In this document: piece by piece, positions 1-64,000 of the stretch
Position numbering within the stretch: the stretch's first letter is position 1
Layout of the letters: every line of letters starts with the position of its first letter
Source: Micavibrio sp.
GTDB taxonomy: Bacteria > Pseudomonadota > Alphaproteobacteria > Micavibrionales > UBA9664
Length of the DNA stretch: 64,000 nt
Direction of reading: 5' to 3'
NCBI GenBank assembly: GCA_002699085.1
Contig: PAAR01000026.1
Span: 1 to 64,000 of the forward strand
The notes under the pieces: generated by a model
Told to the model about the DNA's origin: nothing
Seen by the model: only the letters and a program-made list of their open reading frames with translations
The model's database searches: none
Translations under genes and position numbers: made by a program

Positions 1-14
1 AAAAAGGTTTAATC

Positions 15-257
15 ATGGCGATGACCGCTGAAGATATTATTGCACTTATCCAAACAGGCCTGCCTGATGCAGAAGTCCGTATGGAAGATCTACGTGGTGA
101 TGGCGATCATTATGCAGCCTATGTTATCAGCCCATCATTCGAGGGAAAAAGCCGTGTGCAACAACATCAAATGGTGTATAAAGCATTAGGAAGTAAGATG
201 GGTAATGAGCTACACGCCCTAATGCTCAATACCTCTGCCCCACCTAAGAAAAAATAA
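15..257 (+). CDS. bolA: BolA family iron-sulfur/redox regulator
   Basis: An 80-residue protein that is a single BolA domain. The family signature is visible from about residue 44: GKSRVQQHQMVYKALG, followed by ELHALMLNT, the conserved HAL motif that carries the invariant histidine. BolA proteins bind monothiol CGFS glutaredoxins and share a [2Fe-2S] cluster with them, acting in iron-sulfur trafficking or as DNA-binding regulators. The gene lies 53 bases upstream of a CGFS glutaredoxin on the same strand, the classic partner arrangement in alphaproteobacteria. The start is the ATG at 15, with AAGG a few bases before it; a second ATG at 21 is possible. The window begins only 14 bases before it, so the promoter is outside the view. 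Confidence 0.93.
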   Translation: MAMTAEDIIALIQTGLPDAEVRMEDLRGDGDHYAAYVISPSFEGKSRVQQHQMVYKALGSKMGNELHALMLNTSAPPKKK

Positions 258-310
258 AAAAGTAACTAAACTCAATAAAAAGACTAATAAATAAGAATAA
301 GGAGTGTGTA

Positions 311-649
311 ATGAGTAGTGTGATATTCGATAGAATTAAAAAAGATCTGAACGAGAATGATGTTGTTCTTTATATGAAAGGTACGCCTGTCTTTCCACAA
401 TGTGGCTTTTCGGCTGCTGTTATACAGATCCTTTCTGTTTTAGGTGTCACTTTTAAAGGCGTTGATGTATTAGCTGATGCAGAGATCCGTCAGGGCGTTA
501 AGGATTTTAACAACTGGCCGACGATCCCCCAGCTTTTTGTCAAAGGCGAGTTTGTTGGCGGTTGCGATATTATCCGTGAAATGTATGAAACAGGCGAACT
601 TCAAGATCTATTAAAATCAAAAGATATTGATTTTAACGAGGCTGCATAA
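311..649 (+). CDS. grxD: Monothiol CGFS glutaredoxin (Grx4 type)
   Basis: A 112-residue monothiol glutaredoxin. The active site CGFS is at residues 31-34, preceded by the family motif KGTPVFPQ. WPTIPQLF with its cis-proline and the glutathione-contacting GGCDI follow at about residues 69-90. Grx4 proteins assemble and pass on [2Fe-2S] clusters, often as a heterodimer with BolA, which is encoded directly upstream. AAGGAGTG sits about 7 bases before the ATG. The last 17 bases overlap the 3' end of the convergent unknown gene at 633-1097. Length and motifs are standard for the family. Confidence 0.96.
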   Translation: MSSVIFDRIKKDLNENDVVLYMKGTPVFPQCGFSAAVIQILSVLGVTFKGVDVLADAEIRQGVKDFNNWPTIPQLFVKGEFVGGCDIIREMYETGELQDLLKSKDIDFNEAA

Positions 650-1097
650 CGCTAATATCCGCTTTTTGAAAATTCAAAATAGCTTCAGCTTTTTCACAAG
701 CGTCCACTTTTAATGCAGGCAATTTGATAGCGTCTCGTAAATAAAGACAATCGTCTTCAAACGCTACGACTGGATCAAAACTGATAGCACAATCGTTACC
801 ATTAATATTCACACAAACAAAACCGACAGGCCCTACCCTTTGTAAAGGCGCCACAGGATTTTTTTCTAAATGTATTGCAAAAAATATTCTACGAGAGATC
901 ACATTCTCCGTGGAAAAACGAGGCTGAACGCTTTTCGCAAAAACAGCCAAAATACTACGAGCACCATCAAGATAATTTTCTGCTAATTCAGTCTGGGGCG
1001 TAAAACAGCCAATTAAATCTTGTTTTTCGCCTACCCAACAAGTAAGGCGCATCAGCGTATCTTTATCAACTGGATTAAATGGTTTTAATTCAAACAT
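633..1097 (-). CDS. Hypothetical protein, convergent with grxD
   Basis: A 154-residue protein that I do not recognise. It has no signal peptide or membrane segment. The middle is a mixed hydrophobic/beta-like stretch (RRIFFAIHL, VGPVGFVCVNI), followed by an acidic segment (AFEDDCLYL). It starts with an ATG 39 bases after the rodA stop on the same strand, so it could be the last gene of the mre-rodA transcript. Its 3' end runs 17 bases into the end of grxD. Complete reading frame, intact start and normal codon use argue for a real gene; function unknown. Confidence 0.6.
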   Translation of the reverse strand: MFELKPFNPVDKDTLMRLTCWVGEKQDLIGCFTPQTELAENYLDGARSILAVFAKSVQPRFSTENVISRRIFFAIHLEKNPVAPLQRVGPVGFVCVNINGNDCAISFDPVVAFEDDCLYLRDAIKLPALKVDACEKAEAILNFQKADISVMQPR

Positions 1098-1136
1098 AAA
1101 AACTTTCTAGCTCATCTTTCATCTTATGTCAATAAA

Positions 1137-2276
1137 TTAAGGGTGACGAGGCAACTTAGCACTACGATGCACATTTGCAGACATGATAAGCCCAAAACTA
1201 ACCATTGCCGCAAGCATGGCTGTTCCACCATATGAAACCAATGGAAGCGGTACACCCACAACAGGAATAAGCCCCATTATCATTGCAACATTAATAAACA
1301 CATATAACGAAAAATTGGCACCTAAACCCATTGCCAAAACACGTGAAAATGTAGAACGGCAGCGCATAGCGATAAAGAAACAATAACCAAGCACTACCAT
1401 CACCAATATAAGAATAAGCACGGAGCCAACAAAGCCCCATTCTTCTGCCCATAATGTAAAAATAAAATCCGTTTGTTTTTCAGGCAGGAAATTTAAGCGG
1501 CTCTGTGTGCCGTTCAAAAAACCTTTACCATCAAAACCACCTGAGCCAAGGGCAATTTTTGACTGCATGATATGATACCCCGCCCCTAAGGGATCGCGCT
1601 CTGGATCAAGGAACGTAAGCACTCTTTGTTTTTGATAATCATGGAGCAAGAAAAACCATGCAATGGGAATAAAGGCTAAACCCGCCAATACAATGATACC
1701 AAATATCCAATAAGAAATACCAACAAGGAAATAGACGATACCACCACCCATTAAAATCATAAGCGCTGTACCCAAATCAGGCTGTAACATAACCAATGCC
1801 ACAGGCATTAGAATTAATATCGTCGGCACAATAAGTACTTTGAGTTTATTCATATCCTCTACAGTTACCGCATGAAAATACTGCGCCAAAGCCATGATCG
1901 TTGTTATTTTCATGAGTTCAGAAGGCTGTAATTGAATAAAACCGAGGTTAATCCAACGTTGTGCCCCCATACCAATAGCACCCATTATTTCTACCGCCAG
2001 CAATAACAACAAACCACCCGCATACGCAAAATAGGAAAGCTTTTGCCACCATTTAATATCGATCAGAGCGATGATAATCATCATGATAAAACCAAAAACA
2101 AAGCGCACAATCTGCCGTGATGCCCATGGCTCAAAAGAACCGCCTGCGGCAGAATAAAGGGCCGTAAAGCCAATACAGGAAATAGCAACAATAAGCACAA
2201 GCAAGCCTATATTCAGCTGGCTCAACTTATCCCACAAGCTCATCCTATCGCTAGCGAAACTTGATTCTAATCTCAT
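1137..2276 (-). CDS. rodA: Peptidoglycan glycosyltransferase RodA (elongasome SEDS protein)
   Basis: A 379-residue integral membrane protein of the SEDS family with about ten membrane segments. It polymerises lipid II glycan strands during cell elongation in complex with PBP2. Visible family landmarks are GAQRWINLGFIQLQPSE at about residues 103-119, the QPDLGTA motif near 165, and VPLPLVSYGGTAM near the C-terminus. Its start codon overlaps the mrdA stop by 4 bases (ATGA), so the two partners are translationally coupled. It closes the conserved part of the mreB-mreC-mreD-mrdA-rodA run. Confidence 0.97.
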   Translation of the reverse strand: MRLESSFASDRMSLWDKLSQLNIGLLVLIVAISCIGFTALYSAAGGSFEPWASRQIVRFVFGFIMMIIIALIDIKWWQKLSYFAYAGGLLLLLAVEIMGAIGMGAQRWINLGFIQLQPSELMKITTIMALAQYFHAVTVEDMNKLKVLIVPTILILMPVALVMLQPDLGTALMILMGGGIVYFLVGISYWIFGIIVLAGLAFIPIAWFFLLHDYQKQRVLTFLDPERDPLGAGYHIMQSKIALGSGGFDGKGFLNGTQSRLNFLPEKQTDFIFTLWAEEWGFVGSVLILILVMVVLGYCFFIAMRCRSTFSRVLAMGLGANFSLYVFINVAMIMGLIPVVGVPLPLVSYGGTAMLAAMVSFGLIMSANVHRSAKLPRHP

Positions 2277-4120
2277 GCCTTCACCTTCTGTATATCCTTG
2301 CTAGCAGGATCACGTTTCTCGGTAAACTCTAATATGCGTTTTGCCAGAGGGGCTGCCGTGGCGGAACCACCAATACCGTGCTCAACCACAATAGAGCAGA
2401 CATAACGTGGGTTCTCTATCGGACCATACCCTACAAAAAGGGCATGGTGACGTGATCGCCAAGGTAAGCTCTCCTGCTGTACATTCTCATTCCTTTGAGC
2501 TTTGGTAATACGTTGTACCTGTGCCGTGCCCGTTTTACCCCCCATTGAATAGCCTTCAGCCTGAATGCGCGAGCCACGTGCCGTGCCATTTGGCGCATTC
2601 ACTACTGCATTCATTCCCTCAATAACAATATTCAAATGTGCTTGGTTTACATCCATTTTGGGCCATGTTTTAGGGGGGCGACGATGTTTTCCTACATAAT
2701 ATGCCAACCATGGTTTAACCGCATAGCCGCCATTCACCAACCTTGCAGTCATAACTGCTAGTTGTAAGGGGGTTGTTAAAATATAGCCTTGGCCAATCGC
2801 TGCTACGATCGTGTCCCCTAATTGCCACCGCACACCTAAATGCCCCAGCTTCCAATTTTCATCTGGTATAAGTCCCGAACGCTCTTCAGACAACTCAAAA
2901 TCTAAAGTTGATCCTAGCCCAAAACGTCGTGCCATATTAGCAATGCGATTGATACCTACCTCACGTGATAATTCATAAAAATAGGTATCGCAAGACTCTG
3001 CCAAAGCATCAATAATATCAACCTTACCGTGTCCCCCACGTTTCCAACAGTGGAAGCGTCCTGTACCCAGTTCATAATAACCTGGACAAAACACAGTTTT
3101 ACTGCGTGATGTAATACCCGCCTCAAGCGCAGCCATTGCTGTAATCATTTTAAAGGTAGACCCAGGTGCATATTGTCCCGACAACGCTTTATTCGTTAAT
3201 GGGTATGTCTCATTAGAAAGCAGCTCTTGCCATTTTTGGGGACTAAGGCCATTCACAAACAAATTAGGATCAAAACTTGGATGAGAGCATGCCGCATAAA
3301 TCGCCCCTGTCTGTGAATCCATAACAATGGCTGAAGCACTTTTATGCTCACTTAATTGTTGCATCACATAATTTTGAATCTCTTTATCAATGCTTAAAAC
3401 AACAGAGTCCCCTGTGACAGGCTTACGTTTCTCCAGCTCTCTGATCTCACGTCCTGCAACATTGACTTCCATTTTACGTGTCCCCGCCTTCCCACGCATA
3501 AATGTGTCATAAGTTTTTTCAATACCCGTCTTACCTATTTTAAGACTAGGAAGGCGCAGTAATTCTGGATCATTCTTGGCATCCGTTTTATTCACCGCAC
3601 TGACATAGCCAATAATATGCGCTGTTGATTCAGCCAATGGGTAGCGACGCTGCTCACCCATTTCTATTGAAACGCCTGGTAAATAAACGCTATTTAATTC
3701 AATCTTAGAAACATCTTCCCATTCTAAACTATCCCTTAATTCAATAGCGGCAAAACGTGGGAGAGACTCCACACGCTCTTTGAAATCTGCTTTTTGTGCA
3801 TCTGTTATTTTTACGAGCTCGGATATTTTCTCTAAGAAAACATCCATATCTTTGACTTTCTCAGGTGTAATGAGCAATTTAAAATTTTGTGTATTATCGG
3901 CCAGGCGCTCTCCCGCACGATCATAAATAATGCCACGAGAAGGAGAGATAAGGCGTAAATCGATACTATTTCGATCTGCTAAGGTTTGATACTGCTCACC
4001 TTCGACAAGTTGCAAATAGCCAAGACGCAAACCCAAGCCTGCCATAATGGCAGCTTGTCCAGCACCCACAAGAAATGCACGGCGTGTAAAAACTCTGTAT
4101 TTATCGACAATTTTTTCCAA
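2273..4120 (-). CDS. mrdA: Penicillin-binding protein 2 (elongation transpeptidase)
   Basis: A 615-residue class B penicillin-binding protein that cross-links new peptidoglycan along the cell cylinder as partner of RodA. It has a short cytoplasmic N-terminus, one membrane anchor (about residues 14-36, AFLVGAGQAAIMAGLGLRLG), a pedestal domain containing SPSRGIIYDRAG, and a C-terminal transpeptidase domain. The catalytic SxxK is in APGSTFKMI near residue 320, SxN-like SCD follows in LAESCDTYFYEL near 378, and the KTG motif is in GGKTGTAQVQ near 545. Length fits the family. It lies 38 bases after mreD and overlaps rodA by 4 bases. Confidence 0.97.
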   Translation of the reverse strand: MEKIVDKYRVFTRRAFLVGAGQAAIMAGLGLRLGYLQLVEGEQYQTLADRNSIDLRLISPSRGIIYDRAGERLADNTQNFKLLITPEKVKDMDVFLEKISELVKITDAQKADFKERVESLPRFAAIELRDSLEWEDVSKIELNSVYLPGVSIEMGEQRRYPLAESTAHIIGYVSAVNKTDAKNDPELLRLPSLKIGKTGIEKTYDTFMRGKAGTRKMEVNVAGREIRELEKRKPVTGDSVVLSIDKEIQNYVMQQLSEHKSASAIVMDSQTGAIYAACSHPSFDPNLFVNGLSPQKWQELLSNETYPLTNKALSGQYAPGSTFKMITAMAALEAGITSRSKTVFCPGYYELGTGRFHCWKRGGHGKVDIIDALAESCDTYFYELSREVGINRIANMARRFGLGSTLDFELSEERSGLIPDENWKLGHLGVRWQLGDTIVAAIGQGYILTTPLQLAVMTARLVNGGYAVKPWLAYYVGKHRRPPKTWPKMDVNQAHLNIVIEGMNAVVNAPNGTARGSRIQAEGYSMGGKTGTAQVQRITKAQRNENVQQESLPWRSRHHALFVGYGPIENPRYVCSIVVEHGIGGSATAAPLAKRILEFTEKRDPASKDIQKVKA

Positions 4121-4158
4121 AAGGGAAAATCCTTCTATGCTTTATTATCTCTTATACA

Positions 4159-4680
4159 TTAAGACGATGAAATCAACCGATTTTGATAGAATAAAAGCAT
4201 ATTTACAAAGGGAAAAACAAGCCCAGCGATAAAAACTTCTTGTACTGCTTGTATAAAATTAAGTGATGTGCCCATAAACAAGTAAGCCACCAAAAACTTC
4301 ATAAGGGCAATAAGTATCAGTAGAATAAAAAATAACCCCCAATGGACTATAAAAATCTGGTTCGCTAAACGTAACCTTTGCCAGCGTATAAATCCGACAA
4401 TACTCAAGAATATTAGTGTATAAAATCCTATAGAATTGACGTAAAGACTATCCGCCAAAATGCCGTAGAAAAGGACTAACGGAAAAGGCAATATCGTTGG
4501 ACGATACATAGACCAAAAATACATACCGATTAAGAAAAGGCCAACATTGATTGGAAAGCCAAAAGGCAAAAGCCCCATAAAAAACAATGCGGCTAAAAAA
4601 ATATGAATAAGGCTATATTGTAAAAAAGCCACTAGCCCATCAAGAAAGCTACTATGGTCTCCTGCGTGGCGAATAGACAT
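4159..4680 (-). CDS. mreD: Rod shape-determining protein MreD
   Basis: A 173-residue, strongly hydrophobic inner-membrane protein with about five membrane segments. MreD belongs to the elongasome and links MreB/MreC to the peptidoglycan synthases. The short loop motif GLLPFGFPINVGLFLIG and position between mreC and mrdA identify it; sequence conservation in this family is otherwise low. It starts 3 bases after the mreC stop. Confidence 0.9.
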   Translation of the reverse strand: MSIRHAGDHSSFLDGLVAFLQYSLIHIFLAALFFMGLLPFGFPINVGLFLIGMYFWSMYRPTILPFPLVLFYGILADSLYVNSIGFYTLIFLSIVGFIRWQRLRLANQIFIVHWGLFFILLILIALMKFLVAYLFMGTSLNFIQAVQEVFIAGLVFPFVNMLLFYQNRLISSS

Positions 4681-4683
4681 AGA

Positions 4684-5538
4684 TTACTGGATCGCTTTAT
4701 AGTTCAGAATATTCACAAGATGTGCTTGTTCAGGAACACGATCAAGAACAACTTGAACATGTGCAGCCTCACCACTTCCTTGGATATGCCCCACAGCAAT
4801 GTCTGGCGGCAAAATACCATCTCGCCCAGATGTTACAACTTTTGCGCCTTCTTGGATAACAATATCTGATGGAATATGGACGAGTTCTGGTTTAGCCGTA
4901 TTATTTCCAGCCATAATACCATGAACCGTCTGATCGCCATTTTCAATCAAGACAGGGATACGAGAATTAATATCTGTGACCAATAGAATACGTGCTGTCC
5001 TTTTATCTGTATCTATAATGTGCCCAATCAATGCCGCATCCGATGTCACAGCTTGCCCTTGGGCGACACCACTTTCAGAACTTACAGGCACAATAAAGCT
5101 TTTAAAAAAGCTATTGGTTGTATCAGCAATAATACGCGCGGTTATAACATCGTAAGATACATTTTCTGTGTGATTTATAAGTGTTTTATATCGATGGTTC
5201 TCAGTCTCTAATTTTTGCGCCAAGTGAAACCACTCTTGCAATTTAGCATTCTCAGCTTTTAATGTTTCATTCTCCGCCCGCAATGAAGACAAATCTGTTA
5301 CAGCATCAAAGCCGTCACGTACAGCATATACTGGCTGGCTCACAGCCTCTATCATGGGATTGACCACTGAAAGCGTTGAGCTTTTTAAGAAATTTGAAAA
5401 ATCCTTTGAAATAAAAGAAGCGCCGATCAAGGCAGCGATAAAAACAATAAAAACAAGCGAACCAATCTGACCCTGCAAAGGGGTTACACCAATTGTCTTG
5501 GCAAAACTGCGTCTGGATTTTTTAGAAATGACCCGCAT
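4684..5538 (-). CDS. mreC: Rod shape-determining protein MreC
   Basis: A 284-residue bitopic membrane protein. After a basic cytoplasmic start (KKSRRSF) there is one membrane segment at about residues 26-45, then a coiled coil (SLRAENETLKAENAKLQ, about 84-100), and a periplasmic beta-barrel domain with the family motifs ARIIADTTNSFFKSF and VTSGRDGILPPDIAVG. MreC forms periplasmic filaments that recruit and activate PBP2/RodA. It is 95 bases downstream of mreB and 3 bases upstream of mreD. It ends shortly after the second beta domain, without the proline-rich tail seen in some relatives. Confidence 0.95.
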   Translation of the reverse strand: MRVISKKSRRSFAKTIGVTPLQGQIGSLVFIVFIAALIGASFISKDFSNFLKSSTLSVVNPMIEAVSQPVYAVRDGFDAVTDLSSLRAENETLKAENAKLQEWFHLAQKLETENHRYKTLINHTENVSYDVITARIIADTTNSFFKSFIVPVSSESGVAQGQAVTSDAALIGHIIDTDKRTARILLVTDINSRIPVLIENGDQTVHGIMAGNNTAKPELVHIPSDIVIQEGAKVVTSGRDGILPPDIAVGHIQGSGEAAHVQVVLDRVPEQAHLVNILNYKAIQ

Positions 5539-5599
5539 CGTATAAGTTTAGAACAGTATTATTTTAAAAACAATGAATGATAGATAAAATTTATTATAA

Positions 5600-5622
5600 T
5601 TTTCACAGTATTTCAGTGAAAA
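5600..5622 (-). other. Hairpin between mreB and mreC
   Basis: A TTTTCAC / GTGAAAA inverted repeat with a 9-base spacer lies 12-34 bases after the mreB stop. An AT-rich stretch follows on the minus strand, without a clean U-run. It could be a weak attenuator or an mRNA-stability hairpin that lowers expression of mreCD relative to the abundant MreB. The stem is AT-rich and short, so this is tentative. Confidence 0.3.
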
Positions 5623-5633
5623 TATATCGAATT

Positions 5634-6906
<1,273 letters not shown>

Positions 6907-7017
6907 AATTATCTCTTAATTCTTTGCGGGTACACCCTTTAAATTTGATTGATTTATGCTTATAAATGTTTAGACCTGAGGTTGTCAAACAAAAGTTTTT
7001 AAAAAAGAGTGGATTTT

Positions 7018-8262
7018 ATGGGTTTAAAAATAGCGGTTCTAAAAGAAACAGCCAAAAATGAAAATCGTGTTGCAGCAACACCTGATACAATTAAAAAATA
7101 TATTGCTATGGGCTTTTCTGTCGCCGTTGAAAAAGATGCGGGCCTGAACGCTTCCTTTTTAGATGCCATGTATAAAGATATTGGCGCAACGATAGTCGCC
7201 AATGCGACAGCAGCTGTTAAAGACGCTGATATTATTTTATCTGTTCAATCGCCAGAGCCTGCGACATTAAGCAATGCAAAAAAAGGCGCCATTCTCATTG
7301 GTATTTTAAATCCATACAAAAACAATGACGGCTTTAAAGCCTATAACAGTAATAATGTGACTGCCATTGCTACTGAATTTATGCCACGCATTTCACGCGC
7401 GCAAAGCATGGATGTCTTATCATCTCAATCCAATTTGGCTGGCTACCGTGCTGTTATTGACGCAGCAAGCACCTTCTCATCTGCTTTCCCAATGATGATG
7501 ACAGCGGCAGGCACTGTGCCGCCTGCTAAAGTATTCGTCATGGGTGCTGGGGTTGCTGGTCTTCAAGCCATCGCCACCGCAAAACGGTTAGGTGCGGTTG
7601 TGTCGGCAACAGATGTCCGTTTAGCCGCCAAAGAACAAGTACAATCATTAGGTGCTAATTTCATTATGGTCGAGGATGAGGAAGCGCAACAGGCGGAAAC
7701 ATCAGGCGGTTACGCCAAAGAAATGTCTGACGCTTATAAGAAAAAGCAGGCTGCTTTAGTTGCGGAAACCATAAAAAAGCAAGACATTGTAATTACCACA
7801 GCCCTTATCCCAGGTCGCCCTGCCCCTGTTTTAGTAACAGAAGAGATGGTAAAATCCATGAAACCAGGGTCTGTTATTGTTGACTTAGCCGTTGAACAAG
7901 GCGGTAACTGTCCGATTTCTGAACCAGATAAAATCGTTGAAAAGCATGGTGTTAAACTTATCGGCTACACCAATATGGCAGCCCGTGTTGCGGTGAATGC
8001 TTCTGCGCTTTATGCGAAAAACTTACTGACGCTCATCACATATATATATGACGCTGAAGCAAAAGCGTTAAATATTGATCTTAAAGATGAAATCACTGGC
8101 GCAATTGTTCTGACACAATCAGGCAAAACAGTGCATGAACGCTTCAAGGCGCCAGCGACAGCGACAGCTACAGCAGCACCAAAGGCATCCGCTAAAAAAG
8201 CATCCGCAAAAAAGAAACCTGCGGCAAAAAAGACAACAACCAAAACAAAGGCTAAATCATGA
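7018..8262 (+). CDS. pntAA: NAD(P) transhydrogenase subunit alpha part 1
   Basis: A 414-residue soluble domain I subunit that binds NAD(H) in the proton-translocating transhydrogenase. It starts [11 protein letters not shown], typical of the family. The Rossmann motif [19 protein letters not shown] lies at about residues 175-193 and [12 protein letters not shown] at about 270. The ATG at 7018 is preferred over the in-frame GTG at 7009 because it matches the family N-terminus and has AAGAGTGG before it. The C-terminus carries an unusual basic tail, alternating Ala/Lys/Ser/Thr ([17 protein letters not shown]), after the folded domain. It overlaps pntAB by 4 bases. Membrane-associated, makes NADPH at the expense of the proton gradient. 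Confidence 0.96.
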
Positions 8263-8687
8263 CAACAGCAGCTCAAAGCGTAACAGACCAAGCAGCGTCT
8301 TTATCCGACCGTGCCTACGGCCTTGCGGATGAAATAGCGCATCTAACAGAAAAAGTAGCACGTCTCACGGCTGAAAATGAAGCATTGCTATCAGGTGGCG
8401 GCCACAGCGGTTTCTTAATTATTGGCTTTACTATTTTTATCCTAGCCTGCTTTGTTGGCTATTATGTTGTATGGCGTGTAACACCTGCCCTACACTCACC
8501 GTTAATGGGGGTTACCAATGCGATTTCATCGGTGATTATTGTTGGTGCGGTTGTTGCCGCAGGTGCTGCCACCACAGGCTTTTCAGGCATTATGGGGTTC
8601 TTAGCAGTGATGCTCGCCTCCATCAATATTTTTGGTGGCTTTATCATCACAAACCGCATGCTCAGCATGTTTAAGAAAAAGAAATAA
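8259..8687 (+). CDS. pntAB: NAD(P) transhydrogenase subunit alpha part 2
   Basis: A 142-residue membrane subunit supplying the first part of the proton channel (domain II). Three or four hydrophobic helices follow residue 50 ([21 protein letters not shown], then [16 protein letters not shown] and [17 protein letters not shown]). The conserved [17 protein letters not shown] is present. The first 48 residues form an extra soluble segment ([19 protein letters not shown]) with heptad-like leucines, probably a short coiled coil. Translationally coupled to pntAA by an ATGA overlap; pntB follows after 26 bases. Confidence 0.95.
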
Positions 8688-8713
8688 AAGAGAGATATTA
8701 GAGGGTCATTATT

Positions 8714-10102
8714 ATGGACGGATTAACAGGACTAGCATATTTAGTAGCGGCAATTTGCTTTATTATGGCGCTCAGAGGATTATCGCACCCAGAAACAGCA
8801 CGTTCTGGCTTGATGTTCGGCATGGGCGGTATGGCTCTGGCTATTGTAACCACCCTCTTCTCACCTGTGATAGGTTCGTATTTACCGATCATCGCAGGCA
8901 TTGCCATTGGCGGCGGCATTGGTGCCCTTATTGCTAAACGTATTGAAATGACAGCCTTACCACAGCTTATGGCAGCCTTTCACTCCCTCGTTGGTTTAGC
9001 CGCTGTTTTTGTGGCCGGCTCTGCCTTTTATGACCCAGAAGCGTTTGCTCTTGGCCTCCCAGGTCAAATAAAAACTGCCAGCTTGATTGAGATGGGACTG
9101 GGCGCAGCAATTGGTGCTATTACCTTTACAGGCTCGATCATTGCATGGGGAAAACTGCAAGGAACTATCTCTGGCAAGCCAATTAAGTTCCCGTCACAAA
9201 ACCAAATTAACCTGTTACTCGGCATTCTCGTTTTCGCGCTTATATTCTTATTTACCGTGACACAAAGTCCACTTGTATTCTGGGGCATTGTTGGCGTAGC
9301 ACTTCTTTTAGGTATTCTACTCATCATCCCTATTGGTGGTGCCGATATGCCAGTAATCGTATCAATGCTGAACTCTTATTCAGGTTGGGCAGCGGCAGGT
9401 ATTGGTTTCACGCTGCATAATCCTTTGCTTATTATCACAGGTGCCCTTGTCGGTGCTTCTGGGGCTATCCTTTCATATATTATGTGTAAAGGGATGAACC
9501 GCTCTTTCCTCAGTGTCATTTTAGGTGGTTTCGGTGCCGAAAGCGCCTCTGGTGCCGCAGAAGATATGGGTGACCGTATAGCCAAAATTGGTGCTGCAGA
9601 AGACGCTGCTTATATCATGAAAAATGCGTCTAAAGTAATCATCGTACCAGGTTATGGTATGGCCGTTGCCCAAGCGCAACATGCTTTGCGTGAAATGGCT
9701 GATATTCTAAAGCATAATGGTGTTGATGTGAAATACGCCATCCACCCAGTCGCAGGTCGTATGCCTGGTCATATGAACGTATTGCTCGCTGAAGCCAATG
9801 TGCCTTATGACGAAGTATTCGAACAAGAAGATATTAACCGTGACTTTGCCCAAGCTGATGTGGCGTATGTTATCGGTGCGAATGATATTACCAACCCAGC
9901 TGCCAAAAAAGATGCAAGCTCGCCGATTTACGGCATGCCGATCTTAGATGTCGAAAATGCTAAAACCGTTCTTTTCGTCAAACGCTCTATGGGGTCGGGT
10001 TATGCGGGGATCGACAACCCACTCTTTTACCAAGACAACACCATGATGTTGCTTGGTGACGCCAAAAAGATGACCGAAGAAATCATTAAGGCAATGGAGT
10101 AA
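8714..10102 (+). CDS. pntB: NAD(P) transhydrogenase subunit beta
   Basis: A 462-residue subunit with about nine membrane helices (rest of domain II) and a C-terminal NADP(H)-binding domain III. Domain III motifs are clear: VIIVPGYGMAVAQAQHALREM near residue 310, HPVAGRMPGHMNVLLAEANVPYD near 345, and GANDITNPAAK near 395, followed by KRSMGSGYAGIDNPLF. Length and motifs match the family. Third gene of pntAA-pntAB-pntB; all three subunits are needed for NADPH production coupled to proton entry. Confidence 0.97.
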   Translation: MDGLTGLAYLVAAICFIMALRGLSHPETARSGLMFGMGGMALAIVTTLFSPVIGSYLPIIAGIAIGGGIGALIAKRIEMTALPQLMAAFHSLVGLAAVFVAGSAFYDPEAFALGLPGQIKTASLIEMGLGAAIGAITFTGSIIAWGKLQGTISGKPIKFPSQNQINLLLGILVFALIFLFTVTQSPLVFWGIVGVALLLGILLIIPIGGADMPVIVSMLNSYSGWAAAGIGFTLHNPLLIITGALVGASGAILSYIMCKGMNRSFLSVILGGFGAESASGAAEDMGDRIAKIGAAEDAAYIMKNASKVIIVPGYGMAVAQAQHALREMADILKHNGVDVKYAIHPVAGRMPGHMNVLLAEANVPYDEVFEQEDINRDFAQADVAYVIGANDITNPAAKKDASSPIYGMPILDVENAKTVLFVKRSMGSGYAGIDNPLFYQDNTMMLLGDAKKMTEEIIKAME

Positions 10103-10110
10103 TTCTTTAG

Positions 10111-10803
10111 ATGGAGCTGACTGGCTTACCTACCCTGCTGTTTGCCATTCTGATTTTAATGCTAAAACCGGGTGCGGTGATGCTGACCTCAATGAGCCTG
10201 GCCATGGAAGGCCGTTGGCGCTCTATCGTAGCCTTCTGGGGTGGATTTTTAACGCTGCATACCTGTAGCTATTACTTTTTTCTCACGACGCTCTCCGCTC
10301 TACCTCAAGGCTACGGCATTATCTTTATTTTTATGAAAGCCATTGCCAGTATTTTATTCATTGTCTTGGGCGTTAAAGGTTTAGAGAGCCACTATGCTAA
10401 GGATGTTCAATCCTCAGAAGCATTGGAGAAAAAGATTAATAAAAAGAATTATCTCCATACATTTATGATGGGTGGCTTTTTACAAATCTCTAACCCTTAC
10501 GACTATGTGTTCATTCTGACAGTGATCCCTTCCGTACTGGGTAAAACAAGTTTCACCTTCATGGAAATAACTGTTCTGAACTTCCTCGTTATCAGTATGG
10601 GGGTCTTTATTAATGCGCTTTATATTATCCCTATCCTTAAATATAGAGAGAAATTTCTAAGCCCTGAAATCCTTAAAAACATTAAAAAATACACCTCGAT
10701 CATGTTAATTTTGATTGGCCTATACATCTTCTCAACAATGATCTTTAGAGGTGCTATGGTTGAGGCCGATATGCTTTCTTCTTTATTCACGCATCTCAGT
10801 TAA
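10111..10803 (+). CDS. LysE/RhtB-type amino acid exporter, copy 1
   Basis: A 230-residue integral membrane protein with about six hydrophobic segments. The N-terminal motif LMLKPGAVMLTSMSLAMEGRW matches the PGP-containing first helix of LysE/RhtB exporters, with the second proline replaced by alanine. It also has the central QISNPYDYVFILTVIPS. Starts 8 bases after pntB, so it is probably co-transcribed with the transhydrogenase. It is clearly paralogous to the next gene. Family membership is reasonably secure; substrate is not known. Confidence 0.72.
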   Translation: MELTGLPTLLFAILILMLKPGAVMLTSMSLAMEGRWRSIVAFWGGFLTLHTCSYYFFLTTLSALPQGYGIIFIFMKAIASILFIVLGVKGLESHYAKDVQSSEALEKKINKKNYLHTFMMGGFLQISNPYDYVFILTVIPSVLGKTSFTFMEITVLNFLVISMGVFINALYIIPILKYREKFLSPEILKNIKKYTSIMLILIGLYIFSTMIFRGAMVEADMLSSLFTHLS

Positions 10804-10813
10804 AGGCATAATC

Positions 10814-11509
10814 ATGAATATTGATCTTTCATCTTCTTTCACACTTACCTTTGCACTAGCCGTTATTATTTTGATGCTAAAACCTGGGCCATTTATGATG
10901 ACCTGCATGACACTAGCCTTAGAGGGGCGTTGGCGCTCTATCGTAGCCTTCTGGTCTGGCTATGGCATTATGCGGACAGGCACCTACTTCTTTCTCTTGC
11001 TAACACTCAGTCTTTTACCGACAGGGTTTGGGATATTGTTTTTGTTTCTCAAAGCTTTTGCCAGCTTAATGCTCATCACAATGGGTATCAAAGGTCTACA
11101 AACAGCGATGGATTTAGAAGCGGATAAGGTGTCTTCCAAAGCCTTACAAAAGAAACTACAGCCTAAAAACTTTCTACATAATTTTACACTTGGCGCATTA
11201 ATCCAAGTATCCAATCCGTATGATTATGTTTTCGTGCTTGTCGTTATCCCAAGCATTTTTGCGCGTACAGCCTTCACCGTCGCAGACATCACCTCCATTA
11301 ACATCATTGTGTGGATTGTCGACATCATTGTGAATTGCGCCTATATTTTGCCGATCCTATATTTCCAAAAGAAAATATACTCTCCACAACTATTGAAAAG
11401 AGTGAAATACGTAACATCAATCATGTTGATCTTGATCGGCTTGTATATTTTCTCGACAATGTTTTTCCGTGATGCACTGATAGAAGCGCAGCTTTTATCT
11501 AGCACCTAG
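10814..11509 (+). CDS. LysE/RhtB-type amino acid exporter, copy 2
   Basis: A 231-residue membrane protein and tandem paralogue of the preceding gene. Shared stretches include LMLKPG, LEGRWRSIVAFW, QVSNPYDYVF and TSIMLILIGLYIFSTMFFR. This copy keeps the usual PGP of the family (LKPGPFMMTCM). The ATG at 10814 is used because it has AAAGGC upstream, gives the same N-terminus as copy 1 and avoids overlap; the frame is open further back. At DNA level the two copies share a near-identical run coding for RWRSIVAFW, showing a fairly recent duplication or local conversion. Confidence 0.72.
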   Translation: MNIDLSSSFTLTFALAVIILMLKPGPFMMTCMTLALEGRWRSIVAFWSGYGIMRTGTYFFLLLTLSLLPTGFGILFLFLKAFASLMLITMGIKGLQTAMDLEADKVSSKALQKKLQPKNFLHNFTLGALIQVSNPYDYVFVLVVIPSIFARTAFTVADITSINIIVWIVDIIVNCAYILPILYFQKKIYSPQLLKRVKYVTSIMLILIGLYIFSTMFFRDALIEAQLLSST

Positions 11510-11535
11510 ACACTAATCACGTTACCATATTAACC

Positions 11536-12486
11536 ATGGCCTATGATCCGACAGTACTATTAGCACAAACACAGTTCACACAACCTGATGGCTTTAGCTT
11601 TGACCTACACAAAGCGCAAAGTGGACGCAATATTCGACATGGTTTTCTTAAAACACCACAAGCCATGGCCACTATTGTCATCTTCCCCGGCATGTCAGAA
11701 TTCATTGAAAAGTACTTTGAACTAAGTCGTGAATTACAATCTTGGGGTTATAACGTTTTTATATTTGATTGGCCAAACCAAGGCCTATCTACACGCTACT
11801 TATCCGAAACAATGCGCCGCCACAGTCTAGGCTTTGATACAGAGCTTGTCGATATATATGAAATGCTACAACACGTATTACCCAAGAACCAACCATTATA
11901 CATGCTTGGTCACTCCATGGGTGGCCATATGGCACTACGTTATTTTGAAAGTTATATTGACCCTCGCTTCCAGAAACTAGCTGTTTCTGCCCCTATGCTC
12001 GATATCAATATTCAACCCGCCATTCTAAAAGCCATTGCACCAACACTAGCACGTTTCTTTGTATTGATAGGTATGGGCAGCTCTTATGTCTTGGGCGGCA
12101 GAGACTGGGACTTTAACTTTCACAGCAAAAATGCAGAAATGTTAAGCCATGACGAACCACGCAATATGCTGCACCGTGCTTGGTATTTAAGAAACATAAA
12201 ATTGCAACTTGGAAGTGCGACTTTTGCGTGGCTGAACGAAGCATTTTTATCTTGTGAACACCTTGCTGATCCAGCCCATTTAAAAAATATAGACGTGCCT
12301 GTCTTAATGATAACGGCTGGTAATGATACTATTGTAGACAATAAAACCGTACCGCATTTCATTGAACATATTTCCACCATTGAGCATTTAAACATTGCAG
12401 ACTCTTACCATGAAATATTTATGGAATCTGATACTTACCGTGATATTGCTCTGAATAGACTAAAAGAATTTTTTACTTCGTCTTAA
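11536..12486 (+). CDS. Alpha/beta hydrolase, lysophospholipase/monoacylglycerol lipase-like
   Basis: A 316-residue serine hydrolase of the Hydrolase_4 group. VIFPGMSEFIEKYFELSREL gives the HG-equivalent loop and cap entry, GHSMGGHMALRYF near residue 128 is the nucleophile elbow (catalytic Ser), TAGNDTIVDN near 256 carries the acid Asp, and SYHEIFME near 288 carries the catalytic His. No signal peptide, so cytoplasmic or membrane-peripheral. Likely cleaves an acyl ester of a lipid; substrate unproven. Separated from the LysE pair by 26 bases. Confidence 0.85.
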   Translation: MAYDPTVLLAQTQFTQPDGFSFDLHKAQSGRNIRHGFLKTPQAMATIVIFPGMSEFIEKYFELSRELQSWGYNVFIFDWPNQGLSTRYLSETMRRHSLGFDTELVDIYEMLQHVLPKNQPLYMLGHSMGGHMALRYFESYIDPRFQKLAVSAPMLDINIQPAILKAIAPTLARFFVLIGMGSSYVLGGRDWDFNFHSKNAEMLSHDEPRNMLHRAWYLRNIKLQLGSATFAWLNEAFLSCEHLADPAHLKNIDVPVLMITAGNDTIVDNKTVPHFIEHISTIEHLNIADSYHEIFMESDTYRDIALNRLKEFFTSS

Positions 12487-12510
12487 CAGTAAAACTGTTA
12501 TCATAGGGGT

Positions 12511-16468
<3,958 letters not shown>

Positions 16469-16543
16469 AGAGAAAGTATAGGATTTAGAGCAGCTAACAG
16501 CCACTCTTTTCTCGTCTACAGCCTATAAAAACATGGGGTATTT

Positions 16544-17377
16544 TTAATTCGGGCGGAAGATACTTTCGATCGTTTTATCCACGAAACTACGACTTTCAAG
16601 CATTTTTTGCCTTTGTACTGGATCTAATAATTCATACGTATCGGCATACCATTCACTACCTGGATAATTATGCCCTAAAACAAGGGCTACACGGAAAGCC
16701 TCTTGCTCAATACCAAGTGCTAAATAAGCTTCAACCAAACGGTGCAATGCTTCTGGAGTGTGTGTTGTTGTTTGGTAGTTCTCAACCACATTTAAAAAAC
16801 GATGAATAGCGGCTTGATAATGACCTCGGGTTAAATAATAACGCCCAATCTCCATTTCTTTTCCTGCCAAGTGGTCCAAAGTTAGATCACGTTTATACTC
16901 ACCATCTCTTGCATATTCACTATCAGGAAAACGGCGAATAAGGAGATTTAAGCTATCCAGAGCCTGCTTTGTAATTTCTTGGTCACGGCGGACATCCGTA
17001 ATCTGGTCGTAATAACACAGCGCACGCAGATAATAGGCATAATCTAAATTATCGCTACCTGGGTAAAGTTGTATATAACGATCAAGAGCAATCACCGCCT
17101 CATCATAGCGTAAATCTTTATAGTAAGAGACCGCTGCATAAAGTTGCGAATCTTCAGCAACATTTGAATAAGGATATAAACGCTCAACTTCATTGAATAG
17201 ATTAGCGGCCTCAACAAAACGTCTATTTGTTAAAGCATCTTGAGCATTACCATATATTTCATCAGCCGATTGATCTTCAATCGCTGGCTTTTCTGCCACT
17301 TCTTCTTTTGGCTTAGACGCACAGGCGGCAAAAGTGAGAGCAACGAGTAATATTGAAAAAAAGCGGATCAGGTTCAT
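16544..17377 (-). CDS. bamD: Outer membrane assembly lipoprotein BamD
   Basis: A 277-residue lipoprotein with a signal peptide ending in the lipobox TFAAC (Cys at about 19) and then TPR-like repeats: ADEIYGNAQDALTNRRF, LYPYSNVAEDSQLYAAVSYY, YPGSDNLDYAYYLRALCYY, DSEYARDGEYKRD. This is the essential BamD/ComL subunit of the BAM complex, which inserts beta-barrel proteins into the outer membrane. It sits between lpxC and recN, the usual alphaproteobacterial order at the end of the dcw block. Confidence 0.95.
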   Translation of the reverse strand: MNLIRFFSILLVALTFAACASKPKEEVAEKPAIEDQSADEIYGNAQDALTNRRFVEAANLFNEVERLYPYSNVAEDSQLYAAVSYYKDLRYDEAVIALDRYIQLYPGSDNLDYAYYLRALCYYDQITDVRRDQEITKQALDSLNLLIRRFPDSEYARDGEYKRDLTLDHLAGKEMEIGRYYLTRGHYQAAIHRFLNVVENYQTTTHTPEALHRLVEAYLALGIEQEAFRVALVLGHNYPGSEWYADTYELLDPVQRQKMLESRSFVDKTIESIFRPN

Positions 17378-17418
17378 AGCTATAAGTACTAGCTTAGAAT
17401 AAACAAAAAACCAAGCAT

Positions 17419-18345
17419 TTATGCGTGAGCCGCTTGCTGTTTTTTGTCGGCTTGCTGCTTATCAAGCATCGTCGCCAAGTCACCATTTACAATTTCATAA
17501 TTGTTTGGATCTGACATTACTTCCTTAATAAGTGCTGTATGCATTGCATGGCCTGCCTTATAGCCGTGGAATGCGCCTAAGATTGGTGCACCCGCTAAAT
17601 AAACATCACCAATCGCATCAAGTGTTTTATGGCGCGCAAATTCAGTCTCAAAGCGCAAGCCCTCAGGATTAAGAATTTTATCTTGATCGACTACAATCGC
17701 ATTATCCAAAGAACCACCTTGAATAAGGCCTTTTGTTTTTAAAAACTCAACCATTTCTAATGGACAAAATGTACGGGCATTTGCCACTTCATGGGCATAA
17801 TTACCATTAAGAAGGCTTACATCAAAACGCTGGTAACCGATCGCTTTTTGCGGGAAATCAATTTCATACGTAAAGCTTGGAACATTTGATGGCGTGTAAA
17901 CGGCATATTTATCATCTACCTCAAAACGTACTTCTTTTAATATACGTATATATGTCGATGGTGCGTGTTGCGTAACAACGCCCACCTTTTCTATTTCTTG
18001 TAAAAACTCACGCGCAGAGCCGTCCATAATCGGAATCTCTTCTGCATCAACATAAATATGGGCATTATCAATATTGGCACCACGCAGTGCCGATAAAATA
18101 TGTTCGACCGTACTCACTGTCACGACATCACCTTCAGATGTTGTCCATGATAAAAGTGTACAAAGTTCTGATGGCACAACATAAGACCATAAAGCCTGAA
18201 TCGTATTATCTGCCGAATCGATATCAGTGCGTGTAATTTTCATACCGCTACCAGCTGGTGCTGGTGCCACACGCATCGTCACAGCCTTACCTGAATGGAG
18301 GCCGATCCCTTTGAATTCTATTTCTTTTTTAAGCGTCAATTGCAT
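17419..18345 (-). CDS. lpxC: UDP-3-O-acyl-N-acetylglucosamine deacetylase LpxC
   Basis: A 308-residue zinc deacetylase performing the committed step of lipid A synthesis. Recognisable parts are LKKEIEFKGIGLHSGK at the start, STVEHILSALRGANIDNAHI with the first zinc His, FARHKTLDAIGDVYLAG with the HKxxD zinc motif, and GYKAGHAMHTALIKE with the catalytic His. I choose the ATG at 18345; a TTG at 18381 would add 12 residues. The gene follows ftsZ but is separated from it by a terminator, so it probably has its own promoter in the 130 bases between them. Confidence 0.96.
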   Translation of the reverse strand: MQLTLKKEIEFKGIGLHSGKAVTMRVAPAPAGSGMKITRTDIDSADNTIQALWSYVVPSELCTLLSWTTSEGDVVTVSTVEHILSALRGANIDNAHIYVDAEEIPIMDGSAREFLQEIEKVGVVTQHAPSTYIRILKEVRFEVDDKYAVYTPSNVPSFTYEIDFPQKAIGYQRFDVSLLNGNYAHEVANARTFCPLEMVEFLKTKGLIQGGSLDNAIVVDQDKILNPEGLRFETEFARHKTLDAIGDVYLAGAPILGAFHGYKAGHAMHTALIKEVMSDPNNYEIVNGDLATMLDKQQADKKQQAAHA

Positions 18346-18407
18346 GTTCAAATCATATAAGATTTGCTGCAAATACGGCAATTCACGCTTTATGACACTT
18401 TGTTACA

Positions 18408-18451
18408 GCGCAACACAAAAAAAGAGGTGATCTGGTTTTACCCAGACCACC
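18408..18451 (-). terminator. Rho-independent terminator after ftsZ
   Basis: The minus strand reads GGTGGTCTGG, GTAAAA loop, CCAGATCACC, then TCTTTTTTTGTGTTG. A ten-pair stem (one G-T pair) followed by seven consecutive Ts. It begins 26 bases after the ftsZ stop and lies about 65 bases upstream of the lpxC start, so it ends the division transcript and insulates lpxC-bamD-recN-ligA. Confidence 0.88.
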
Positions 18452-18476
18452 TTCTCGAGGAGGAAGAAGTCTTTAT

Positions 18477-20237
18477 TTAGTTAGCCTGACGTCTCAAAAA
18501 TGCAGGAATATCAAGATCATCTGTCGATGCTTTACCTGCTGGTTGCGCCGCTGGGCTAGCTTGTTGTTCTATATTCAAATGACCTTGCTCAACAGGCTTT
18601 TCAGCACGCAGAGCGGTAAAAGGAGGCAAACCAGAGCCACCGCCTGTTGTAGTCGTTGTTGTCTCAGTATCACCATCCGTATCATCTAATGATGTTTCTT
18701 CCGTTTTCTTGCCAGTTGTGAAACGCTCAAATAAAGATTGAGGCCGTTTTTTAGCCACTGGCATTTTCGGTGGGTTCAACACAAGGCCTTCCGGTCTTTG
18801 TGATTCACCTAGACGCGATGCTGGCGCTGCAATCGGGGCAGAATAGCTTTGTGTTTGCGCTTGAACGGAAGCTGTTACACCACTATTACCACCAACCGCT
18901 ACTTTAAATTCTTCTTCAACAACAGTTTCTTGAACTTGTGGCTGAATTTGGTTTTGCGCTGGATAGCTCATCCCTTGAATTTCGGCTGTGGTCGATTTAG
19001 CTGCTTCCACAGGCATAGGTGGGATATAGCTGCCTCCCTCGCGCACACCAACGGTTTGACCATATTGATTTGTCGCTGTTGTTTCCGTTTTAACAGGTGT
19101 CGCAGTCGTTGCATTGGCCGCTGCTTGTGTCTGTGTTGCAAAACCGCCTGTTTGTGAACTCGTTGTTGTTTCAGCTGTTTTTGGCGCTGCACGACCCATT
19201 GTACTGTTTTTTCCAACACCGCTATAGGCAAAGCCTGCCGGACCTTTTGTACGACGTGCTGTTTCAGATTCAATACCTGTTGCCACAATAGATACACGGA
19301 TAGAACCCTCAAGTGATTCATCAAATGTTGAACCAAAAATAATTTTTGCATCAGCATCGACTTCATCACGGATACGATTACACGCCTCATCTGCTTCAAA
19401 CAGAGTCATGTCATAACCACCTGTGATGTTAATGATAACACCTTGAGCACCTTGTAGAGACACATCATCAAGCAATGGATTATTAATCGCTTTCTCAGCT
19501 GCTTCAATCGCACGACGTTCGCCTTCGGCTTCGCCTGTACCCATCATCGCTTTACCCATTTCTAACATCACTGTCCGAACATCAGCAAAATCAAGATTAA
19601 TAAGACCTGGCATAACCATCAAATCAGTTACGCCCCGAACACCTGATTGCAACACTGTATCAGCCATTTTAAAGGCTTCAGCAAATGTCGTCTTTTCATT
19701 CGCTACACGGAAAAGATTTTGGTTAGGAATAACAATTAATGTATCAACATATTGTTGCATTTCTTCAATACCTGCTTCGGCAGAACGCATACGATGCGCC
19801 CCTTCAAAGTGGAATGGCTTGGTCACAACACCAACTGTTAAAATACCTTTTTCACGGGCTGCACGTGCGATAACAGGAGCTGCACCAGTTCCAGTACCAC
19901 CACCCATACCACAGGTCACAAAAACCATATTGGCATCTTCTAGTTGCGCTGCCACTTCATCAATTGATTCTTCAGCTGCTGCCCGACCGATTTCAGGATT
20001 AGCGCCTGCGCCCAATCCACCTGTAATTGTGTTTCCAAGCTGTATTCTTGTATCCGTTAATGAACCGCTAAGGGCTTGCGCATCTGTATTACATGAAATA
20101 AATTCCACACCTTCAAGCTTGGTTGCAATCATATTATTGACGGCATTACCACCAGCACCACCGACACCTATAACTTTAATTTTTGGGCTCAATTTCTGCT
20201 CCTGATTTTGTTGCGGTTGTATTCTAACGTTAATCAT
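18477..20237 (-). CDS. ftsZ: Cell division protein FtsZ
   Basis: A 586-residue tubulin-like GTPase that forms the division ring. [13 protein letters not shown] is at residues 24-36, and the tubulin signature [13 protein letters not shown] near 108. The synergy-loop region [11 protein letters not shown] is near 205. The globular part ends near residue 330. A long low-complexity linker of about 230 residues follows, rich in Thr, Gln, Ala and Pro ([15 protein letters not shown]). It ends in [14 protein letters not shown], the conserved C-terminal peptide that binds FtsA and other tethers. The long linker is usual for alphaproteobacteria. Upstream lies a 325-base region with DnaA boxes; a strong terminator follows. 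Confidence 0.98.
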
Positions 20238-20562
20238 CTTTTTTTATTCTCCTCAAACCCTGTTCACGGCCTTGTAGTCTTTGTCCACTCTATTGGCCAC
20301 AATCATGCTTGCCTAGTCGAGGCATACAATATTTTTTATTTTGTACACAATTTAAGTGTAGAAGCCCCTCAGCTAAAAATGCAAGTTATTCGAGTAACTT
20401 AGTTGAAAACAAAGAGAAAATCGTCTTATCCACACCACGCTTATCCAGTGTTTATACGCCTCTTATCCCCTGACTTATCCACAATTTACATTGTCTGAAA
20501 TAATGCATTTTCAACTGAAATAAACATAAAAACGCTTAAAAATAGCGAATCACTGATACAGG
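20238..20562 (-). promoter_or_regulatory. ftsA-ftsZ intergenic control region with DnaA boxes
   Basis: This 325-base gap holds no convincing gene. It contains two perfect DnaA boxes, TTATCCACA at 20426-20434 and 20475-20483 (same orientation, 49 bases apart), with related TTATCCAGT at 20441-20449 and TTATCCCCT at 20463-20471 between them. AT-rich sequence (ATATTTTTTATTTTGTACACAA) follows nearer ftsZ at about 20330-20352. In Caulobacter DnaA activates ftsZ transcription; a similar link to replication is the natural inference here. No clear -35/-10 pair was pinned down, and the boxes could be used for something else. Confidence 0.6.
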
Positions 20563-21831
20563 TTACCAATTCTGCTTAAACCAAAAACCAATACGCTCAA
20601 CCAGATTGGACGGCTCTGTTTGCATCAACACTTGGTGCGGTTGTTCATGGAAACGATCGCGCATATAAATAAGTGATCCCGTAATAGCTGCGAACTCTGG
20701 CCCTTTTGTAATATCAGGAATACCTTTAATTTGATGTGGCCGACCAAGACGCGCCTGCTTATTCAGATAGCGTTGTGCTAATTCACGTAAGCCTGGCAAT
20801 TGACTCGTACCACCGGTCAAAATAATGTTACGGCCTAAATAATTAAGCAAGCCGCTTTCATCAAGCTTCGCCCGCACCATCTCAAAAATCTCTTCTAAGC
20901 GTGGCTGGATAATACCTATCAACATAGAACGAGGCACATGATTAATTGTCCCTGGCTCTTCCCCTAAAACTGGCACATCAATCATTTCCGTATCATCAAT
21001 ACTTGATGCCATGGCACTACCATATAATGTTTTAATGCGTTCAGCATCGTTGATTGGTGTATTAAGGCCTCTGGCAACATCATTAGTAATATGCGACCCA
21101 CCCAAAGGAATAGCGCCTGCATAAACAAGCTTGCCCCCGTAAAAGACAGAGATGGACGTCGTACCGCCACCGATATCCAGTACAGTGCTACCCAATTCCA
21201 ATTCATCTTCAACTAAACATGCCAAGCCAGACGCATAACTTGAAACACAAGCCCCCATAATATCCAAATGCGACCGCTCAACGCTGGTTGTAATATTTTT
21301 AAGTGGTAAGATACCTGCTTGTACAATGGTAATATCAACGCCCATTTCCTTACCAAAAAGACCACGAGGGTCAGATATCCCCACTTTCCCATCAAGGGTA
21401 AAGCCAACAGGAATCGTATGGATATTTTCTGTTTCCTCACGATTTGTTTGCTGTTGTGCCTTAACGACAGCACGCCGCACATCATTTTCCATTACCTCTT
21501 GGCCAGAGATTTGCACATCAATCGGCACAAAAGATGTGTTACAATGTACCGCAGGAATAACAGCAACAATATCACGTAAAGGATAGCCCTTCATTACTTC
21601 GGCTGCCATATTCTCTGCTGAATGCACTGTTTTACGGATCGAGCTTTCAACAGCTTCTAAATCCATAATCGTGCCGTTTTTCATCCCCTGAGACGCTTGA
21701 TATCCAACACCAACGACTTCCATGGCACCAGAATCATCAAGCATTCTAGCGATGAAGCAGGCTGTCTTTGATGTGCCAACATCTAATGCAGCAACGACAG
21801 AGCCTTTTGGCAGTTTCTTATGATGTTTCAT
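20563..21831 (-). CDS. ftsA: Cell division protein FtsA
   Basis: A 422-residue actin-like protein that tethers FtsZ to the membrane. It shows VAALDVGTSKTACFIARM at the N-terminus (phosphate 1), STVLDIGGGTTSISVFYGGKL near residue 218 (phosphate 2), and IILTGGTSQLPGLRELAQ near 335. The C-terminus NLVERIGFWFKQNW is the amphipathic membrane-targeting helix. Follows ftsQ after 50 bases, and precedes ftsZ after an unusually long 325-base gap. Confidence 0.97.
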   Translation of the reverse strand: MKHHKKLPKGSVVAALDVGTSKTACFIARMLDDSGAMEVVGVGYQASQGMKNGTIMDLEAVESSIRKTVHSAENMAAEVMKGYPLRDIVAVIPAVHCNTSFVPIDVQISGQEVMENDVRRAVVKAQQQTNREETENIHTIPVGFTLDGKVGISDPRGLFGKEMGVDITIVQAGILPLKNITTSVERSHLDIMGACVSSYASGLACLVEDELELGSTVLDIGGGTTSISVFYGGKLVYAGAIPLGGSHITNDVARGLNTPINDAERIKTLYGSAMASSIDDTEMIDVPVLGEEPGTINHVPRSMLIGIIQPRLEEIFEMVRAKLDESGLLNYLGRNIILTGGTSQLPGLRELAQRYLNKQARLGRPHQIKGIPDITKGPEFAAITGSLIYMRDRFHEQPHQVLMQTEPSNLVERIGFWFKQNW

Positions 21832-21881
21832 GCATGTAGTGTAAAAGAGTTATAACCACTCGGCAACAATGGATTGCCTTG

Positions 21882-22703
21882 CTATTCCTTATTATCTTCA
21901 GCTTTTGCCTTAATAATGATTCGGCCCTGCTGCCTTAGGTCAACAATCGAGACATCTCGCTCTAATAATCCATCATTTTCTTGTGCCTTCACTAACGTCG
22001 CCAAGGCCACACCAATATCATCTTCTGGTAATTGTACGCGCACAGCATTGTCCAAGATCAAATCCCACCGTCTATTTTGAATAAGCGCCGCCACCTTAAC
22101 TCTTTTATATATGGTAGGCGCAGACTCTAACATTAATAAAAGTCCCGCCAACTCTTTATCAGCATTCTCTCCATACACCTCGATCAGCGCATCATATGCG
22201 TCCAAATTTTTCTTCGCTAACACGACACCTTCTTGATCTATAAGCATCTTTTTATTTTGATAAGACCAAATAGCCGCTGGCTCACGTTCTGTAAGCTGAA
22301 TATAGATTGTTGCAGGAAAACGACGTTCAACCCTTGCTGAGCGCACCCATGATATGGCCTCTACTTGTTTTTTCACATTCGACAATGAGAAACTGAGCAA
22401 TGGATCACCAGGCTTTATGGGAATCGCTTTTTTCAATACGTCTGTATCCGTATAATGGCGCCCTTCAATAAGAACAGTCTTCACCACAAACCCCATATTT
22501 TTCGTAACGTGATAATATTGCTGTACCGTGAAGTTCTTAGCCGTATCTATATGACCACCCAGCCATAACCATGCGCCAACCCATATAAAGATAATCACCG
22601 CCAATAAAGTGAAAAACATTGGCTTTATATATTTCTGCCATAGCCAAAATATCCGTGAAACGAGCGTTCTAAAAAATGGCTGCTTATTCTTTTTACGCGC
22701 CAT
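21882..22703 (-). CDS. ftsQ: Cell division protein FtsQ
   Basis: A 273-residue bitopic membrane protein of the divisome. Basic cytoplasmic start (ARKKNKQPF), one membrane helix at about residues 31-51 (FTLLAVIIFIWVGAWLWLG), a POTRA domain (VKTVLIEGRHYTDTDVLKKAI), then the FtsQ domain with VRSARVERRFPATIYIQLTEREPAA, the family signature. It starts directly after the murB stop with no spacer; in many relatives ddl lies here, but it does not in this window. Confidence 0.95.
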   Translation of the reverse strand: MARKKNKQPFFRTLVSRIFWLWQKYIKPMFFTLLAVIIFIWVGAWLWLGGHIDTAKNFTVQQYYHVTKNMGFVVKTVLIEGRHYTDTDVLKKAIPIKPGDPLLSFSLSNVKKQVEAISWVRSARVERRFPATIYIQLTEREPAAIWSYQNKKMLIDQEGVVLAKKNLDAYDALIEVYGENADKELAGLLLMLESAPTIYKRVKVAALIQNRRWDLILDNAVRVQLPEDDIGVALATLVKAQENDGLLERDVSIVDLRQQGRIIIKAKAEDNKE

Positions 22704-23705
22704 TTAACATTCTCCCATCACATCACCAAGACCAATCGCTTTTGCTTGACCTATGCGGCGAATTTCCCATCGAAGATTAACACCAAATTTTTCAAAAACA
22801 CGACCTTTCATTTCTTCACCAAGCATTTCCAGATCATGGGCTGTCGCCTCACCTGTATTAATCATAAAATTACAGTGCTTTTCTGACATTTGTGCCCCAC
22901 CCAGCACAAAGCCTCGCCCACCAACGGCATCAATAAGCTGCCATGTTTTTTTATCCTCTGGCAACCCTGCCGCAGCCAGCTCTTGCGGCGTTGGATTGGC
23001 AAAAGTAGACCCACCTGTTCTTGCTTTTATAGGTTGCGTTGCGGCGCGTTTTTCTTTGATCTCAAGAATACGACTTTCAATCAAACCCGCATCTTCTATA
23101 ACCCCTTTAAAATAGCCACCGACAAAAATCATGGCTTCGGGTAAACTGTTATGACGATAAGACATCTGCATTTGCGGGTCGTTCGCCTTAATATGATGAA
23201 TTTGACCTTGGCGATCAATAACATCGGCTTGCACCAGCACATCCGCCGTTTCTGTACCATACGCCCCTGCATTCATTCGCAAAGCACCGCCAATAGTACC
23301 AGGAATACCCGAAAAAAACTCTAAGCCACCTATACCAAAATTCTGTGCAGATATAGCCACATTGGCATCAAGCGCTGCTGCGCCAGCATAAAGCGTAGAC
23401 GTACCCTCTTGTTCAATATCAGTAAAACCACGGCCCATTTTAATAACGACACCGGCAATACCACCATCACGAATAATAACATTAGAACAAACACCTAAAA
23501 CAGTGATTGGCACATCTGTCGGGCACGCTTTCAAAAAGTCACATAAATCTTCTTTATCTGCGGGCTTATACAAAACCTCAGCACAGCCACCTGCCCGAAA
23601 CCAGCTTGTATCACCCAGTGGTGCAAAGGCTGTGTATCGCCCTCTAACCATTGGCAATCTATCAATGAGCTTTTCTGATTTCTTTAAAACACTCATTTGC
23701 CTCAT
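22704..23705 (-). CDS. murB: UDP-N-acetylenolpyruvoylglucosamine reductase MurB
   Basis: A 333-residue FAD enzyme that reduces UDP-GlcNAc-enolpyruvate to UDP-MurNAc with NADPH. FAD-binding landmarks are [17 protein letters not shown] near residue 80, [23 protein letters not shown] near 130, SYRHNSLP near 185 and GGSTFANP near 231 with the catalytic serine region. Its ATG overlaps the murC stop by 4 bases, supporting the start at 23705 rather than the internal ATG 3 codons later. Confidence 0.97.
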
Positions 23706-25150
23706 GCCACTTTATCTATTAAACCTTGAAGCTGTTCAGGTAAATCATTTGCCCAATAAGTAATGCTGCCCGCCCCCAAACAAATCACAAAATCATTTGG
23801 CTTAGCTATATCGTAGATCGTTTTAGCCAATGTCGTTTCATCTGCTAATTCATAAGCATGCTGATGACCCATTTTCTGAATACCTTCAACAAGGTCCTTT
23901 TTACTAGCCCCTTTAATAGGCTCTTCCCCTGCTTCATAAACGTCAGCGATATACACATAATCTGCATCATTAAAACAGCGGCAAAAATCATCAAATAAGC
24001 TATGTAATCTCGTATAGCGATGTGGCTGCATCACAGCGATCACACGACCACCAGACTTAGAAACACCTTGGCGTGCCGCACGCAATACAGCCTCAATTTC
24101 AGTTGGATGATGGCCATAATCATCAATGATACGGATATCATTCACAGTGCCAGTCGTTGTAAAACGACGTTTCACACCGCTAAATCCAGCCAAACCACGG
24201 CGGATAAGCTCATCATTTATCCCCATTTCCAAAGCGACTGTGATGGCAGCTAATGTATTCAATATGTTATGGGTGCCAAGCATTGGCAGTTTAATCCCAC
24301 GAATTGTGCGGTCTTTATCAGTTGCATAAATCCATGCCTTTACAACGACATCGAAAGACGCACCGTCCGCCGTGTTTTCTATATTAATAGCACGGATATC
24401 TGCTTGAGGATTAAGACCATAAGTAATAACCCGCTTATCTCTTAATTTAGGTACCATGCTTTGCACCACAGGGTGATCGCTACAAACAACAGCGAAACCA
24501 TAAAAAGGCAAATTCTCGACAAAGCGTTGAAACGCCAATTTAGCATTATCAAAACTACCGTAAAAATCTAAATGCTCTGGATCAATATTTGTAACGATGG
24601 CCGCCGTCGCTGGTAATCTTGTGAATGTGCCGTCACTTTCATCAGCCTCAACAACCATCCAATCACTTTGGCCCATACGGGTGTTAGTACCATACGCATT
24701 AATGATCCCACCATTAATAACAGTCGGATCAAAGCCACCCGCTTCCATTAATGTCCCAACAAGTGATGTCGTCGTTGTTTTACCGTGTGTCCCTGCAACC
24801 GCCACAGACCATTTAAGGCGCATTAATTCCGCTAACATTTCAGCACGGCGGATCACAGGAATTTTTAATTCCCTAGCCGTTTTAAGCTCAACATTATTAT
24901 CCTTAACAGCAGAAGAAATCACAACAACTGAGACAAGCTCACCGTCTTTATTATTCAAATTTTCAGCCGCATGCCCTTTAAAAACCTGAACCCCTGCCTT
25001 ACGCAAACGTTCAACATTATAATTTTCAGCACTATCTGAGCCTTGCACAGAATAGCCAATATTGTTAAGCACTTCAGCAATACCACTCATACCGATACCG
25101 CCGATACCGACAAAATGAATGGTTCCAATATTTAAAGGCATTGCTTTCAT
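23702..25150 (-). CDS. murC: UDP-N-acetylmuramate--L-alanine ligase MurC
   Basis: A 482-residue cytoplasmic ATP-dependent ligase that attaches L-alanine to UDP-MurNAc. Visible are [18 protein letters not shown] (UDP-binding Rossmann loop, residues 15-32), [16 protein letters not shown] (P-loop near 118), EADESDGTF near 172 and [14 protein letters not shown] near 342, all family hallmarks. Located between murG (3 bases upstream) and murB (4-base overlap). Confidence 0.98.
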
Positions 25151-25153
25151 AGA

Positions 25154-26290
25154 TTAAATACTTGGCTCGCCTGACGTTGATTGTTGCTCCTCAACACTTT
25201 TCCACCCTTGCACAGCAACACTAACAATATTGCCAAGTTTTCGTGCAGCGTCTGGTGTAGCGCATTGTCGAGCAGCTTCGGCTGTATTAAATAATAATTC
25301 AGGAGACACCATTAACTCGGCAATTTTCTTTGCTAAATCTTCCGCATTAAAGCTGTCACCTTCTTCCATTAACCAACCACCTTTGGCAGCAACGACATGG
25401 GAGACATTGTGCTTTTGTTGTTGATCGACATGATGTGGATATGGGACGTAAATAGCTGGACGACCTGCCGTTGTCAGCTCCGCCACAGCAGAGGCACCGC
25501 CACGTGAAATTACTAAATGAGATTGTCTTAATTTCTCATGGGCATCTTCAAAGAAACTGCGAACATTGGCATCGATGCCATTTTGCTTATATAATGCACG
25601 TATCGCTGGAATATCTTCTTCTTTCGTTTGTTGAAACACGAATAAACGGCTACGCAATTCTTTAGACAAAGACTTCAAGGCCATTGGCACGACATCTGAA
25701 AAACTTTTAGCCCCTAATGAACCACCAACCACATAAAGATAAAAAGCATCATTTTTATCGGACGGGCTATAGGGCTGCGTATAAAGATCGGCAATTTCTT
25801 GACGCACAGGATTACCTGTTAACAGTACTTTTTTAGAATCAGCTACTTCTTTAACGAGTGGCATAGACACAGCAATAGTTGTCGCCTTCTTAGATAAGGC
25901 CATGTTGGCCTTACCCATTACGGCATTTTGTTCATGCACGATCGTTGGTATTTTCAACATTTGCGCTATATACATCCCTGGATAGGACGGATAACCACCA
26001 AAACCAATGACGGCCGATGGTTTAATTTTTAGCAATAGTTGCAATGATTTAACCAACCCCAAACCAAGCTTGGACATGCCTGACACTTTACCCTTTAAGC
26101 CTTTGCCCATTGTGCCACATGGAACAACATGGAAAATCACTTGTCCAGGCAGTTGGTTTTTATATTTCTGACCACGCTCATCACAAAAGAAATGAACAAT
26201 ATAACCACGTGACAATAAATCAGACGCCAATGCTTTTGCTGGGAAGAAATGGCCGCCAGTACCGCCAGCACATAACACAACTGTCTTCAT
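25154..26290 (-). CDS. murG: Lipid II synthase MurG
   Basis: A 378-residue membrane-associated glycosyltransferase that adds GlcNAc from UDP-GlcNAc to lipid I. The N-terminal G loop is AGGTGGHFFPAKALASDL at residues 8-25; the second domain has GGSLGAKSFSDVVP and SRGGASAVAELTTAGRPAIYVPYPH, which bind UDP-GlcNAc. The length is slightly above the E. coli form. Follows ftsW after 24 bases. Confidence 0.97.
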   Translation of the reverse strand: MKTVVLCAGGTGGHFFPAKALASDLLSRGYIVHFFCDERGQKYKNQLPGQVIFHVVPCGTMGKGLKGKVSGMSKLGLGLVKSLQLLLKIKPSAVIGFGGYPSYPGMYIAQMLKIPTIVHEQNAVMGKANMALSKKATTIAVSMPLVKEVADSKKVLLTGNPVRQEIADLYTQPYSPSDKNDAFYLYVVGGSLGAKSFSDVVPMALKSLSKELRSRLFVFQQTKEEDIPAIRALYKQNGIDANVRSFFEDAHEKLRQSHLVISRGGASAVAELTTAGRPAIYVPYPHHVDQQQKHNVSHVVAAKGGWLMEEGDSFNAEDLAKKIAELMVSPELLFNTAEAARQCATPDAARKLGNIVSVAVQGWKSVEEQQSTSGEPSI

Positions 26291-26314
26291 AATATTGCCC
26301 TTAATGTTATAGGT

Positions 26315-27424
26315 TTAATTTTGTTTTCGGGACAATCCTAGCAGCATTCCCATAGCTATGCCAAGAGCAATGACAGACGACCCCCCATAGCTAACAAATG
26401 GTAAGGTCATACCCTTTGTTGGCAAAATATGGATATTTGCCCCCATATGGATAAACGCTTGTAATCCGAACATGGTAATCAACCCGCCAATCGCTAACAC
26501 CACAAAGATATCATTCGAGCGTTGCAAGGCAAGAATGCCACGGTAAATTATAAAGCCATAAAGTAGAATAATAATAAACAAGAAGACAAAACCCATTTCC
26601 TCCCCCGCTACCGCAAAGACAAAATCGGCATGCGCATCTGGGATCGTTTCTTTAACCGAACCCTCACCTGGCCCCACACCAAATAAGCCGCCATGTCCAA
26701 AGGCCTCTGTTGCACGATCAATTTGATACGTATCGCCACTATCTGGATTTAGAAATCTATTCACACGACTTTGGAAATGCGGCAAAAAGAAATAAGCACT
26801 AAACAGCCCACAAACACCCATAATCATTGCCAAGATAATGAATAAAAATGGAAAGCCTGCGAGAAAGATTTGTGATGCCCAAATGGCTGAGAGTAAAATC
26901 GTCATCCCCATATCTGGCTGAAGAATAAGCAGCAAAATCGATAGACCAAATAAGCCGCCAGAGATCAGATTACCCGGGAAATTTTCAGTATGTTTTTGAT
27001 GCCCCATCAACCATGCCGCCACAATAATAAAGGCAGGTTTTAAAAACTCACTTGGTTGCACAGAAAAACCTAAAAGCCTGATCCAGCGTTGCGCCCCTTT
27101 GATCTCACTCCCCCCCGTTAAAGATAAAATCACCCCAAAAATGGCTAAGCCAAATAGTATAATCCCAATCCGCCGTATCATAATTTTAGGTAAAAATGAC
27201 AGACCAATCATAAAGCCTATCGCAGGAACGAGCATCACAACATGTCGAATAATAAAATGATATTGACCAAGGCCAATGCGCAAAGCCACTGCTGGGCTGG
27301 CCGCAGAAACCATCATCACGCCAATAACAACAAGTGCTAATAAAGCAATCAGCATTTGTTTATCAATTGTCCACCACCATTGACTAAGCACTGTTTTATT
27401 TGCACGGCTTAACAAACGGTTCAT
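26315..27424 (-). CDS. ftsW: Septal peptidoglycan glycosyltransferase FtsW
   Basis: A 369-residue SEDS membrane protein with about ten helices, partner of FtsI at the septum. GAQRWIRLLGFSVQPSEFLKP near residue 109, LQPDMGMTILL near 163 and THE family loop TKGMTLPFVSYGGSSVI near 340 distinguish it as an FtsW/RodA protein. Location between murD (4-base overlap) and murG assigns it to division rather than elongation; the second SEDS protein of the window is RodA at 1.1-2.3 kb. Confidence 0.96.
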   Translation of the reverse strand: MNRLLSRANKTVLSQWWWTIDKQMLIALLALVVIGVMMVSAASPAVALRIGLGQYHFIIRHVVMLVPAIGFMIGLSFLPKIMIRRIGIILFGLAIFGVILSLTGGSEIKGAQRWIRLLGFSVQPSEFLKPAFIIVAAWLMGHQKHTENFPGNLISGGLFGLSILLLILQPDMGMTILLSAIWASQIFLAGFPFLFIILAMIMGVCGLFSAYFFLPHFQSRVNRFLNPDSGDTYQIDRATEAFGHGGLFGVGPGEGSVKETIPDAHADFVFAVAGEEMGFVFLFIIILLYGFIIYRGILALQRSNDIFVVLAIGGLITMFGLQAFIHMGANIHILPTKGMTLPFVSYGGSSVIALGIAMGMLLGLSRKQN

Positions 27425-28692
27425 AACGCCTCCACTAAGTCTTGAAATCTCTCACCACGATGCTCAAAGCTTTTAAACTGGTCAAATGATGCACAAGCTG
27501 GCGACAATAAAACTGTCCCCTTTCCATTCACTTGTGCGTCTTTATGAGATTCAGTCACTGCACGATCAAGTGTATCGCAGCGTTCAAAGTCAATGCCATG
27601 TATATCACACCAACCAGCAAATTCTTCCTGAGCCTCGCCTATTAAATAGGCTTTTTTAATCTTTGATTTGAAAACTTGTAGGCCTTCAAGCCCACCTTCT
27701 TTCACTTGCCCACCAATAATCCAGTAAACATCATCAAAAGCATTTAACGCATGAGAGGCGGCATCGGCATTTGTCGCTTTACTATCATTCACATAAACAA
27801 CATTATTAATTTCACGTACAATGTATTGGCGATGCGGTAAACCTGCAAAACTATGAATACGTTTTTCAATATCTTCGTTACGCATACCGGCAAAACGAGC
27901 TACAGCTGCCGCACAATCTATGTTTTGTCGATTATGCGCACCACGCAATCTATCAAAAACCCCATATCGAAAATCTTTTTCAGGTGATGTAACACTGATC
28001 TCTTCAACGACCCAGCCCTGCCTTTTAAGTTCCTCTGCAACAGAGCGGGAATGTGGATCGTCAATACCAACCACAGCTAACTGAGACTTGTCTGCCTTTT
28101 GGAATATTTGTTTTTTAGCTGCGATATAACCTTCTAAACCACCATGGCGAGACAAATGATCTGGTGTGATATTCAATAAGATAGCGGCGTCTGGTGATAA
28201 ATTAGGCGTGATCTCTATTTGATAAGAAGACATCTCAAGCACAAAAGGCGTTTTATTATCTTGAGGTGGATTCATCGCCAAAACAGCATGGCCGATATTA
28301 CCGCCTATCCGCACATCTCCTTGCCCTTCTAAAATATGTCCCAATAAAGCGGTGGTTGTCGATTTACCATTTGTCCCAGTCACCACATAAAAAGGGTTAT
28401 CGGGATAAGCTTCCCTCAGCAGAGAGATATCACTGACAAAAGGAATAGTGTGTTTTTTAGCGAGAACAATTGCAGGATGAGGTTGTGGATATGTATGTGG
28501 AATACCAGGGGATAAAATAATTTTATCTAAGTTTTCAATCGTCGCCTCATCAAAAACATCACCACCTTCTATGTCATCAAAAGCAATAAAGTCAATTTGT
28601 GCGGCTTTTAAAGCTGCAACCGTCGTTTGGCCAGTTTTTCCTAGGCCTAGCACACCGATTTTCTGTCCTTTTAAAAAACCAAGATCAATCAT
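27421..28692 (-). CDS. murD: UDP-N-acetylmuramoylalanine--D-glutamate ligase MurD
   Basis: A 423-residue cytoplasmic Mur ligase that adds D-glutamate. The N-terminal loop is GVLGLGKTGQTT, the ATP P-loop TGTNGKSTTTALLGHIL near residue 106, then LEMSSYQIE near 152 and YVNDSKATNADAA near 303. The C-terminal SPACASFDQFKSFEHRGERF is the usual ending. D-glutamate is supplied by MurI, encoded at 58.6-59.4 kb. It follows mraY after a single base and overlaps ftsW by 4 bases. Confidence 0.97.
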   Translation of the reverse strand: MIDLGFLKGQKIGVLGLGKTGQTTVAALKAAQIDFIAFDDIEGGDVFDEATIENLDKIILSPGIPHTYPQPHPAIVLAKKHTIPFVSDISLLREAYPDNPFYVVTGTNGKSTTTALLGHILEGQGDVRIGGNIGHAVLAMNPPQDNKTPFVLEMSSYQIEITPNLSPDAAILLNITPDHLSRHGGLEGYIAAKKQIFQKADKSQLAVVGIDDPHSRSVAEELKRQGWVVEEISVTSPEKDFRYGVFDRLRGAHNRQNIDCAAAVARFAGMRNEDIEKRIHSFAGLPHRQYIVREINNVVYVNDSKATNADAASHALNAFDDVYWIIGGQVKEGGLEGLQVFKSKIKKAYLIGEAQEEFAGWCDIHGIDFERCDTLDRAVTESHKDAQVNGKGTVLLSPACASFDQFKSFEHRGERFQDLVEAL

Positions 28693-28693
28693 G

Positions 28694-29779
28694 TTATCGT
28701 AGCTTCAATGTCGCTAAACCAATCAATGCGAGTACCACTGCAATAATCCAGAAACGAATAACGACTTGCGGTTCTGACCAGCCCTTTTTCTCAAAATGGT
28801 GATGAATAGGCGCCATTCTAAAAACACGCTTACCTGTCAACTTGAATGAAGCGACCTGTATAATCACCGATAGGGTTTCCATCACAAATACACCGCCAAC
28901 TATTGCTAAGACAAGTTCATGCTTAACAATCACCGCCATAATACCTAGAACTGCCCCAATCGGCAGCGATCCTGTATCGCCCATAAATACCGCAGCAGGT
29001 GGTGCATTAAACCATAAAAAACCCATACCAGCCCCGATCAACGCACCACAGATAATAGCCATTTCACCAGAGCCCACAACAAAGTGCAGTTGAAGATATT
29101 CAGCAAAAACAGCGTTACCCACCATATAGCTAATAAACCCAAAACAGGCAGCTGCAATCATCGCAGGCACAATCGCCAAGCCGTCTAAACCATCTGTGAA
29201 ATTAACAGCATTCGCAGCGCCAACGATCACACAAATGCCAAAAGGGATATAAAATAAACCGAGTTGAAACAACACATCTTTAAAAAATGGCACGGCCAAA
29301 GTGGTGGAATACTCATTCTTAGCCACATATGAAACTGCAATCACAGCCAATATAGCGACCAAGCCTTCTAACAATAATCGTAATTTTCCTGAGATACCGT
29401 CATGGCTTCTTTTAGTTAGCTTAGCGTAATCATCAAAAAAGCCGATCAATGTAAAACCACCCAATACACCCAACACAATCCACACATAAAAATTAGTTAG
29501 ATCCGCCCATAACAATGTTGAGAGCATAACCGAGATCATAATCATTAAGCCGCCCATTGTCGGCGTACCTACCTTAGCTAAATGTGTTTCAGGACCATCA
29601 GCACGAATAGGCTGCCCCTTACCTTGTTTGGATTTCAACCAACCAATAAAGCGTGGGCCTATGATGAAGCTAATAATCAGTGCCGTTATAATCGCCCCTG
29701 CCGTACGGAAGGTTATGTAACGGAAAAGATTAAAGAAAATGTGGTCTTCGGCTAGCGGTACTAGCAAATTATAGAGCAT
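28694..29779 (-). CDS. mraY: Phospho-MurNAc-pentapeptide transferase MraY
   Basis: A 361-residue polytopic membrane enzyme that joins phospho-MurNAc-pentapeptide to undecaprenyl phosphate, making lipid I. The three acidic active-site regions are seen: GFFDDYAKL near residue 115, [10 protein letters not shown] near 193 and [15 protein letters not shown] near 265, plus [13 protein letters not shown] near 323. murF would normally sit between murE and this gene; the gap here is only 43 bases. Confidence 0.97.
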
Positions 29780-29822
29780 ATCAAGGCCTTATGTTTTGAT
29801 TCTGCTCTCATAATAAAGCGTT

Positions 29823-31319
29823 TTAAAGACTAAGAATAGCCTTTCTTGCTTCATCACGGTCATCAAAGGGATAAGTCTGATCGCCAATTATTTGACCTTG
29901 CTCGTGGCCTTTACCTGCAATGACAACAACATCACCTGTTTGCGCCATTTCAATTGCCTTCGCAATCGCTATCTTACGATCACCAATATTCAGCGCTTTT
30001 GGTGCCTTAGCCATTACATCATTACGGATTTGATCGGGATTCTCACTACGTGGATTATCATCTGTAACAATCACAACATCGGATAATTTTGTTGCTATCT
30101 CTGCCATTAAAGGTCTCTTACCTTTATCACGGTCACCACCACAACCAAAAACGGTGATAATACGGTTTTGAGTATGAGGACGGACAGCACTTAACACTTG
30201 TTCAAGTGCGTCTGGTGTATGGGCATAATCAACATACACAGCCGCTTGTTTTGGATGACCCTCAATTAATTCAACACGTCCAGATACACCTTTTAAGTGA
30301 GGCAACAACCTTACAAGCTCTTCAACCTTGTCACGTTTATCTATAAATTCCGCCATTACCAAACCTAAAGCACACATGACATTATAGGCTTGAAACAAAC
30401 CGATCAGCGGCAAATGAAATTCATAATCTTTACCCAAAACCTCTAACACAATATCTTGTCCTAAAGCATTTGGCTCTTGTGATTTGAGCTTTATATCATA
30501 ACCTTTATTACCAAAGGTAATGACCCTTTGCCCACGTGCCTTAGCAGCCTCAATCATCATATCTGCATAAGGCGCATCGGCATTAATAACAGCCGTCCCA
30601 CCGGGCATCAAAACATTTGAGAATAGCCGTGCTTTGGCCTTTGCGTATTCATCCATTGATCCGTGATAATCTAAATGGTCACGTGTTAAATTTGTAAAAG
30701 CAGCGGCGGTCATGCGAACACCGTCCATCCGTGATTGGTCTAAACCGTGACTAGAACATTCCATTGCTAAATGCGTCACCCCTGCTGCCTCAACATCAGC
30801 TAAAGCGGCATGTAACCTGACAGGATCAGGGCTAGTCATTTTACCCGGCAATTTAAAGCGATATCCATGCACGCCCAAAGTACCTAGACTCACTGATTTA
30901 TTACCTAAAAGCTGCCAAAGTTGCTGCGCAAAATGTACCGTCGAGGTTTTACCATTTGTACCAGTTACACCCACAATTGTTTTTGGCTGTGCTTTATAAA
31001 AATTAGCCGTCATAATCGCAAAGCGGCGGCGTATATTTTTATCAGTAATAAGCAACACATGAGATGTATCAATATCTTTTGGTAATGTTGTGCCTTCTTC
31101 GGCGAGAATAACAATCGCACCATCTTGGATGGCTTGGCTTATAAATTGGCGACCATCTTGTTTTTGGCCGCGCAGGGCTGCAAATAAAAAGCCCTTTCTA
31201 ACATCACGGCTATCCGCTGTAATCCCTGTAATATTTAACTCAAGCTGCGGCTTTGGCAGGCTCGGTGTGAACGTTGCATCATCGTAAATTTTTGCTTTCA
31301 TGAGATCAATTAGACGCAA
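29823..31319 (-). CDS. murE: UDP-MurNAc-tripeptide synthetase MurE
   Basis: A 498-residue Mur ligase adding meso-diaminopimelate to UDP-MurNAc-L-Ala-D-Glu. Motifs: ITADSRDVRKGFLFAALRG (UDP pocket), VTGTNGKTSTVHFAQQL (P-loop), and DDNPRSENPDQIR near residue 415, the DNPR motif that selects meso-Dap over lysine. Start: I favour TTG at 31319, giving MRLIDLMKAK, because GGGGAG lies 8 bases upstream and this matches the family N-terminus. ATG at 31301 lacks a ribosome site, and GTG at 31349 would add ten more residues. With the TTG start it overlaps the ftsI stop by 14 bases. Confidence 0.95.
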   Translation of the reverse strand: MRLIDLMKAKIYDDATFTPSLPKPQLELNITGITADSRDVRKGFLFAALRGQKQDGRQFISQAIQDGAIVILAEEGTTLPKDIDTSHVLLITDKNIRRRFAIMTANFYKAQPKTIVGVTGTNGKTSTVHFAQQLWQLLGNKSVSLGTLGVHGYRFKLPGKMTSPDPVRLHAALADVEAAGVTHLAMECSSHGLDQSRMDGVRMTAAAFTNLTRDHLDYHGSMDEYAKAKARLFSNVLMPGGTAVINADAPYADMMIEAAKARGQRVITFGNKGYDIKLKSQEPNALGQDIVLEVLGKDYEFHLPLIGLFQAYNVMCALGLVMAEFIDKRDKVEELVRLLPHLKGVSGRVELIEGHPKQAAVYVDYAHTPDALEQVLSAVRPHTQNRIITVFGCGGDRDKGKRPLMAEIATKLSDVVIVTDDNPRSENPDQIRNDVMAKAPKALNIGDRKIAIAKAIEMAQTGDVVVIAGKGHEQGQIIGDQTYPFDDRDEARKAILSL

Positions 31320-33054
31320 GTTTTGCGCTCCCCTTTTGGCTCGTTTCACTTTGATCGATTATTTCCTGCAATCGACCGACCATCTGCGTATCTTTTGTTA
31401 AATCTGTGTTTTTAGGCAGGCCTAGAATGGCGGCCATTGATTGCACGACTTCCTTAACAGCTGGAGCGGCTGTCCAACCTGCTGTGGCATAACCATAGGA
31501 TTTTTTATTTCCTTTAGGCTCATCAATCATCACCATCACGAGATATTGCGGATCATAGGCTGGAAACACGCCTATAAATGAAGATAAGAGCTTATCTTTT
31601 TGATAACCGCCGCTCGCTGAAATTTTCTCTGCTGTCCCTGTCTTTCCTGCCACACTATACCCTGCAACCTCCGCATTACCGCCTGTTCCATTGGTCACAA
31701 CAAGGCGCATAAGCTGAAGCATTTGTTTTGATGTTTTCTCTGAAAGTATACGCGTCTGGCGAAGCTTTTGTTCCGTTGTTTTAATAAAAGTTGGCGTTGT
31801 TTTTACCCCACCATTAGCAATCGTGCCCACAGCCTGCACCATATTCATAGGTGTGACAGCAATACCGTGACCATAACTGGCTGTTAAGGTGTTAACAGAG
31901 CGCCACGGCTTAGGCACCAAAGGCTGGGCTGTTGTCATACCCGATACATTGATCCGATCAAACACCCCCAAGTCACGATAAACGGTTTTTAATGTATCTG
32001 TACCAATATCCTGACCAATCAAAGCCGAGCCAATATTGGAGGAGTGCATAAAAATCTCAGGGATTGTCAAAACCCGTTTTTCAGCGTGATAATCGTGAAT
32101 TTTAAAGCGCCCAGAAACCAGTGGCTTGGTCGCATCATAACTCAGTGTCATATCAGGGTCTTTGCTTTCAAACAACGCCGCCGTCGATAGAATTTTAAAC
32201 GTCGAACCCATCTCATAAACACCATTAATATTCGTATCAAAACGTTGATGTGGTTTTGCATCTGAAAATGTATTTGGGTCGTAATCAGGCAAAGAGACAG
32301 AAGATAAAATCTCGCCTGTCTTAATATCCATGATGATCCCCGATGCTGCTTTGGCCGTAAAATCTTTCATCTTAGCGGCTAATGCTTTGTGCATTGCATA
32401 TTGTAACCGCAGATCGACAGCCAAGGTTACATCCTCGCCTTTATTCAGCTGTTTATCAAAAATACGCTCTAATCCTTCGAGGCCCTTACCATCGCTGCCA
32501 ACAAACCCGACCAAATGCGCCGTTTGTTCACCTTGCGGATAAATGCGCATATATTCTTTTCTAAAGATCAGCCCAGGATAGCCCGCTTGTAAGATTGCTT
32601 CTTGTTCTTGAGGCGTCAAATCAGCCCGCACCAAAATATTACGCTTTCCTGAGAACACACGGTTCCTAAGCGTTTCAGCAGATTCAGAAGGAAATATCCT
32701 TTTAAGATCTTTGTAAGCGTCGTCTTTATTTTGAATAAAAACTGGATCAATATACAGCGCTGTCACAGCAACGTTTGATGCCAAGATATTACCTTCTCTA
32801 TCAGTAATCTTGCCACGGGTTTCTTTTGATATGGGTTTAACCTCATCAATAGAAGCTGTAATGGGTGTTTCCTGCTTTAAAAAGTAAGGACGAATATAAG
32901 TCAGTTCTAACACACGCAAAGCGACTAATGCGTATAACAATAAAAATGATGTCAAAATAAATGCCGAGCGACCTCTGGCTAGATCAAGCGCTGTCTGGCG
33001 CTCGCCTTGCAGCGTATGAACTTTACGGTGAATATGCCGGACAAAACTACTCAT
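31306..33054 (-). CDS. ftsI: Septal transpeptidase FtsI (PBP3)
   Basis: A 582-residue class B penicillin-binding protein that cross-links septal peptidoglycan with FtsW. One N-terminal membrane helix at about residues 30-48 (SAFILTSFLLLYALVALRV), a pedestal domain with RGKITDREGNILASN, and a transpeptidase domain with SxxK in MGSTFKILSTAAL near residue 282, SxN in MHSSNIGSAL near 336 and KTG in VAGKTGTAEKIS near 470. It ends with an unremarkable short tail. Overlaps ftsL by 4 bases. Confidence 0.97.
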   Translation of the reverse strand: MSSFVRHIHRKVHTLQGERQTALDLARGRSAFILTSFLLLYALVALRVLELTYIRPYFLKQETPITASIDEVKPISKETRGKITDREGNILASNVAVTALYIDPVFIQNKDDAYKDLKRIFPSESAETLRNRVFSGKRNILVRADLTPQEQEAILQAGYPGLIFRKEYMRIYPQGEQTAHLVGFVGSDGKGLEGLERIFDKQLNKGEDVTLAVDLRLQYAMHKALAAKMKDFTAKAASGIIMDIKTGEILSSVSLPDYDPNTFSDAKPHQRFDTNINGVYEMGSTFKILSTAALFESKDPDMTLSYDATKPLVSGRFKIHDYHAEKRVLTIPEIFMHSSNIGSALIGQDIGTDTLKTVYRDLGVFDRINVSGMTTAQPLVPKPWRSVNTLTASYGHGIAVTPMNMVQAVGTIANGGVKTTPTFIKTTEQKLRQTRILSEKTSKQMLQLMRLVVTNGTGGNAEVAGYSVAGKTGTAEKISASGGYQKDKLLSSFIGVFPAYDPQYLVMVMIDEPKGNKKSYGYATAGWTAAPAVKEVVQSMAAILGLPKNTDLTKDTQMVGRLQEIIDQSETSQKGSAKLASN

Positions 33055-33452
33055 TCCACGCCTTGTCCCAATTGACTAAGCACCATGGCTATATCTTTTA
33101 CTGGTTCTGCATTTTGTATTACCGCATAACGCTTAGCTGGCTTTGAAGGCGGCGGTAAAATAAGCGCAATAACAGGTAAAGCTTCCATAACATTTGACTG
33201 CGCTAACACAGGCGCATCACCGACATCTGTTTTATTTAAAGTCGCCATCATCTTTTCCAGACGCTCTGGCTTATTCAAATACGCCCATTCAGCTTCTAAC
33301 GTAAGCCGGTGCTCTTGTTTTGCTTGTAATGATTTATTCAACGTGCTCAATACATCACGCTGCTTTTGGTTTTCTTGCGAGATCACAAATAATGACACCC
33401 CTAAGAAAACGGTAACAATCATGCCAAGACAAAAGGCTGGTGTTAATTTCAT
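33051..33452 (-). CDS. ftsL: Cell division protein FtsL
   Basis: A 133-residue bitopic protein: short cytoplasmic start, one membrane helix at about residues 7-25 (FCLGMIVTVFLGVSLFVIS), then a charged periplasmic coiled coil (NQKQRDVLSTLNKSLQAKQ). It ends in a proline-containing tail. FtsL proteins are poorly conserved, so the call rests on topology and on the position between rsmH and ftsI, with 4-base overlaps on both sides. Its job is to link FtsQ and FtsI/W at the septum. Confidence 0.85.
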   Translation of the reverse strand: MKLTPAFCLGMIVTVFLGVSLFVISQENQKQRDVLSTLNKSLQAKQEHRLTLEAEWAYLNKPERLEKMMATLNKTDVGDAPVLAQSNVMEALPVIALILPPPSKPAKRYAVIQNAEPVKDIAMVLSQLGQGVE

Positions 33453-34408
33453 GCGCTCGCCTCCTGTACAATCGTTCTCACCGCCCAGCGTAATTTCGCA
33501 GAACGTGCCCGTGGATTTTCTTTAGCTTCTTTAGCCGATACCGCAATCGCTTTACGGTCGACCAGTTTGAAATCAATCGCTTTTGTGCTCTTAGGCTGTT
33601 CTGGCATATAACGAGATACAGCTTGTTGCTGACCTTCTTTTGAGTTCTGGCGCAAGAAATCCTTAACAATAGAATCCTCCAAAGAGTGGAATGTTACGAC
33701 CACGAGTTTTCCATTATTTTTCAAGATAATCTTCGCTGCTTCCAAGCCCTTTTCTAACTCGCCCAATTCATCATTCACTGCAATCCGCAAAGCCTGAAAC
33801 GTTTTGGTCGCTGGATGTGTTTTATGCTTACCCGCAAAAGGAATGATGTCAGCCACGCACTCGGCTAGTTCTTTGGTTGTCTCAAAAGGTTTTTCAGCCC
33901 TTGCCTTCACAACAGCCTTTGCAATTTTACGAGACAGTTTTTCTTGACCATATTTCCAAATCAAATTGGCAAGATCTGTTTCTTCATAATTATTGACGAT
34001 ATCTGCAGCCGTTTGACCTTGGCTGGTATCCATGCGCATATCCAAAGGCCCTTCTTTCATAAAAGAAAAACCTCGTTCTGCTTGGTCAATTTGATAAGAG
34101 CTCACACCAATATCAAGAACTACCGCATCGACATTACCGATATTTTCATTGGCAATTAACGTATCCATTTCAGAAAATGCACCATGTATAGGGATAACAC
34201 GATCAGGCATTTCCTTTTGCAGATCTTGCGCACGAGCATAGGCTGTTGGATCACGATCTATCGCCACCACTTTGCACATTGCCTCATTAAGGATAGCACG
34301 GGTATAGCTGCCGCCACCAAATGTGCCATCAACGATCACTTGATCTTTCTCAGGGCGCAGCACATTCAGCACTTCTTCTAACATCACTGGGATATGACCT
34401 AAATCCAT
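33449..34408 (-). CDS. rsmH: 16S rRNA (cytosine-1402 N4) methyltransferase RsmH
   Basis: A 319-residue S-adenosylmethionine-dependent methyltransferase (MraW). HIPVMLEEVLNVLRPE at the start, the SAM-binding VIVDGTFGGGSYTRAIL near residue 24, DIGVSSYQID near 99 and VTFHSLEDSIVKDFL near 240 are all signature segments. It modifies C1402 in the ribosomal P site. Starts on the last base of the mraZ stop region (1-base overlap), the standard second position of a dcw cluster. Confidence 0.97.
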   Translation of the reverse strand: MDLGHIPVMLEEVLNVLRPEKDQVIVDGTFGGGSYTRAILNEAMCKVVAIDRDPTAYARAQDLQKEMPDRVIPIHGAFSEMDTLIANENIGNVDAVVLDIGVSSYQIDQAERGFSFMKEGPLDMRMDTSQGQTAADIVNNYEETDLANLIWKYGQEKLSRKIAKAVVKARAEKPFETTKELAECVADIIPFAGKHKTHPATKTFQALRIAVNDELGELEKGLEAAKIILKNNGKLVVVTFHSLEDSIVKDFLRQNSKEGQQQAVSRYMPEQPKSTKAIDFKLVDRKAIAVSAKEAKENPRARSAKLRWAVRTIVQEASA

Positions 34409-34866
34409 TACTGACCGCCTTCGAATTTTGGAATGGTCATTTTCTTAGCCCGAACATTTTTAACAGCTTCGGATTTACGAGCATCAAGGGTCGCAGGATT
34501 CCAAATCTGGAACTTATGCCCTAAACCAACAAAAGCCGCCTGGTCTTTCAATCCACCCATTTCAATCAGGGCGGCAGGCAACACAACACGGCCATCACCA
34601 TCCAGCGGCAACTGCACGCTCTCGGCAAAAATAGACATCGCCAAAGAGTCTTGCTCTTCCGAGAGCAAATCAAAATGGTCGAGACGATCCGATATATTTT
34701 GCATGTAGGACATTGGAAAACCCTCAAGGGCTTGATGGGCATGAGATTTAAACAACACAATGCCTTGGAAGCTTTCATTCGACAAAGATGCACGGAACGT
34801 CGAGGGCACAGAAACGCGTCCTTTTGCATCTATCTTATTGATATAAGTCGATAAAAATAATCCCAT
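34408..34866 (-). CDS. mraZ: Transcriptional regulator MraZ
   Basis: A 152-residue protein with two AbrB-like (SpoVT/MraZ) halves: DAKGRVSVPSTFRASL at about residues 13-28 and LDGDGRVVLPAALIEMGGL at about 91-109, followed by GHKFQIWNPATLDARK. MraZ is a ring-forming DNA-binding protein that represses its own dcw operon through tandem short repeats. Such a repeat array is present 43-92 bases upstream, so autoregulation is likely. It is the first gene of the minus-strand dcw block. Confidence 0.97.
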   Translation of the reverse strand: MGLFLSTYINKIDAKGRVSVPSTFRASLSNESFQGIVLFKSHAHQALEGFPMSYMQNISDRLDHFDLLSEEQDSLAMSIFAESVQLPLDGDGRVVLPAALIEMGGLKDQAAFVGLGHKFQIWNPATLDARKSEAVKNVRAKKMTIPKFEGGQ

Positions 34867-34908
34867 TGCTGCTTTTGGCCCCTAATTTGCGCAATTTTCC
34901 AAAACTAT

Positions 34909-34958
34909 ATGGATATATATGGTATATCATGGAAAAACATGGGAAATCAAGGAAAATC
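34909..34958. promoter_or_regulatory. Probable MraZ operator: five tandem 10-bp units
   Basis: On the plus strand ATGG occurs at 34909, 34919, 34929 and 34939, and AAGG at 34949, exactly 10 bases apart: ATGGATATAT, ATGGTATATC, ATGGAAAAAC, ATGGGAAATC, AAGGAAAATC. MraZ is known to bind direct repeats of a TGGG-like core separated by 5 bases upstream of its own gene; spacing and place match this. The 10-base period puts each core on the same DNA face. The core TGGGA is exact in only one unit, and the array is oriented opposite to the gene. Confidence 0.75.
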
Positions 34959-34982
34959 GGTAAGTTTATCCGCCACCACTAT

Positions 34983-35063
34983 CGTCATTGCGAAAGAGTG
35001 AAACGATTGAAGCAATCTATAATAATGACCACTATGGATTGCTTCGCTATACTCGCAATGACG
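34983..35063. repeat. REP-like interrupted palindrome (81 bp)
   Basis: Outer arms CGTCATTGCGA (34983-34993) and TCGCAATGACG (35053-35063) are exact reverse complements. Inner arms GAAGCAATC (35009-35017) and GATTGCTTC (35037-35045) also pair exactly. The whole could fold into a long two-part stem. This CGTCATTGCGA...GCAATCC type of palindrome is familiar as a dispersed intergenic repeat in many alphaproteobacterial and other genomes. Only one copy was seen in the window. It lies 25 bases beyond the mraZ operator repeats. Confidence 0.75.
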
Positions 35064-35075
35064 TTTTATTCAGAC

Positions 35076-35104
35076 AATAAAAAAACCCCGCTAAAGAGCG
35101 GAGT
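35076..35104 (-). terminator. Rho-independent terminator after the 35.1-kb small gene
   Basis: On the minus strand CTCCGCT, CTTT loop, AGCGGGG is followed by TTTTTTTATTG. It starts about 24 bases after the stop of the 86-residue gene at 35128-35388, making it the natural end of that two-gene transcript. It also keeps that transcript from running into the mraZ operator region. Confidence 0.85.
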
Positions 35105-35127
35105 CTTTATTAATCACTATCATTCCT

Positions 35128-35388
35128 TTAACGCCTTTGTAATCGTGCGTACTCTGCCAGTTTTTCATCTCTTTGCCTAGCAATCACACCGCCTCCGGCC
35201 GCCATAACCGTGAGCCCCACAACCGTGCCAACAATGCCTGCCGCAACCCCCAAAAGTGGTGACAGACCAAACGCAGCCAGACCTAAGCCAACTGTCACAC
35301 GTGGCCGCTCTGCCGTAAATTTTCTTAACGCCCCATTTTTACCAAAAATCTGTCCTAAACAGGTTGTACTTGACGGTGTTATTTTCAT
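35128..35388 (-). CDS. Small hypothetical membrane protein
   Basis: An 86-residue protein that I do not recognise. A basic N-terminal third (RKFTAERPRV) is followed by a long glycine/alanine-rich hydrophobic stretch from about residue 33 to 70 (VGLGLAAFGLSPLLGVAAG, then VVGLTVMAAGGGVIA), probably a hairpin of two membrane helices with GxxxG-type packing. It ends in a charged tail, RQRDEKLAEYARLQRR. The start lies 2 bases after the preceding gene and a terminator follows the stop, so the pair forms a small operon. Confidence 0.6.
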   Translation of the reverse strand: MKITPSSTTCLGQIFGKNGALRKFTAERPRVTVGLGLAAFGLSPLLGVAAGIVGTVVGLTVMAAGGGVIARQRDEKLAEYARLQRR

Positions 35389-35390
35389 TC

Positions 35391-35753
35391 CTAAATTCCT
35401 TCACTCTGTTGATTTAATCGCTCTACGTCTCTGTTAAATTTTGTTGCATACACATGATCAACCCCAAACTTTGCTTCAATCTCTGCCTGATCTCCAGCAC
35501 TCGGGTATTGACCTTTCTTACTATACAAAACATTTCCATAATAATCAAGATCTATTTCTTCTTGCATAGAAACTTTCTGCTGATACTCCAGATAAAGACT
35601 TGGTTTTACTGCAATATATGCAAAGCAAATATCCCCGTCCCCATCAATTCCTGTTAATATTTCAAGAATCCCTTGCTCATCGTCCGCGTTCTTAAGCTGC
35701 TCTTCTGTAATGCCCAATGCGTCATAAACAGCCTTTTTATCAATTTGTTCCAC
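35391..35753 (-). CDS. Hypothetical acidic protein
   Basis: A 120-residue soluble, acidic protein of unknown function. It opens with a helix-like segment (KKAVYDALGITEEQLKNADDEQG), then a short beta-rich middle (GDICFAYIAVKPSLYLEYQQK), and an acidic end. No catalytic motif, signal peptide or membrane segment is visible. AAGGGGTG lies upstream of the ATG at good distance. First gene of a two-gene unit with the small membrane protein at 35128. Confidence 0.6.
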   Translation of the reverse strand: MEQIDKKAVYDALGITEEQLKNADDEQGILEILTGIDGDGDICFAYIAVKPSLYLEYQQKVSMQEEIDLDYYGNVLYSKKGQYPSAGDQAEIEAKFGVDHVYATKFNRDVERLNQQSEGI

Positions 35754-35832
35754 AAAACACCCCTTAACTCGTTACTTTAGACAAAATAACAAAAGCTCTT
35801 TAAGAAAAGGCTAAAAATAGATTGAATTTTAT

Positions 35833-36330
35833 CTATTTAGATTTCGTGAAAGGACAATAACAGATCATTGCACAAAGCTGTTTTACTTCTGCCCACCTCA
35901 TCAAAATGATGAGTGCTGCCGAAACCCAGACACCGCAAGCCATACCAAACAATGCGCCGCTATCATCAAGCACCACAATTCCTAATGGTGTGAACAGATG
36001 GAAAAAGAGTGCACCCGATATTACGCCCAGCGCCATAAATGCACCGAGCATATTCACGAATGGCTTTTTAAAGACCAACCCGCCGAGCAACATTAATGAG
36101 GCCACTAACTCTGCTGAACCAATCACATAAGCATTAAATATACCTGGGGGCACGAATAACCCACCAAAGCCAAAACTCGCCGCCCAATTATCAAGTGTTG
36201 TAAAAATATACGCCGTCTCTGCTGAGTAAGTGAATTTAAAAAAAAGCGATTGTATAAACACAAAAGCAATAAATAGAGACAATACAAGTGGTGCATATTT
36301 ATTAATAGCGGGCATATTCTTTTCTTTCAT
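35833..36330 (-). CDS. DoxX-like membrane protein
   Basis: A 165-residue protein with four hydrophobic segments: YAPLVLSLFIAFVFIQSLFFKF, FNAYVIGSAELVASLMLLGGLV, MLGAFMALGVISGALFFHLF and LFGMACGVWVSAALIILM. The spacing and the residues ...SLFFKFT... and ...GSAELVASLMLLGG... resemble the DoxX/DoxD group of small quinone- or redox-linked membrane proteins. Function in this organism is not known. It has an alternative ATG five codons inside. Transcribed divergently from the ATP-grasp gene, with 43 bases between the starts. Confidence 0.65.
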   Translation of the reverse strand: MKEKNMPAINKYAPLVLSLFIAFVFIQSLFFKFTYSAETAYIFTTLDNWAASFGFGGLFVPPGIFNAYVIGSAELVASLMLLGGLVFKKPFVNMLGAFMALGVISGALFFHLFTPLGIVVLDDSGALFGMACGVWVSAALIILMRWAEVKQLCAMICYCPFTKSK

Positions 36331-36373
36331 TTTGTAACTTGATGCTACTCTACATTCGAATAGAGTAATAGAA

Positions 36374-37468
36374 ATGTTACAGATTGTAGAAAAACAGCCT
36401 CCCTATCAAGGCCTACCTGCTTTAGATAAAACAGTGCCCCCTCTCTCTTTTTTTGAGTTATGGCCACGTTTTTTATTTTATCCGCCTGTCCTGCTCTACG
36501 CATTTTGGCTCACTATAAAATTTGACGGACTGAACACATTAACGGCCAGCAATCCTTACTTTCCTGCGGGTGGCTTTGTCGGTGACAGTAAAAAAGCTAT
36601 TCACGAATTATTCCCAAAAGCACTTCAACAATATTTACCGAAAACCGTTTTTATAAAAAACGAACAAGCTCTAGACTCTTATTTCCAGATAGTAGAGCTC
36701 ACCTATCCTGTCGTGTGCAAACCCGATAAAGGGTGTCGGGGGGCTGGCGTTCAAAAGATACATTCGGATAAAGAGCTTAAAAATTATGCGCAACAATTCC
36801 CTTTTGGCAAAGACACACTTCTTATCCAAGAGCATATTGATTTTGAAGCCGAAGCTGGTGTGTTCTATATCCGCCACCCCGATCAAGAGAGAGGGCATAT
36901 TTTTTCTCTTACCCTAAAATATTTCCCTTATGTCTATGGAGATGGCGTATCGACATTAGAAACCCTCATCAAACTAAGTCCACGCGCTTCAAAGCTACAA
37001 AAAATATATCTAAAACGTCACGCCCATAAATTACATACAGTTCTAGCTCAGGGAGAAGCTTATCGCCTATCTTTTGCTGGCGCACACAGCAAGGGCACCA
37101 TATTTAAAAATGGCGACAAACACATAACCCCCGCTATGGAAGAATTCTTTGACCGGCTCTCTAAACAGATCCCTGAATTTTATTTTGGTCGCTTTGATGT
37201 ACGTTTTAAAGATATGTCTTCACTTGAAACAGGTGAGAATTTAAAAATTATTGAACTTAACGGTGCTGGTGCAGAAGCAACGCATATTTGGGATTCATCC
37301 ACTAAACTAAAAGATGCCTACAAAACATTATTCGAACAATTCCATCATGCCTATGAGATTGGTCACAAAAATAAACAGCGTGGCTTTAAACCAACACCGC
37401 TTAAAGAAGCACTCTTGATGGTACGGCAAAGTGAGGCGCTAACTGCCTTTTACCCTGAGACACATTAA
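36374..37468 (+). CDS. ATP-grasp domain protein, possible peptide/carboxylate-amine ligase
   Basis: A 364-residue protein with an ATP-grasp fold in its second half. VVCKPDKGCRGAGVQKI near residue 115 is the first ATP-binding strand and glycine loop, LLIQEHIDFEAEAGVFYI near 155 the hinge and adenine contacts, FGRFDVRF near 275 and KIIELNGAGAEATHIWD near 297 carry the acidic and Asn metal ligands. A hydrophobic N-terminal segment (LWPRFLFYPPVLLYAFWL) may hold it at the membrane. It resembles D-Ala-D-Ala ligase-fold enzymes but lacks the normal Ddl N-terminal domain, so I would not call it Ddl. Substrate unknown. Stand-alone gene. Confidence 0.7.
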   Translation: MLQIVEKQPPYQGLPALDKTVPPLSFFELWPRFLFYPPVLLYAFWLTIKFDGLNTLTASNPYFPAGGFVGDSKKAIHELFPKALQQYLPKTVFIKNEQALDSYFQIVELTYPVVCKPDKGCRGAGVQKIHSDKELKNYAQQFPFGKDTLLIQEHIDFEAEAGVFYIRHPDQERGHIFSLTLKYFPYVYGDGVSTLETLIKLSPRASKLQKIYLKRHAHKLHTVLAQGEAYRLSFAGAHSKGTIFKNGDKHITPAMEEFFDRLSKQIPEFYFGRFDVRFKDMSSLETGENLKIIELNGAGAEATHIWDSSTKLKDAYKTLFEQFHHAYEIGHKNKQRGFKPTPLKEALLMVRQSEALTAFYPETH

Positions 37469-37577
37469 ATACCCACATTTATTTTATGAAAAATTAAACG
37501 GCATTAACTTTTTTCTAACTATTTGTGTGTAGCCTCTTAGAGAAGTCATTAAAAAGTGACAATCGAGGGGAAGAAAA

Positions 37578-37727
37578 ATGTCTTATTTAGTTTTTATGTT
37601 TTCAGTTAGTCTATGCTTGTTTTTAACATCTTTGTTTTACTCAAGCTTTCAAGTAAATGAAATCATTAGTAAAAGCGTCGCAAAAGCAAACATCAGCTTG
37701 CGTTATATTTTCAACGTAATTGTTTAA
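37578..37727 (+). CDS. Possible 49-residue membrane peptide
   Basis: A short reading frame with an excellent ribosome site (GAGGGGAAG, 6 bases before ATG). It codes for MSYLVFMFSVSLCLFLTSLF, one hydrophobic helix, then a polar/amphipathic part (QVNEIISKSVAKANISLRY). It ends 13 bases before the 3' end of the convergent RNase P RNA. No family recognised. The strong ribosome site, helix and clean ends favour a real small membrane protein, but composition alone could produce this in AT-rich spacer. Confidence 0.45.
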   Translation: MSYLVFMFSVSLCLFLTSLFYSSFQVNEIISKSVAKANISLRYIFNVIV

Positions 37728-37740
37728 TTAATAAAAATAG

Positions 37741-38100
37741 TCAGAAGGCCTATAAGCCGGGTTCTGTTTTTCAGATAATCATTCATCTAGGCTGGTTGTT
37801 ACCAAACAGCTCAAGCAATCTACCCGCACTGCACCGGAGAAAAACGGCATAAGCAGTGCCTATTTGATCTTGCTTCAGATGGGGTTTACCAATACCACTT
37901 TTGTTACCAAAAGCGTGGTGCGCTCTTACCGCACCGTTTCATCCTTACCACGACCTAATCGTTTCGGCGGTCTGTTTTCTGTTGCACTATCCGTCAGCCT
38001 TAAATTCCTTCATGGCCGCCCGGGCGTTACCCGGCATCACTTTTCTCTGAAGCCCGGACTTTCCTCGTACCATAAGCACGCGATTATCCAACCTTCTGAC
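37741..38100 (-). ncRNA. rnpB: RNase P RNA component
   Basis: On the minus strand the universal 5' core GAGGAAAGTCCGGGCTTC and the 3' core CAGAACCCGGCTTATAGGCC are present about 300 bases apart, in the right order. The ends TCAGAAGG (38099-38092) and CCTTCTGA (37748-37741) pair as helix P1. A-type features between them include GCCGGGTAACGCCCGG and the CR region GGTAAGGATGAAACGGTGCGGTAAGAGCGCACC. This ribozyme removes tRNA 5' leaders. It begins about 10 bases after the amidase stop on the same strand. Confidence 0.95.
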
Positions 38101-38110
38101 TATTTCAATC

Positions 38111-38608
38111 TTATACAGTAAGAGGACGGGGTAAGGCTAGATTTTTCTTAGCCAAGATATCCCATGGAAATAATTCCCCTGGGTCTTTTTTACGGTCTGG
38201 GGCAACGTCTGAATGCCCGAGCACATAAGCCGGCTTAATAGGATGACGTTTAAAAATACCGTCTAAAAGTTCAATCAGTGCCGCAATCTGAATATCGGGA
38301 AACGGTCGATAGCCCCATTCATGTCCGGGGTTTACAAGCTCAATCCCAATCGAATATTTATTAATATTATCTCTGCCATCCCAGAATGAAACGCCTGCAT
38401 GCCATGCACGTTTAGCCTCATCGATCATCTGAAACACACGCCCATCTTCTTCAATCATGTAATGCGCACTTACCTTAGCATCAGGATCACATAGCCTATC
38501 AAGAGCCTCTTGTCCTGTTTTCATCCCTGTATAATGGATAATCACCATATCAATTGGTACGCCGCCTCTATCATCAAAATTCGGTGATGGTGCTTGGATA
38601 ATCTGCAT
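38111..38608 (-). CDS. N-acetylmuramoyl-L-alanine amidase, AmpD/AmiD type
   Basis: A 165-residue Amidase_2 domain protein. DMVIIHYTGM near residue 20 carries the first zinc His; KVSAHYMIEEDGRVFQMI and RAWHAGVSFW follow, then NKYSIGIELVNPG, and VLGHSDVAPDRKKDPGELFPW near 138 supplies the other zinc His and the catalytic Lys/Asp region. These enzymes cut the bond between MurNAc and L-Ala in peptidoglycan fragments. No signal peptide is visible, which favours a cytoplasmic recycling role (AmpD-like) over a periplasmic one. Ends right next to the rnpB 5' end; read divergently from nadA. Confidence 0.9.
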   Translation of the reverse strand: MQIIQAPSPNFDDRGGVPIDMVIIHYTGMKTGQEALDRLCDPDAKVSAHYMIEEDGRVFQMIDEAKRAWHAGVSFWDGRDNINKYSIGIELVNPGHEWGYRPFPDIQIAALIELLDGIFKRHPIKPAYVLGHSDVAPDRKKDPGELFPWDILAKKNLALPRPLTV

Positions 38609-38670
38609 AAATCCATGATGCTTGTTTTTCTATAGCTTTACAAATCTAAAAATAACGGTATTTCTATTAC

Positions 38671-39651
38671 ATGGAAAAGAACGTGGATCCTTATGAAAAA
38701 GTTGCGCAGTTTTACCCGCAAGTTCAGTGGGATGCGCTCCAACCTATGGTTGAAGAGATCAACGCTCTAAAAAAAGAAAAAAACGCCGTTATTCTGGCGC
38801 ATAATTACATGACCCCCGATATTTACCATGGTGTCGCCGATATCGTTGGCGATAGCCTAAAACTGGCGCAAGAAGCTGCTAAGACAAAAGCCAATGTGAT
38901 CGTGCAAGCGGGCGTCCATTTTATGGCAGAGACCTCAAAAATCCTCTGTATGGACAAAACAGTTTTAATCCCTGACATGAAAGCGGGTTGCTCTTTGGCC
39001 GAATCCATGACAGGTGCGGATGTACGCTTACTTAAAGAAAAATATCCTGGTGTGCCGATTGTCACCTATGTGAACACAACCGCCGATGTGAAGGCTGAAA
39101 CCGATATATGCTGCACCTCTGGCAATGTCGTAAAAATCATTAAAAAACTGCGTGATGAGGGTCATAAGCAAGTTTTCTGTATCCCTGATAAATATCTCGC
39201 TCAAAACACCCAAGCACAAGTGCCTGATATTCAAATTCTGACATGGGAAGGCGCTTGTGAAGTTCACGAAAAATTCACAACACAAGATATTCAAAAATAT
39301 CGGGATCAATATAAAGACGTGATTGTGTTAGCGCATCCTGAATGCCCCGCCGATGTGGTTAAAGCCGCTGATTTATCGGGCTCTACGGCGCAAATGATTG
39401 ACTATGTTCAAGATAAACAGCCGGAGCGTGTGATCCTTATCACCGAATGTTCTATGGGTGATAACATTACCGCCACTAATCCAAATGTTGAGTTTATCCG
39501 TTCATGCCAGCTATGTCCGCATATGAAACGCATTACATTACCGAAAATTCTACATAGCCTTAAAACAATGACAACGGAAATTCTGGTTGATCCAGATATC
39601 GCCGCCAAAGCAAAGCGTGCAGTTGATCGTATGCTGGAGTACAGTGCTTAA
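38671..39651 (+). CDS. nadA: Quinolinate synthase NadA
   Basis: A 326-residue [4Fe-4S] enzyme condensing iminoaspartate with dihydroxyacetone phosphate to quinolinate in NAD synthesis. [16 protein letters not shown] near residue 40, the cysteine of [10 protein letters not shown] near 110, HPECPADVV near 226 and [16 protein letters not shown] near 283 are family motifs, providing cluster cysteines and substrate-binding residues. Its stop shares one base with the nadC start. nadB (aspartate oxidase) is not beside it. Confidence 0.97.
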
Positions 39652-40463
39652 TGAATATATCAGACCTCATAAAATTTGCCTTAGATGAAGACTTAGGCCT
39701 TGCTGGTGACATCACCTCACAGGCCATTTTTGCACCAGATCATAAAAGCAGTGCTAAAATCATTGCGCGTGAAAAAGGTGTCTTATCAGGCATTAGCATT
39801 GTCGAGCAAGTTTTTGGCCTAGGCCAAGTAAAAATGAATGATGGCGCAAAAGTTAAAAAAGGCGACGTCGTCTTTGAGATTAATAATGCCCCTACCCTAC
39901 ATATTCTATCGCATGAGCGTGTAGCACTTAATTTACTCTCACATTTATCTGGCATTGCCACCGCCACTTCCAAATATGTTGAAGCGGTTAAAGGCACGAA
40001 CACACATATTTGCTGCACCAGAAAAACCATTCCCAATTTGCGCAGCTTGCAGAAACAAGCCGTTAAGCATGGCGGCGGCAACAATCACCGTTTTGGCTTA
40101 TTTGACGCTGTGATGATTAAAGACAACCACATTGCTGCCTGTGGTGGCGATATTTTAAAAACTATCGAAAAGGTAAAAAATGCGGTTGGTCATATGGTCA
40201 AAATCGAGATTGAAGTTGATACAATAGAACAGTTCAAAAAGATTATAGGCAGCCCTGTTGATGTTGTCCTTTTAGATAATATGAGTCCCGCTCAAATTCT
40301 TGAAATTATCGCCATAAATAATAATCGCTACATCTTAGAGGCATCAGGCGGCATTACTATCGAGACAATTGGCGATTATGCCAAAACTGGTGTAAACTTA
40401 ATATCTGTGGGTGCATTAACGCATTCCGTCAAAGCCTTTGATTTTGGCCTAGATTATTTATAA
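39651..40463 (+). CDS. nadC: Nicotinate-nucleotide pyrophosphorylase NadC
   Basis: A 270-residue quinolinate phosphoribosyltransferase producing nicotinate mononucleotide. DLGLAGDITSQAI at the start, HERVALNLLSHLSGIAT near residue 85, CTRKTIPNLRSLQKQAVKHGGGNNHRFGLFDAVMIKDNH near 122-160 (given here as two adjoining pieces: CTRKTIPNLRSLQKQA and VKHGGGNNHRFGLFD), IEVDTIEQ, and ASGGITIETIGDYAKTGV near 226 fit the family. Translated right after nadA with stop and start overlapping. Complete and of standard length. Confidence 0.97.
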   Translation: MNISDLIKFALDEDLGLAGDITSQAIFAPDHKSSAKIIAREKGVLSGISIVEQVFGLGQVKMNDGAKVKKGDVVFEINNAPTLHILSHERVALNLLSHLSGIATATSKYVEAVKGTNTHICCTRKTIPNLRSLQKQAVKHGGGNNHRFGLFDAVMIKDNHIAACGGDILKTIEKVKNAVGHMVKIEIEVDTIEQFKKIIGSPVDVVLLDNMSPAQILEIIAINNNRYILEASGGITIETIGDYAKTGVNLISVGALTHSVKAFDFGLDYL

Positions 40464-40476
40464 AGGATTACTCACG

Positions 40477-40995
40477 ATGCGGATTTTACTTCTATCTCTT
40501 TTTCTTTTTGGCAGCCTCAGTACGCAAGCCTTTGCGGCCAAAACAGCCAGTAAAATCATCACAGGTGATGAGGCAGATAGAATGTTATCCAATGTTATTT
40601 CCATGCTAGCCAGCGGCGATAAAGAAACTTTAAAAGATTTCTTTGAAGATGATGCGACAAAGGATTTAAAAATAAACATTATAGGTGGCACTGGCGAGAA
40701 TGGTGAACCACTAACACTTTCTGCTAGAAATCTAAAATATAAAGATAAATTTGCGCCTATTTTCAATGGTGGCATGCCTTTTGGTGGCGAAACATTTGTC
40801 GCGAGAGATAACCGATCAGCAGCGGGACATTTTCAACTTTTAAGCTTTAATCAAAATTCAGGCGAGAATAAAATGACAAATATTCAGAGCAACTGCTCAT
40901 TTTCAATGATACTAGATAATGACTACATGCTAAGGCTCTCTAAACTTGAGTGCCGTGTTTCTGAGAAAACGATCAATCTCAGCGGCAGCCAGTAA
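40477..40995 (+). CDS. Exported hypothetical protein A
   Basis: A 172-residue secreted protein with a clear signal peptide (LLLSLFLFGSLSTQAFAA, cleavage after about residue 21). The mature part has a helical start (RMLSNVISMLASGDKETLKDFF) and a beta-rich rest with one cysteine pair (NCSFSMILDN...LECRVSE). It looks like a small alpha+beta fold similar in pattern to SnoaL/NTF2-type domains, but I cannot name a family. It follows nadC after 13 bases and resembles the protein at 41459-42043. Confidence 0.65.
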   Translation: MRILLLSLFLFGSLSTQAFAAKTASKIITGDEADRMLSNVISMLASGDKETLKDFFEDDATKDLKINIIGGTGENGEPLTLSARNLKYKDKFAPIFNGGMPFGGETFVARDNRSAAGHFQLLSFNQNSGENKMTNIQSNCSFSMILDNDYMLRLSKLECRVSEKTINLSGSQ

Positions 40996-41391
40996 TTAAA
41001 ACAAATAATGCGCCAAGCCAAACAGCGCATAGGCTATTAAATAAAATCCACCATCAATGAGAATTAACCGCCTTGGTTGTCCCATAAAGATAACCGACAT
41101 CACTTTTGAAGGAATAGTGAAAGCAATAAACATCAAGACAGTAAAGATAACAAAATCAATACCTGCACTCATCCCTAGACTTGAAACAAAAAAGCCATAT
41201 ATCAATGAAGAAACAACAAGTGAGGTAAATGATATGATCGACATTTTTGTAGGAATCTTTGCATCGGCTTTCTTTTTTAAGGCCGTACGCCATGCTTTTC
41301 CCATCCCTGTAGCTGTTGAATACCATAAAAGATGAAGGCTTTGTGCCACTACAGCCGCTACAACAGAAATAAAGAGTGTTAAAATATCCAT
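40996..41391 (-). CDS. DUF1761-like membrane protein
   Basis: A 131-residue membrane protein with four hydrophobic segments. The N-terminal LFISVVAAVVAQSLHLLWYSTATGMGKAWRTALKKK has the short helix, Trp-Tyr and Gly-Lys-Trp features of the DUF1761 group; the last helix pair (FYLIAYALFGLAHYL) closes the bundle. Function is unknown for the family. It ends directly at the stop of the exported protein A gene on the other strand. Confidence 0.6.
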   Translation of the reverse strand: MDILTLFISVVAAVVAQSLHLLWYSTATGMGKAWRTALKKKADAKIPTKMSIISFTSLVVSSLIYGFFVSSLGMSAGIDFVIFTVLMFIAFTIPSKVMSVIFMGQPRRLILIDGGFYLIAYALFGLAHYLF

Positions 41392-41458
41392 TTTAAATTT
41401 ATCCTAACTTTTATAGACTAAGCTACAGTATATATAAATTTTAGCCAAGGAGCGATAC

Positions 41459-42043
41459 GTGTCTTTAAAAACACTTTTTACCTTTATTTTTGTACTTTCA
41501 GCAACTGGCACGGCTTTTGCCCAAGAAACACTTACAGCTGGCAGTCTACGGACACATCTTTATACCGAAAATAGAATACTCCAAAGCATTCAGGGATCTA
41601 GTAACTTACAAGCAGTTCGAGACTTCATGCAAAAACATTTAACCGATAATTTTGTGTTTAAGGACTCTATCACATCTCATATGGGTAGCTATGGCAGCTC
41701 AAATGAAAATGTTGAATATAAGCGTGCCGATTATATTGATAGCATCATGTCTAATGCCGATGCTTTTAGCGGTGTTAAAAGCAATTTAGATATTAAAACC
41801 ATTGATATTTCCAGCGACGGCAAACGTGCCACAGTGGTTTATGATATGGATGCCCACTTCGACGCCAAAAACGAAGACCTTGCTCAACAAGGCAATGTAT
41901 CCGCTAATGCCTCCTTCGGTTTTCAGACAAATTCTGATTGCCGCGCAAATATGCTCATAAACCAAGAAAATATTATTCAAACAGAACGTCTGGTATGCAA
42001 AACAGATGCCTCAATGACATTACCAAAAGGTTTTGGCGAGTAA
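41459..42043 (+). CDS. Exported hypothetical protein B
   Basis: A 194-residue secreted protein with signal peptide LKTLFTFIFVLSATGTAFA. It starts at GTG 41459, with an ideal AAGGAG 7 bases before it. The mature part parallels exported protein A: a helix (RILQSIQGSSNLQAVRDFM), a DNFVFKDSI-like beta strand, and a C-terminal cysteine pair (SDCRANMLINQENIIQ...LVCKTD). The two are probably diverged duplicates, now separated by the DUF1761 gene. Likely periplasmic; no enzymatic motif seen. Confidence 0.65.
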   Translation: MSLKTLFTFIFVLSATGTAFAQETLTAGSLRTHLYTENRILQSIQGSSNLQAVRDFMQKHLTDNFVFKDSITSHMGSYGSSNENVEYKRADYIDSIMSNADAFSGVKSNLDIKTIDISSDGKRATVVYDMDAHFDAKNEDLAQQGNVSANASFGFQTNSDCRANMLINQENIIQTERLVCKTDASMTLPKGFGE

Positions 42044-42059
42044 TAGGCTTGATTTTGGT

Positions 42060-42842
42060 TTAAGCCCGACGAGCAACCATAAGTTTCTTAATTTCACCAA
42101 TCGCTCTGGCTGGATTAAGGCCTTTAGGGCAGGTTTTTGTGCAGTTCATAATTGTATGACATCTATACAGACGGAATGGGTCTTCCAAAGCGTCTAAGCG
42201 TTCACCTGTTGCCTCATCACGGCTATCCGCCACCCAACGATAGGCCTGAAGCAATACCGCAGGGCCCAAGAAACGATCTGAGTTCCACCAATATGATGGG
42301 CATGATGTAGAACAGCAAAAACAAAGGATACAGGCCGATGCTTCATCAATGAGCTTTTGCTCTTCTGGTGATTGTAAACGCTCACGTGTTGGTGCTGTGG
42401 TCTGAGTCTTCATCCATGGTTCAATTGTTGTAAGCTGCGCATACACATGATTTAAATCTGGCACTAAATCTTTAACAACAGGCATATGCGGTAATGGATA
42501 GATATTAACCGTATCCCCTTTGCATTCATCAATCGGCTTCAAACACGCCAAAGTATTGGTACCGTCAATATTCATTGCACAAGAACCACAAATACCTTCA
42601 CGACAAGAACGACGGAATGTCAGTGTAGAATCAACTTCATTCTTAATTTTGATAACCGCATCAAGCACCATTGCGCCACAATCATCCATATCCAACTCAT
42701 ATGTATCAGTACGTGGATTTTCATCTGTGTCTGGAGACCAGCGATACACTTTGAATTTTTTGGTATTCTTAGCCCCTTTAGGCGCCTTATAGGTTTTACC
42801 CGCTTTTATCTTTGAATTCTTTGGTAAGCTAAACTCAGCCAT
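42060..42842 (-). CDS. sdhB: Succinate dehydrogenase iron-sulfur subunit
   Basis: A 260-residue subunit of complex II passing electrons from FAD to ubiquinone. All three cluster sets are present: [15 protein letters not shown] with a later Cys in TLAC ([2Fe-2S], residues about 80-105), [17 protein letters not shown] near 170 and [18 protein letters not shown] near 230 ([4Fe-4S] and [3Fe-4S]). The basic N-terminus ([19 protein letters not shown]) is an extension common in alphaproteobacteria. It is on the same strand as sdhCDA but 4 kb further on, separated by six unrelated genes. Confidence 0.97.
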
Positions 42843-42908
42843 CTATAAACACTCCATTTTCTACCTTATTAAGATAAGAGCTTTAATGTCCTTTGTGAAG
42901 GGAAAATA

Positions 42909-43877
42909 TCAGGGATTTTCTGGTTTTCTTCTGTCTGTGATCTTGCCATTGGTTGGCGTAGATTTTTTTACAGGAAATGTCTCACCGGTTTTAAAAGAAC
43001 GCCCAACAAATTTCTCCAGCCGTTTAATAGCTGTCTTATCCTTTGTATCAAAAAAACCTTCCCATGTTGTACTGACCATCATCAAACGCCCTAGCGGTAA
43101 CGCTTTTTGCTTCTTTAAATATGCAACAGCCTCAGCATTCATCTGGTAGCCATCTGCAAAACTATTCAGCACTTTATTCGTTAATCCACGACTCCTTAGA
43201 TCATATTTGAAATCTGAAAATTGCCAGATAATCTGTGGATTTTTGGAACGAGAAAATCTATATAACAAACGCTCAAGATCATCTTTTAAATCAACAGGAA
43301 GATATGGCTCGAGCATATCTATTCTTGCCGCCAACTGATCGCTTATTTTGTTATCATTTCGCCAATCATCTTCCTCACCCTCAAATTCTCTATATTTAAC
43401 AGCCATCAACGACCAAAAATGTCCTCCATTTACTGAGGATGGTATGATCTGGTTATCACGTATTTGTATTGCATCCATAAAGCGAAACATATCAAAAGCA
43501 TATTCTGCACCAAGTTTTTGTCCGCGATATGCTTCATCTACCACAATATTACCATGCGCCGATGTCCCATCTTCAATTGAGAAACTTCGCACATCTCTTA
43601 ATACCGTTTTTGAAGTTTCTTTATCAAACCAAAGAACCTCAAGAAAAGCGCCATGCGTATCACCACGAATTTCAACTTTTAACCTACAACTTTCAGGTAC
43701 ACTTCTTGAAAAATAACCAAGGATAGCTTCAACATCTATTGCAGCGCCGTTCTTATCTTTTAGAAATTTTGCACATTTTCGCCGCACCGCTTCAGGCGCA
43801 TAGCTACCATTCACGCTTAAGATATAGCGTTCGATGGTTTGCTCATTAAAAGCTTTTAATGCGAAAGACTTTTCCAT
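42909..43877 (-). CDS. GNAT-like acyltransferase-fold protein, paralogue 1
   Basis: A 322-residue protein that I do not recognise by name. The middle looks like a GNAT domain: NIVVDEAYRGQKLGAEYAF near residue 113 resembles motif A (R-x-x-G-x-G/A acetyl-CoA loop). Upstream strands LKVEIRGDTHGAFLEVLWF and LRDVRSFSIED precede it. A helical C-terminal half ends with IKRLEKFVGRSFKTGETF. The same layout, length and end motif occur in the protein at 45830-46798, so the two are diverged paralogues. ATG has GAGGAAG before it. Lies in the block separating sdhA and sdhB. Confidence 0.6.
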   Translation of the reverse strand: MEKSFALKAFNEQTIERYILSVNGSYAPEAVRRKCAKFLKDKNGAAIDVEAILGYFSRSVPESCRLKVEIRGDTHGAFLEVLWFDKETSKTVLRDVRSFSIEDGTSAHGNIVVDEAYRGQKLGAEYAFDMFRFMDAIQIRDNQIIPSSVNGGHFWSLMAVKYREFEGEEDDWRNDNKISDQLAARIDMLEPYLPVDLKDDLERLLYRFSRSKNPQIIWQFSDFKYDLRSRGLTNKVLNSFADGYQMNAEAVAYLKKQKALPLGRLMMVSTTWEGFFDTKDKTAIKRLEKFVGRSFKTGETFPVKKSTPTNGKITDRRKPENP

Positions 43878-43928
43878 CCCACTTCCTCGCTATCTTTATA
43901 GCAAAAAAGCGTTAAGATAATATGAAAA

Positions 43929-45248
43929 CTAAGAAAACATATCCTGTAGCTTCTGCCAAAACAGTCCTAGACTAGCTATAGCACTATCATAATGCCCTGC
44001 GCCCGGTATTACTTTTGCTTTCAACTCTGCCATAATATTTTTCGCATCCTTATGGACAATCATATCGGCGATAATTTTACCGCACATATGTGTCGGCACC
44101 ACACCATGCCCAGAATAACCAAAAGCATAATATATACGATCTTCTAAACCACCAACTTCTGGCATCTGAGTTGCGGTTAGACCTAGATAACCACCCCACC
44201 AATGGGTAACATAGGCGTTCTTTAATTGCGGAAAAATACAAACCATCTCCTGATATAATTTTTCAAAAGTATGGCGCTCCTCTTGTTTGTTCTTAAATAA
44301 AGCCGTATCTCCACCACCAAAAATAAGTCTGTTATCTTCTGTTTTAGCGAAATAGTTCAGTAAACGCCGCCATTCAAAACATGCGTAATTACATGATAAA
44401 ACTGTTTCCGCTACATTCGGCCTCAAAGGCTGTATGGCAAACATGGATGTCCGTGCCAATATATATTTTTTACGGGTCTCGGGAAATAACCATCCTTGAT
44501 AGGCATCTCCCGCTAAAACAATTTTTTGCGCCGTAACAACGCCCTCTGGAGTCTCTACCTCAATATAATCAGCTTGTTTATTGATCTTGAGGGCTGGAGT
44601 ATTTTCAAAAATCTTGAGACCTTTAGAAACCAAGTATTTTGCCAATAAATTAAGGTATTTAAGTGAATTAAAATGGCCGCCATTTAAGTCAACCAGTCCC
44701 CCTACATAAAACTCAGAGCCTATAGCATCTTTTGTTTCACCCGCATTTTTAAGAGCTAGATTTTCGCCACAACCAATTTTTTCTAAAAAAGATTTATATT
44801 CAGCCAAATCATCCGCTTTTTTTTCTGACGTGGCTGCTATAATAAGTCCTGATTTGAAGCTTGTTTCTTGCTCAATTTCTATAAATATCTGTTTAATGGT
44901 CGCAACAGCATCTAATGTTGCTTTATATAATGCAGCCGCTTTATCTTCGCCATACGCAGCCGCAGTTTCTCTAATATCCTTATTAAACCCAGGAATAATT
45001 TGTCCTGAATTTCGTCCAGAAGCCCCCCATCCCACACGATGGCGTTCAACGAGCGCAACATTTTTTTGGCCTGCCTTAATTAAATGATATGCCGTTGCTA
45101 GACCAGTAAAGCCAGCACCAATAATACATATCTCTGCTGATATATCCTCATGTAATGATGCGTATTTAATGCCATAATTTTTTTGATCTTTGTAAAGACA
45201 AATATCATCAGATAAAAATCTATCACGATTATGAACAAAGGTTCTCAT
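43929..45248 (-). CDS. FAD-dependent amine/amino acid oxidoreductase (DAO family)
   Basis: A 439-residue flavoprotein. The FAD Rossmann motif is ICIIGAGFTGLATAYHLIKAG near residue 40, followed by ALVERHRVGWGASGRNSGQI, the second family signature. The C-terminal WGGYLGLTATQMPEVGGL and YYAFGYSGHGVVPTHMCGKI complete the FAD pocket. The pattern is that of gamma-glutamylputrescine oxidase/OrdL-type enzymes that oxidise amines. Substrate not determinable here. It lies 51 bases upstream of GNAT-like paralogue 1 on the same strand, in the sdh-splitting block. Confidence 0.85.
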   Translation of the reverse strand: MRTFVHNRDRFLSDDICLYKDQKNYGIKYASLHEDISAEICIIGAGFTGLATAYHLIKAGQKNVALVERHRVGWGASGRNSGQIIPGFNKDIRETAAAYGEDKAAALYKATLDAVATIKQIFIEIEQETSFKSGLIIAATSEKKADDLAEYKSFLEKIGCGENLALKNAGETKDAIGSEFYVGGLVDLNGGHFNSLKYLNLLAKYLVSKGLKIFENTPALKINKQADYIEVETPEGVVTAQKIVLAGDAYQGWLFPETRKKYILARTSMFAIQPLRPNVAETVLSCNYACFEWRRLLNYFAKTEDNRLIFGGGDTALFKNKQEERHTFEKLYQEMVCIFPQLKNAYVTHWWGGYLGLTATQMPEVGGLEDRIYYAFGYSGHGVVPTHMCGKIIADMIVHKDAKNIMAELKAKVIPGAGHYDSAIASLGLFWQKLQDMFS

Positions 45249-45286
45249 TAAAAGATTCTAAGATAGTTTTTTAAACCCATAAAGCC

Positions 45287-45303
45287 TAATTTTCAAAATT
45301 AGA
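45287..45303. repeat. 17-bp perfect palindrome
   Basis: CTAATTTTCAAAATTAG is an exact inverted repeat around a central C. It lies 39 bases upstream of the FAD oxidoreductase start and 95 bases upstream of the two DUF2384-like genes, in their shared divergent control region. It could be an operator for a dimeric regulator of either transcript. AT-rich palindromes of this size may occur by chance. Confidence 0.35.
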
Positions 45304-45397
45304 TAATTAGTTATTTGCAGCGCAGCACATGATTTTCTTTCGTTTTCAAAATGGTTATGGCAAGAGAAAGACAACAACAACTTAATGAGGATTTAAT

Positions 45398-45622
45398 ATG
45401 GCATTTGATGGCGTAGCAATTAATCACCCAACCTTAGCATCTGAACGTGTCTTCAGCCTTGAAAGCATCGCAATAGCTAAACTTGGTGAAACAGAAGGCA
45501 AAGCATTTATGGACAGAAAATATGTCATTGCAGGCAATGAAACGCCTCGTCAAATGGCGCATAGAAGTCAATCTGGATACACCACAGCAAAGCATATGTT
45601 ATTTCCAAGTGGTGGTTGCTAA
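45398..45622 (+). CDS. Small DUF2384/MbcA-ParS-like protein 1
   Basis: A 74-residue protein whose pattern matches the toxin-binding C-terminal domain of Xre/MbcA/ParS antitoxins (DUF2384): AIAKLGETEGKAFMDRKYV, then GNETPRQMAHRSQSGY and TAKHML, i.e. ...G-E--A--F----G-TP--M---S-SG---A---L. There is no helix-turn-helix part in front. The ATG has TGAGGA upstream. Followed without gap by a second protein of the same type. The resemblance is by eye only; no RES- or other toxin gene is adjacent. Confidence 0.55.
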   Translation: MAFDGVAINHPTLASERVFSLESIAIAKLGETEGKAFMDRKYVIAGNETPRQMAHRSQSGYTTAKHMLFPSGGC

Positions 45623-45861
45623 TGCAAACGGATGACCAATTGGAAAAAGCCCGCATCATGCGTTTAAAATGTTTTGCCGCCAACAAATTTGGAGAAAAGA
45701 GAGCAACACAATTATTAAACCAGCCTTACGATAATTTTGATGGGGACACACCTATTGCGGCCGCATCAGAATCTGAAGAAGACCTTAATTTTGTCGTGCA
45801 ACAAATCAGCCAACCAAAAAAACTACGGCCTAGCGAAATGTCAGCTTGCCGTTTTGGCTAA
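45622..45861 (+). CDS. Small DUF2384/MbcA-ParS-like protein 2
   Basis: A 79-residue paralogue of the preceding protein: CFAANKFGEKRATQLLNQPY, then DGDTPIAAASESEEDL, with the same FG-E--A--LL----dG-TPi---S spacing. Its ATG overlaps the stop of protein 1 (TAATG), so they are translationally coupled; a TTG at 45616 is a less likely start. The last 32 bases overlap the end of GNAT-like paralogue 2 on the other strand. Function inferred only from the pattern. Confidence 0.55.
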   Translation: MQTDDQLEKARIMRLKCFAANKFGEKRATQLLNQPYDNFDGDTPIAAASESEEDLNFVVQQISQPKKLRPSEMSACRFG

Positions 45862-46798
45862 AATCTAACGGCTTCCCTGTTTGAAAACTGCGACGGCAAT
45901 AGCGTTCCAGTTCTCTTATTTGCTTAGCGTCATTAAAATCAAAGCTGCACTCAAAAGCCTCACAATATAATAAGACATCAACAAACCTTGTCGCTTGGGT
46001 TTTCAGTGCCATGCTTGATGCGGGGTATGTGTTTTCTCGCAAAGACCATCCAACAATCGCCGCTTCTAATTGCTCAGGCGTCGCATTCAGAGGTGCTGTC
46101 ATCTTCATAACATCCCACACACAATAAGGATTATTAACATCTAAGCCATCAATAATTTCCTGATATTTTTGCTGCGTCTCTTCGTCCAAATATGGCTTCA
46201 AGAAACTAAAACCAAAACTACAATGATGGATAAACGCTTCCGTTTCTGCCTTATTCTTTAATTTAAAACCCATTTTAGGCCATGTCAGCATGCCGTTTTC
46301 ATCTGCGGCTCTAATTTCACATGCTTTCAGTCCAAAACAGTAACCTAACCTTAACTGATTAAACATGATTAGGCGCCCCAAACCTATACGATGGTATAGA
46401 GGATCAACGACAAACTTTCCTTCATAAAGCTTCTTCCATATAAGTGAAAAAGTTCTTTCATCGTCGGCTATGCGTATACCTCTATAAATATCCTCTAATG
46501 AAAAACTTAAATGAAAAAGTCTTTCGGGGCTTTTATGAAGCCGCACTGTCATCGCTGTATAGTCTGGCAATTGGTCTGTCATAATACTCAATACTTCTTG
46601 ACCGCATATCCCAGTATCTTCCATACAAGATTGATTAACATCTACAACCTTTGTTAGAGTATGATTACTATAAGACAGATTATGGTCACCTATAATTAAT
46701 CGAGAACGTGAATAATCTGAGGCAAAGCAACCTTTCAGAAAACCCCTCAGCTTTCTAAAGCGTGTTAAAACATCTGCAGATTTTGGTACAGCCACCAT
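45830..46798 (-). CDS. GNAT-like acyltransferase-fold protein, paralogue 2
   Basis: A 322-residue protein with the same architecture as the one at 42909-43877. MTVRLHKSPERLFHLSF and RIADDERTFSL align with its strands; GKFVVDPLYHRIGLGRLIMF near residue 133 is a clearer GNAT motif A (HRIGLG), and ADENGMLTWPKMGFKL resembles motif B with the usual -GF-. A helical C-terminal half ends with IRELERYCRRSFQTGKPL, matching paralogue 1. Probably acylates or senses a small substrate; unknown. It starts 42 bases after the sdhA stop region, on the same strand as sdhA. Confidence 0.62.
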   Translation of the reverse strand: MVAVPKSADVLTRFRKLRGFLKGCFASDYSRSRLIIGDHNLSYSNHTLTKVVDVNQSCMEDTGICGQEVLSIMTDQLPDYTAMTVRLHKSPERLFHLSFSLEDIYRGIRIADDERTFSLIWKKLYEGKFVVDPLYHRIGLGRLIMFNQLRLGYCFGLKACEIRAADENGMLTWPKMGFKLKNKAETEAFIHHCSFGFSFLKPYLDEETQQKYQEIIDGLDVNNPYCVWDVMKMTAPLNATPEQLEAAIVGWSLRENTYPASSMALKTQATRFVDVLLYCEAFECSFDFNDAKQIRELERYCRRSFQTGKPLDFSQNGKLTFR

Positions 46799-46840
46799 GT
46801 AGAATAGCTATCCCAATGCTTAGATTATGTCAATGAAATT

Positions 46841-48637
46841 CTAATATACACGTTTCTTAGCAGGAAACACTTCAACTTCGTTAGTCAGTGTTTTCATTGA
46901 AACAGGACGATAATCAATTTTGGTTTTACCCTTCTCATCAATCCACATAACTGTATGTTTCATCCAATTTTTGTCATCACGGTCTGGGTGATCTTCCTGC
47001 GCATGGGCACCACGCGATTCTTTGCGATTTTCTGCCGATGTCATGGTCACCACAGCTTGTGAAAGAAGATTATCCAGCTCAAGCGTTTCCACAAGGTCAG
47101 AATTCCAAATCATTGATTTATCGTTCACAACCAAGTCGCCCTTACCTGCATAGACTTTATTAATTTTCTTCACACCGTCAGCCAATGATTTATCAGTACG
47201 GAATACAGCAGCATGGTTTTGCATTGTTTTCTGCATCTCCAAACGTAGCTCCGCAGGGTTTGTTTTACCCTTATTATGACGGAAGTAATCAAGACGATCC
47301 AAAGCCTTCTCGCCCTTATCATTACCTAGGCTTTTATGAGATGCTTCTTTATCAATTGTGGCAGCACATTGTTTAGCTGCTGCACGACCAAATACAACCA
47401 AATCAAGTAAAGAGTTAGAGCCTAAACGGTTTGCACCATGGACAGACACACAAGCCGCCTCACCAATTGTCATTAAACCTGGAACAATCTTGTTCTTATC
47501 TTTAGCGGACTGGTTAATCACTTCTGCGTGATAATTTGTCGGCACACCACCCATATTGTAATGCACTGTTGGCAATACAGGGATTGGTTGTTTTGTCACA
47601 TCAACACCCGCAAAAACACGTGCTGATTCAGCAATACCTGGTAAACGCTCATGGATAATCGCAGGGTCTAAATGCTGCAAATTAAGGTGAATATGGTCTT
47701 TATCTTTACCCACACCACGGCCTTCATTAATTTCAATCGTCATAGAACGAGACACAACATCACGAGAGGCTAAATCTTTTGCTGATGGTGCATAACGCTC
47801 CATAAAGCGTTCACCTTCCGAGTTAGTCAAATAACCGCCCTCACCACGTACGCCTTCTGTAATCAAACAGCCCGCACCGTAGATGCCTGTTGGGTGAAAC
47901 TGGACAAACTCCATGTCCTGAAGACCAATACCAGCACGTGCCGCCATCGCATTCCCATCGCCTGTACATGTATGTGCCGATGTACAAGAAAAATACGCAC
48001 GGCCATAACCGCCTGTTGCCAATATAGTTTGCTTACCACGGAAACGGTGAATGGTCCCATCATCAAGATTCCACGCCATTACACCAAGGCATTCGCCCTC
48101 ATCCGACATAATCAAATCAAGCACGAAATATTCAATAAAAAACTCTGCTGAATGCTTCAATGCTTGTTGGTAAAGCGTATGGAGAATTGCATGACCAGTA
48201 CGGTCAGCCGCCGCACAAGTGCGTTGTGCTGTGCCTTTACCGTATTCTGTGGTCATACCGCCAAATGGACGTTGGTAAATCTTGCCTGCTGCTGTACGGC
48301 TAAATGGCACGCCGTAATGCTCAAGCTCAATAATCGCTGGAATCGCTTCACGACACATATACTCAATCGCATCTTGGTCACCCAACCAATCCGACCCCTT
48401 TACCGTGTCATACATATGATAACGCCAATCATCATCGCCCATATTACCTAAAGCCGCCGAGATACCACCCTGCGCTGCAACCGTATGAGAACGTGTTGGG
48501 AATACTTTTGTGATACACGCTGTCCGCAACCCTTCTTCAGCACAACCGAATGTTGCACGAAGCCCAGCACCACCACCGCCAACGACGACGACATCATATT
48601 CATGGTCAATAATTTCGTATGATTTATAATTTTTCAT
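46841..48637 (-). CDS. sdhA: Succinate dehydrogenase flavoprotein subunit
   Basis: A 598-residue subunit oxidising succinate to fumarate. FAD motif [20 protein letters not shown] near residue 18, [17 protein letters not shown] near 50 with the histidine that carries covalent [23 protein letters not shown] near 245 with active-site His/Arg, and [16 protein letters not shown] near 360 are visible. The C-terminal [19 protein letters not shown] is typical. Follows sdhD after 17 bases; sdhB does not follow. Confidence 0.98.
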
Positions 48638-48654
48638 TGTTTAGTTTTTCCTCT

Positions 48655-49059
48655 TTATAGACCAAATGATATTTTTAAAATTGAGAAGATACAGGCAACG
48701 CCTGCCGCAAAGAAAGTCAGTTTCATGCCGATCATTTTCACCATCTTGAACGCCTCATTATGAATGTAATCCTCAACCACAACCTGACAGCCTAAATAGG
48801 CATGATATAAAACTGAAATCGTAAACAGGATAAGTAAAATCGCATTTAAGGGCGCTTGTAACCATGTTGTGAATGTCACGTAATCGAGCGCAACACCATT
48901 AAGTAATGAGTAAACAAACCACACCACCAATATCAGCGTAGATACCGACGTTACACGTTGTGCCATCCAATGCTCGACACCATCTTTAGCCGATCCAAGT
49001 CCCCGTGCACGGGCGACATTAGATTTCAAACCACCCTTTTCCCATTTTAATAAACTCAT
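48655..49059 (-). CDS. sdhD: Succinate dehydrogenase membrane anchor subunit SdhD
   Basis: A 134-residue membrane subunit with three helices. KSNVARARGLGSAKDGVEHW is the alphaproteobacterial N-terminal signature; AQRVTSVSTLILVVWFVYSL, LQAPLNAILLILFTISVLYHAYLG with the haem-region His, and VEDYIHNEAFKM follow. The ATG at 49059 has AGGAG 7 bases upstream and overlaps the sdhC stop as ATGA, so it is preferred over a start at 49086. It anchors SdhAB and binds ubiquinone. Confidence 0.93.
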   Translation of the reverse strand: MSLLKWEKGGLKSNVARARGLGSAKDGVEHWMAQRVTSVSTLILVVWFVYSLLNGVALDYVTFTTWLQAPLNAILLILFTISVLYHAYLGCQVVVEDYIHNEAFKMVKMIGMKLTFFAAGVACIFSILKISFGL

Positions 49060-49469
49060 AACGTAACTCCTAAGATGCAGCACCACATAGCCGCCGTTAA
49101 GCCGATTGACACCAGCAACACTAAATAGCCGGCATTACGTGCACAGTTAATCTCAAATAAATGGCCTGTATCCCAAACCAAGTGGCGGATACCATTACAA
49201 AGATGGAAAAATAACCCAAAGCTACCCGCAATCATAATAACTAAACCAAGTTTAGTAGAAGCCATTTCAACGAAGTATGCATAAGCCTTTGGTCCAGTTG
49301 CCGCTGCAATAACCATCCAGACAAATGCCGCCAGTACCACCGTTAAACCAACACCCGTTATACGATGTAGAATGGATAACATAGATGTCATCTGTGGTTT
49401 GTAAACTTGAAGATGCGGCGAAAGCGGTCTTTCTGGCCGTGTATTTTGTGTAGATGTTTTTTTACTCAT
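49056..49469 (-). CDS. sdhC: Succinate dehydrogenase cytochrome b556 subunit SdhC
   Basis: A 137-residue membrane subunit with three helices. RPLSPHLQVYKPQMTSMLSILHRITGVGL (SPHLQVY and SILHRITG are the family signatures) is at residues 14-42, and HLCNGIRHLVWDTGHLFE near 95 contains the haem b ligand histidine and the quinone-site neighbours. First gene of sdhC-sdhD-sdhA, divergent from guaA with 100 bases between them, which must hold both promoters. Confidence 0.95.
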   Translation of the reverse strand: MSKKTSTQNTRPERPLSPHLQVYKPQMTSMLSILHRITGVGLTVVLAAFVWMVIAAATGPKAYAYFVEMASTKLGLVIMIAGSFGLFFHLCNGIRHLVWDTGHLFEINCARNAGYLVLLVSIGLTAAMWCCILGVTL

Positions 49470-49569
49470 AGTATGTCCCTCTTATCGCTAAAAAGATAAG
49501 GGCTTGGACAGATGAAAGCAAGGCCGAAAAACGCTTTTCATTGAGTTGAAAACAATTTAAGAATGAAAC

Positions 49570-51129
49570 ATGGCAGTACAACATGACCACATTCTCATCC
49601 TCGACTTCGGCTCTCAAGTCACTCAACTCATCGCCCGTCGTGTTCGTGAGCATGGCGTTTATTGTGAAATCTGGCCATTCAATGCCGCCGAAGACGATAA
49701 AATAAAAGCCTTCAATCCCAAAGGCATTATTCTCTCTGGTGGCCCCTCTTCTGTTACCGAAGATAATTCGCCTCGTGCACCACAACTTGTTTTTGAGCTT
49801 GGCATTCCTGTCATGGGCATATGTTACGGTCAGCAAACCATGTGTGAACAATTGGGCGGTAAAGTTGAAAGCGGCCATCACCGTGAATTTGGCCGAGCCT
49901 TTGTGGACATCAAAACAGACAGCCCTTTAACGAAAGGTCTGTGGGAAACTGGCGCAAAAGAACAAGTCTGGATGAGCCATGGTGACCGTGTTACTAAACT
50001 CCCAGAAGGCTTTGAAATTATTGGCACATCTGAGGGCGCACCCTTGGCGATGATCGCTAATTTAGAAAAAAATTTCTACGGCATGCAATTCCACCCAGAA
50101 GTAACTCACACACCACACGGCTCGACATTGATCCGTAACTTTGTACGCAATGTTTGTGGCTGTTCGGGCGATTGGACAATGGCGCAATTCCGTGAAGAAT
50201 CAATTGCTCGTATCCGTACGCAAGTCGGCGATAAAAATGTTGTTTGCGGGCTTTCTGGCGGTGTAGACAGTTCGGTCACCGCCATATTATTACATGAAGC
50301 TATTGGTGACCAATTAACCTGTATTTATGTTGATACGGGCCTCATGCGTAGTGGAGAGTCTGAACAAGTTGTTGACCTGTTCCGCAATCATTACAATATC
50401 CCGCTCATCCATGAAAACGCTAAAGATTTATTCATGGCAAAGCTTGCGGGTAAATCAGACCCAGAAGATAAGCGTAAAGCTATTGGCGCCACCTTTATTG
50501 ATGTCTTTGACAAATGCGCCAAATCAATCGGCAATGTCGACTTTTTAGCACAAGGCACACTCTATCCTGATGTCATTGAATCAGTCTCTTTCACAGGCGG
50601 GCCATCGGTCACTATTAAATCACATCATAATGTTGGCGGTCTGCCTGAACGCATGAACCTCAAATTGGTTGAACCAATGCGCGAACTATTTAAAGATGAA
50701 GTGCGCGAACTTGGCCGAGAGCTTGGCATGCCAGAAGACTTTATTGCCCGCCACCCCTTCCCTGGTCCAGGCTTAGGCATTCGCATACCTGGCGAGCTTT
50801 CAGAAGAAAAACTAGATATATTGCGCCAAGCCGATATGGTCTATCTCGATGAAATCCGTAAAGCAGGATTATATGACGAAATATGGCAAGCCTTTGCCGT
50901 ACTTCTCCCCGTTAAAACTGTTGGCGTTATGGGCGATAGCCGCTCTTACGAGTATGTCTGCGCTCTCAGAGCCGTCACCTCAACCGACGGTATGACCGCT
51001 GAATATTACCCATTCGAGCATGAATTTTTAGGGCGTGTTTCCACCCGTATCATCAACGAAGTCCGCGGCATTAACCGTGTTGTCTATGACATCACCTCCA
51101 AACCCCCGGGTACTATTGAGTGGGAGTAG
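49570..51129 (+). CDS. guaA: GMP synthase (glutamine-hydrolysing)
   Basis: A 519-residue enzyme turning XMP to GMP. The glutaminase half has [18 protein letters not shown], the nucleophile cysteine in [15 protein letters not shown] near residue 82 and [11 protein letters not shown] near 175. The synthetase half has the PP-loop [18 protein letters not shown] near 225 and [16 protein letters not shown] near 397, ending in KPPGTIEWE, the invariant C-terminus. Complete; single gene between sdhC (divergent) and a convergent small gene. Confidence 0.98.
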
Positions 51130-51132
51130 CTT

Positions 51133-51417
51133 CTAATGAAACTGCCTGATGTCTGCAATCACGGCATTTAGTGTTTGTATATATTCAGCACATTGTGGAT
51201 TGGTGACATCCCAGCCATAGTCTGCCATTTTGCTTTGTATTTGTTCAGGTGACAGGCGCAAGAGAAGCGCAGGAAATTCTTTTATAAAAAGCTGTTCTCT
51301 GCCCTGAGGGTCATTAAAAGCGATAGAAATTTTATCACCTTTATAAGCATAATCACCATTTTGTGTTTGTTGCCCGTCCCCGAAAGGGAAAGATACAAGT
51401 CTTGCTGAAACTGTCAT
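51133..51417 (-). CDS. Small hypothetical protein
   Basis: A 94-residue soluble protein of unknown function. A beta-rich start (VSARLVSFPF, YAYKGDKISIAFND) is followed by a helical end (LLLRLSPEQIQSKMADYG, QTLNAVIADIRQF). The ATG at 51417 has GAGGAAT 8 bases upstream; a frame extension to 51444 is less likely. It ends 3 bases from the guaA stop on the other strand. Confidence 0.6.
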   Translation of the reverse strand: MTVSARLVSFPFGDGQQTQNGDYAYKGDKISIAFNDPQGREQLFIKEFPALLLRLSPEQIQSKMADYGWDVTNPQCAEYIQTLNAVIADIRQFH

Positions 51418-51467
51418 GTAATATTCCTCATATTTTGTAAACACACTACAATATAGACATTATTATG

Positions 51468-52010
51468 TCAAAATATTAAAACATCATCATGCCCAAACTT
51501 AACCGCTGTCGCCTCTTCGGGGGTGCAATTGGTGAATATTTTGCGGATTACACGCATGACACCCATATGAGAGACAATCAACACTTGTTCGTTTTCATCA
51601 TAAAGCATCTTTAATTCTTCAAAAAATGGTCTGAGGCGTTTTTCAACATCGGCATATGATTCACCACCTGTTGGCCTGAAATGATATTTATCTTGAGCAC
51701 GAGCGATGAAGTCTGGATGTGTTTCAAGTTCATCTCCAATTAACCCGTCAAGCACACCATGATTAGACTCCCTCAATGTTTCATTTACAATTAAGGCGCA
51801 ATCATGGTCTTGGTGAACGATCTCTGCAGTTTGGTGAGAGCGTAATAAATCACTGCAATAAATAGCTTTGAGATTATACTCTTTAAGCTTTTCAGCAGCA
51901 CGATGCGCATGCTCAATCCCCTCTTCAGTTAAGGGGGGATTTGAATGTCCTAAAAAACGACCCTCAACATTTCCTTCTGCCGCACCGTGGCGTATACATA
52001 TCAATTGCAT
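51468..52010 (-). CDS. Histidine phosphatase family protein
   Basis: A 180-residue enzyme of the phosphoglycerate mutase-like histidine phosphatase group. The phospho-histidine motif IRHGAAEGNVEGRFLG is at residues 6-21, SDLLRSHQTAEI near 54 gives the second arginine, and VLIVSHMGVMRVI near 146 the second catalytic histidine. GESYADVEKRL is the substrate-side motif. Likely acts on a phosphorylated small molecule such as alpha-ribazole phosphate or a sugar phosphate; not resolvable from context. Divergent from the M16 peptidase gene. Confidence 0.88.
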   Translation of the reverse strand: MQLICIRHGAAEGNVEGRFLGHSNPPLTEEGIEHAHRAAEKLKEYNLKAIYCSDLLRSHQTAEIVHQDHDCALIVNETLRESNHGVLDGLIGDELETHPDFIARAQDKYHFRPTGGESYADVEKRLRPFFEELKMLYDENEQVLIVSHMGVMRVIRKIFTNCTPEEATAVKFGHDDVLIF

Positions 52011-52057
52011 TCAATTAGAGTATAACATTACGGTTAAATAAAACAGTGGAACAGACT

Positions 52058-53320
52058 ATGACACAAGAACCAGCCTTTAAAACGCTACCTAACGGCCTAC
52101 GCATTGCCGTGGATCCAATGCCACATGTCGAAAGTGCGATCATCGGATTCTGGTGTGATTGCGGCGCACGCTATGAAACACCTGAAAACAACGGTATCGC
52201 CCATTTTTATGAGCATATGTTGTTTAAAGGTACAGCTAAACGCTCGGCAAGTGACATTGCAGAAGCCATGGAAAATATTGGCGGACAGATGAATGCCTTT
52301 ACCGGCAAAGACGTCACCGCCTATTACACGCATATTCTTAAAGACGATTTAGAAACAGGGTTTGAGATTTTAGCAGATATGTTGCTTAACTCGACATTCC
52401 CAGAAAATGAGTTTGAAACAGAACGTGGGGTTATCTTACAAGAAATCGCCATGACAGAAGACACACCAGACGACATGGTTTTTGAGCACGCCACGGCACG
52501 TGCGTTTTATAACCAAAGCCTTGGCCGTCCTATTTTAGGTACAAAGGATAGTGTGACCCTAATGCAACGACAGCAATTGGTCGATTACAATAAAAACCAT
52601 ATGCACCCTGCCAATATCGTAATCTCAGCCAGCGGTAATGTGACACTCGATCAAGTTACTGCGCTTGCCGAACGCTTCTTTGGCAATCAAGCTCAAGGCA
52701 CAAAACATCACCCAGATAAGGCCCAATATAGTGGCGGCGACACTTTGGTTCACAAGGATGTTGAGCAAGCGCAAATAGTTTTAACCTTTGAAGGTTTACC
52801 ACGAGGCCATAAAGATGCTTATGCAATGAAGGTCTTTTCAACCTATTTTGGGGCGGGGATGTCGTCTCGCCTTTTCCAAGAAATTCGTGAAAAACGTGGT
52901 CTTGTCTATACTGTTTCCAGCCTGACGCAATCTTATCAGGATACAGGTCTATTCGGCGTTTATATGGGTACTGATGCGTCTAAAGTTGATGAGTCTTTGG
53001 CTGTTTATTGTGATGAATTACTAAAAGCGATTGAAAGCTCCACAGAAGAAGAGCTAAAACGTGCCAAGGCACAAATGCGTGCCAGCATGTTATTCGGTCA
53101 AGAATCTTTATTCCGCCGTGCCGATTCTCAAGGCCGTCGTATGCTTTATTTTAACGAGCTACCCAATCCAAAAGAGACCTTAGAAAAAATCATGGCTGTG
53201 TCATTAGAAGATATTCAACGTGTCATGTCAGATATCATTCAGACACCGCTTAATCGTTGCGTTCTAGGGCGTGATGTGCGTGTTGAGGATTTTGAAAAAA
53301 CGAAAAAACGATTAGCCTAG
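52058..53320 (+). CDS. M16 family zinc metallopeptidase (processing peptidase type)
   Basis: A 420-residue pitrilysin-family peptidase. The inverted zinc motif HFYEHMLFKGT (HxxEH) is near residue 50 and the third ligand Glu lies in ERGVILQEIAM near 128. The C-terminal half has SRLFQEIREKRGLVYTVSS near 270, the usual R/Y motif. It resembles the beta subunit of mitochondrial processing peptidase, a known alphaproteobacterial trait. No signal peptide. ATG 52058 (MTQEPAFKTLPNG) with GTGGA upstream is preferred over GTG 52046. Confidence 0.93.
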   Translation: MTQEPAFKTLPNGLRIAVDPMPHVESAIIGFWCDCGARYETPENNGIAHFYEHMLFKGTAKRSASDIAEAMENIGGQMNAFTGKDVTAYYTHILKDDLETGFEILADMLLNSTFPENEFETERGVILQEIAMTEDTPDDMVFEHATARAFYNQSLGRPILGTKDSVTLMQRQQLVDYNKNHMHPANIVISASGNVTLDQVTALAERFFGNQAQGTKHHPDKAQYSGGDTLVHKDVEQAQIVLTFEGLPRGHKDAYAMKVFSTYFGAGMSSRLFQEIREKRGLVYTVSSLTQSYQDTGLFGVYMGTDASKVDESLAVYCDELLKAIESSTEEELKRAKAQMRASMLFGQESLFRRADSQGRRMLYFNELPNPKETLEKIMAVSLEDIQRVMSDIIQTPLNRCVLGRDVRVEDFEKTKKRLA

Positions 53321-53325
53321 TGCTT

Positions 53326-53892
53326 TTAAGCTGTACCACCAGAAAAATACAGCATCGCAGGATCGACCCCTAACTTCTGAATTGTTTTTGACCAAAGCTC
53401 TTCACGAGGCGTTTTGAAAATAAGCTCGGCATCGGCATCAACAACCAACCATGCATTATGGGCCAGCTCGCTATCCAACTGCCCTGCTGTCCAACCCGCA
53501 TATCCAAGCGCAAACAACAAATCTTTTGGACCTTGTCCTTTCGTCGCAGCATGCAGCGCATCGACAGTACCTGTCACTGAAAAACCTTCAACAATTGGTA
53601 CCATTAAATCATTTTTGTAATCAGCACTATGCAGAATAAAACCACGGTGGTTCTCTACAGGCCCACCCTCATAAACCTTAATATCACTTTCCAAACCAAG
53701 TTGCGTTAATATCGATTCAGCTTGCTTAGAGTCTTTGCAATTATTAAGGACAATACCCATTGCGCCCTTATCATCATGGGCGCACATAAATATCACAGAA
53801 CGTGTAAAACGAGGGTCGGCCATATCAGGCATTGCCACGATCATTTTCCCCGTCAAGAAACCATTTGTTTTCGCTTTAATATCCACAACCAT
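53326..53892 (-). CDS. YqgE/AlgH family protein
   Basis: A 188-residue member of the YqgE/AlgH family: FLTGKMIVAMPDMADPRFTRSVIFMCAHD near the start (MPDMADPRF is the hallmark), GAMGIVLNN, VYEGGPVENHRGFILHS near 75 and LFALGYAGWTAGQLDSELAHNAWL near 130. Function of the family is poorly defined; it was linked to alginate regulation in Pseudomonas. The ATG at 53892 has AAGG close by; the frame extends to 53934 but that would overlap the divergent fcl start. Confidence 0.93.
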   Translation of the reverse strand: MVVDIKAKTNGFLTGKMIVAMPDMADPRFTRSVIFMCAHDDKGAMGIVLNNCKDSKQAESILTQLGLESDIKVYEGGPVENHRGFILHSADYKNDLMVPIVEGFSVTGTVDALHAATKGQGPKDLLFALGYAGWTAGQLDSELAHNAWLVVDADAELIFKTPREELWSKTIQKLGVDPAMLYFSGGTA

Positions 53893-53916
53893 TACCTTAC
53901 TATTGTACACAATAAG

Positions 53917-54885
53917 ATGGAACAGACACAACATTTTTCAAGTTTCAGCCGAGATGCACGCCTGATGATCGCTGGTGAACACGGCATGGTGGGCAGTGCG
54001 ATCAAGCGTGCCGTTAAGCATAGCTGGCCAAAAATGTCACTGATAGAAACACCCCACAAAGACATTCTGGATTTTAGAAATGCACAAAAAACAGACGCTT
54101 TTTTTGCACAATACAAACCTGATTATGTTGTGATCGCTGCCGCCAAAGTGGGCGGCATTGGTGCTAATATGAACGAGCCCGTTCAATTTTTTGAAGACAA
54201 TATTCTAATTCAAACCAACCTCATGCAGGCCGCCCATAAGCACAGTATCAAAAAACTGTTGTTCTTGGGATCCAGCTGTATTTATCCAAAAGAATGCACC
54301 CAGCCTATGCGTGAAGATATGCTAATGAGTGGGATCCTGGAACCTACCAATGCACCTTATGCCATGGCGAAGCTTGCAGGAATTATGATGTGCCAAAGCT
54401 ACCGCAGACAATATGGCTCAAACTTTATCTCATGTCTGCCGACCAATCTTTATGGCATCAATGATTATTATGACGCCGACAGGTCACATGTCATTCCCGC
54501 AATGATATTAAAATTCCATCAAGCCAAAATAGAACAAAAAGACCATGTTACTTTATGGGGCAGCGGCACACCCCTGCGTGAATTTTTAAATGTTGATGAT
54601 CTCGCCCAAGCCTGCTTAACCTTACTTGAAAAGTACAATGAAGAAGAACCTATAAACATCGGATCTAATAAAGAAATTTCTATCCATGACCTCGCTTTAA
54701 TGATTAAAGATGTCGTAGAATTTGACGGAGAAATTATCTTCGATAAATCTATGCCTGATGGGACAATGCGTAAAGCGTTAAACAATGAAAAGATCAATGC
54801 CCTTGGTTGGAAGGCTAAAACTGATTTAGAGCAAGGTCTAACCGCCGCTTACAAGGATTTTTTAAGCCGCAGGCTTGCGGATTAA
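53917..54885 (+). CDS. fcl: GDP-L-fucose synthase
   Basis: A 322-residue short-chain dehydrogenase/epimerase that turns GDP-4-keto-6-deoxymannose to GDP-L-fucose with NADPH. NADP loop AGEHGMVGSAI near residue 18, FLGSSCIYPKECTQPMRED near 107, and the catalytic PYAMAKLAGIMMCQSYRRQYG near 139 (Tyr-x-x-x-Lys); PTNLYGINDYYD and REFLNVDDLAQACL follow, typical of the family. The start at 53917 gives the standard length; the longer open frame upstream is antisense to AlgH. No gmd gene is in the window. Confidence 0.94.
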   Translation: MEQTQHFSSFSRDARLMIAGEHGMVGSAIKRAVKHSWPKMSLIETPHKDILDFRNAQKTDAFFAQYKPDYVVIAAAKVGGIGANMNEPVQFFEDNILIQTNLMQAAHKHSIKKLLFLGSSCIYPKECTQPMREDMLMSGILEPTNAPYAMAKLAGIMMCQSYRRQYGSNFISCLPTNLYGINDYYDADRSHVIPAMILKFHQAKIEQKDHVTLWGSGTPLREFLNVDDLAQACLTLLEKYNEEEPINIGSNKEISIHDLALMIKDVVEFDGEIIFDKSMPDGTMRKALNNEKINALGWKAKTDLEQGLTAAYKDFLSRRLAD

Positions 54886-55467
54886 GACGTAATCAAGAGG
54901 TGGGTTATTACCTTCATTCTCATAGACACGACCCTCTGGCTGAATAAAGCCCATATAGACAGTATAACCTTGATGTTCTTCAGATAGACTTTCATCCAGT
55001 GTTAATTGCTTTGATAAAGACAGAGTCACTTTTTTCTTCGACTGGTTAGGCGCAAAGTTTACAGAAGCCGTTGCAAATTCTTGCGCAACAATATCATTGT
55101 TGTCAGAGACGACAAAAATACCATAAGGGAATAAATAAAGTGCGGGGTCACTTGCCATTTCGCGACCCAAACGACCAATTTCAAAATTCATCTCAACAAT
55201 TGCATTAAAATAAATTTGATCTCCACGTCTCTGGCAAGCCGACTGGGTAATACGTTTTTCCCCATGTGCTTTAAGAAATTTAGATTCTCTGCGATCCCAA
55301 CGAGAATAGAAATCGATCGTTTCGCTTCCCTCAGGCACGACAACACCATGGCAACCATTGCCGTTTAACGCTTGGTCAAAATCATTCCCTAATTTATTTT
55401 CAGAAAGTGTACATCCCGTGCCAAAGATTACTAACGCAAAGACAGCGATGTAACGAAGCCAAAACAT
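54862..55467 (-). CDS. Putative lipoprotein
   Basis: A 201-residue exported protein whose signal peptide ends in a lipobox (FALVIFGTGC, Cys about residue 19). The mature part is mixed, with PEGSETIDFYSRWDRRESKF and a long central region, and no motif I can name. One cysteine pair may exist (NGCHGVV, TQSACQRRG). It follows PBP1A after 1 base and is likely co-transcribed; its last 24 bases overlap the end of fcl on the other strand. Periplasmic or outer-membrane location is inferred. Confidence 0.7.
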   Translation of the reverse strand: MFWLRYIAVFALVIFGTGCTLSENKLGNDFDQALNGNGCHGVVVPEGSETIDFYSRWDRRESKFLKAHGEKRITQSACQRRGDQIYFNAIVEMNFEIGRLGREMASDPALYLFPYGIFVVSDNNDIVAQEFATASVNFAPNQSKKKVTLSLSKQLTLDESLSEEHQGYTVYMGFIQPEGRVYENEGNNPPLDYVLIRKPAA

Positions 55468-55468
55468 T

Positions 55469-57898
55469 TTAGTAGATACCTCCGGTACCTGTTAATGTTG
55501 ACTGGCCTTTATCAATGAGTAAACCTTCACTATTTTCCTCAAAACCGGTTGAAGGCAGTAATGAAATACCCTTACCATCTAAAATATAAACATTATTTGT
55601 TGGCTCTTGGCCGGGCAGAAACGCTTCCCAAATAACACGTTCGTCCCCCACTTCAGCACGTGTGCCGTCATTGGCATCAATCTGTACAAGACTTATCCCC
55701 TCAGGGACACGAAACGGAATTGGCTCATAATCTTTCATCGCATCCTTCATAAAGTCGATAAAAACAGGTGCGGCTGCAGAAGATCCTGTTTCATGGCCAC
55801 CTAATGTTTTAGGCTCGTCATATCCAATATAAACGCCCACGACAAGATCAGGTGTAAAACCTATAAACCATGCATCTTTTGAGTCGTTTGTTGTACCTGT
55901 CTTACCAGCAACGGGGAATGGGAGTTCCCGACCAACACGAACACCTGTTCCACGCTTTGTCACCCCTTCAAGAATAGAGACAATCTGATATGCATGCATT
56001 GGATCCGTTAATTGTTCTCTTGTATCTGGAATTTCAGGCACTTCTAAAAGTGGAGACCATGCCACACGTGGCCCACATTTCGCACAAGGGCGAGTATCAT
56101 GGCGCATAATCGTTTTACCACTACGATCTTGAATGCGGTCGATTAAGGTAGGTTCTATTTTTTTACCACCATTTACAAACACAGCATAGCCAGAAACCAT
56201 ATCCAGCAAGGTTGTTTCACCTGCACCCAAAGCATAGGATAGGAAAAGTGGCATATTATGCATCACACCAAATCGCTCTGCGGTATCAGCAACTTTTTCC
56301 ATACCCACATAATCAGCCAAACGTACAGTCATTAGGTTACGAGACTTTTCAATACCCACACGCAAAGGTGTTGGACCATAAAATTCTTTTGAGTAGTTTT
56401 GTGGTCGCCATTTCTTAAGACCTGGCCCCTGATCAATCACAAAAGGCGCATCTAGCACTAAGGTTGCTGGTGTAAAACCTTTTTCCAAAGCAGACAGATA
56501 AACAAATGGTTTAAAAGCTGATCCAGGTTGGCGTTTTGCTTGGGTTACACGGTTAAAACTCGACAATTCTGTTGACCAACCACCTTGCATTGCCATGATA
56601 CGGCCTGTATGTGGATTCATAGCCACAATACCACCCTGCACTCTGGGCACCCATCGTAAATGATGCTCTGTTTTCATTGTACCGTCAGCTTGTTTGGTCG
56701 TTTTTTTCTCAACCATAATGACGGAACGAGGTGGTATACTGCTCTTAGCCCACACCCAATCTTCATTGTTTAATTTTTCTGTTGTGCCGTCTGGCAGTCC
56801 AATTTTACCTGTATTGTCTAAAACAACTGCATATTTCCAATAAAGTGGCATCCCTGCTTGACGTTTAAGCTTACTTATACGGTCTTTCCAGCCTTTTAGA
56901 CCATCAAATGTGGCAACACGGCCTGGATAACCTTTACGCCGTTCATAATAAAACAGACCATTGCGCAATGCCTTCACCGCCGCTTCTTGCATATCAGGAT
57001 CAAGACTTGTTTTCACAAGCATACCGCTATAATAAAGGCTTTCTTCGCCATAATCTTTTTCTAACAAACGGCGGACATCTTCTGCATAATACGATGCATT
57101 TGATTGGAACGGCACTTCTATATCCTTAACAACGATTGGCTGACGCTTCGCTAAATCTGCCTCGGCCTCAGTGATATATCCATTTTCATGCATCTGATCG
57201 ATAACCCAGTTACGACGAGCAAACACAGCATCATAATTTTTACTAGGTTGCAATCGGCTAGGTGCTTTTGGTAATGCCGCCAAAAATGCTGCTTCATGGA
57301 TATCTAATTCTTGTAATGTTTTATCAAAATATTCTTGCGAAGCCGCCCCAACACCATAAGCACCTGCCCCAAGAAAAATTTCATTCAGATACAACTCAAG
57401 CAATTGCTCTTTAGTGAAAACACGCTCCATTTTTAACGCTAATAAAGCTTCACGAATTTTACGCTCTAATTTTTGTTCATTTGTGAGAAGAAAGTTCTTA
57501 GCAATCTGCTGCGTAATTGTTGACGCACCCACAAGCGAGCGATGCTGTCCATAATTTTTAATATTAATCAATGCCGCCGATAAAATACCCAGATAATCCA
57601 ATCCATTATGAGAGTAAAAAGTTTTATCTTCTGCTGAAATAAACGCATATTTAATACGTTGTGGCATAAATTCAATTGGTACAAATATACGTTTCTCACG
57701 GGCATAATCAGCAACTAATGAACCATCATCCGCAATAATACGTGTTACAATGGCGGGCTTATAATCTTTAAGCTGTTTGTAATCTGGGAGATCTTGCGAA
57801 TAATAACTAATAGCCCATATAACGCCAAAGAATCCAAGGATTGCGCCAATAAAGCCTAAAGAACAAAGCCATGTCATAATACGTAAGAATATTTTCAT
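55469..57898 (-). CDS. mrcA: Penicillin-binding protein 1A (bifunctional)
   Basis: An 809-residue class A penicillin-binding protein. One N-terminal membrane helix, then a glycosyltransferase domain with EDKTFYSHNGLDYLGIL near residue 92 (catalytic Glu) and GASTITQQIAKNFLLTNE near 125. An OB-like region follows. The transpeptidase has PGSAFKPFVYLSALEKG (SxxK) near 455, SRNLMTVRLAD (SxN) near 515 and GKTGTTNDSKDAWFIG (KTG) near 670. I use ATG 57898; TTG 57916 would add six residues. Polymerises and cross-links peptidoglycan. Divergent from the VanX-like gene. Confidence 0.96.
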   Translation of the reverse strand: MKIFLRIMTWLCSLGFIGAILGFFGVIWAISYYSQDLPDYKQLKDYKPAIVTRIIADDGSLVADYAREKRIFVPIEFMPQRIKYAFISAEDKTFYSHNGLDYLGILSAALINIKNYGQHRSLVGASTITQQIAKNFLLTNEQKLERKIREALLALKMERVFTKEQLLELYLNEIFLGAGAYGVGAASQEYFDKTLQELDIHEAAFLAALPKAPSRLQPSKNYDAVFARRNWVIDQMHENGYITEAEADLAKRQPIVVKDIEVPFQSNASYYAEDVRRLLEKDYGEESLYYSGMLVKTSLDPDMQEAAVKALRNGLFYYERRKGYPGRVATFDGLKGWKDRISKLKRQAGMPLYWKYAVVLDNTGKIGLPDGTTEKLNNEDWVWAKSSIPPRSVIMVEKKTTKQADGTMKTEHHLRWVPRVQGGIVAMNPHTGRIMAMQGGWSTELSSFNRVTQAKRQPGSAFKPFVYLSALEKGFTPATLVLDAPFVIDQGPGLKKWRPQNYSKEFYGPTPLRVGIEKSRNLMTVRLADYVGMEKVADTAERFGVMHNMPLFLSYALGAGETTLLDMVSGYAVFVNGGKKIEPTLIDRIQDRSGKTIMRHDTRPCAKCGPRVAWSPLLEVPEIPDTREQLTDPMHAYQIVSILEGVTKRGTGVRVGRELPFPVAGKTGTTNDSKDAWFIGFTPDLVVGVYIGYDEPKTLGGHETGSSAAAPVFIDFMKDAMKDYEPIPFRVPEGISLVQIDANDGTRAEVGDERVIWEAFLPGQEPTNNVYILDGKGISLLPSTGFEENSEGLLIDKGQSTLTGTGGIY

Positions 57899-57955
57899 TG
57901 GTAGGTTATCGCACAACTTTCTGGCTTTTTAAAGACATTTGCGTAAACTATTTCT

Positions 57956-58627
57956 ATGCGTTCAATTGACCCAAATGATCTAGTTTGCATGAACGACTTC
58001 GAAGAATCTCACCCTCTCGTTGTAGATCTCGTATATGCCAAAGAAAAACATCCAGAAAATATGTTTAAAGAGGCAATTTATCGTTCTGGTGCAAAGCTAT
58101 GGTTACATAAAGGTCTAGCCGAAATAGTAAAAAATGTCTCGACCTATCTTTACGAGAGCTATGGCTGGAAATTAATGCTTAAAGATGGCCTTCGGACAAC
58201 AACCGCTCAAACAAAAATCATGCATACGAAAATCTGCCAAAAACACCCTGAATGGTTTATTGCGCCGCGCCTTTTCTCACCCCCAGGTGCTGGTGGACAC
58301 CCGAGAGGCATGGCCGTTGATGTAGACGCTTTTAATACTGAAACTGAATATATGATTGATTTCGGCACAGCTTTCGACGCTTTACCTGAAGATCGCTCAA
58401 AAGGTAATCCCGCAGCCCGCAATTATACGGGCCTAGGCGATACTGTTATTCGTAACCGACGCAGTCTTGAAAAAGCATTTCTTCACGCCAGTGAAAAAGA
58501 AGGCATAGAGATTACTCCTTTACCGACCGAATGGTGGGATTTCCGCTATACAGAAGAGCATATCGCACAATATGCCCCTCTATCTGACGAAGATTTACCC
58601 CCCGAAATGCGTATGACCTCTCTATAA
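57956..58627 (+). CDS. D-alanyl-D-alanine dipeptidase, VanX/DdpX type
   Basis: A 223-residue peptidase of the M15D group. GAGGHPRGMAVDVDAF near residue 119 provides the zinc His and Asp (HxxGxAxD), and TEWWDFRYTEEH near 188 supplies the Glu-x-x-(H/W) active-site end; the usual His of EWWH is replaced by Asp (EWWD). No signal peptide is evident, consistent with a cytoplasmic enzyme. It would cleave D-Ala-D-Ala for recycling or catabolism. Divergent from PBP1A (57 bases), with its end overlapping murI by 6 bases. Confidence 0.83.
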   Translation: MRSIDPNDLVCMNDFEESHPLVVDLVYAKEKHPENMFKEAIYRSGAKLWLHKGLAEIVKNVSTYLYESYGWKLMLKDGLRTTTAQTKIMHTKICQKHPEWFIAPRLFSPPGAGGHPRGMAVDVDAFNTETEYMIDFGTAFDALPEDRSKGNPAARNYTGLGDTVIRNRRSLEKAFLHASEKEGIEITPLPTEWWDFRYTEEHIAQYAPLSDEDLPPEMRMTSL

Positions 58628-59422
58628 AACAACTTTTTGCAGCGTGATCTTTTCTTGCATCAAGCGTTCAGAAGCCAATATGTAAGATGGTGTAATATCA
58701 CTCAATAAGTAAGAAACGTGATTATTTTTCGTTAATTTCGTTTCTATTTCTGGATGCCTTTGCAAATAATCAGTCAGCTTTAATGGGATAATTTTATGCT
58801 GAGATAAAATAGTCACATTTTCAGGTAATAGCTTTGCTAGTTTTTCTTCTAAAATCGCATAATGCGTGCAACCTAAAATCAGCCCCTTAATACCCTTTTC
58901 AACGAGAGGTTGAAGATAGCTTTGTAAAACAGAATCAATCCACTCATCTCCCTCATATTCAATCAACGGCACCAAGAGCGGCGTCGCTTTCTGATGAATC
59001 TCGATTTCAGGATCAATTTTACGCAACTCTTCTTGATAAATACCAGAGCCAACCATGTAATTTGTAGCAATAAGACCAAGATTTTTAATATTGGAGTCAT
59101 CAGCTTCTTCAAGCATTGGAATAACCACCCCTAAAATACGTCGATCCGGGAAATGTGTTGGCAAATATTCTTGCTGAAGACGACGTAATGCTGCTGCACT
59201 CGCTGTATTACAAGCGACAATAATGATCTGACAGTTTTGCACCCGAAATAGATAGTCAACAATCTTTTCACAATAGCCATAAATTGTGTCCATAGAACGC
59301 ACCCCATATGGCAAATGCAACGTATCACCAAAATAAACATAGTCGTAGTCTGGGAGCTGTTTTCTGATTTCTTTAGCAATTAATAAACCGCCTAACCCTG
59401 AATCAAAAACGCCTATCTTCAT
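58622..59422 (-). CDS. murI: Glutamate racemase MurI
   Basis: A 266-residue racemase giving D-glutamate for MurD. The two catalytic cysteines are in IVACNTASAAALRRLQ near residue 71 and LGCTHYAILEEKL near 185. FDSGLGGLLIAKEI at the N-terminus, YFGDTLHLPYG near 31 and the second-site motifs fit the family. It starts 5 bases after mlaF on the same strand. Confidence 0.96.
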   Translation of the reverse strand: MKIGVFDSGLGGLLIAKEIRKQLPDYDYVYFGDTLHLPYGVRSMDTIYGYCEKIVDYLFRVQNCQIIIVACNTASAAALRRLQQEYLPTHFPDRRILGVVIPMLEEADDSNIKNLGLIATNYMVGSGIYQEELRKIDPEIEIHQKATPLLVPLIEYEGDEWIDSVLQSYLQPLVEKGIKGLILGCTHYAILEEKLAKLLPENVTILSQHKIIPLKLTDYLQRHPEIETKLTKNNHVSYLLSDITPSYILASERLMQEKITLQKVVL

Positions 59423-59427
59423 AATAT

Positions 59428-60186
59428 TTAGAACCGAATAGGGCCGTCTTCTTTACCGTGGATAAATTGATCCACATACTCATTGCCTGAGTTTTCAAGC
59501 TTTTCAATCGGACCATGCCAAATAATTTTACCTTCATAAATCATCGCTACAGAATCGGCAATCTTGCGCACTGAGGCCATGTCATGGGTAATTGAAATAG
59601 CTGTTGCGCCTAGTTCTTTGACGGTTTTACGGATAAGATTATTGATGACATCTGCCATAATCGGATCCAAACCCGTCGTTGGCTCATCAAAGAAAATAAT
59701 ATCTGGATGACTAGCAATGGCACGCGCAAGACTAACACGCTTTTGCATACCACCTGATAATTCTGCTGGATATTGTTGTGCGATATCTTCACTTAAACCG
59801 ACAGCCTTTAATTTTTCAATGGCGATTGGGTAAGCCTTCTTCTTTGACATTTTTTGACCTTGAGTCAAACCAAATGCCACATTCTCCCACACTGTCATTG
59901 AATCAAATAGAGCGCCACCTTGAAAAAGCATGCCGCAAGAACCCAACAGTTCGTCACGCTCTTTACCAGATGCCTTTGTGATATCTTTACCATCAATCAA
60001 GATTTTACCTGAATCCGCTTTAATAAGACCCAAGATTGTTTTAATAGTAACAGATTTTCCTGTCCCAGAACCGCCAACAATAACAAGGGACTCGCCTTTT
60101 TTAACTTCTAAATTCACCCCACGCAGAACGTGCTTAGAACCAAAGGATTTATGAACATCCTGCATTTCTACCTTGAATGTCTTCAT
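59428..60186 (-). CDS. mlaF: ABC transporter ATP-binding protein MlaF
   Basis: A 252-residue ATPase of the Mla/ABC-F2-type phospholipid transport complex. Walker A GGSGTGKSVTIKTILG near residue 40, signature LSGGMQKRVSLARAI near 142, Walker B IIFFDEPTTGLDP near 161 and the switch His in SITHDM near 197. It would drive transport between the inner membrane and MlaD-type lipid-binding rings. Starts overlapping the mlaE stop by 4 bases. Confidence 0.93.
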   Translation of the reverse strand: MKTFKVEMQDVHKSFGSKHVLRGVNLEVKKGESLVIVGGSGTGKSVTIKTILGLIKADSGKILIDGKDITKASGKERDELLGSCGMLFQGGALFDSMTVWENVAFGLTQGQKMSKKKAYPIAIEKLKAVGLSEDIAQQYPAELSGGMQKRVSLARAIASHPDIIFFDEPTTGLDPIMADVINNLIRKTVKELGATAISITHDMASVRKIADSVAMIYEGKIIWHGPIEKLENSGNEYVDQFIHGKEDGPIRF

Positions 60187-60965
60187 GAGAAAAACACCTG
60201 TGATAGAAGATAATTAGAAATCAAAATTAAGATTGACGCCGACACAACCGCATTAGTCGTTGCCGACCCCACACCTTGGGCCCCACGACCTGAATAATAA
60301 CCACAATAGCAACCCATCAGCGTAATGATAAAACCAAACACAGCCGCTTTCACAAGACCTGAGGCTACATCAATAAACTCCACAAACTCCCAAGTTTGTT
60401 GAATATAAGCAAAGGCGTTAAAATCGAGTACGTAAACAGCGACTAGAAAGCCACCAAATACACCGATTATATCAGCGATAAACACAAGAAATGGTAACAT
60501 AATTGTGCCTGCCAAAACACGTGGCGCAATCAGATACTGGAACGGATTAACTTTTAGCGTGCTCATTGCATCAATTTGCTCTGTTACACGCATCGTCGCA
60601 ATTTCTGCAGCAATAGAAGCACCGATACGCCCTGCCACCATTAAACCTGCTAAAACAGGTGCTAGCTCTCTGGTGATTGATAAAACGACAACATTCGCAA
60701 TGGCACTTTCTGCGTTAAAACGGGCAAAACCTGTATAGCTTTGCAGAGCCAAAACCATACCCGAAAACAAAGCTGTTAAACCAACAACTGTCAAAGAATA
60801 ATAACCAATATTAATAAGTTGTGAGCCGATAAGGCGTGGGTAATAAGGGGGTAGCAATACATCTTTAAGTGCTGTAAGCGCAAAAAGAATAAGGCGTCCC
60901 ATCACCTCAAAGAAGTCAAGAAGGCGTGCACCCAGACGCTGGCATATATTTAGAATAAATTTCAT
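60183..60965 (-). CDS. mlaE: Phospholipid ABC transporter permease MlaE
   Basis: A 260-residue MlaE-family permease with about five membrane helices. The family-characteristic segment APVLAGLMVAGRIGASIAAE near residue 112 followed by IATMRVTEQIDAMSTL is present, as is GCYCGYYSGRGAQGVGSATTNAVV near the C-terminus. With MlaF it maintains outer-membrane lipid asymmetry. mlaD and the other partners are not adjacent. Confidence 0.94.
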   Translation of the reverse strand: MKFILNICQRLGARLLDFFEVMGRLILFALTALKDVLLPPYYPRLIGSQLINIGYYSLTVVGLTALFSGMVLALQSYTGFARFNAESAIANVVVLSITRELAPVLAGLMVAGRIGASIAAEIATMRVTEQIDAMSTLKVNPFQYLIAPRVLAGTIMLPFLVFIADIIGVFGGFLVAVYVLDFNAFAYIQQTWEFVEFIDVASGLVKAAVFGFIITLMGCYCGYYSGRGAQGVGSATTNAVVSASILILISNYLLSQVFFS

Positions 60966-61022
60966 AGATTGTTTATACAGCGATCAAGGCGGCACTGTAC
61001 AGACCTTAAAACAAATTTTAAA

Positions 61023-61280
61023 TTATAATGCTAAAGATTTTGCAAAATTACCGACGGCACAAACCTTTGCAGAACCACCGTCTAATATATTTAATAATTC
61101 AGGCACTGATAACGCAGAACCATTTTGCGAAACCTCTGTATCTTCTTTAATAATCAACACTCTGGCGACACCTGCGTGATCCACACCTTCAATGATAGTG
61201 TCTTCAAAACCGGCACCACTTCCTCTTTTTAAGTTTGATAAAACAAAGCTCTCCACTGCTTTACCTTTTGTACCTGACAT
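61023..61280 (-). CDS. Small hypothetical protein, 85 residues
   Basis: An 85-residue soluble protein that I do not recognise. A weakly basic helical start (GKAVESFVLSNLKRGSGAG) is followed by a beta-rich middle (VARVLIIKEDTEVSQNG) and an end with VPELLNILDGGSAKVCAV. No signal peptide. An ideal ribosome site (AAGGAGAAAG) precedes the ATG. It lies 29 bases after the 707-residue gene on the same strand, so the two may be co-transcribed. Confidence 0.6.
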   Translation of the reverse strand: MSGTKGKAVESFVLSNLKRGSGAGFEDTIIEGVDHAGVARVLIIKEDTEVSQNGSALSVPELLNILDGGSAKVCAVGNFAKSLAL

Positions 61281-61309
61281 AACTTTCTCCTTATTTTAAT
61301 TTTTTGGTT

Positions 61310-63433
61310 TTATTGTTTTAAATCTAGTCTGTCTATAATTTCTTTCGGCATTTCGCCTGAATATGTGCCTTTTTCATCGAAGACTTCTCTTTTTCTTAGC
61401 CCAAGATGCCGCCAGCTTCTTCGAAATTTCATTGCAGGTCTTAACGCACCTTCTTCGAAAGACATATGATCGAATTTCTTCGTTTCTGATTGCGGCTTTC
61501 TTGCGTAAGAATCTTTCGCAATAGTTTCTAATACTCGCCTAAAGGCCACTCTATCCATTCTCGTTTCAATATAAACAGGATTTTCCAAAGCTCCATTTTT
61601 AGTATAGCGGCGTTCAGACACACCTCTGTTTTGTATCATAAATACCGTATCTATATTTTCGCCGAAAAACTTTTCACGTAAATGAGGGCTATCTGCTGCG
61701 GCACCTTCTATTTTATCGCATGGCTCATACCACATAAATGTTGTGTTAATCTCAGGGATAAAAAGCCTTCTATAGCCTTGAGAACCCTCAGCAAAAACAA
61801 ACCTATCCTTCCCTATAAAACCACCTTCAACAATAGAACCATCTGGTATTTTCAATGAACTATAGTCCTGCATTTTGACTTGCTGATCCCACAAAGCCTT
61901 CGCAATATCATCTGGCACTGGCTCTTGCAAATCTGAATGGTGTACCTCTTTATCCATTGCAAAACGCGCATCCTCTAAAACATCGGTTTTAATAGCATAT
62001 CGTCCATGATCGGGATTCATTCTAGGCCCTACAAAAGCCAACCTTCTATACGCATCTGTATGAATTGATTGAGGCACTTCACCAACATGCCGCTCTAAAG
62101 CCTCATACGCACCCCATAATAAAAATGGAACAGACACCAATAACACTGGCTTTGCCTCACTCCAGAAGGCAGATAAATCTACAGTAATAGGCTCACCATT
62201 CGCATCAACAGCATGTTTACCAGAAAAATATGTCGTAACAGCTGCGCCATATAAAAGGATCATTCTTGGATTAGTAAGAAAGCTTCTTAAAACTTTAATA
62301 CCAGCTTTTCCACCAACTTTACTCCCCGCTTTTCTAAACGCCCGCATGGCAATTTTAGAAGCACGTATATCCGTTCCCTTTTCTGAATGCCAATTTAAAA
62401 GTAACGCCCTTAAAACCTCACGTGGTGTTAAGGTTTCTTTTTTACTATTACGCATTTTCGCGACTTTTCTTGTATTCTTATGATGCCGCTTCATTTTTTT
62501 GATTAATTTATATTCATGGTAAGGATCTGCACCATTGATTAAATGGCCTACAGCTATATTAAAATCCCTTTTCACCGCCTGCGTAATATCACTTTCAGGC
62601 ACACCACGTGCTACACATATGTGAGGCAATACCTGCCAAAAAGCTAAGACGTGAACCCATTTGTTTTTTTTATCAAAGCCACGCTTATCTGACCTGCCGC
62701 CAGAAGACATCATAAATATGTCATACAGCTTTTCATCAGAGTCCACTCGCTTGGACGGCCTTTTGTAATACAAAACATTCCTATTATACCATTCTGCTTC
62801 AGACAGGTTGGTCTCTTCATGTGAGCGGACGATTATACGGTCATGCATATCCGTATCGTAAATATTTCTTTCAAACGCATCTAATTGCTCATCAACATCC
62901 ATCATATTTTCTGGGATTGTGCGATAAGGTAAACTTGTTTCAATCTTTTTGGGACGTGTATATTCCTCATAACCAGCATCATTTTGTATTTTTTGTAAAC
63001 TCCATGGCATTTGATCCCGTGGATCAATTTCACCAAGCATCGCTTTAATAACAAGTTGTGCATCAGGGTGGTACGCAAGTGTACTTATATTACATCTAAC
63101 TGGTTGGCCGTTATCGCCCTCGTCCCAGCCATATGTATGAATGATGAAAAAAGCACCCTCACCAGAAATACGCATAAAAGGCGTTACATGACGAATATAT
63201 TCAGGGTGATCCTCATCAATAGTAACCTTGTCCCTACCACCATATTTTTTCTTAAGAACCTCATATTGTGATACAGAAGGAATAAATCTGGAATAAATAG
63301 CGTCACTATCCATTTTCTTCAATTCATTCAATATATGAGACAAGGAACTTGGGTCAAAACGGTCATCCTCGCTGGAACGACTAGACAGATAACCTTCTTG
63401 CTTTAATTTTTCAAATAGTGCCGAACCGCTCAT
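61310..63433 (-). CDS. Large hypothetical protein with two central membrane helices
   Basis: A 707-residue protein that matches no family I know. The first half (residues 1-310) is soluble and charged, with PYRTIPENMMDVDEQLDAFE and VSQYEVLKKKYGG. A very basic stretch follows (KLIKKMKRHHKNTRKVAKM), and then a pair of hydrophobic helices near residues 385-440 (MILLYGAAVTTYFSG and VLLVSVPFLLWGAYEAL). The last 250 residues are again soluble and aromatic-rich (FMWYEPCDKIEGAAAD). The basic patch before the helices suggests both tails lie in the cytoplasm. The gene is intact. No repeat or enzyme motif seen. Confidence 0.65.
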   Translation of the reverse strand: MSGSALFEKLKQEGYLSSRSSEDDRFDPSSLSHILNELKKMDSDAIYSRFIPSVSQYEVLKKKYGGRDKVTIDEDHPEYIRHVTPFMRISGEGAFFIIHTYGWDEGDNGQPVRCNISTLAYHPDAQLVIKAMLGEIDPRDQMPWSLQKIQNDAGYEEYTRPKKIETSLPYRTIPENMMDVDEQLDAFERNIYDTDMHDRIIVRSHEETNLSEAEWYNRNVLYYKRPSKRVDSDEKLYDIFMMSSGGRSDKRGFDKKNKWVHVLAFWQVLPHICVARGVPESDITQAVKRDFNIAVGHLINGADPYHEYKLIKKMKRHHKNTRKVAKMRNSKKETLTPREVLRALLLNWHSEKGTDIRASKIAMRAFRKAGSKVGGKAGIKVLRSFLTNPRMILLYGAAVTTYFSGKHAVDANGEPITVDLSAFWSEAKPVLLVSVPFLLWGAYEALERHVGEVPQSIHTDAYRRLAFVGPRMNPDHGRYAIKTDVLEDARFAMDKEVHHSDLQEPVPDDIAKALWDQQVKMQDYSSLKIPDGSIVEGGFIGKDRFVFAEGSQGYRRLFIPEINTTFMWYEPCDKIEGAAADSPHLREKFFGENIDTVFMIQNRGVSERRYTKNGALENPVYIETRMDRVAFRRVLETIAKDSYARKPQSETKKFDHMSFEEGALRPAMKFRRSWRHLGLRKREVFDEKGTYSGEMPKEIIDRLDLKQ

Positions 63434-63516
63434 GACTTATGTATATTGAACGCTTTTAAAAAATACCAGCTTTTTTTGCCTTGTTTTCAATGTTTTAAAC
63501 CCTAAAATGACTCTCT

Positions 63517-64000
63517 ATGAAAAAAGAAGCGATTTACGAGTTTTTTAAACGGTTACAAGCCGATAATCCTGAGCCAAAAAGTGATCTTGAATACACTAAC
63601 CCATTCACACTTCTCGTTGCAGTTGTGCTCTCGGCTCAAGCAACAGATGCAGGCGTAAATAAAGCCACACAACATCTATTCAAAGTGGCTGACACGCCTG
63701 AGAAAATGTATGCTCTCGGTGAGGACGGCATTCGTGAGTACATAAAAACAATCGGTCTATTCAATGCCAAAGCTGCCAATGTTTATAAACTTTGTAAGCT
63801 TCTTATCGACAAATATAACAGTATCGTCCCCAATACGAGAGAAGAACTGCAAGCCTTGCCTGGGGTTGGACGAAAAACGGCTAATGTTGTATTAAACATC
63901 GCTTTTGGACAGCCGACTATGGCAGTGGACACGCATATCTTCCGTCTTGGTAATCGCACGGGCATGGCTAAGGGTAAGAATGTTGAAGAAGTTGAACAGA
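63517..64000 (+). CDS. nth: Endonuclease III, 5' part
   Basis: The first 161 residues of a base-excision DNA glycosylase/AP lyase; the gene runs off the window end. FTLLVAVVLSAQATDAGVNKA near residue 29 is the family N-terminal signature. The helix-hairpin-helix LPGVGRKTANVVLNIAFG near 113, with the catalytic Lys in the GVGRKTA segment, and the catalytic Asp in AVDTHIFRLGNR near 137, are visible. The iron-sulfur cysteines lie further on. It removes oxidised pyrimidines. Start ATG 63517. Confidence 0.95.
   Translation, partial: MKKEAIYEFFKRLQADNPEPKSDLEYTNPFTLLVAVVLSAQATDAGVNKATQHLFKVADTPEKMYALGEDGIREYIKTIGLFNAKAANVYKLCKLLIDKYNSIVPNTREELQALPGVGRKTANVVLNIAFGQPTMAVDTHIFRLGNRTGMAKGKNVEEVEQ

Follow-up and report, generated by a model that had tools for sequence, protein, structure and literature searches.

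The subunits of succinate dehydrogenase are needed in step with one another, and the sdh genes are a textbook example of an operon. The disintegration of operons and the insertion of new genes into them are general evolutionary processes. Here, we analyzed a 64,000-nucleotide stretch of DNA from a marine bacterium, Micavibrio sp. (GCA_002699085.1, contig PAAR01000026.1, positions 1 to 64,000, forward strand; hereafter the window), in which the genes for all four subunits are found and which resembles the canonical alphaproteobacterial sdhCDAB operon in its four genes, their order, strand and single copies. It differs from that operon in that 4.0 kb, including opposite-strand genes, separate sdhA from sdhB, which has a promoter-like motif of its own. 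In this predatory-type member of the order Micavibrionales, a gene for a core respiratory enzyme is cut off from its partners, and its expression may have become separate from theirs. A literature search for a split sdh operon in Micavibrio found nothing. We consider it likely, from comparison across genomes, that the sdhA–sdhB junction has loosened throughout this lineage, that sdhB forms a separate transcription unit and that the block described below is one of many cargoes.

Contents of the sdhA–sdhB interval

All on the minus strand, the genes run in the order sdhC, sdhD, sdhA, GNAT-like 2, FAD oxidase, GNAT-like 1 and sdhB, in agreement with the original prediction, which had correctly located an accessory block between sdhC-sdhD-sdhA and sdhB. 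The gap between sdhA and sdhB is 4001 bp long and includes two plus-strand mini-genes. The features are as follows:

49056..49469, minus strand: sdhC, cytochrome b556 subunit (NCBIfam TIGR02970, 1.2e-33)
48655..49086, minus strand: sdhD, membrane anchor (NCBIfam TIGR02968, 1.4e-23)
46841..48637, minus strand: sdhA, flavoprotein subunit (NCBIfam TIGR01816, 1.7e-290)
45830..46798, minus strand: GNAT-like protein 2, 322 aa, adjoining sdhA (48% identity to L032:10495-11478)
45622..45861, plus strand: mini-gene m2, 79 aa, weak likeness to the MbcA/ParS C-terminal domain
45398..45622, plus strand: mini-gene m1, 74 aa, tandem paralogue of m2 (open reading frame and comparison with m2)
45303..45369, no strand assigned: conserved intergenic segment, flanked by the mini-genes and the minus-strand genes, putative promoter/regulatory region
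43929..45248, minus strand: FAD-dependent amine oxidase of the PuuB/glycine-oxidase type, 439 aa (Pfam DAO, 4.4e-58)
42909..43877, minus strand: GNAT-like protein 1, 322 aa, adjoining sdhB, paralogue of GNAT-like 2
42871..42899, minus strand: putative sdhB promoter, TTCACA-N17-TATCTT, 28 bp upstream of the sdhB ATG
42060..42842, minus strand: sdhB, iron-sulfur subunit, 260 aa (NCBIfam NF004616, 2.7e-110; cysteine motifs in the translation)

The expectation that sdhB is uncoupled from sdhCDA also holds, and this copy is the only one found in the 97%-complete genome, with no second intact sdhB elsewhere. Within the window, the oxidase, GNAT-like 1 and sdhB genes share a strand and are separated by short gaps.

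The oxidase resembles PuuB and glycine oxidase of the DAO family in its full-length similarity and its Rossmann FAD motif, and aligns to E. coli PuuB, a gamma-glutamylputrescine oxidase, over its whole length in an alignment of 422 aa (E = 2e-67). It differs from PuuB in that identity is 31% and in standing here without polyamine-degradation neighbors: no puuA, puuC or puuD was found in the block or beside its only close relative (50% identity), which belongs to another family (genome G018) and adjoins hslU-hslV. Separately, a scan with anti-phage defence models gave one spurious weak FAD match and nothing more, and a defence role was discarded.

The two GNAT-like proteins are paralogues (23% identity over 225 aa, E = 3e-10). 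Searched singly against Pfam, neither gives a match, while Pfam GNAT domains are matched by 4 of the 18 members of their family (best 3.4e-5). The AlphaFold model of GNAT-like 2 (pLDDT 82) contains a GNAT core, which Foldseek aligns to GNAT structures with a probability of 1.00 over about 90 columns, and a glycine in the putative CoA loop, G141, is invariant across the family. We regard these proteins as predicted members of the GNAT superfamily, with acetyl-CoA-dependent acyl transfer as their putative activity. Their likeness to that superfamily lies in the predicted core and the weak Pfam matches of family members; they depart from it in forming an unnamed family with no Pfam family of its own, and in carrying a mainly helical C-terminal extension of about 130 residues. 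The family is present in 11 of 142 Micavibrionales genomes.

It could be argued that the block is a functional, co-regulated part of the sdh locus, in which the GNAT-like proteins and the oxidase act on amines whose breakdown, like the Puu route for putrescine, leads to succinate. This would be in line with the PuuB-like character of the entire oxidase, with the identity of the best PDB match of the GNAT core (the polyamine acetyltransferases SpeG), and with the placement of the GNAT-like genes on the same strand as sdh, 42–66 bp from sdhA and sdhB. However, the SpeG match spans 91 columns at marginal E-values (8e-4), such as any GNAT might give; elsewhere in Micavibrionales the GNAT-like family occurs in unrelated gene contexts; the nearest relative of the oxidase is not beside polyamine genes; and no oxidase was found in a genus-mate. 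We consider this explanation quite unlikely, and infer that succinate dehydrogenase has no functional tie to the cargo, which would simply be tolerated.

The mini-genes overlap as TAATG and share 26% identity, and the 3′ end of m2 overlaps that of GNAT-like 2. The original prediction was right to place such a pair in the block, but the genes are co-directional tandem paralogues rather than divergent, and the DUF2384-likeness ascribed to them is weak, as m2 matches Pfam Xre_MbcA_ParS_C at E = 0.032 and 14.6 bits, below the cut-off of 24.5. What they share with the C-terminal domain of MbcA/ParS-type antitoxins (DUF2384) is a similar pattern over a short stretch of m2; they differ from these antitoxins in this subthreshold match, in their size of under 80 aa and in having no RES-domain toxin partner, for which no match was found among the neighbors scanned. 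A type II toxin-antitoxin assignment (RES-Xre/MbcTA) was rejected on these grounds.

The genus-mate, the MAG Micavibrio sp. SAT33, has a block of 3.6 kb containing three GNAT paralogues and a single mini-gene, which is a homologue of m2 on the same strand; no oxidase was found in this genome (90% complete). An orthologue of GNAT-like 2 occupies the same place there (48% identity, tree support 100/100), and a contig search with the two GNAT orthologues as query matched the genus-mate alone. Furthermore, the putative regulatory segment aligns without gaps over 67 bp to positions 10053-10119 of L032, the genus-mate locus (score 35, compared to a shuffle maximum of 25.5). The split is shared with other genomes and is not of recent date. 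Because the genus-mate has the GNAT array and the mini-gene homologue without the oxidase, and the outer GNAT-like gene is common to both, the oxidase appears to be the later or more labile part, which would have joined an existing array; the earlier suggestion, in which duplication around the oxidase enlarged the block, is not supported.

The original prediction also spoke of genes seemingly inserted in one operon. Read as the recent horizontal arrival of a single 4-kb island in the intact operon of this one lineage, we consider this very unlikely. The large block genes are slightly lower in GC (0.385–0.394, compared to a window mean of 0.42), and the oxidase has its one close relative in another family, as might be expected of an island. 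However, the genes on the far side of sdhB are equally low in GC (0.37–0.39), both the GNAT/mini-gene block and the conserved intergenic segment recur in the genus-mate, no direct repeats stand out at the block boundaries, where the original prediction had proposed to look for them, and no integrase or transposase that would mark a mobile genomic island was found in the block. These observations speak against recent insertion of the entire block, although the oxidase alone may have arrived in this way. No RNA families were found around the locus. The chance of an assembly or binning artefact is negligible: although most relatives, G000 included, are multi-contig assemblies, the block sits within one contig, the independent same-genus MAG shows the same layout, and the sdhA–sdhB split is also present in the single-contig genomes G071, G072 and G080. 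Of these, G071 and G072 are probably M. aeruginosavorus, and in G072 the two genes are separated by 2.0 kb.

The sdhA–sdhB junction across Micavibrionales

Among the 95 Micavibrionales genomes with both genes near each other, sdhA and sdhB are separated by 342–7416 bp in 63 and adjacent in 32, counts that are not phylogenetically independent; in 31 further genomes, the two are placed on separate contigs or at a long distance from each other. As a control, gaps of at least 300 bp occur in 12/104 members of the class outside the order. When junctions were compared over 80 loci, a set enriched for splits, such gaps were found at 60/78 sdhA–sdhB junctions, compared to 12/74 for sdhD–sdhA, 1/73 for sdhC–sdhD and 3/33 for nadA–nadC. 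At least 17 changes between the split and adjacent states are required on the combined sdhA and sdhB tree, a number that varies with the gene tree used (16 on sdhA, 21 on sdhB), and the near-identical genomes G125 and G126 differ at this junction by a 602-bp insertion.

The comparison with relatives proposed at the outset, where a shared spacing was to count against insertion, therefore gives a divided answer: most relatives in the order share the spaced arrangement, but the genes within it change. The 166 open reading frames in the gaps fall into 97 sequence clusters, mostly different between genomes, and include aldo/keto reductase, GGDEF (long-branched in its tree), MBOAT, SIS, isocitrate/isopropylmalate dehydrogenase-like and glycosyltransferase genes. 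By mechanical ORF calls, 26 of 59 split loci have a gene beside sdhB that is directed away from it, and 38 of 59 contain some cargo reading against the operon; read-through from sdhC alone is therefore unlikely in those loci.

A promoter-like motif upstream of sdhB

A promoter call from a general sigma-70 scan alone was rejected, as 9 kb gave 18 promoter-like matches compared to 24.6 in shuffles, and the candidate was taken up again only through cross-genome comparison. Here, a motif, CTTCAC(A/T)-N17-TATYYT, is often found 22–79 bp upstream of separated sdhB genes. Its exact form precedes sdhB in 27/61 split and 0/38 adjacent loci and never precedes sdhC, sdhA or sdhD, and 27 of its 32 occurrences in 1.3 Mb of loci are at sdhB; a relaxed form is found in 30/61 split loci, 1/38 adjacent loci and 28 of 20,000 random 150-bp windows. 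Among 16 held-out genomes in which sdhB lies away from sdhA, 13 carry the motif, compared to 0/20 upstream of sdhB in other Alphaproteobacteria. It is missing in about half of the near-split loci, including G071, G072 and all those of family f2. We infer that the motif is probably a working promoter, from which sdhB would be transcribed separately. In the window, however, because the oxidase, GNAT-like 1 and sdhB genes are same-strand with short gaps, a promoter further upstream could serve sdhB too. Spread of an sdhB-plus-promoter cassette by lateral transfer was discarded, as the sdhB tree is not grouped by split state (21 changes, compared to 16 on sdhA).

A stronger claim, that sdhB is an independently regulated unit, controlled separately from sdhC, sdhD and sdhA, under a dedicated, lineage-specific promoter class of this sequence, perhaps with its own sigma factor or regulator, is in our view unlikely. 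If true, the cell would set complex II assembly by the supply of SdhB, for example between the attack and attachment phases of predation.

We also considered whether the ancestor of families f1, f3 and f7 underwent one old event that parted sdhB, together with its promoter, from sdhA, with the adjacent f3 loci as re-closures and cargo turning over in space already open. The non-consensus CTTCACA-N17-TATYYT is found in at least 16 genera of these families and hardly elsewhere, the adjacent genome G129 (83-bp gap) retains the relaxed motif, and in six genera an orthologous-looking aldo/keto reductase occurs at the sdhA–sdhB gap in a constant orientation, beside or close to sdhB. The reductase and motif suggest that part of the openness may be inherited from such an event, with later re-closure. 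However, many adjacent f3 junctions are very tight (a TAATG overlap in G126, 2–29 bp elsewhere) and thus hard to regain by random deletion, and the difference between G125 and G126 shows recent opening or closing. We regard a single old event as possible but somewhat doubtful; it concerns history, and is compatible with our account of how the present locus works.

Under the lineage-wide loosening that we favor, the sdhA–sdhB link would have become loose in Micavibrionales while sdhC-sdhD-sdhA mostly stayed together, and genes would repeatedly enter and leave the space. In this genus, a fast-diverging GNAT-like array and an opposite-strand small protein would have occupied the space before the two known species diverged, after which the PuuB-like oxidase either entered the array or was lost from the sister. 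The sdhB gene would be transcribed separately from CTTCACA-N17-TATCTT just upstream, and possibly also as part of the DAO-GNAT1-sdhB run.

Comparison with operon disintegration

With the same junction opened again and again while neighboring junctions mostly stay shut, these loci form a series of natural experiments on operon break-up, which could address when a promoter appears, whether this comes before or after the break, and whether subunit balance changes. Split and adjacent pairs of close species, such as G125 and G126, make this directly testable. The locus resembles operon disintegration as generally described in that subunits of one complex are separately placed, new genes enter, and the separated gene appears to gain a promoter. 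It differs in its focus, as a single junction of a single operon is affected repeatedly within one order, and the promoter-like sequence that these loci share is non-consensus.

Gene content of the split sdh locus

The original prediction that an accessory block splits the sdh operon holds, with its gene order and coordinates correct:

46841-48637 (sdhA), minus strand, preceded on that strand by sdhC and sdhD in the order sdhC, sdhD, sdhA (NCBIfam models)
45830-46798, minus strand, GNAT-like 2, 322 aa, 42 bp after sdhA
45398-45622 and 45622-45861, plus strand, two small genes, m1 and m2, between GNAT-like 2 and the oxidase
43929-45248, minus strand, FAD amine oxidase, beyond the mini-genes
42909-43877, minus strand, GNAT-like 1, 322 aa, 51 bp after the oxidase
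42060-42842, minus strand, sdhB, 66 bp after GNAT-like 1 (NCBIfam model)

This sdhB is the only one in the genome (1.89 Mb, 31 contigs, 97% complete), as anticipated. The mini-genes, described as a divergent pair, are instead in tandem on the same strand, overlapping as TAATG, and are weakly similar to each other; of their supposed DUF2384-like character, only m2 retains a resemblance, to the MbcA/ParS C-terminal domain and below the Pfam cut-off, while m1 has none. Between nadC and sdhB lie two further proteins (40477-40995 and 41459-42043) with signal-peptide-like starts and no Pfam match, which keep their position in the genus-mate (Micavibrio sp. SAT33) but evolve fast, at ~33% identity versus 90% for sdhB.

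The oxidase is a full-length relative of PuuB/glycine-oxidase. Among the Micavibrionales genomes searched it has one 50% relative, beside hslU-hslV in genome G018; across 385 genomes of the class, a search at E ≤ 1e-90 gave no relative. Its neighbours include no polyamine genes, and the idea that putrescine breakdown ties it to succinate, though possible, lacks support.

For GNAT-like 2, an AlphaFold model built from 18 homologues (pLDDT 82) combines a GNAT core with a C-terminal part that is mainly helical. Its PDB matches, to SpeG and other structures (best 8e-4), span ~90 columns and establish the fold but not the substrate. When compared with predicted viral proteins, the model (45833-46798) matches large uncultured Caudovirales proteins across 270-290 columns (best E 2e-7), a longer stretch than in any listed PDB match, and its C-terminal part may be a domain shared with phages. 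The family is present in 11 of 142 Micavibrionales genomes, within the sdh gap only in the window's genus. It forms arrays outside the gap too, as four tandem paralogues lie by phospholipid-biosynthesis-like genes in G007 (C21:345718-349206; loci L055, L063, L065, L066). In genus g3 (loci L054, L138, L142, L144), a member occupies a conserved spot beside a heptosyltransferase-like gene, with a peptide-binding-protein-like gene also near in three of the four loci.

Age of the block

In the genus-mate, a MAG (PALX01000016.1), sdhA and sdhB are 90-92% identical to those of the window and are separated by 3.58 kb holding three GNAT-like genes and one plus-strand mini-gene homologue. The oxidase is absent from this gap, and none was found in the rest of that genome (90% complete). 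The sdhA-adjacent GNATs of the two species are orthologous (48% identity, tree support 100/100), the sdhB-adjacent ones group weakly (84/82), and a 67-bp segment between the mini-gene and the next minus-strand gene is kept in both (score 35, shuffle maximum 25.5). This shared content and segment argue that the block is older than the divergence of the two species, the oxidase having been gained by, or lost from, a pre-existing GNAT array. Growth by duplication around the oxidase, as had been proposed, is unsupported, given the genus-mate's array without one.

A loose sdhA-sdhB junction across Micavibrionales

We mapped sdhA and sdhB across 142 genomes from the order. In 95 of them the pair is near (within 12 kb on the same strand of a single contig): 63 are spaced by 342-7416 bp and 32 are adjacent (under 200 bp). 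A further 31 genomes have the two genes far apart or on separate contigs. Outside the order, 12 of 104 evenly drawn Alphaproteobacteria have a gap of at least 300 bp (Fisher p = 4e-16, a certainty overstated because the genomes are related). Most relatives thus share the spacing, though with different cargo, and the recent-insertion story fails, with the oxidase as a possible exception. At this junction, loose throughout Micavibrionales, the block is one cargo among many. We found no published description of this split junction, which is weak evidence of novelty given partial literature coverage.

A set of 80 fetched loci, in which splits are over-represented, shows gaps of 300 bp or more at sdhA-sdhB in 60/78, sdhC-sdhD in 1/73, nadA-nadC in 3/33 and sdhD-sdhA in 12/74, the last mostly where sdhA-sdhB is open too and several in family f3 (e.g. 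L091, L097, L106). In G036, G049, G119 and other genomes, sdhB is fully detached from sdhCDA (>20 kb or another contig), in G036 still beside nadC-nadA.

With mechanical ORF calls, the cargo comprises 166 ORFs in 97 clusters, and 38 of 59 split loci hold at least one gene opposing the operon. Domain scans of ten proteins (nine cargo proteins of other genera and the genus-mate's mini-gene) gave aldo/keto reductase, GGDEF, MBOAT, SIS, Iso_dh, 2OG-Fe(II) oxygenase, GT9 and HAD families. GGDEF genes recur, as does an opposite-strand aldo/keto reductase adjoining or near sdhB (genera g7, g20, g40, g43 and g47, and g25 by position); the latter favors one old opening of the junction followed by re-closures.

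The combined sdhA and sdhB tree requires at least 17 changes between split and adjacent states, with 26 separate clades entirely split. Many separate openings would explain tight junctions such as the TAATG of G126, where near-identical G125 has a 602-bp insertion. Gaps in three close species are 602 bp (G125, L081 7618-8219), 2 bp (G126, L134) and 170 bp (G127, L175), and the G125 insert opens with a GC-rich palindrome, GTCATCCCGGCGAAAGCCGGGATCCA. Lateral exchange of sdhB carrying the split state is not apparent from the separate gene trees, with 16 changes for sdhA versus 21 for sdhB.

A promoter-like motif upstream of sdhB

Comparison of sdhB upstream regions gave the motif TTCACA-N17-TANNNT, its second box mostly TATYYT, preceded by an invariant C (one representative from each of 16 genera). 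Its occurrence in many genera also fits one old opening. The exact motif occurs in 27/61 split and 0/38 adjacent loci, never upstream of sdhC, sdhA or sdhD, and sdhB accounts for 27 of its 32 occurrences in ~1.3 Mb of loci; the relaxed form (TTCAC[AT]) occurs in 30/61 split loci, 1/38 adjacent loci and 28 of 20,000 random 150-bp windows. The motif was defined on near-split loci; of 16 held-out genomes in which sdhB is distant from sdhA or placed on a separate contig, 13 carry it. About half of the near-split loci lack it, among them every family f2 locus and the genomes G071 and G072. None of 20 sdhB upstream regions from other Alphaproteobacteria has it; these were picked where possible for a gap or separation, and one of them, G222, seems to be a contig-end case in which sdhA is adjacent.

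In the window, TTCACA-N17-TATCTT lies at 42899-42871, 28 bp before the sdhB ATG, and is the sole TATYYT form within 64 kb; the genus-mate has identical boxes and a largely different 17-bp spacer. We infer that the motif is a working promoter, and at the loose junction sdhB is probably served by a promoter of its own. The variable distance to the ATG (22-79 bp) is more in keeping with a promoter than with a leader structure, and the motif looks like a sigma-70-type promoter with C at the third -35 position.
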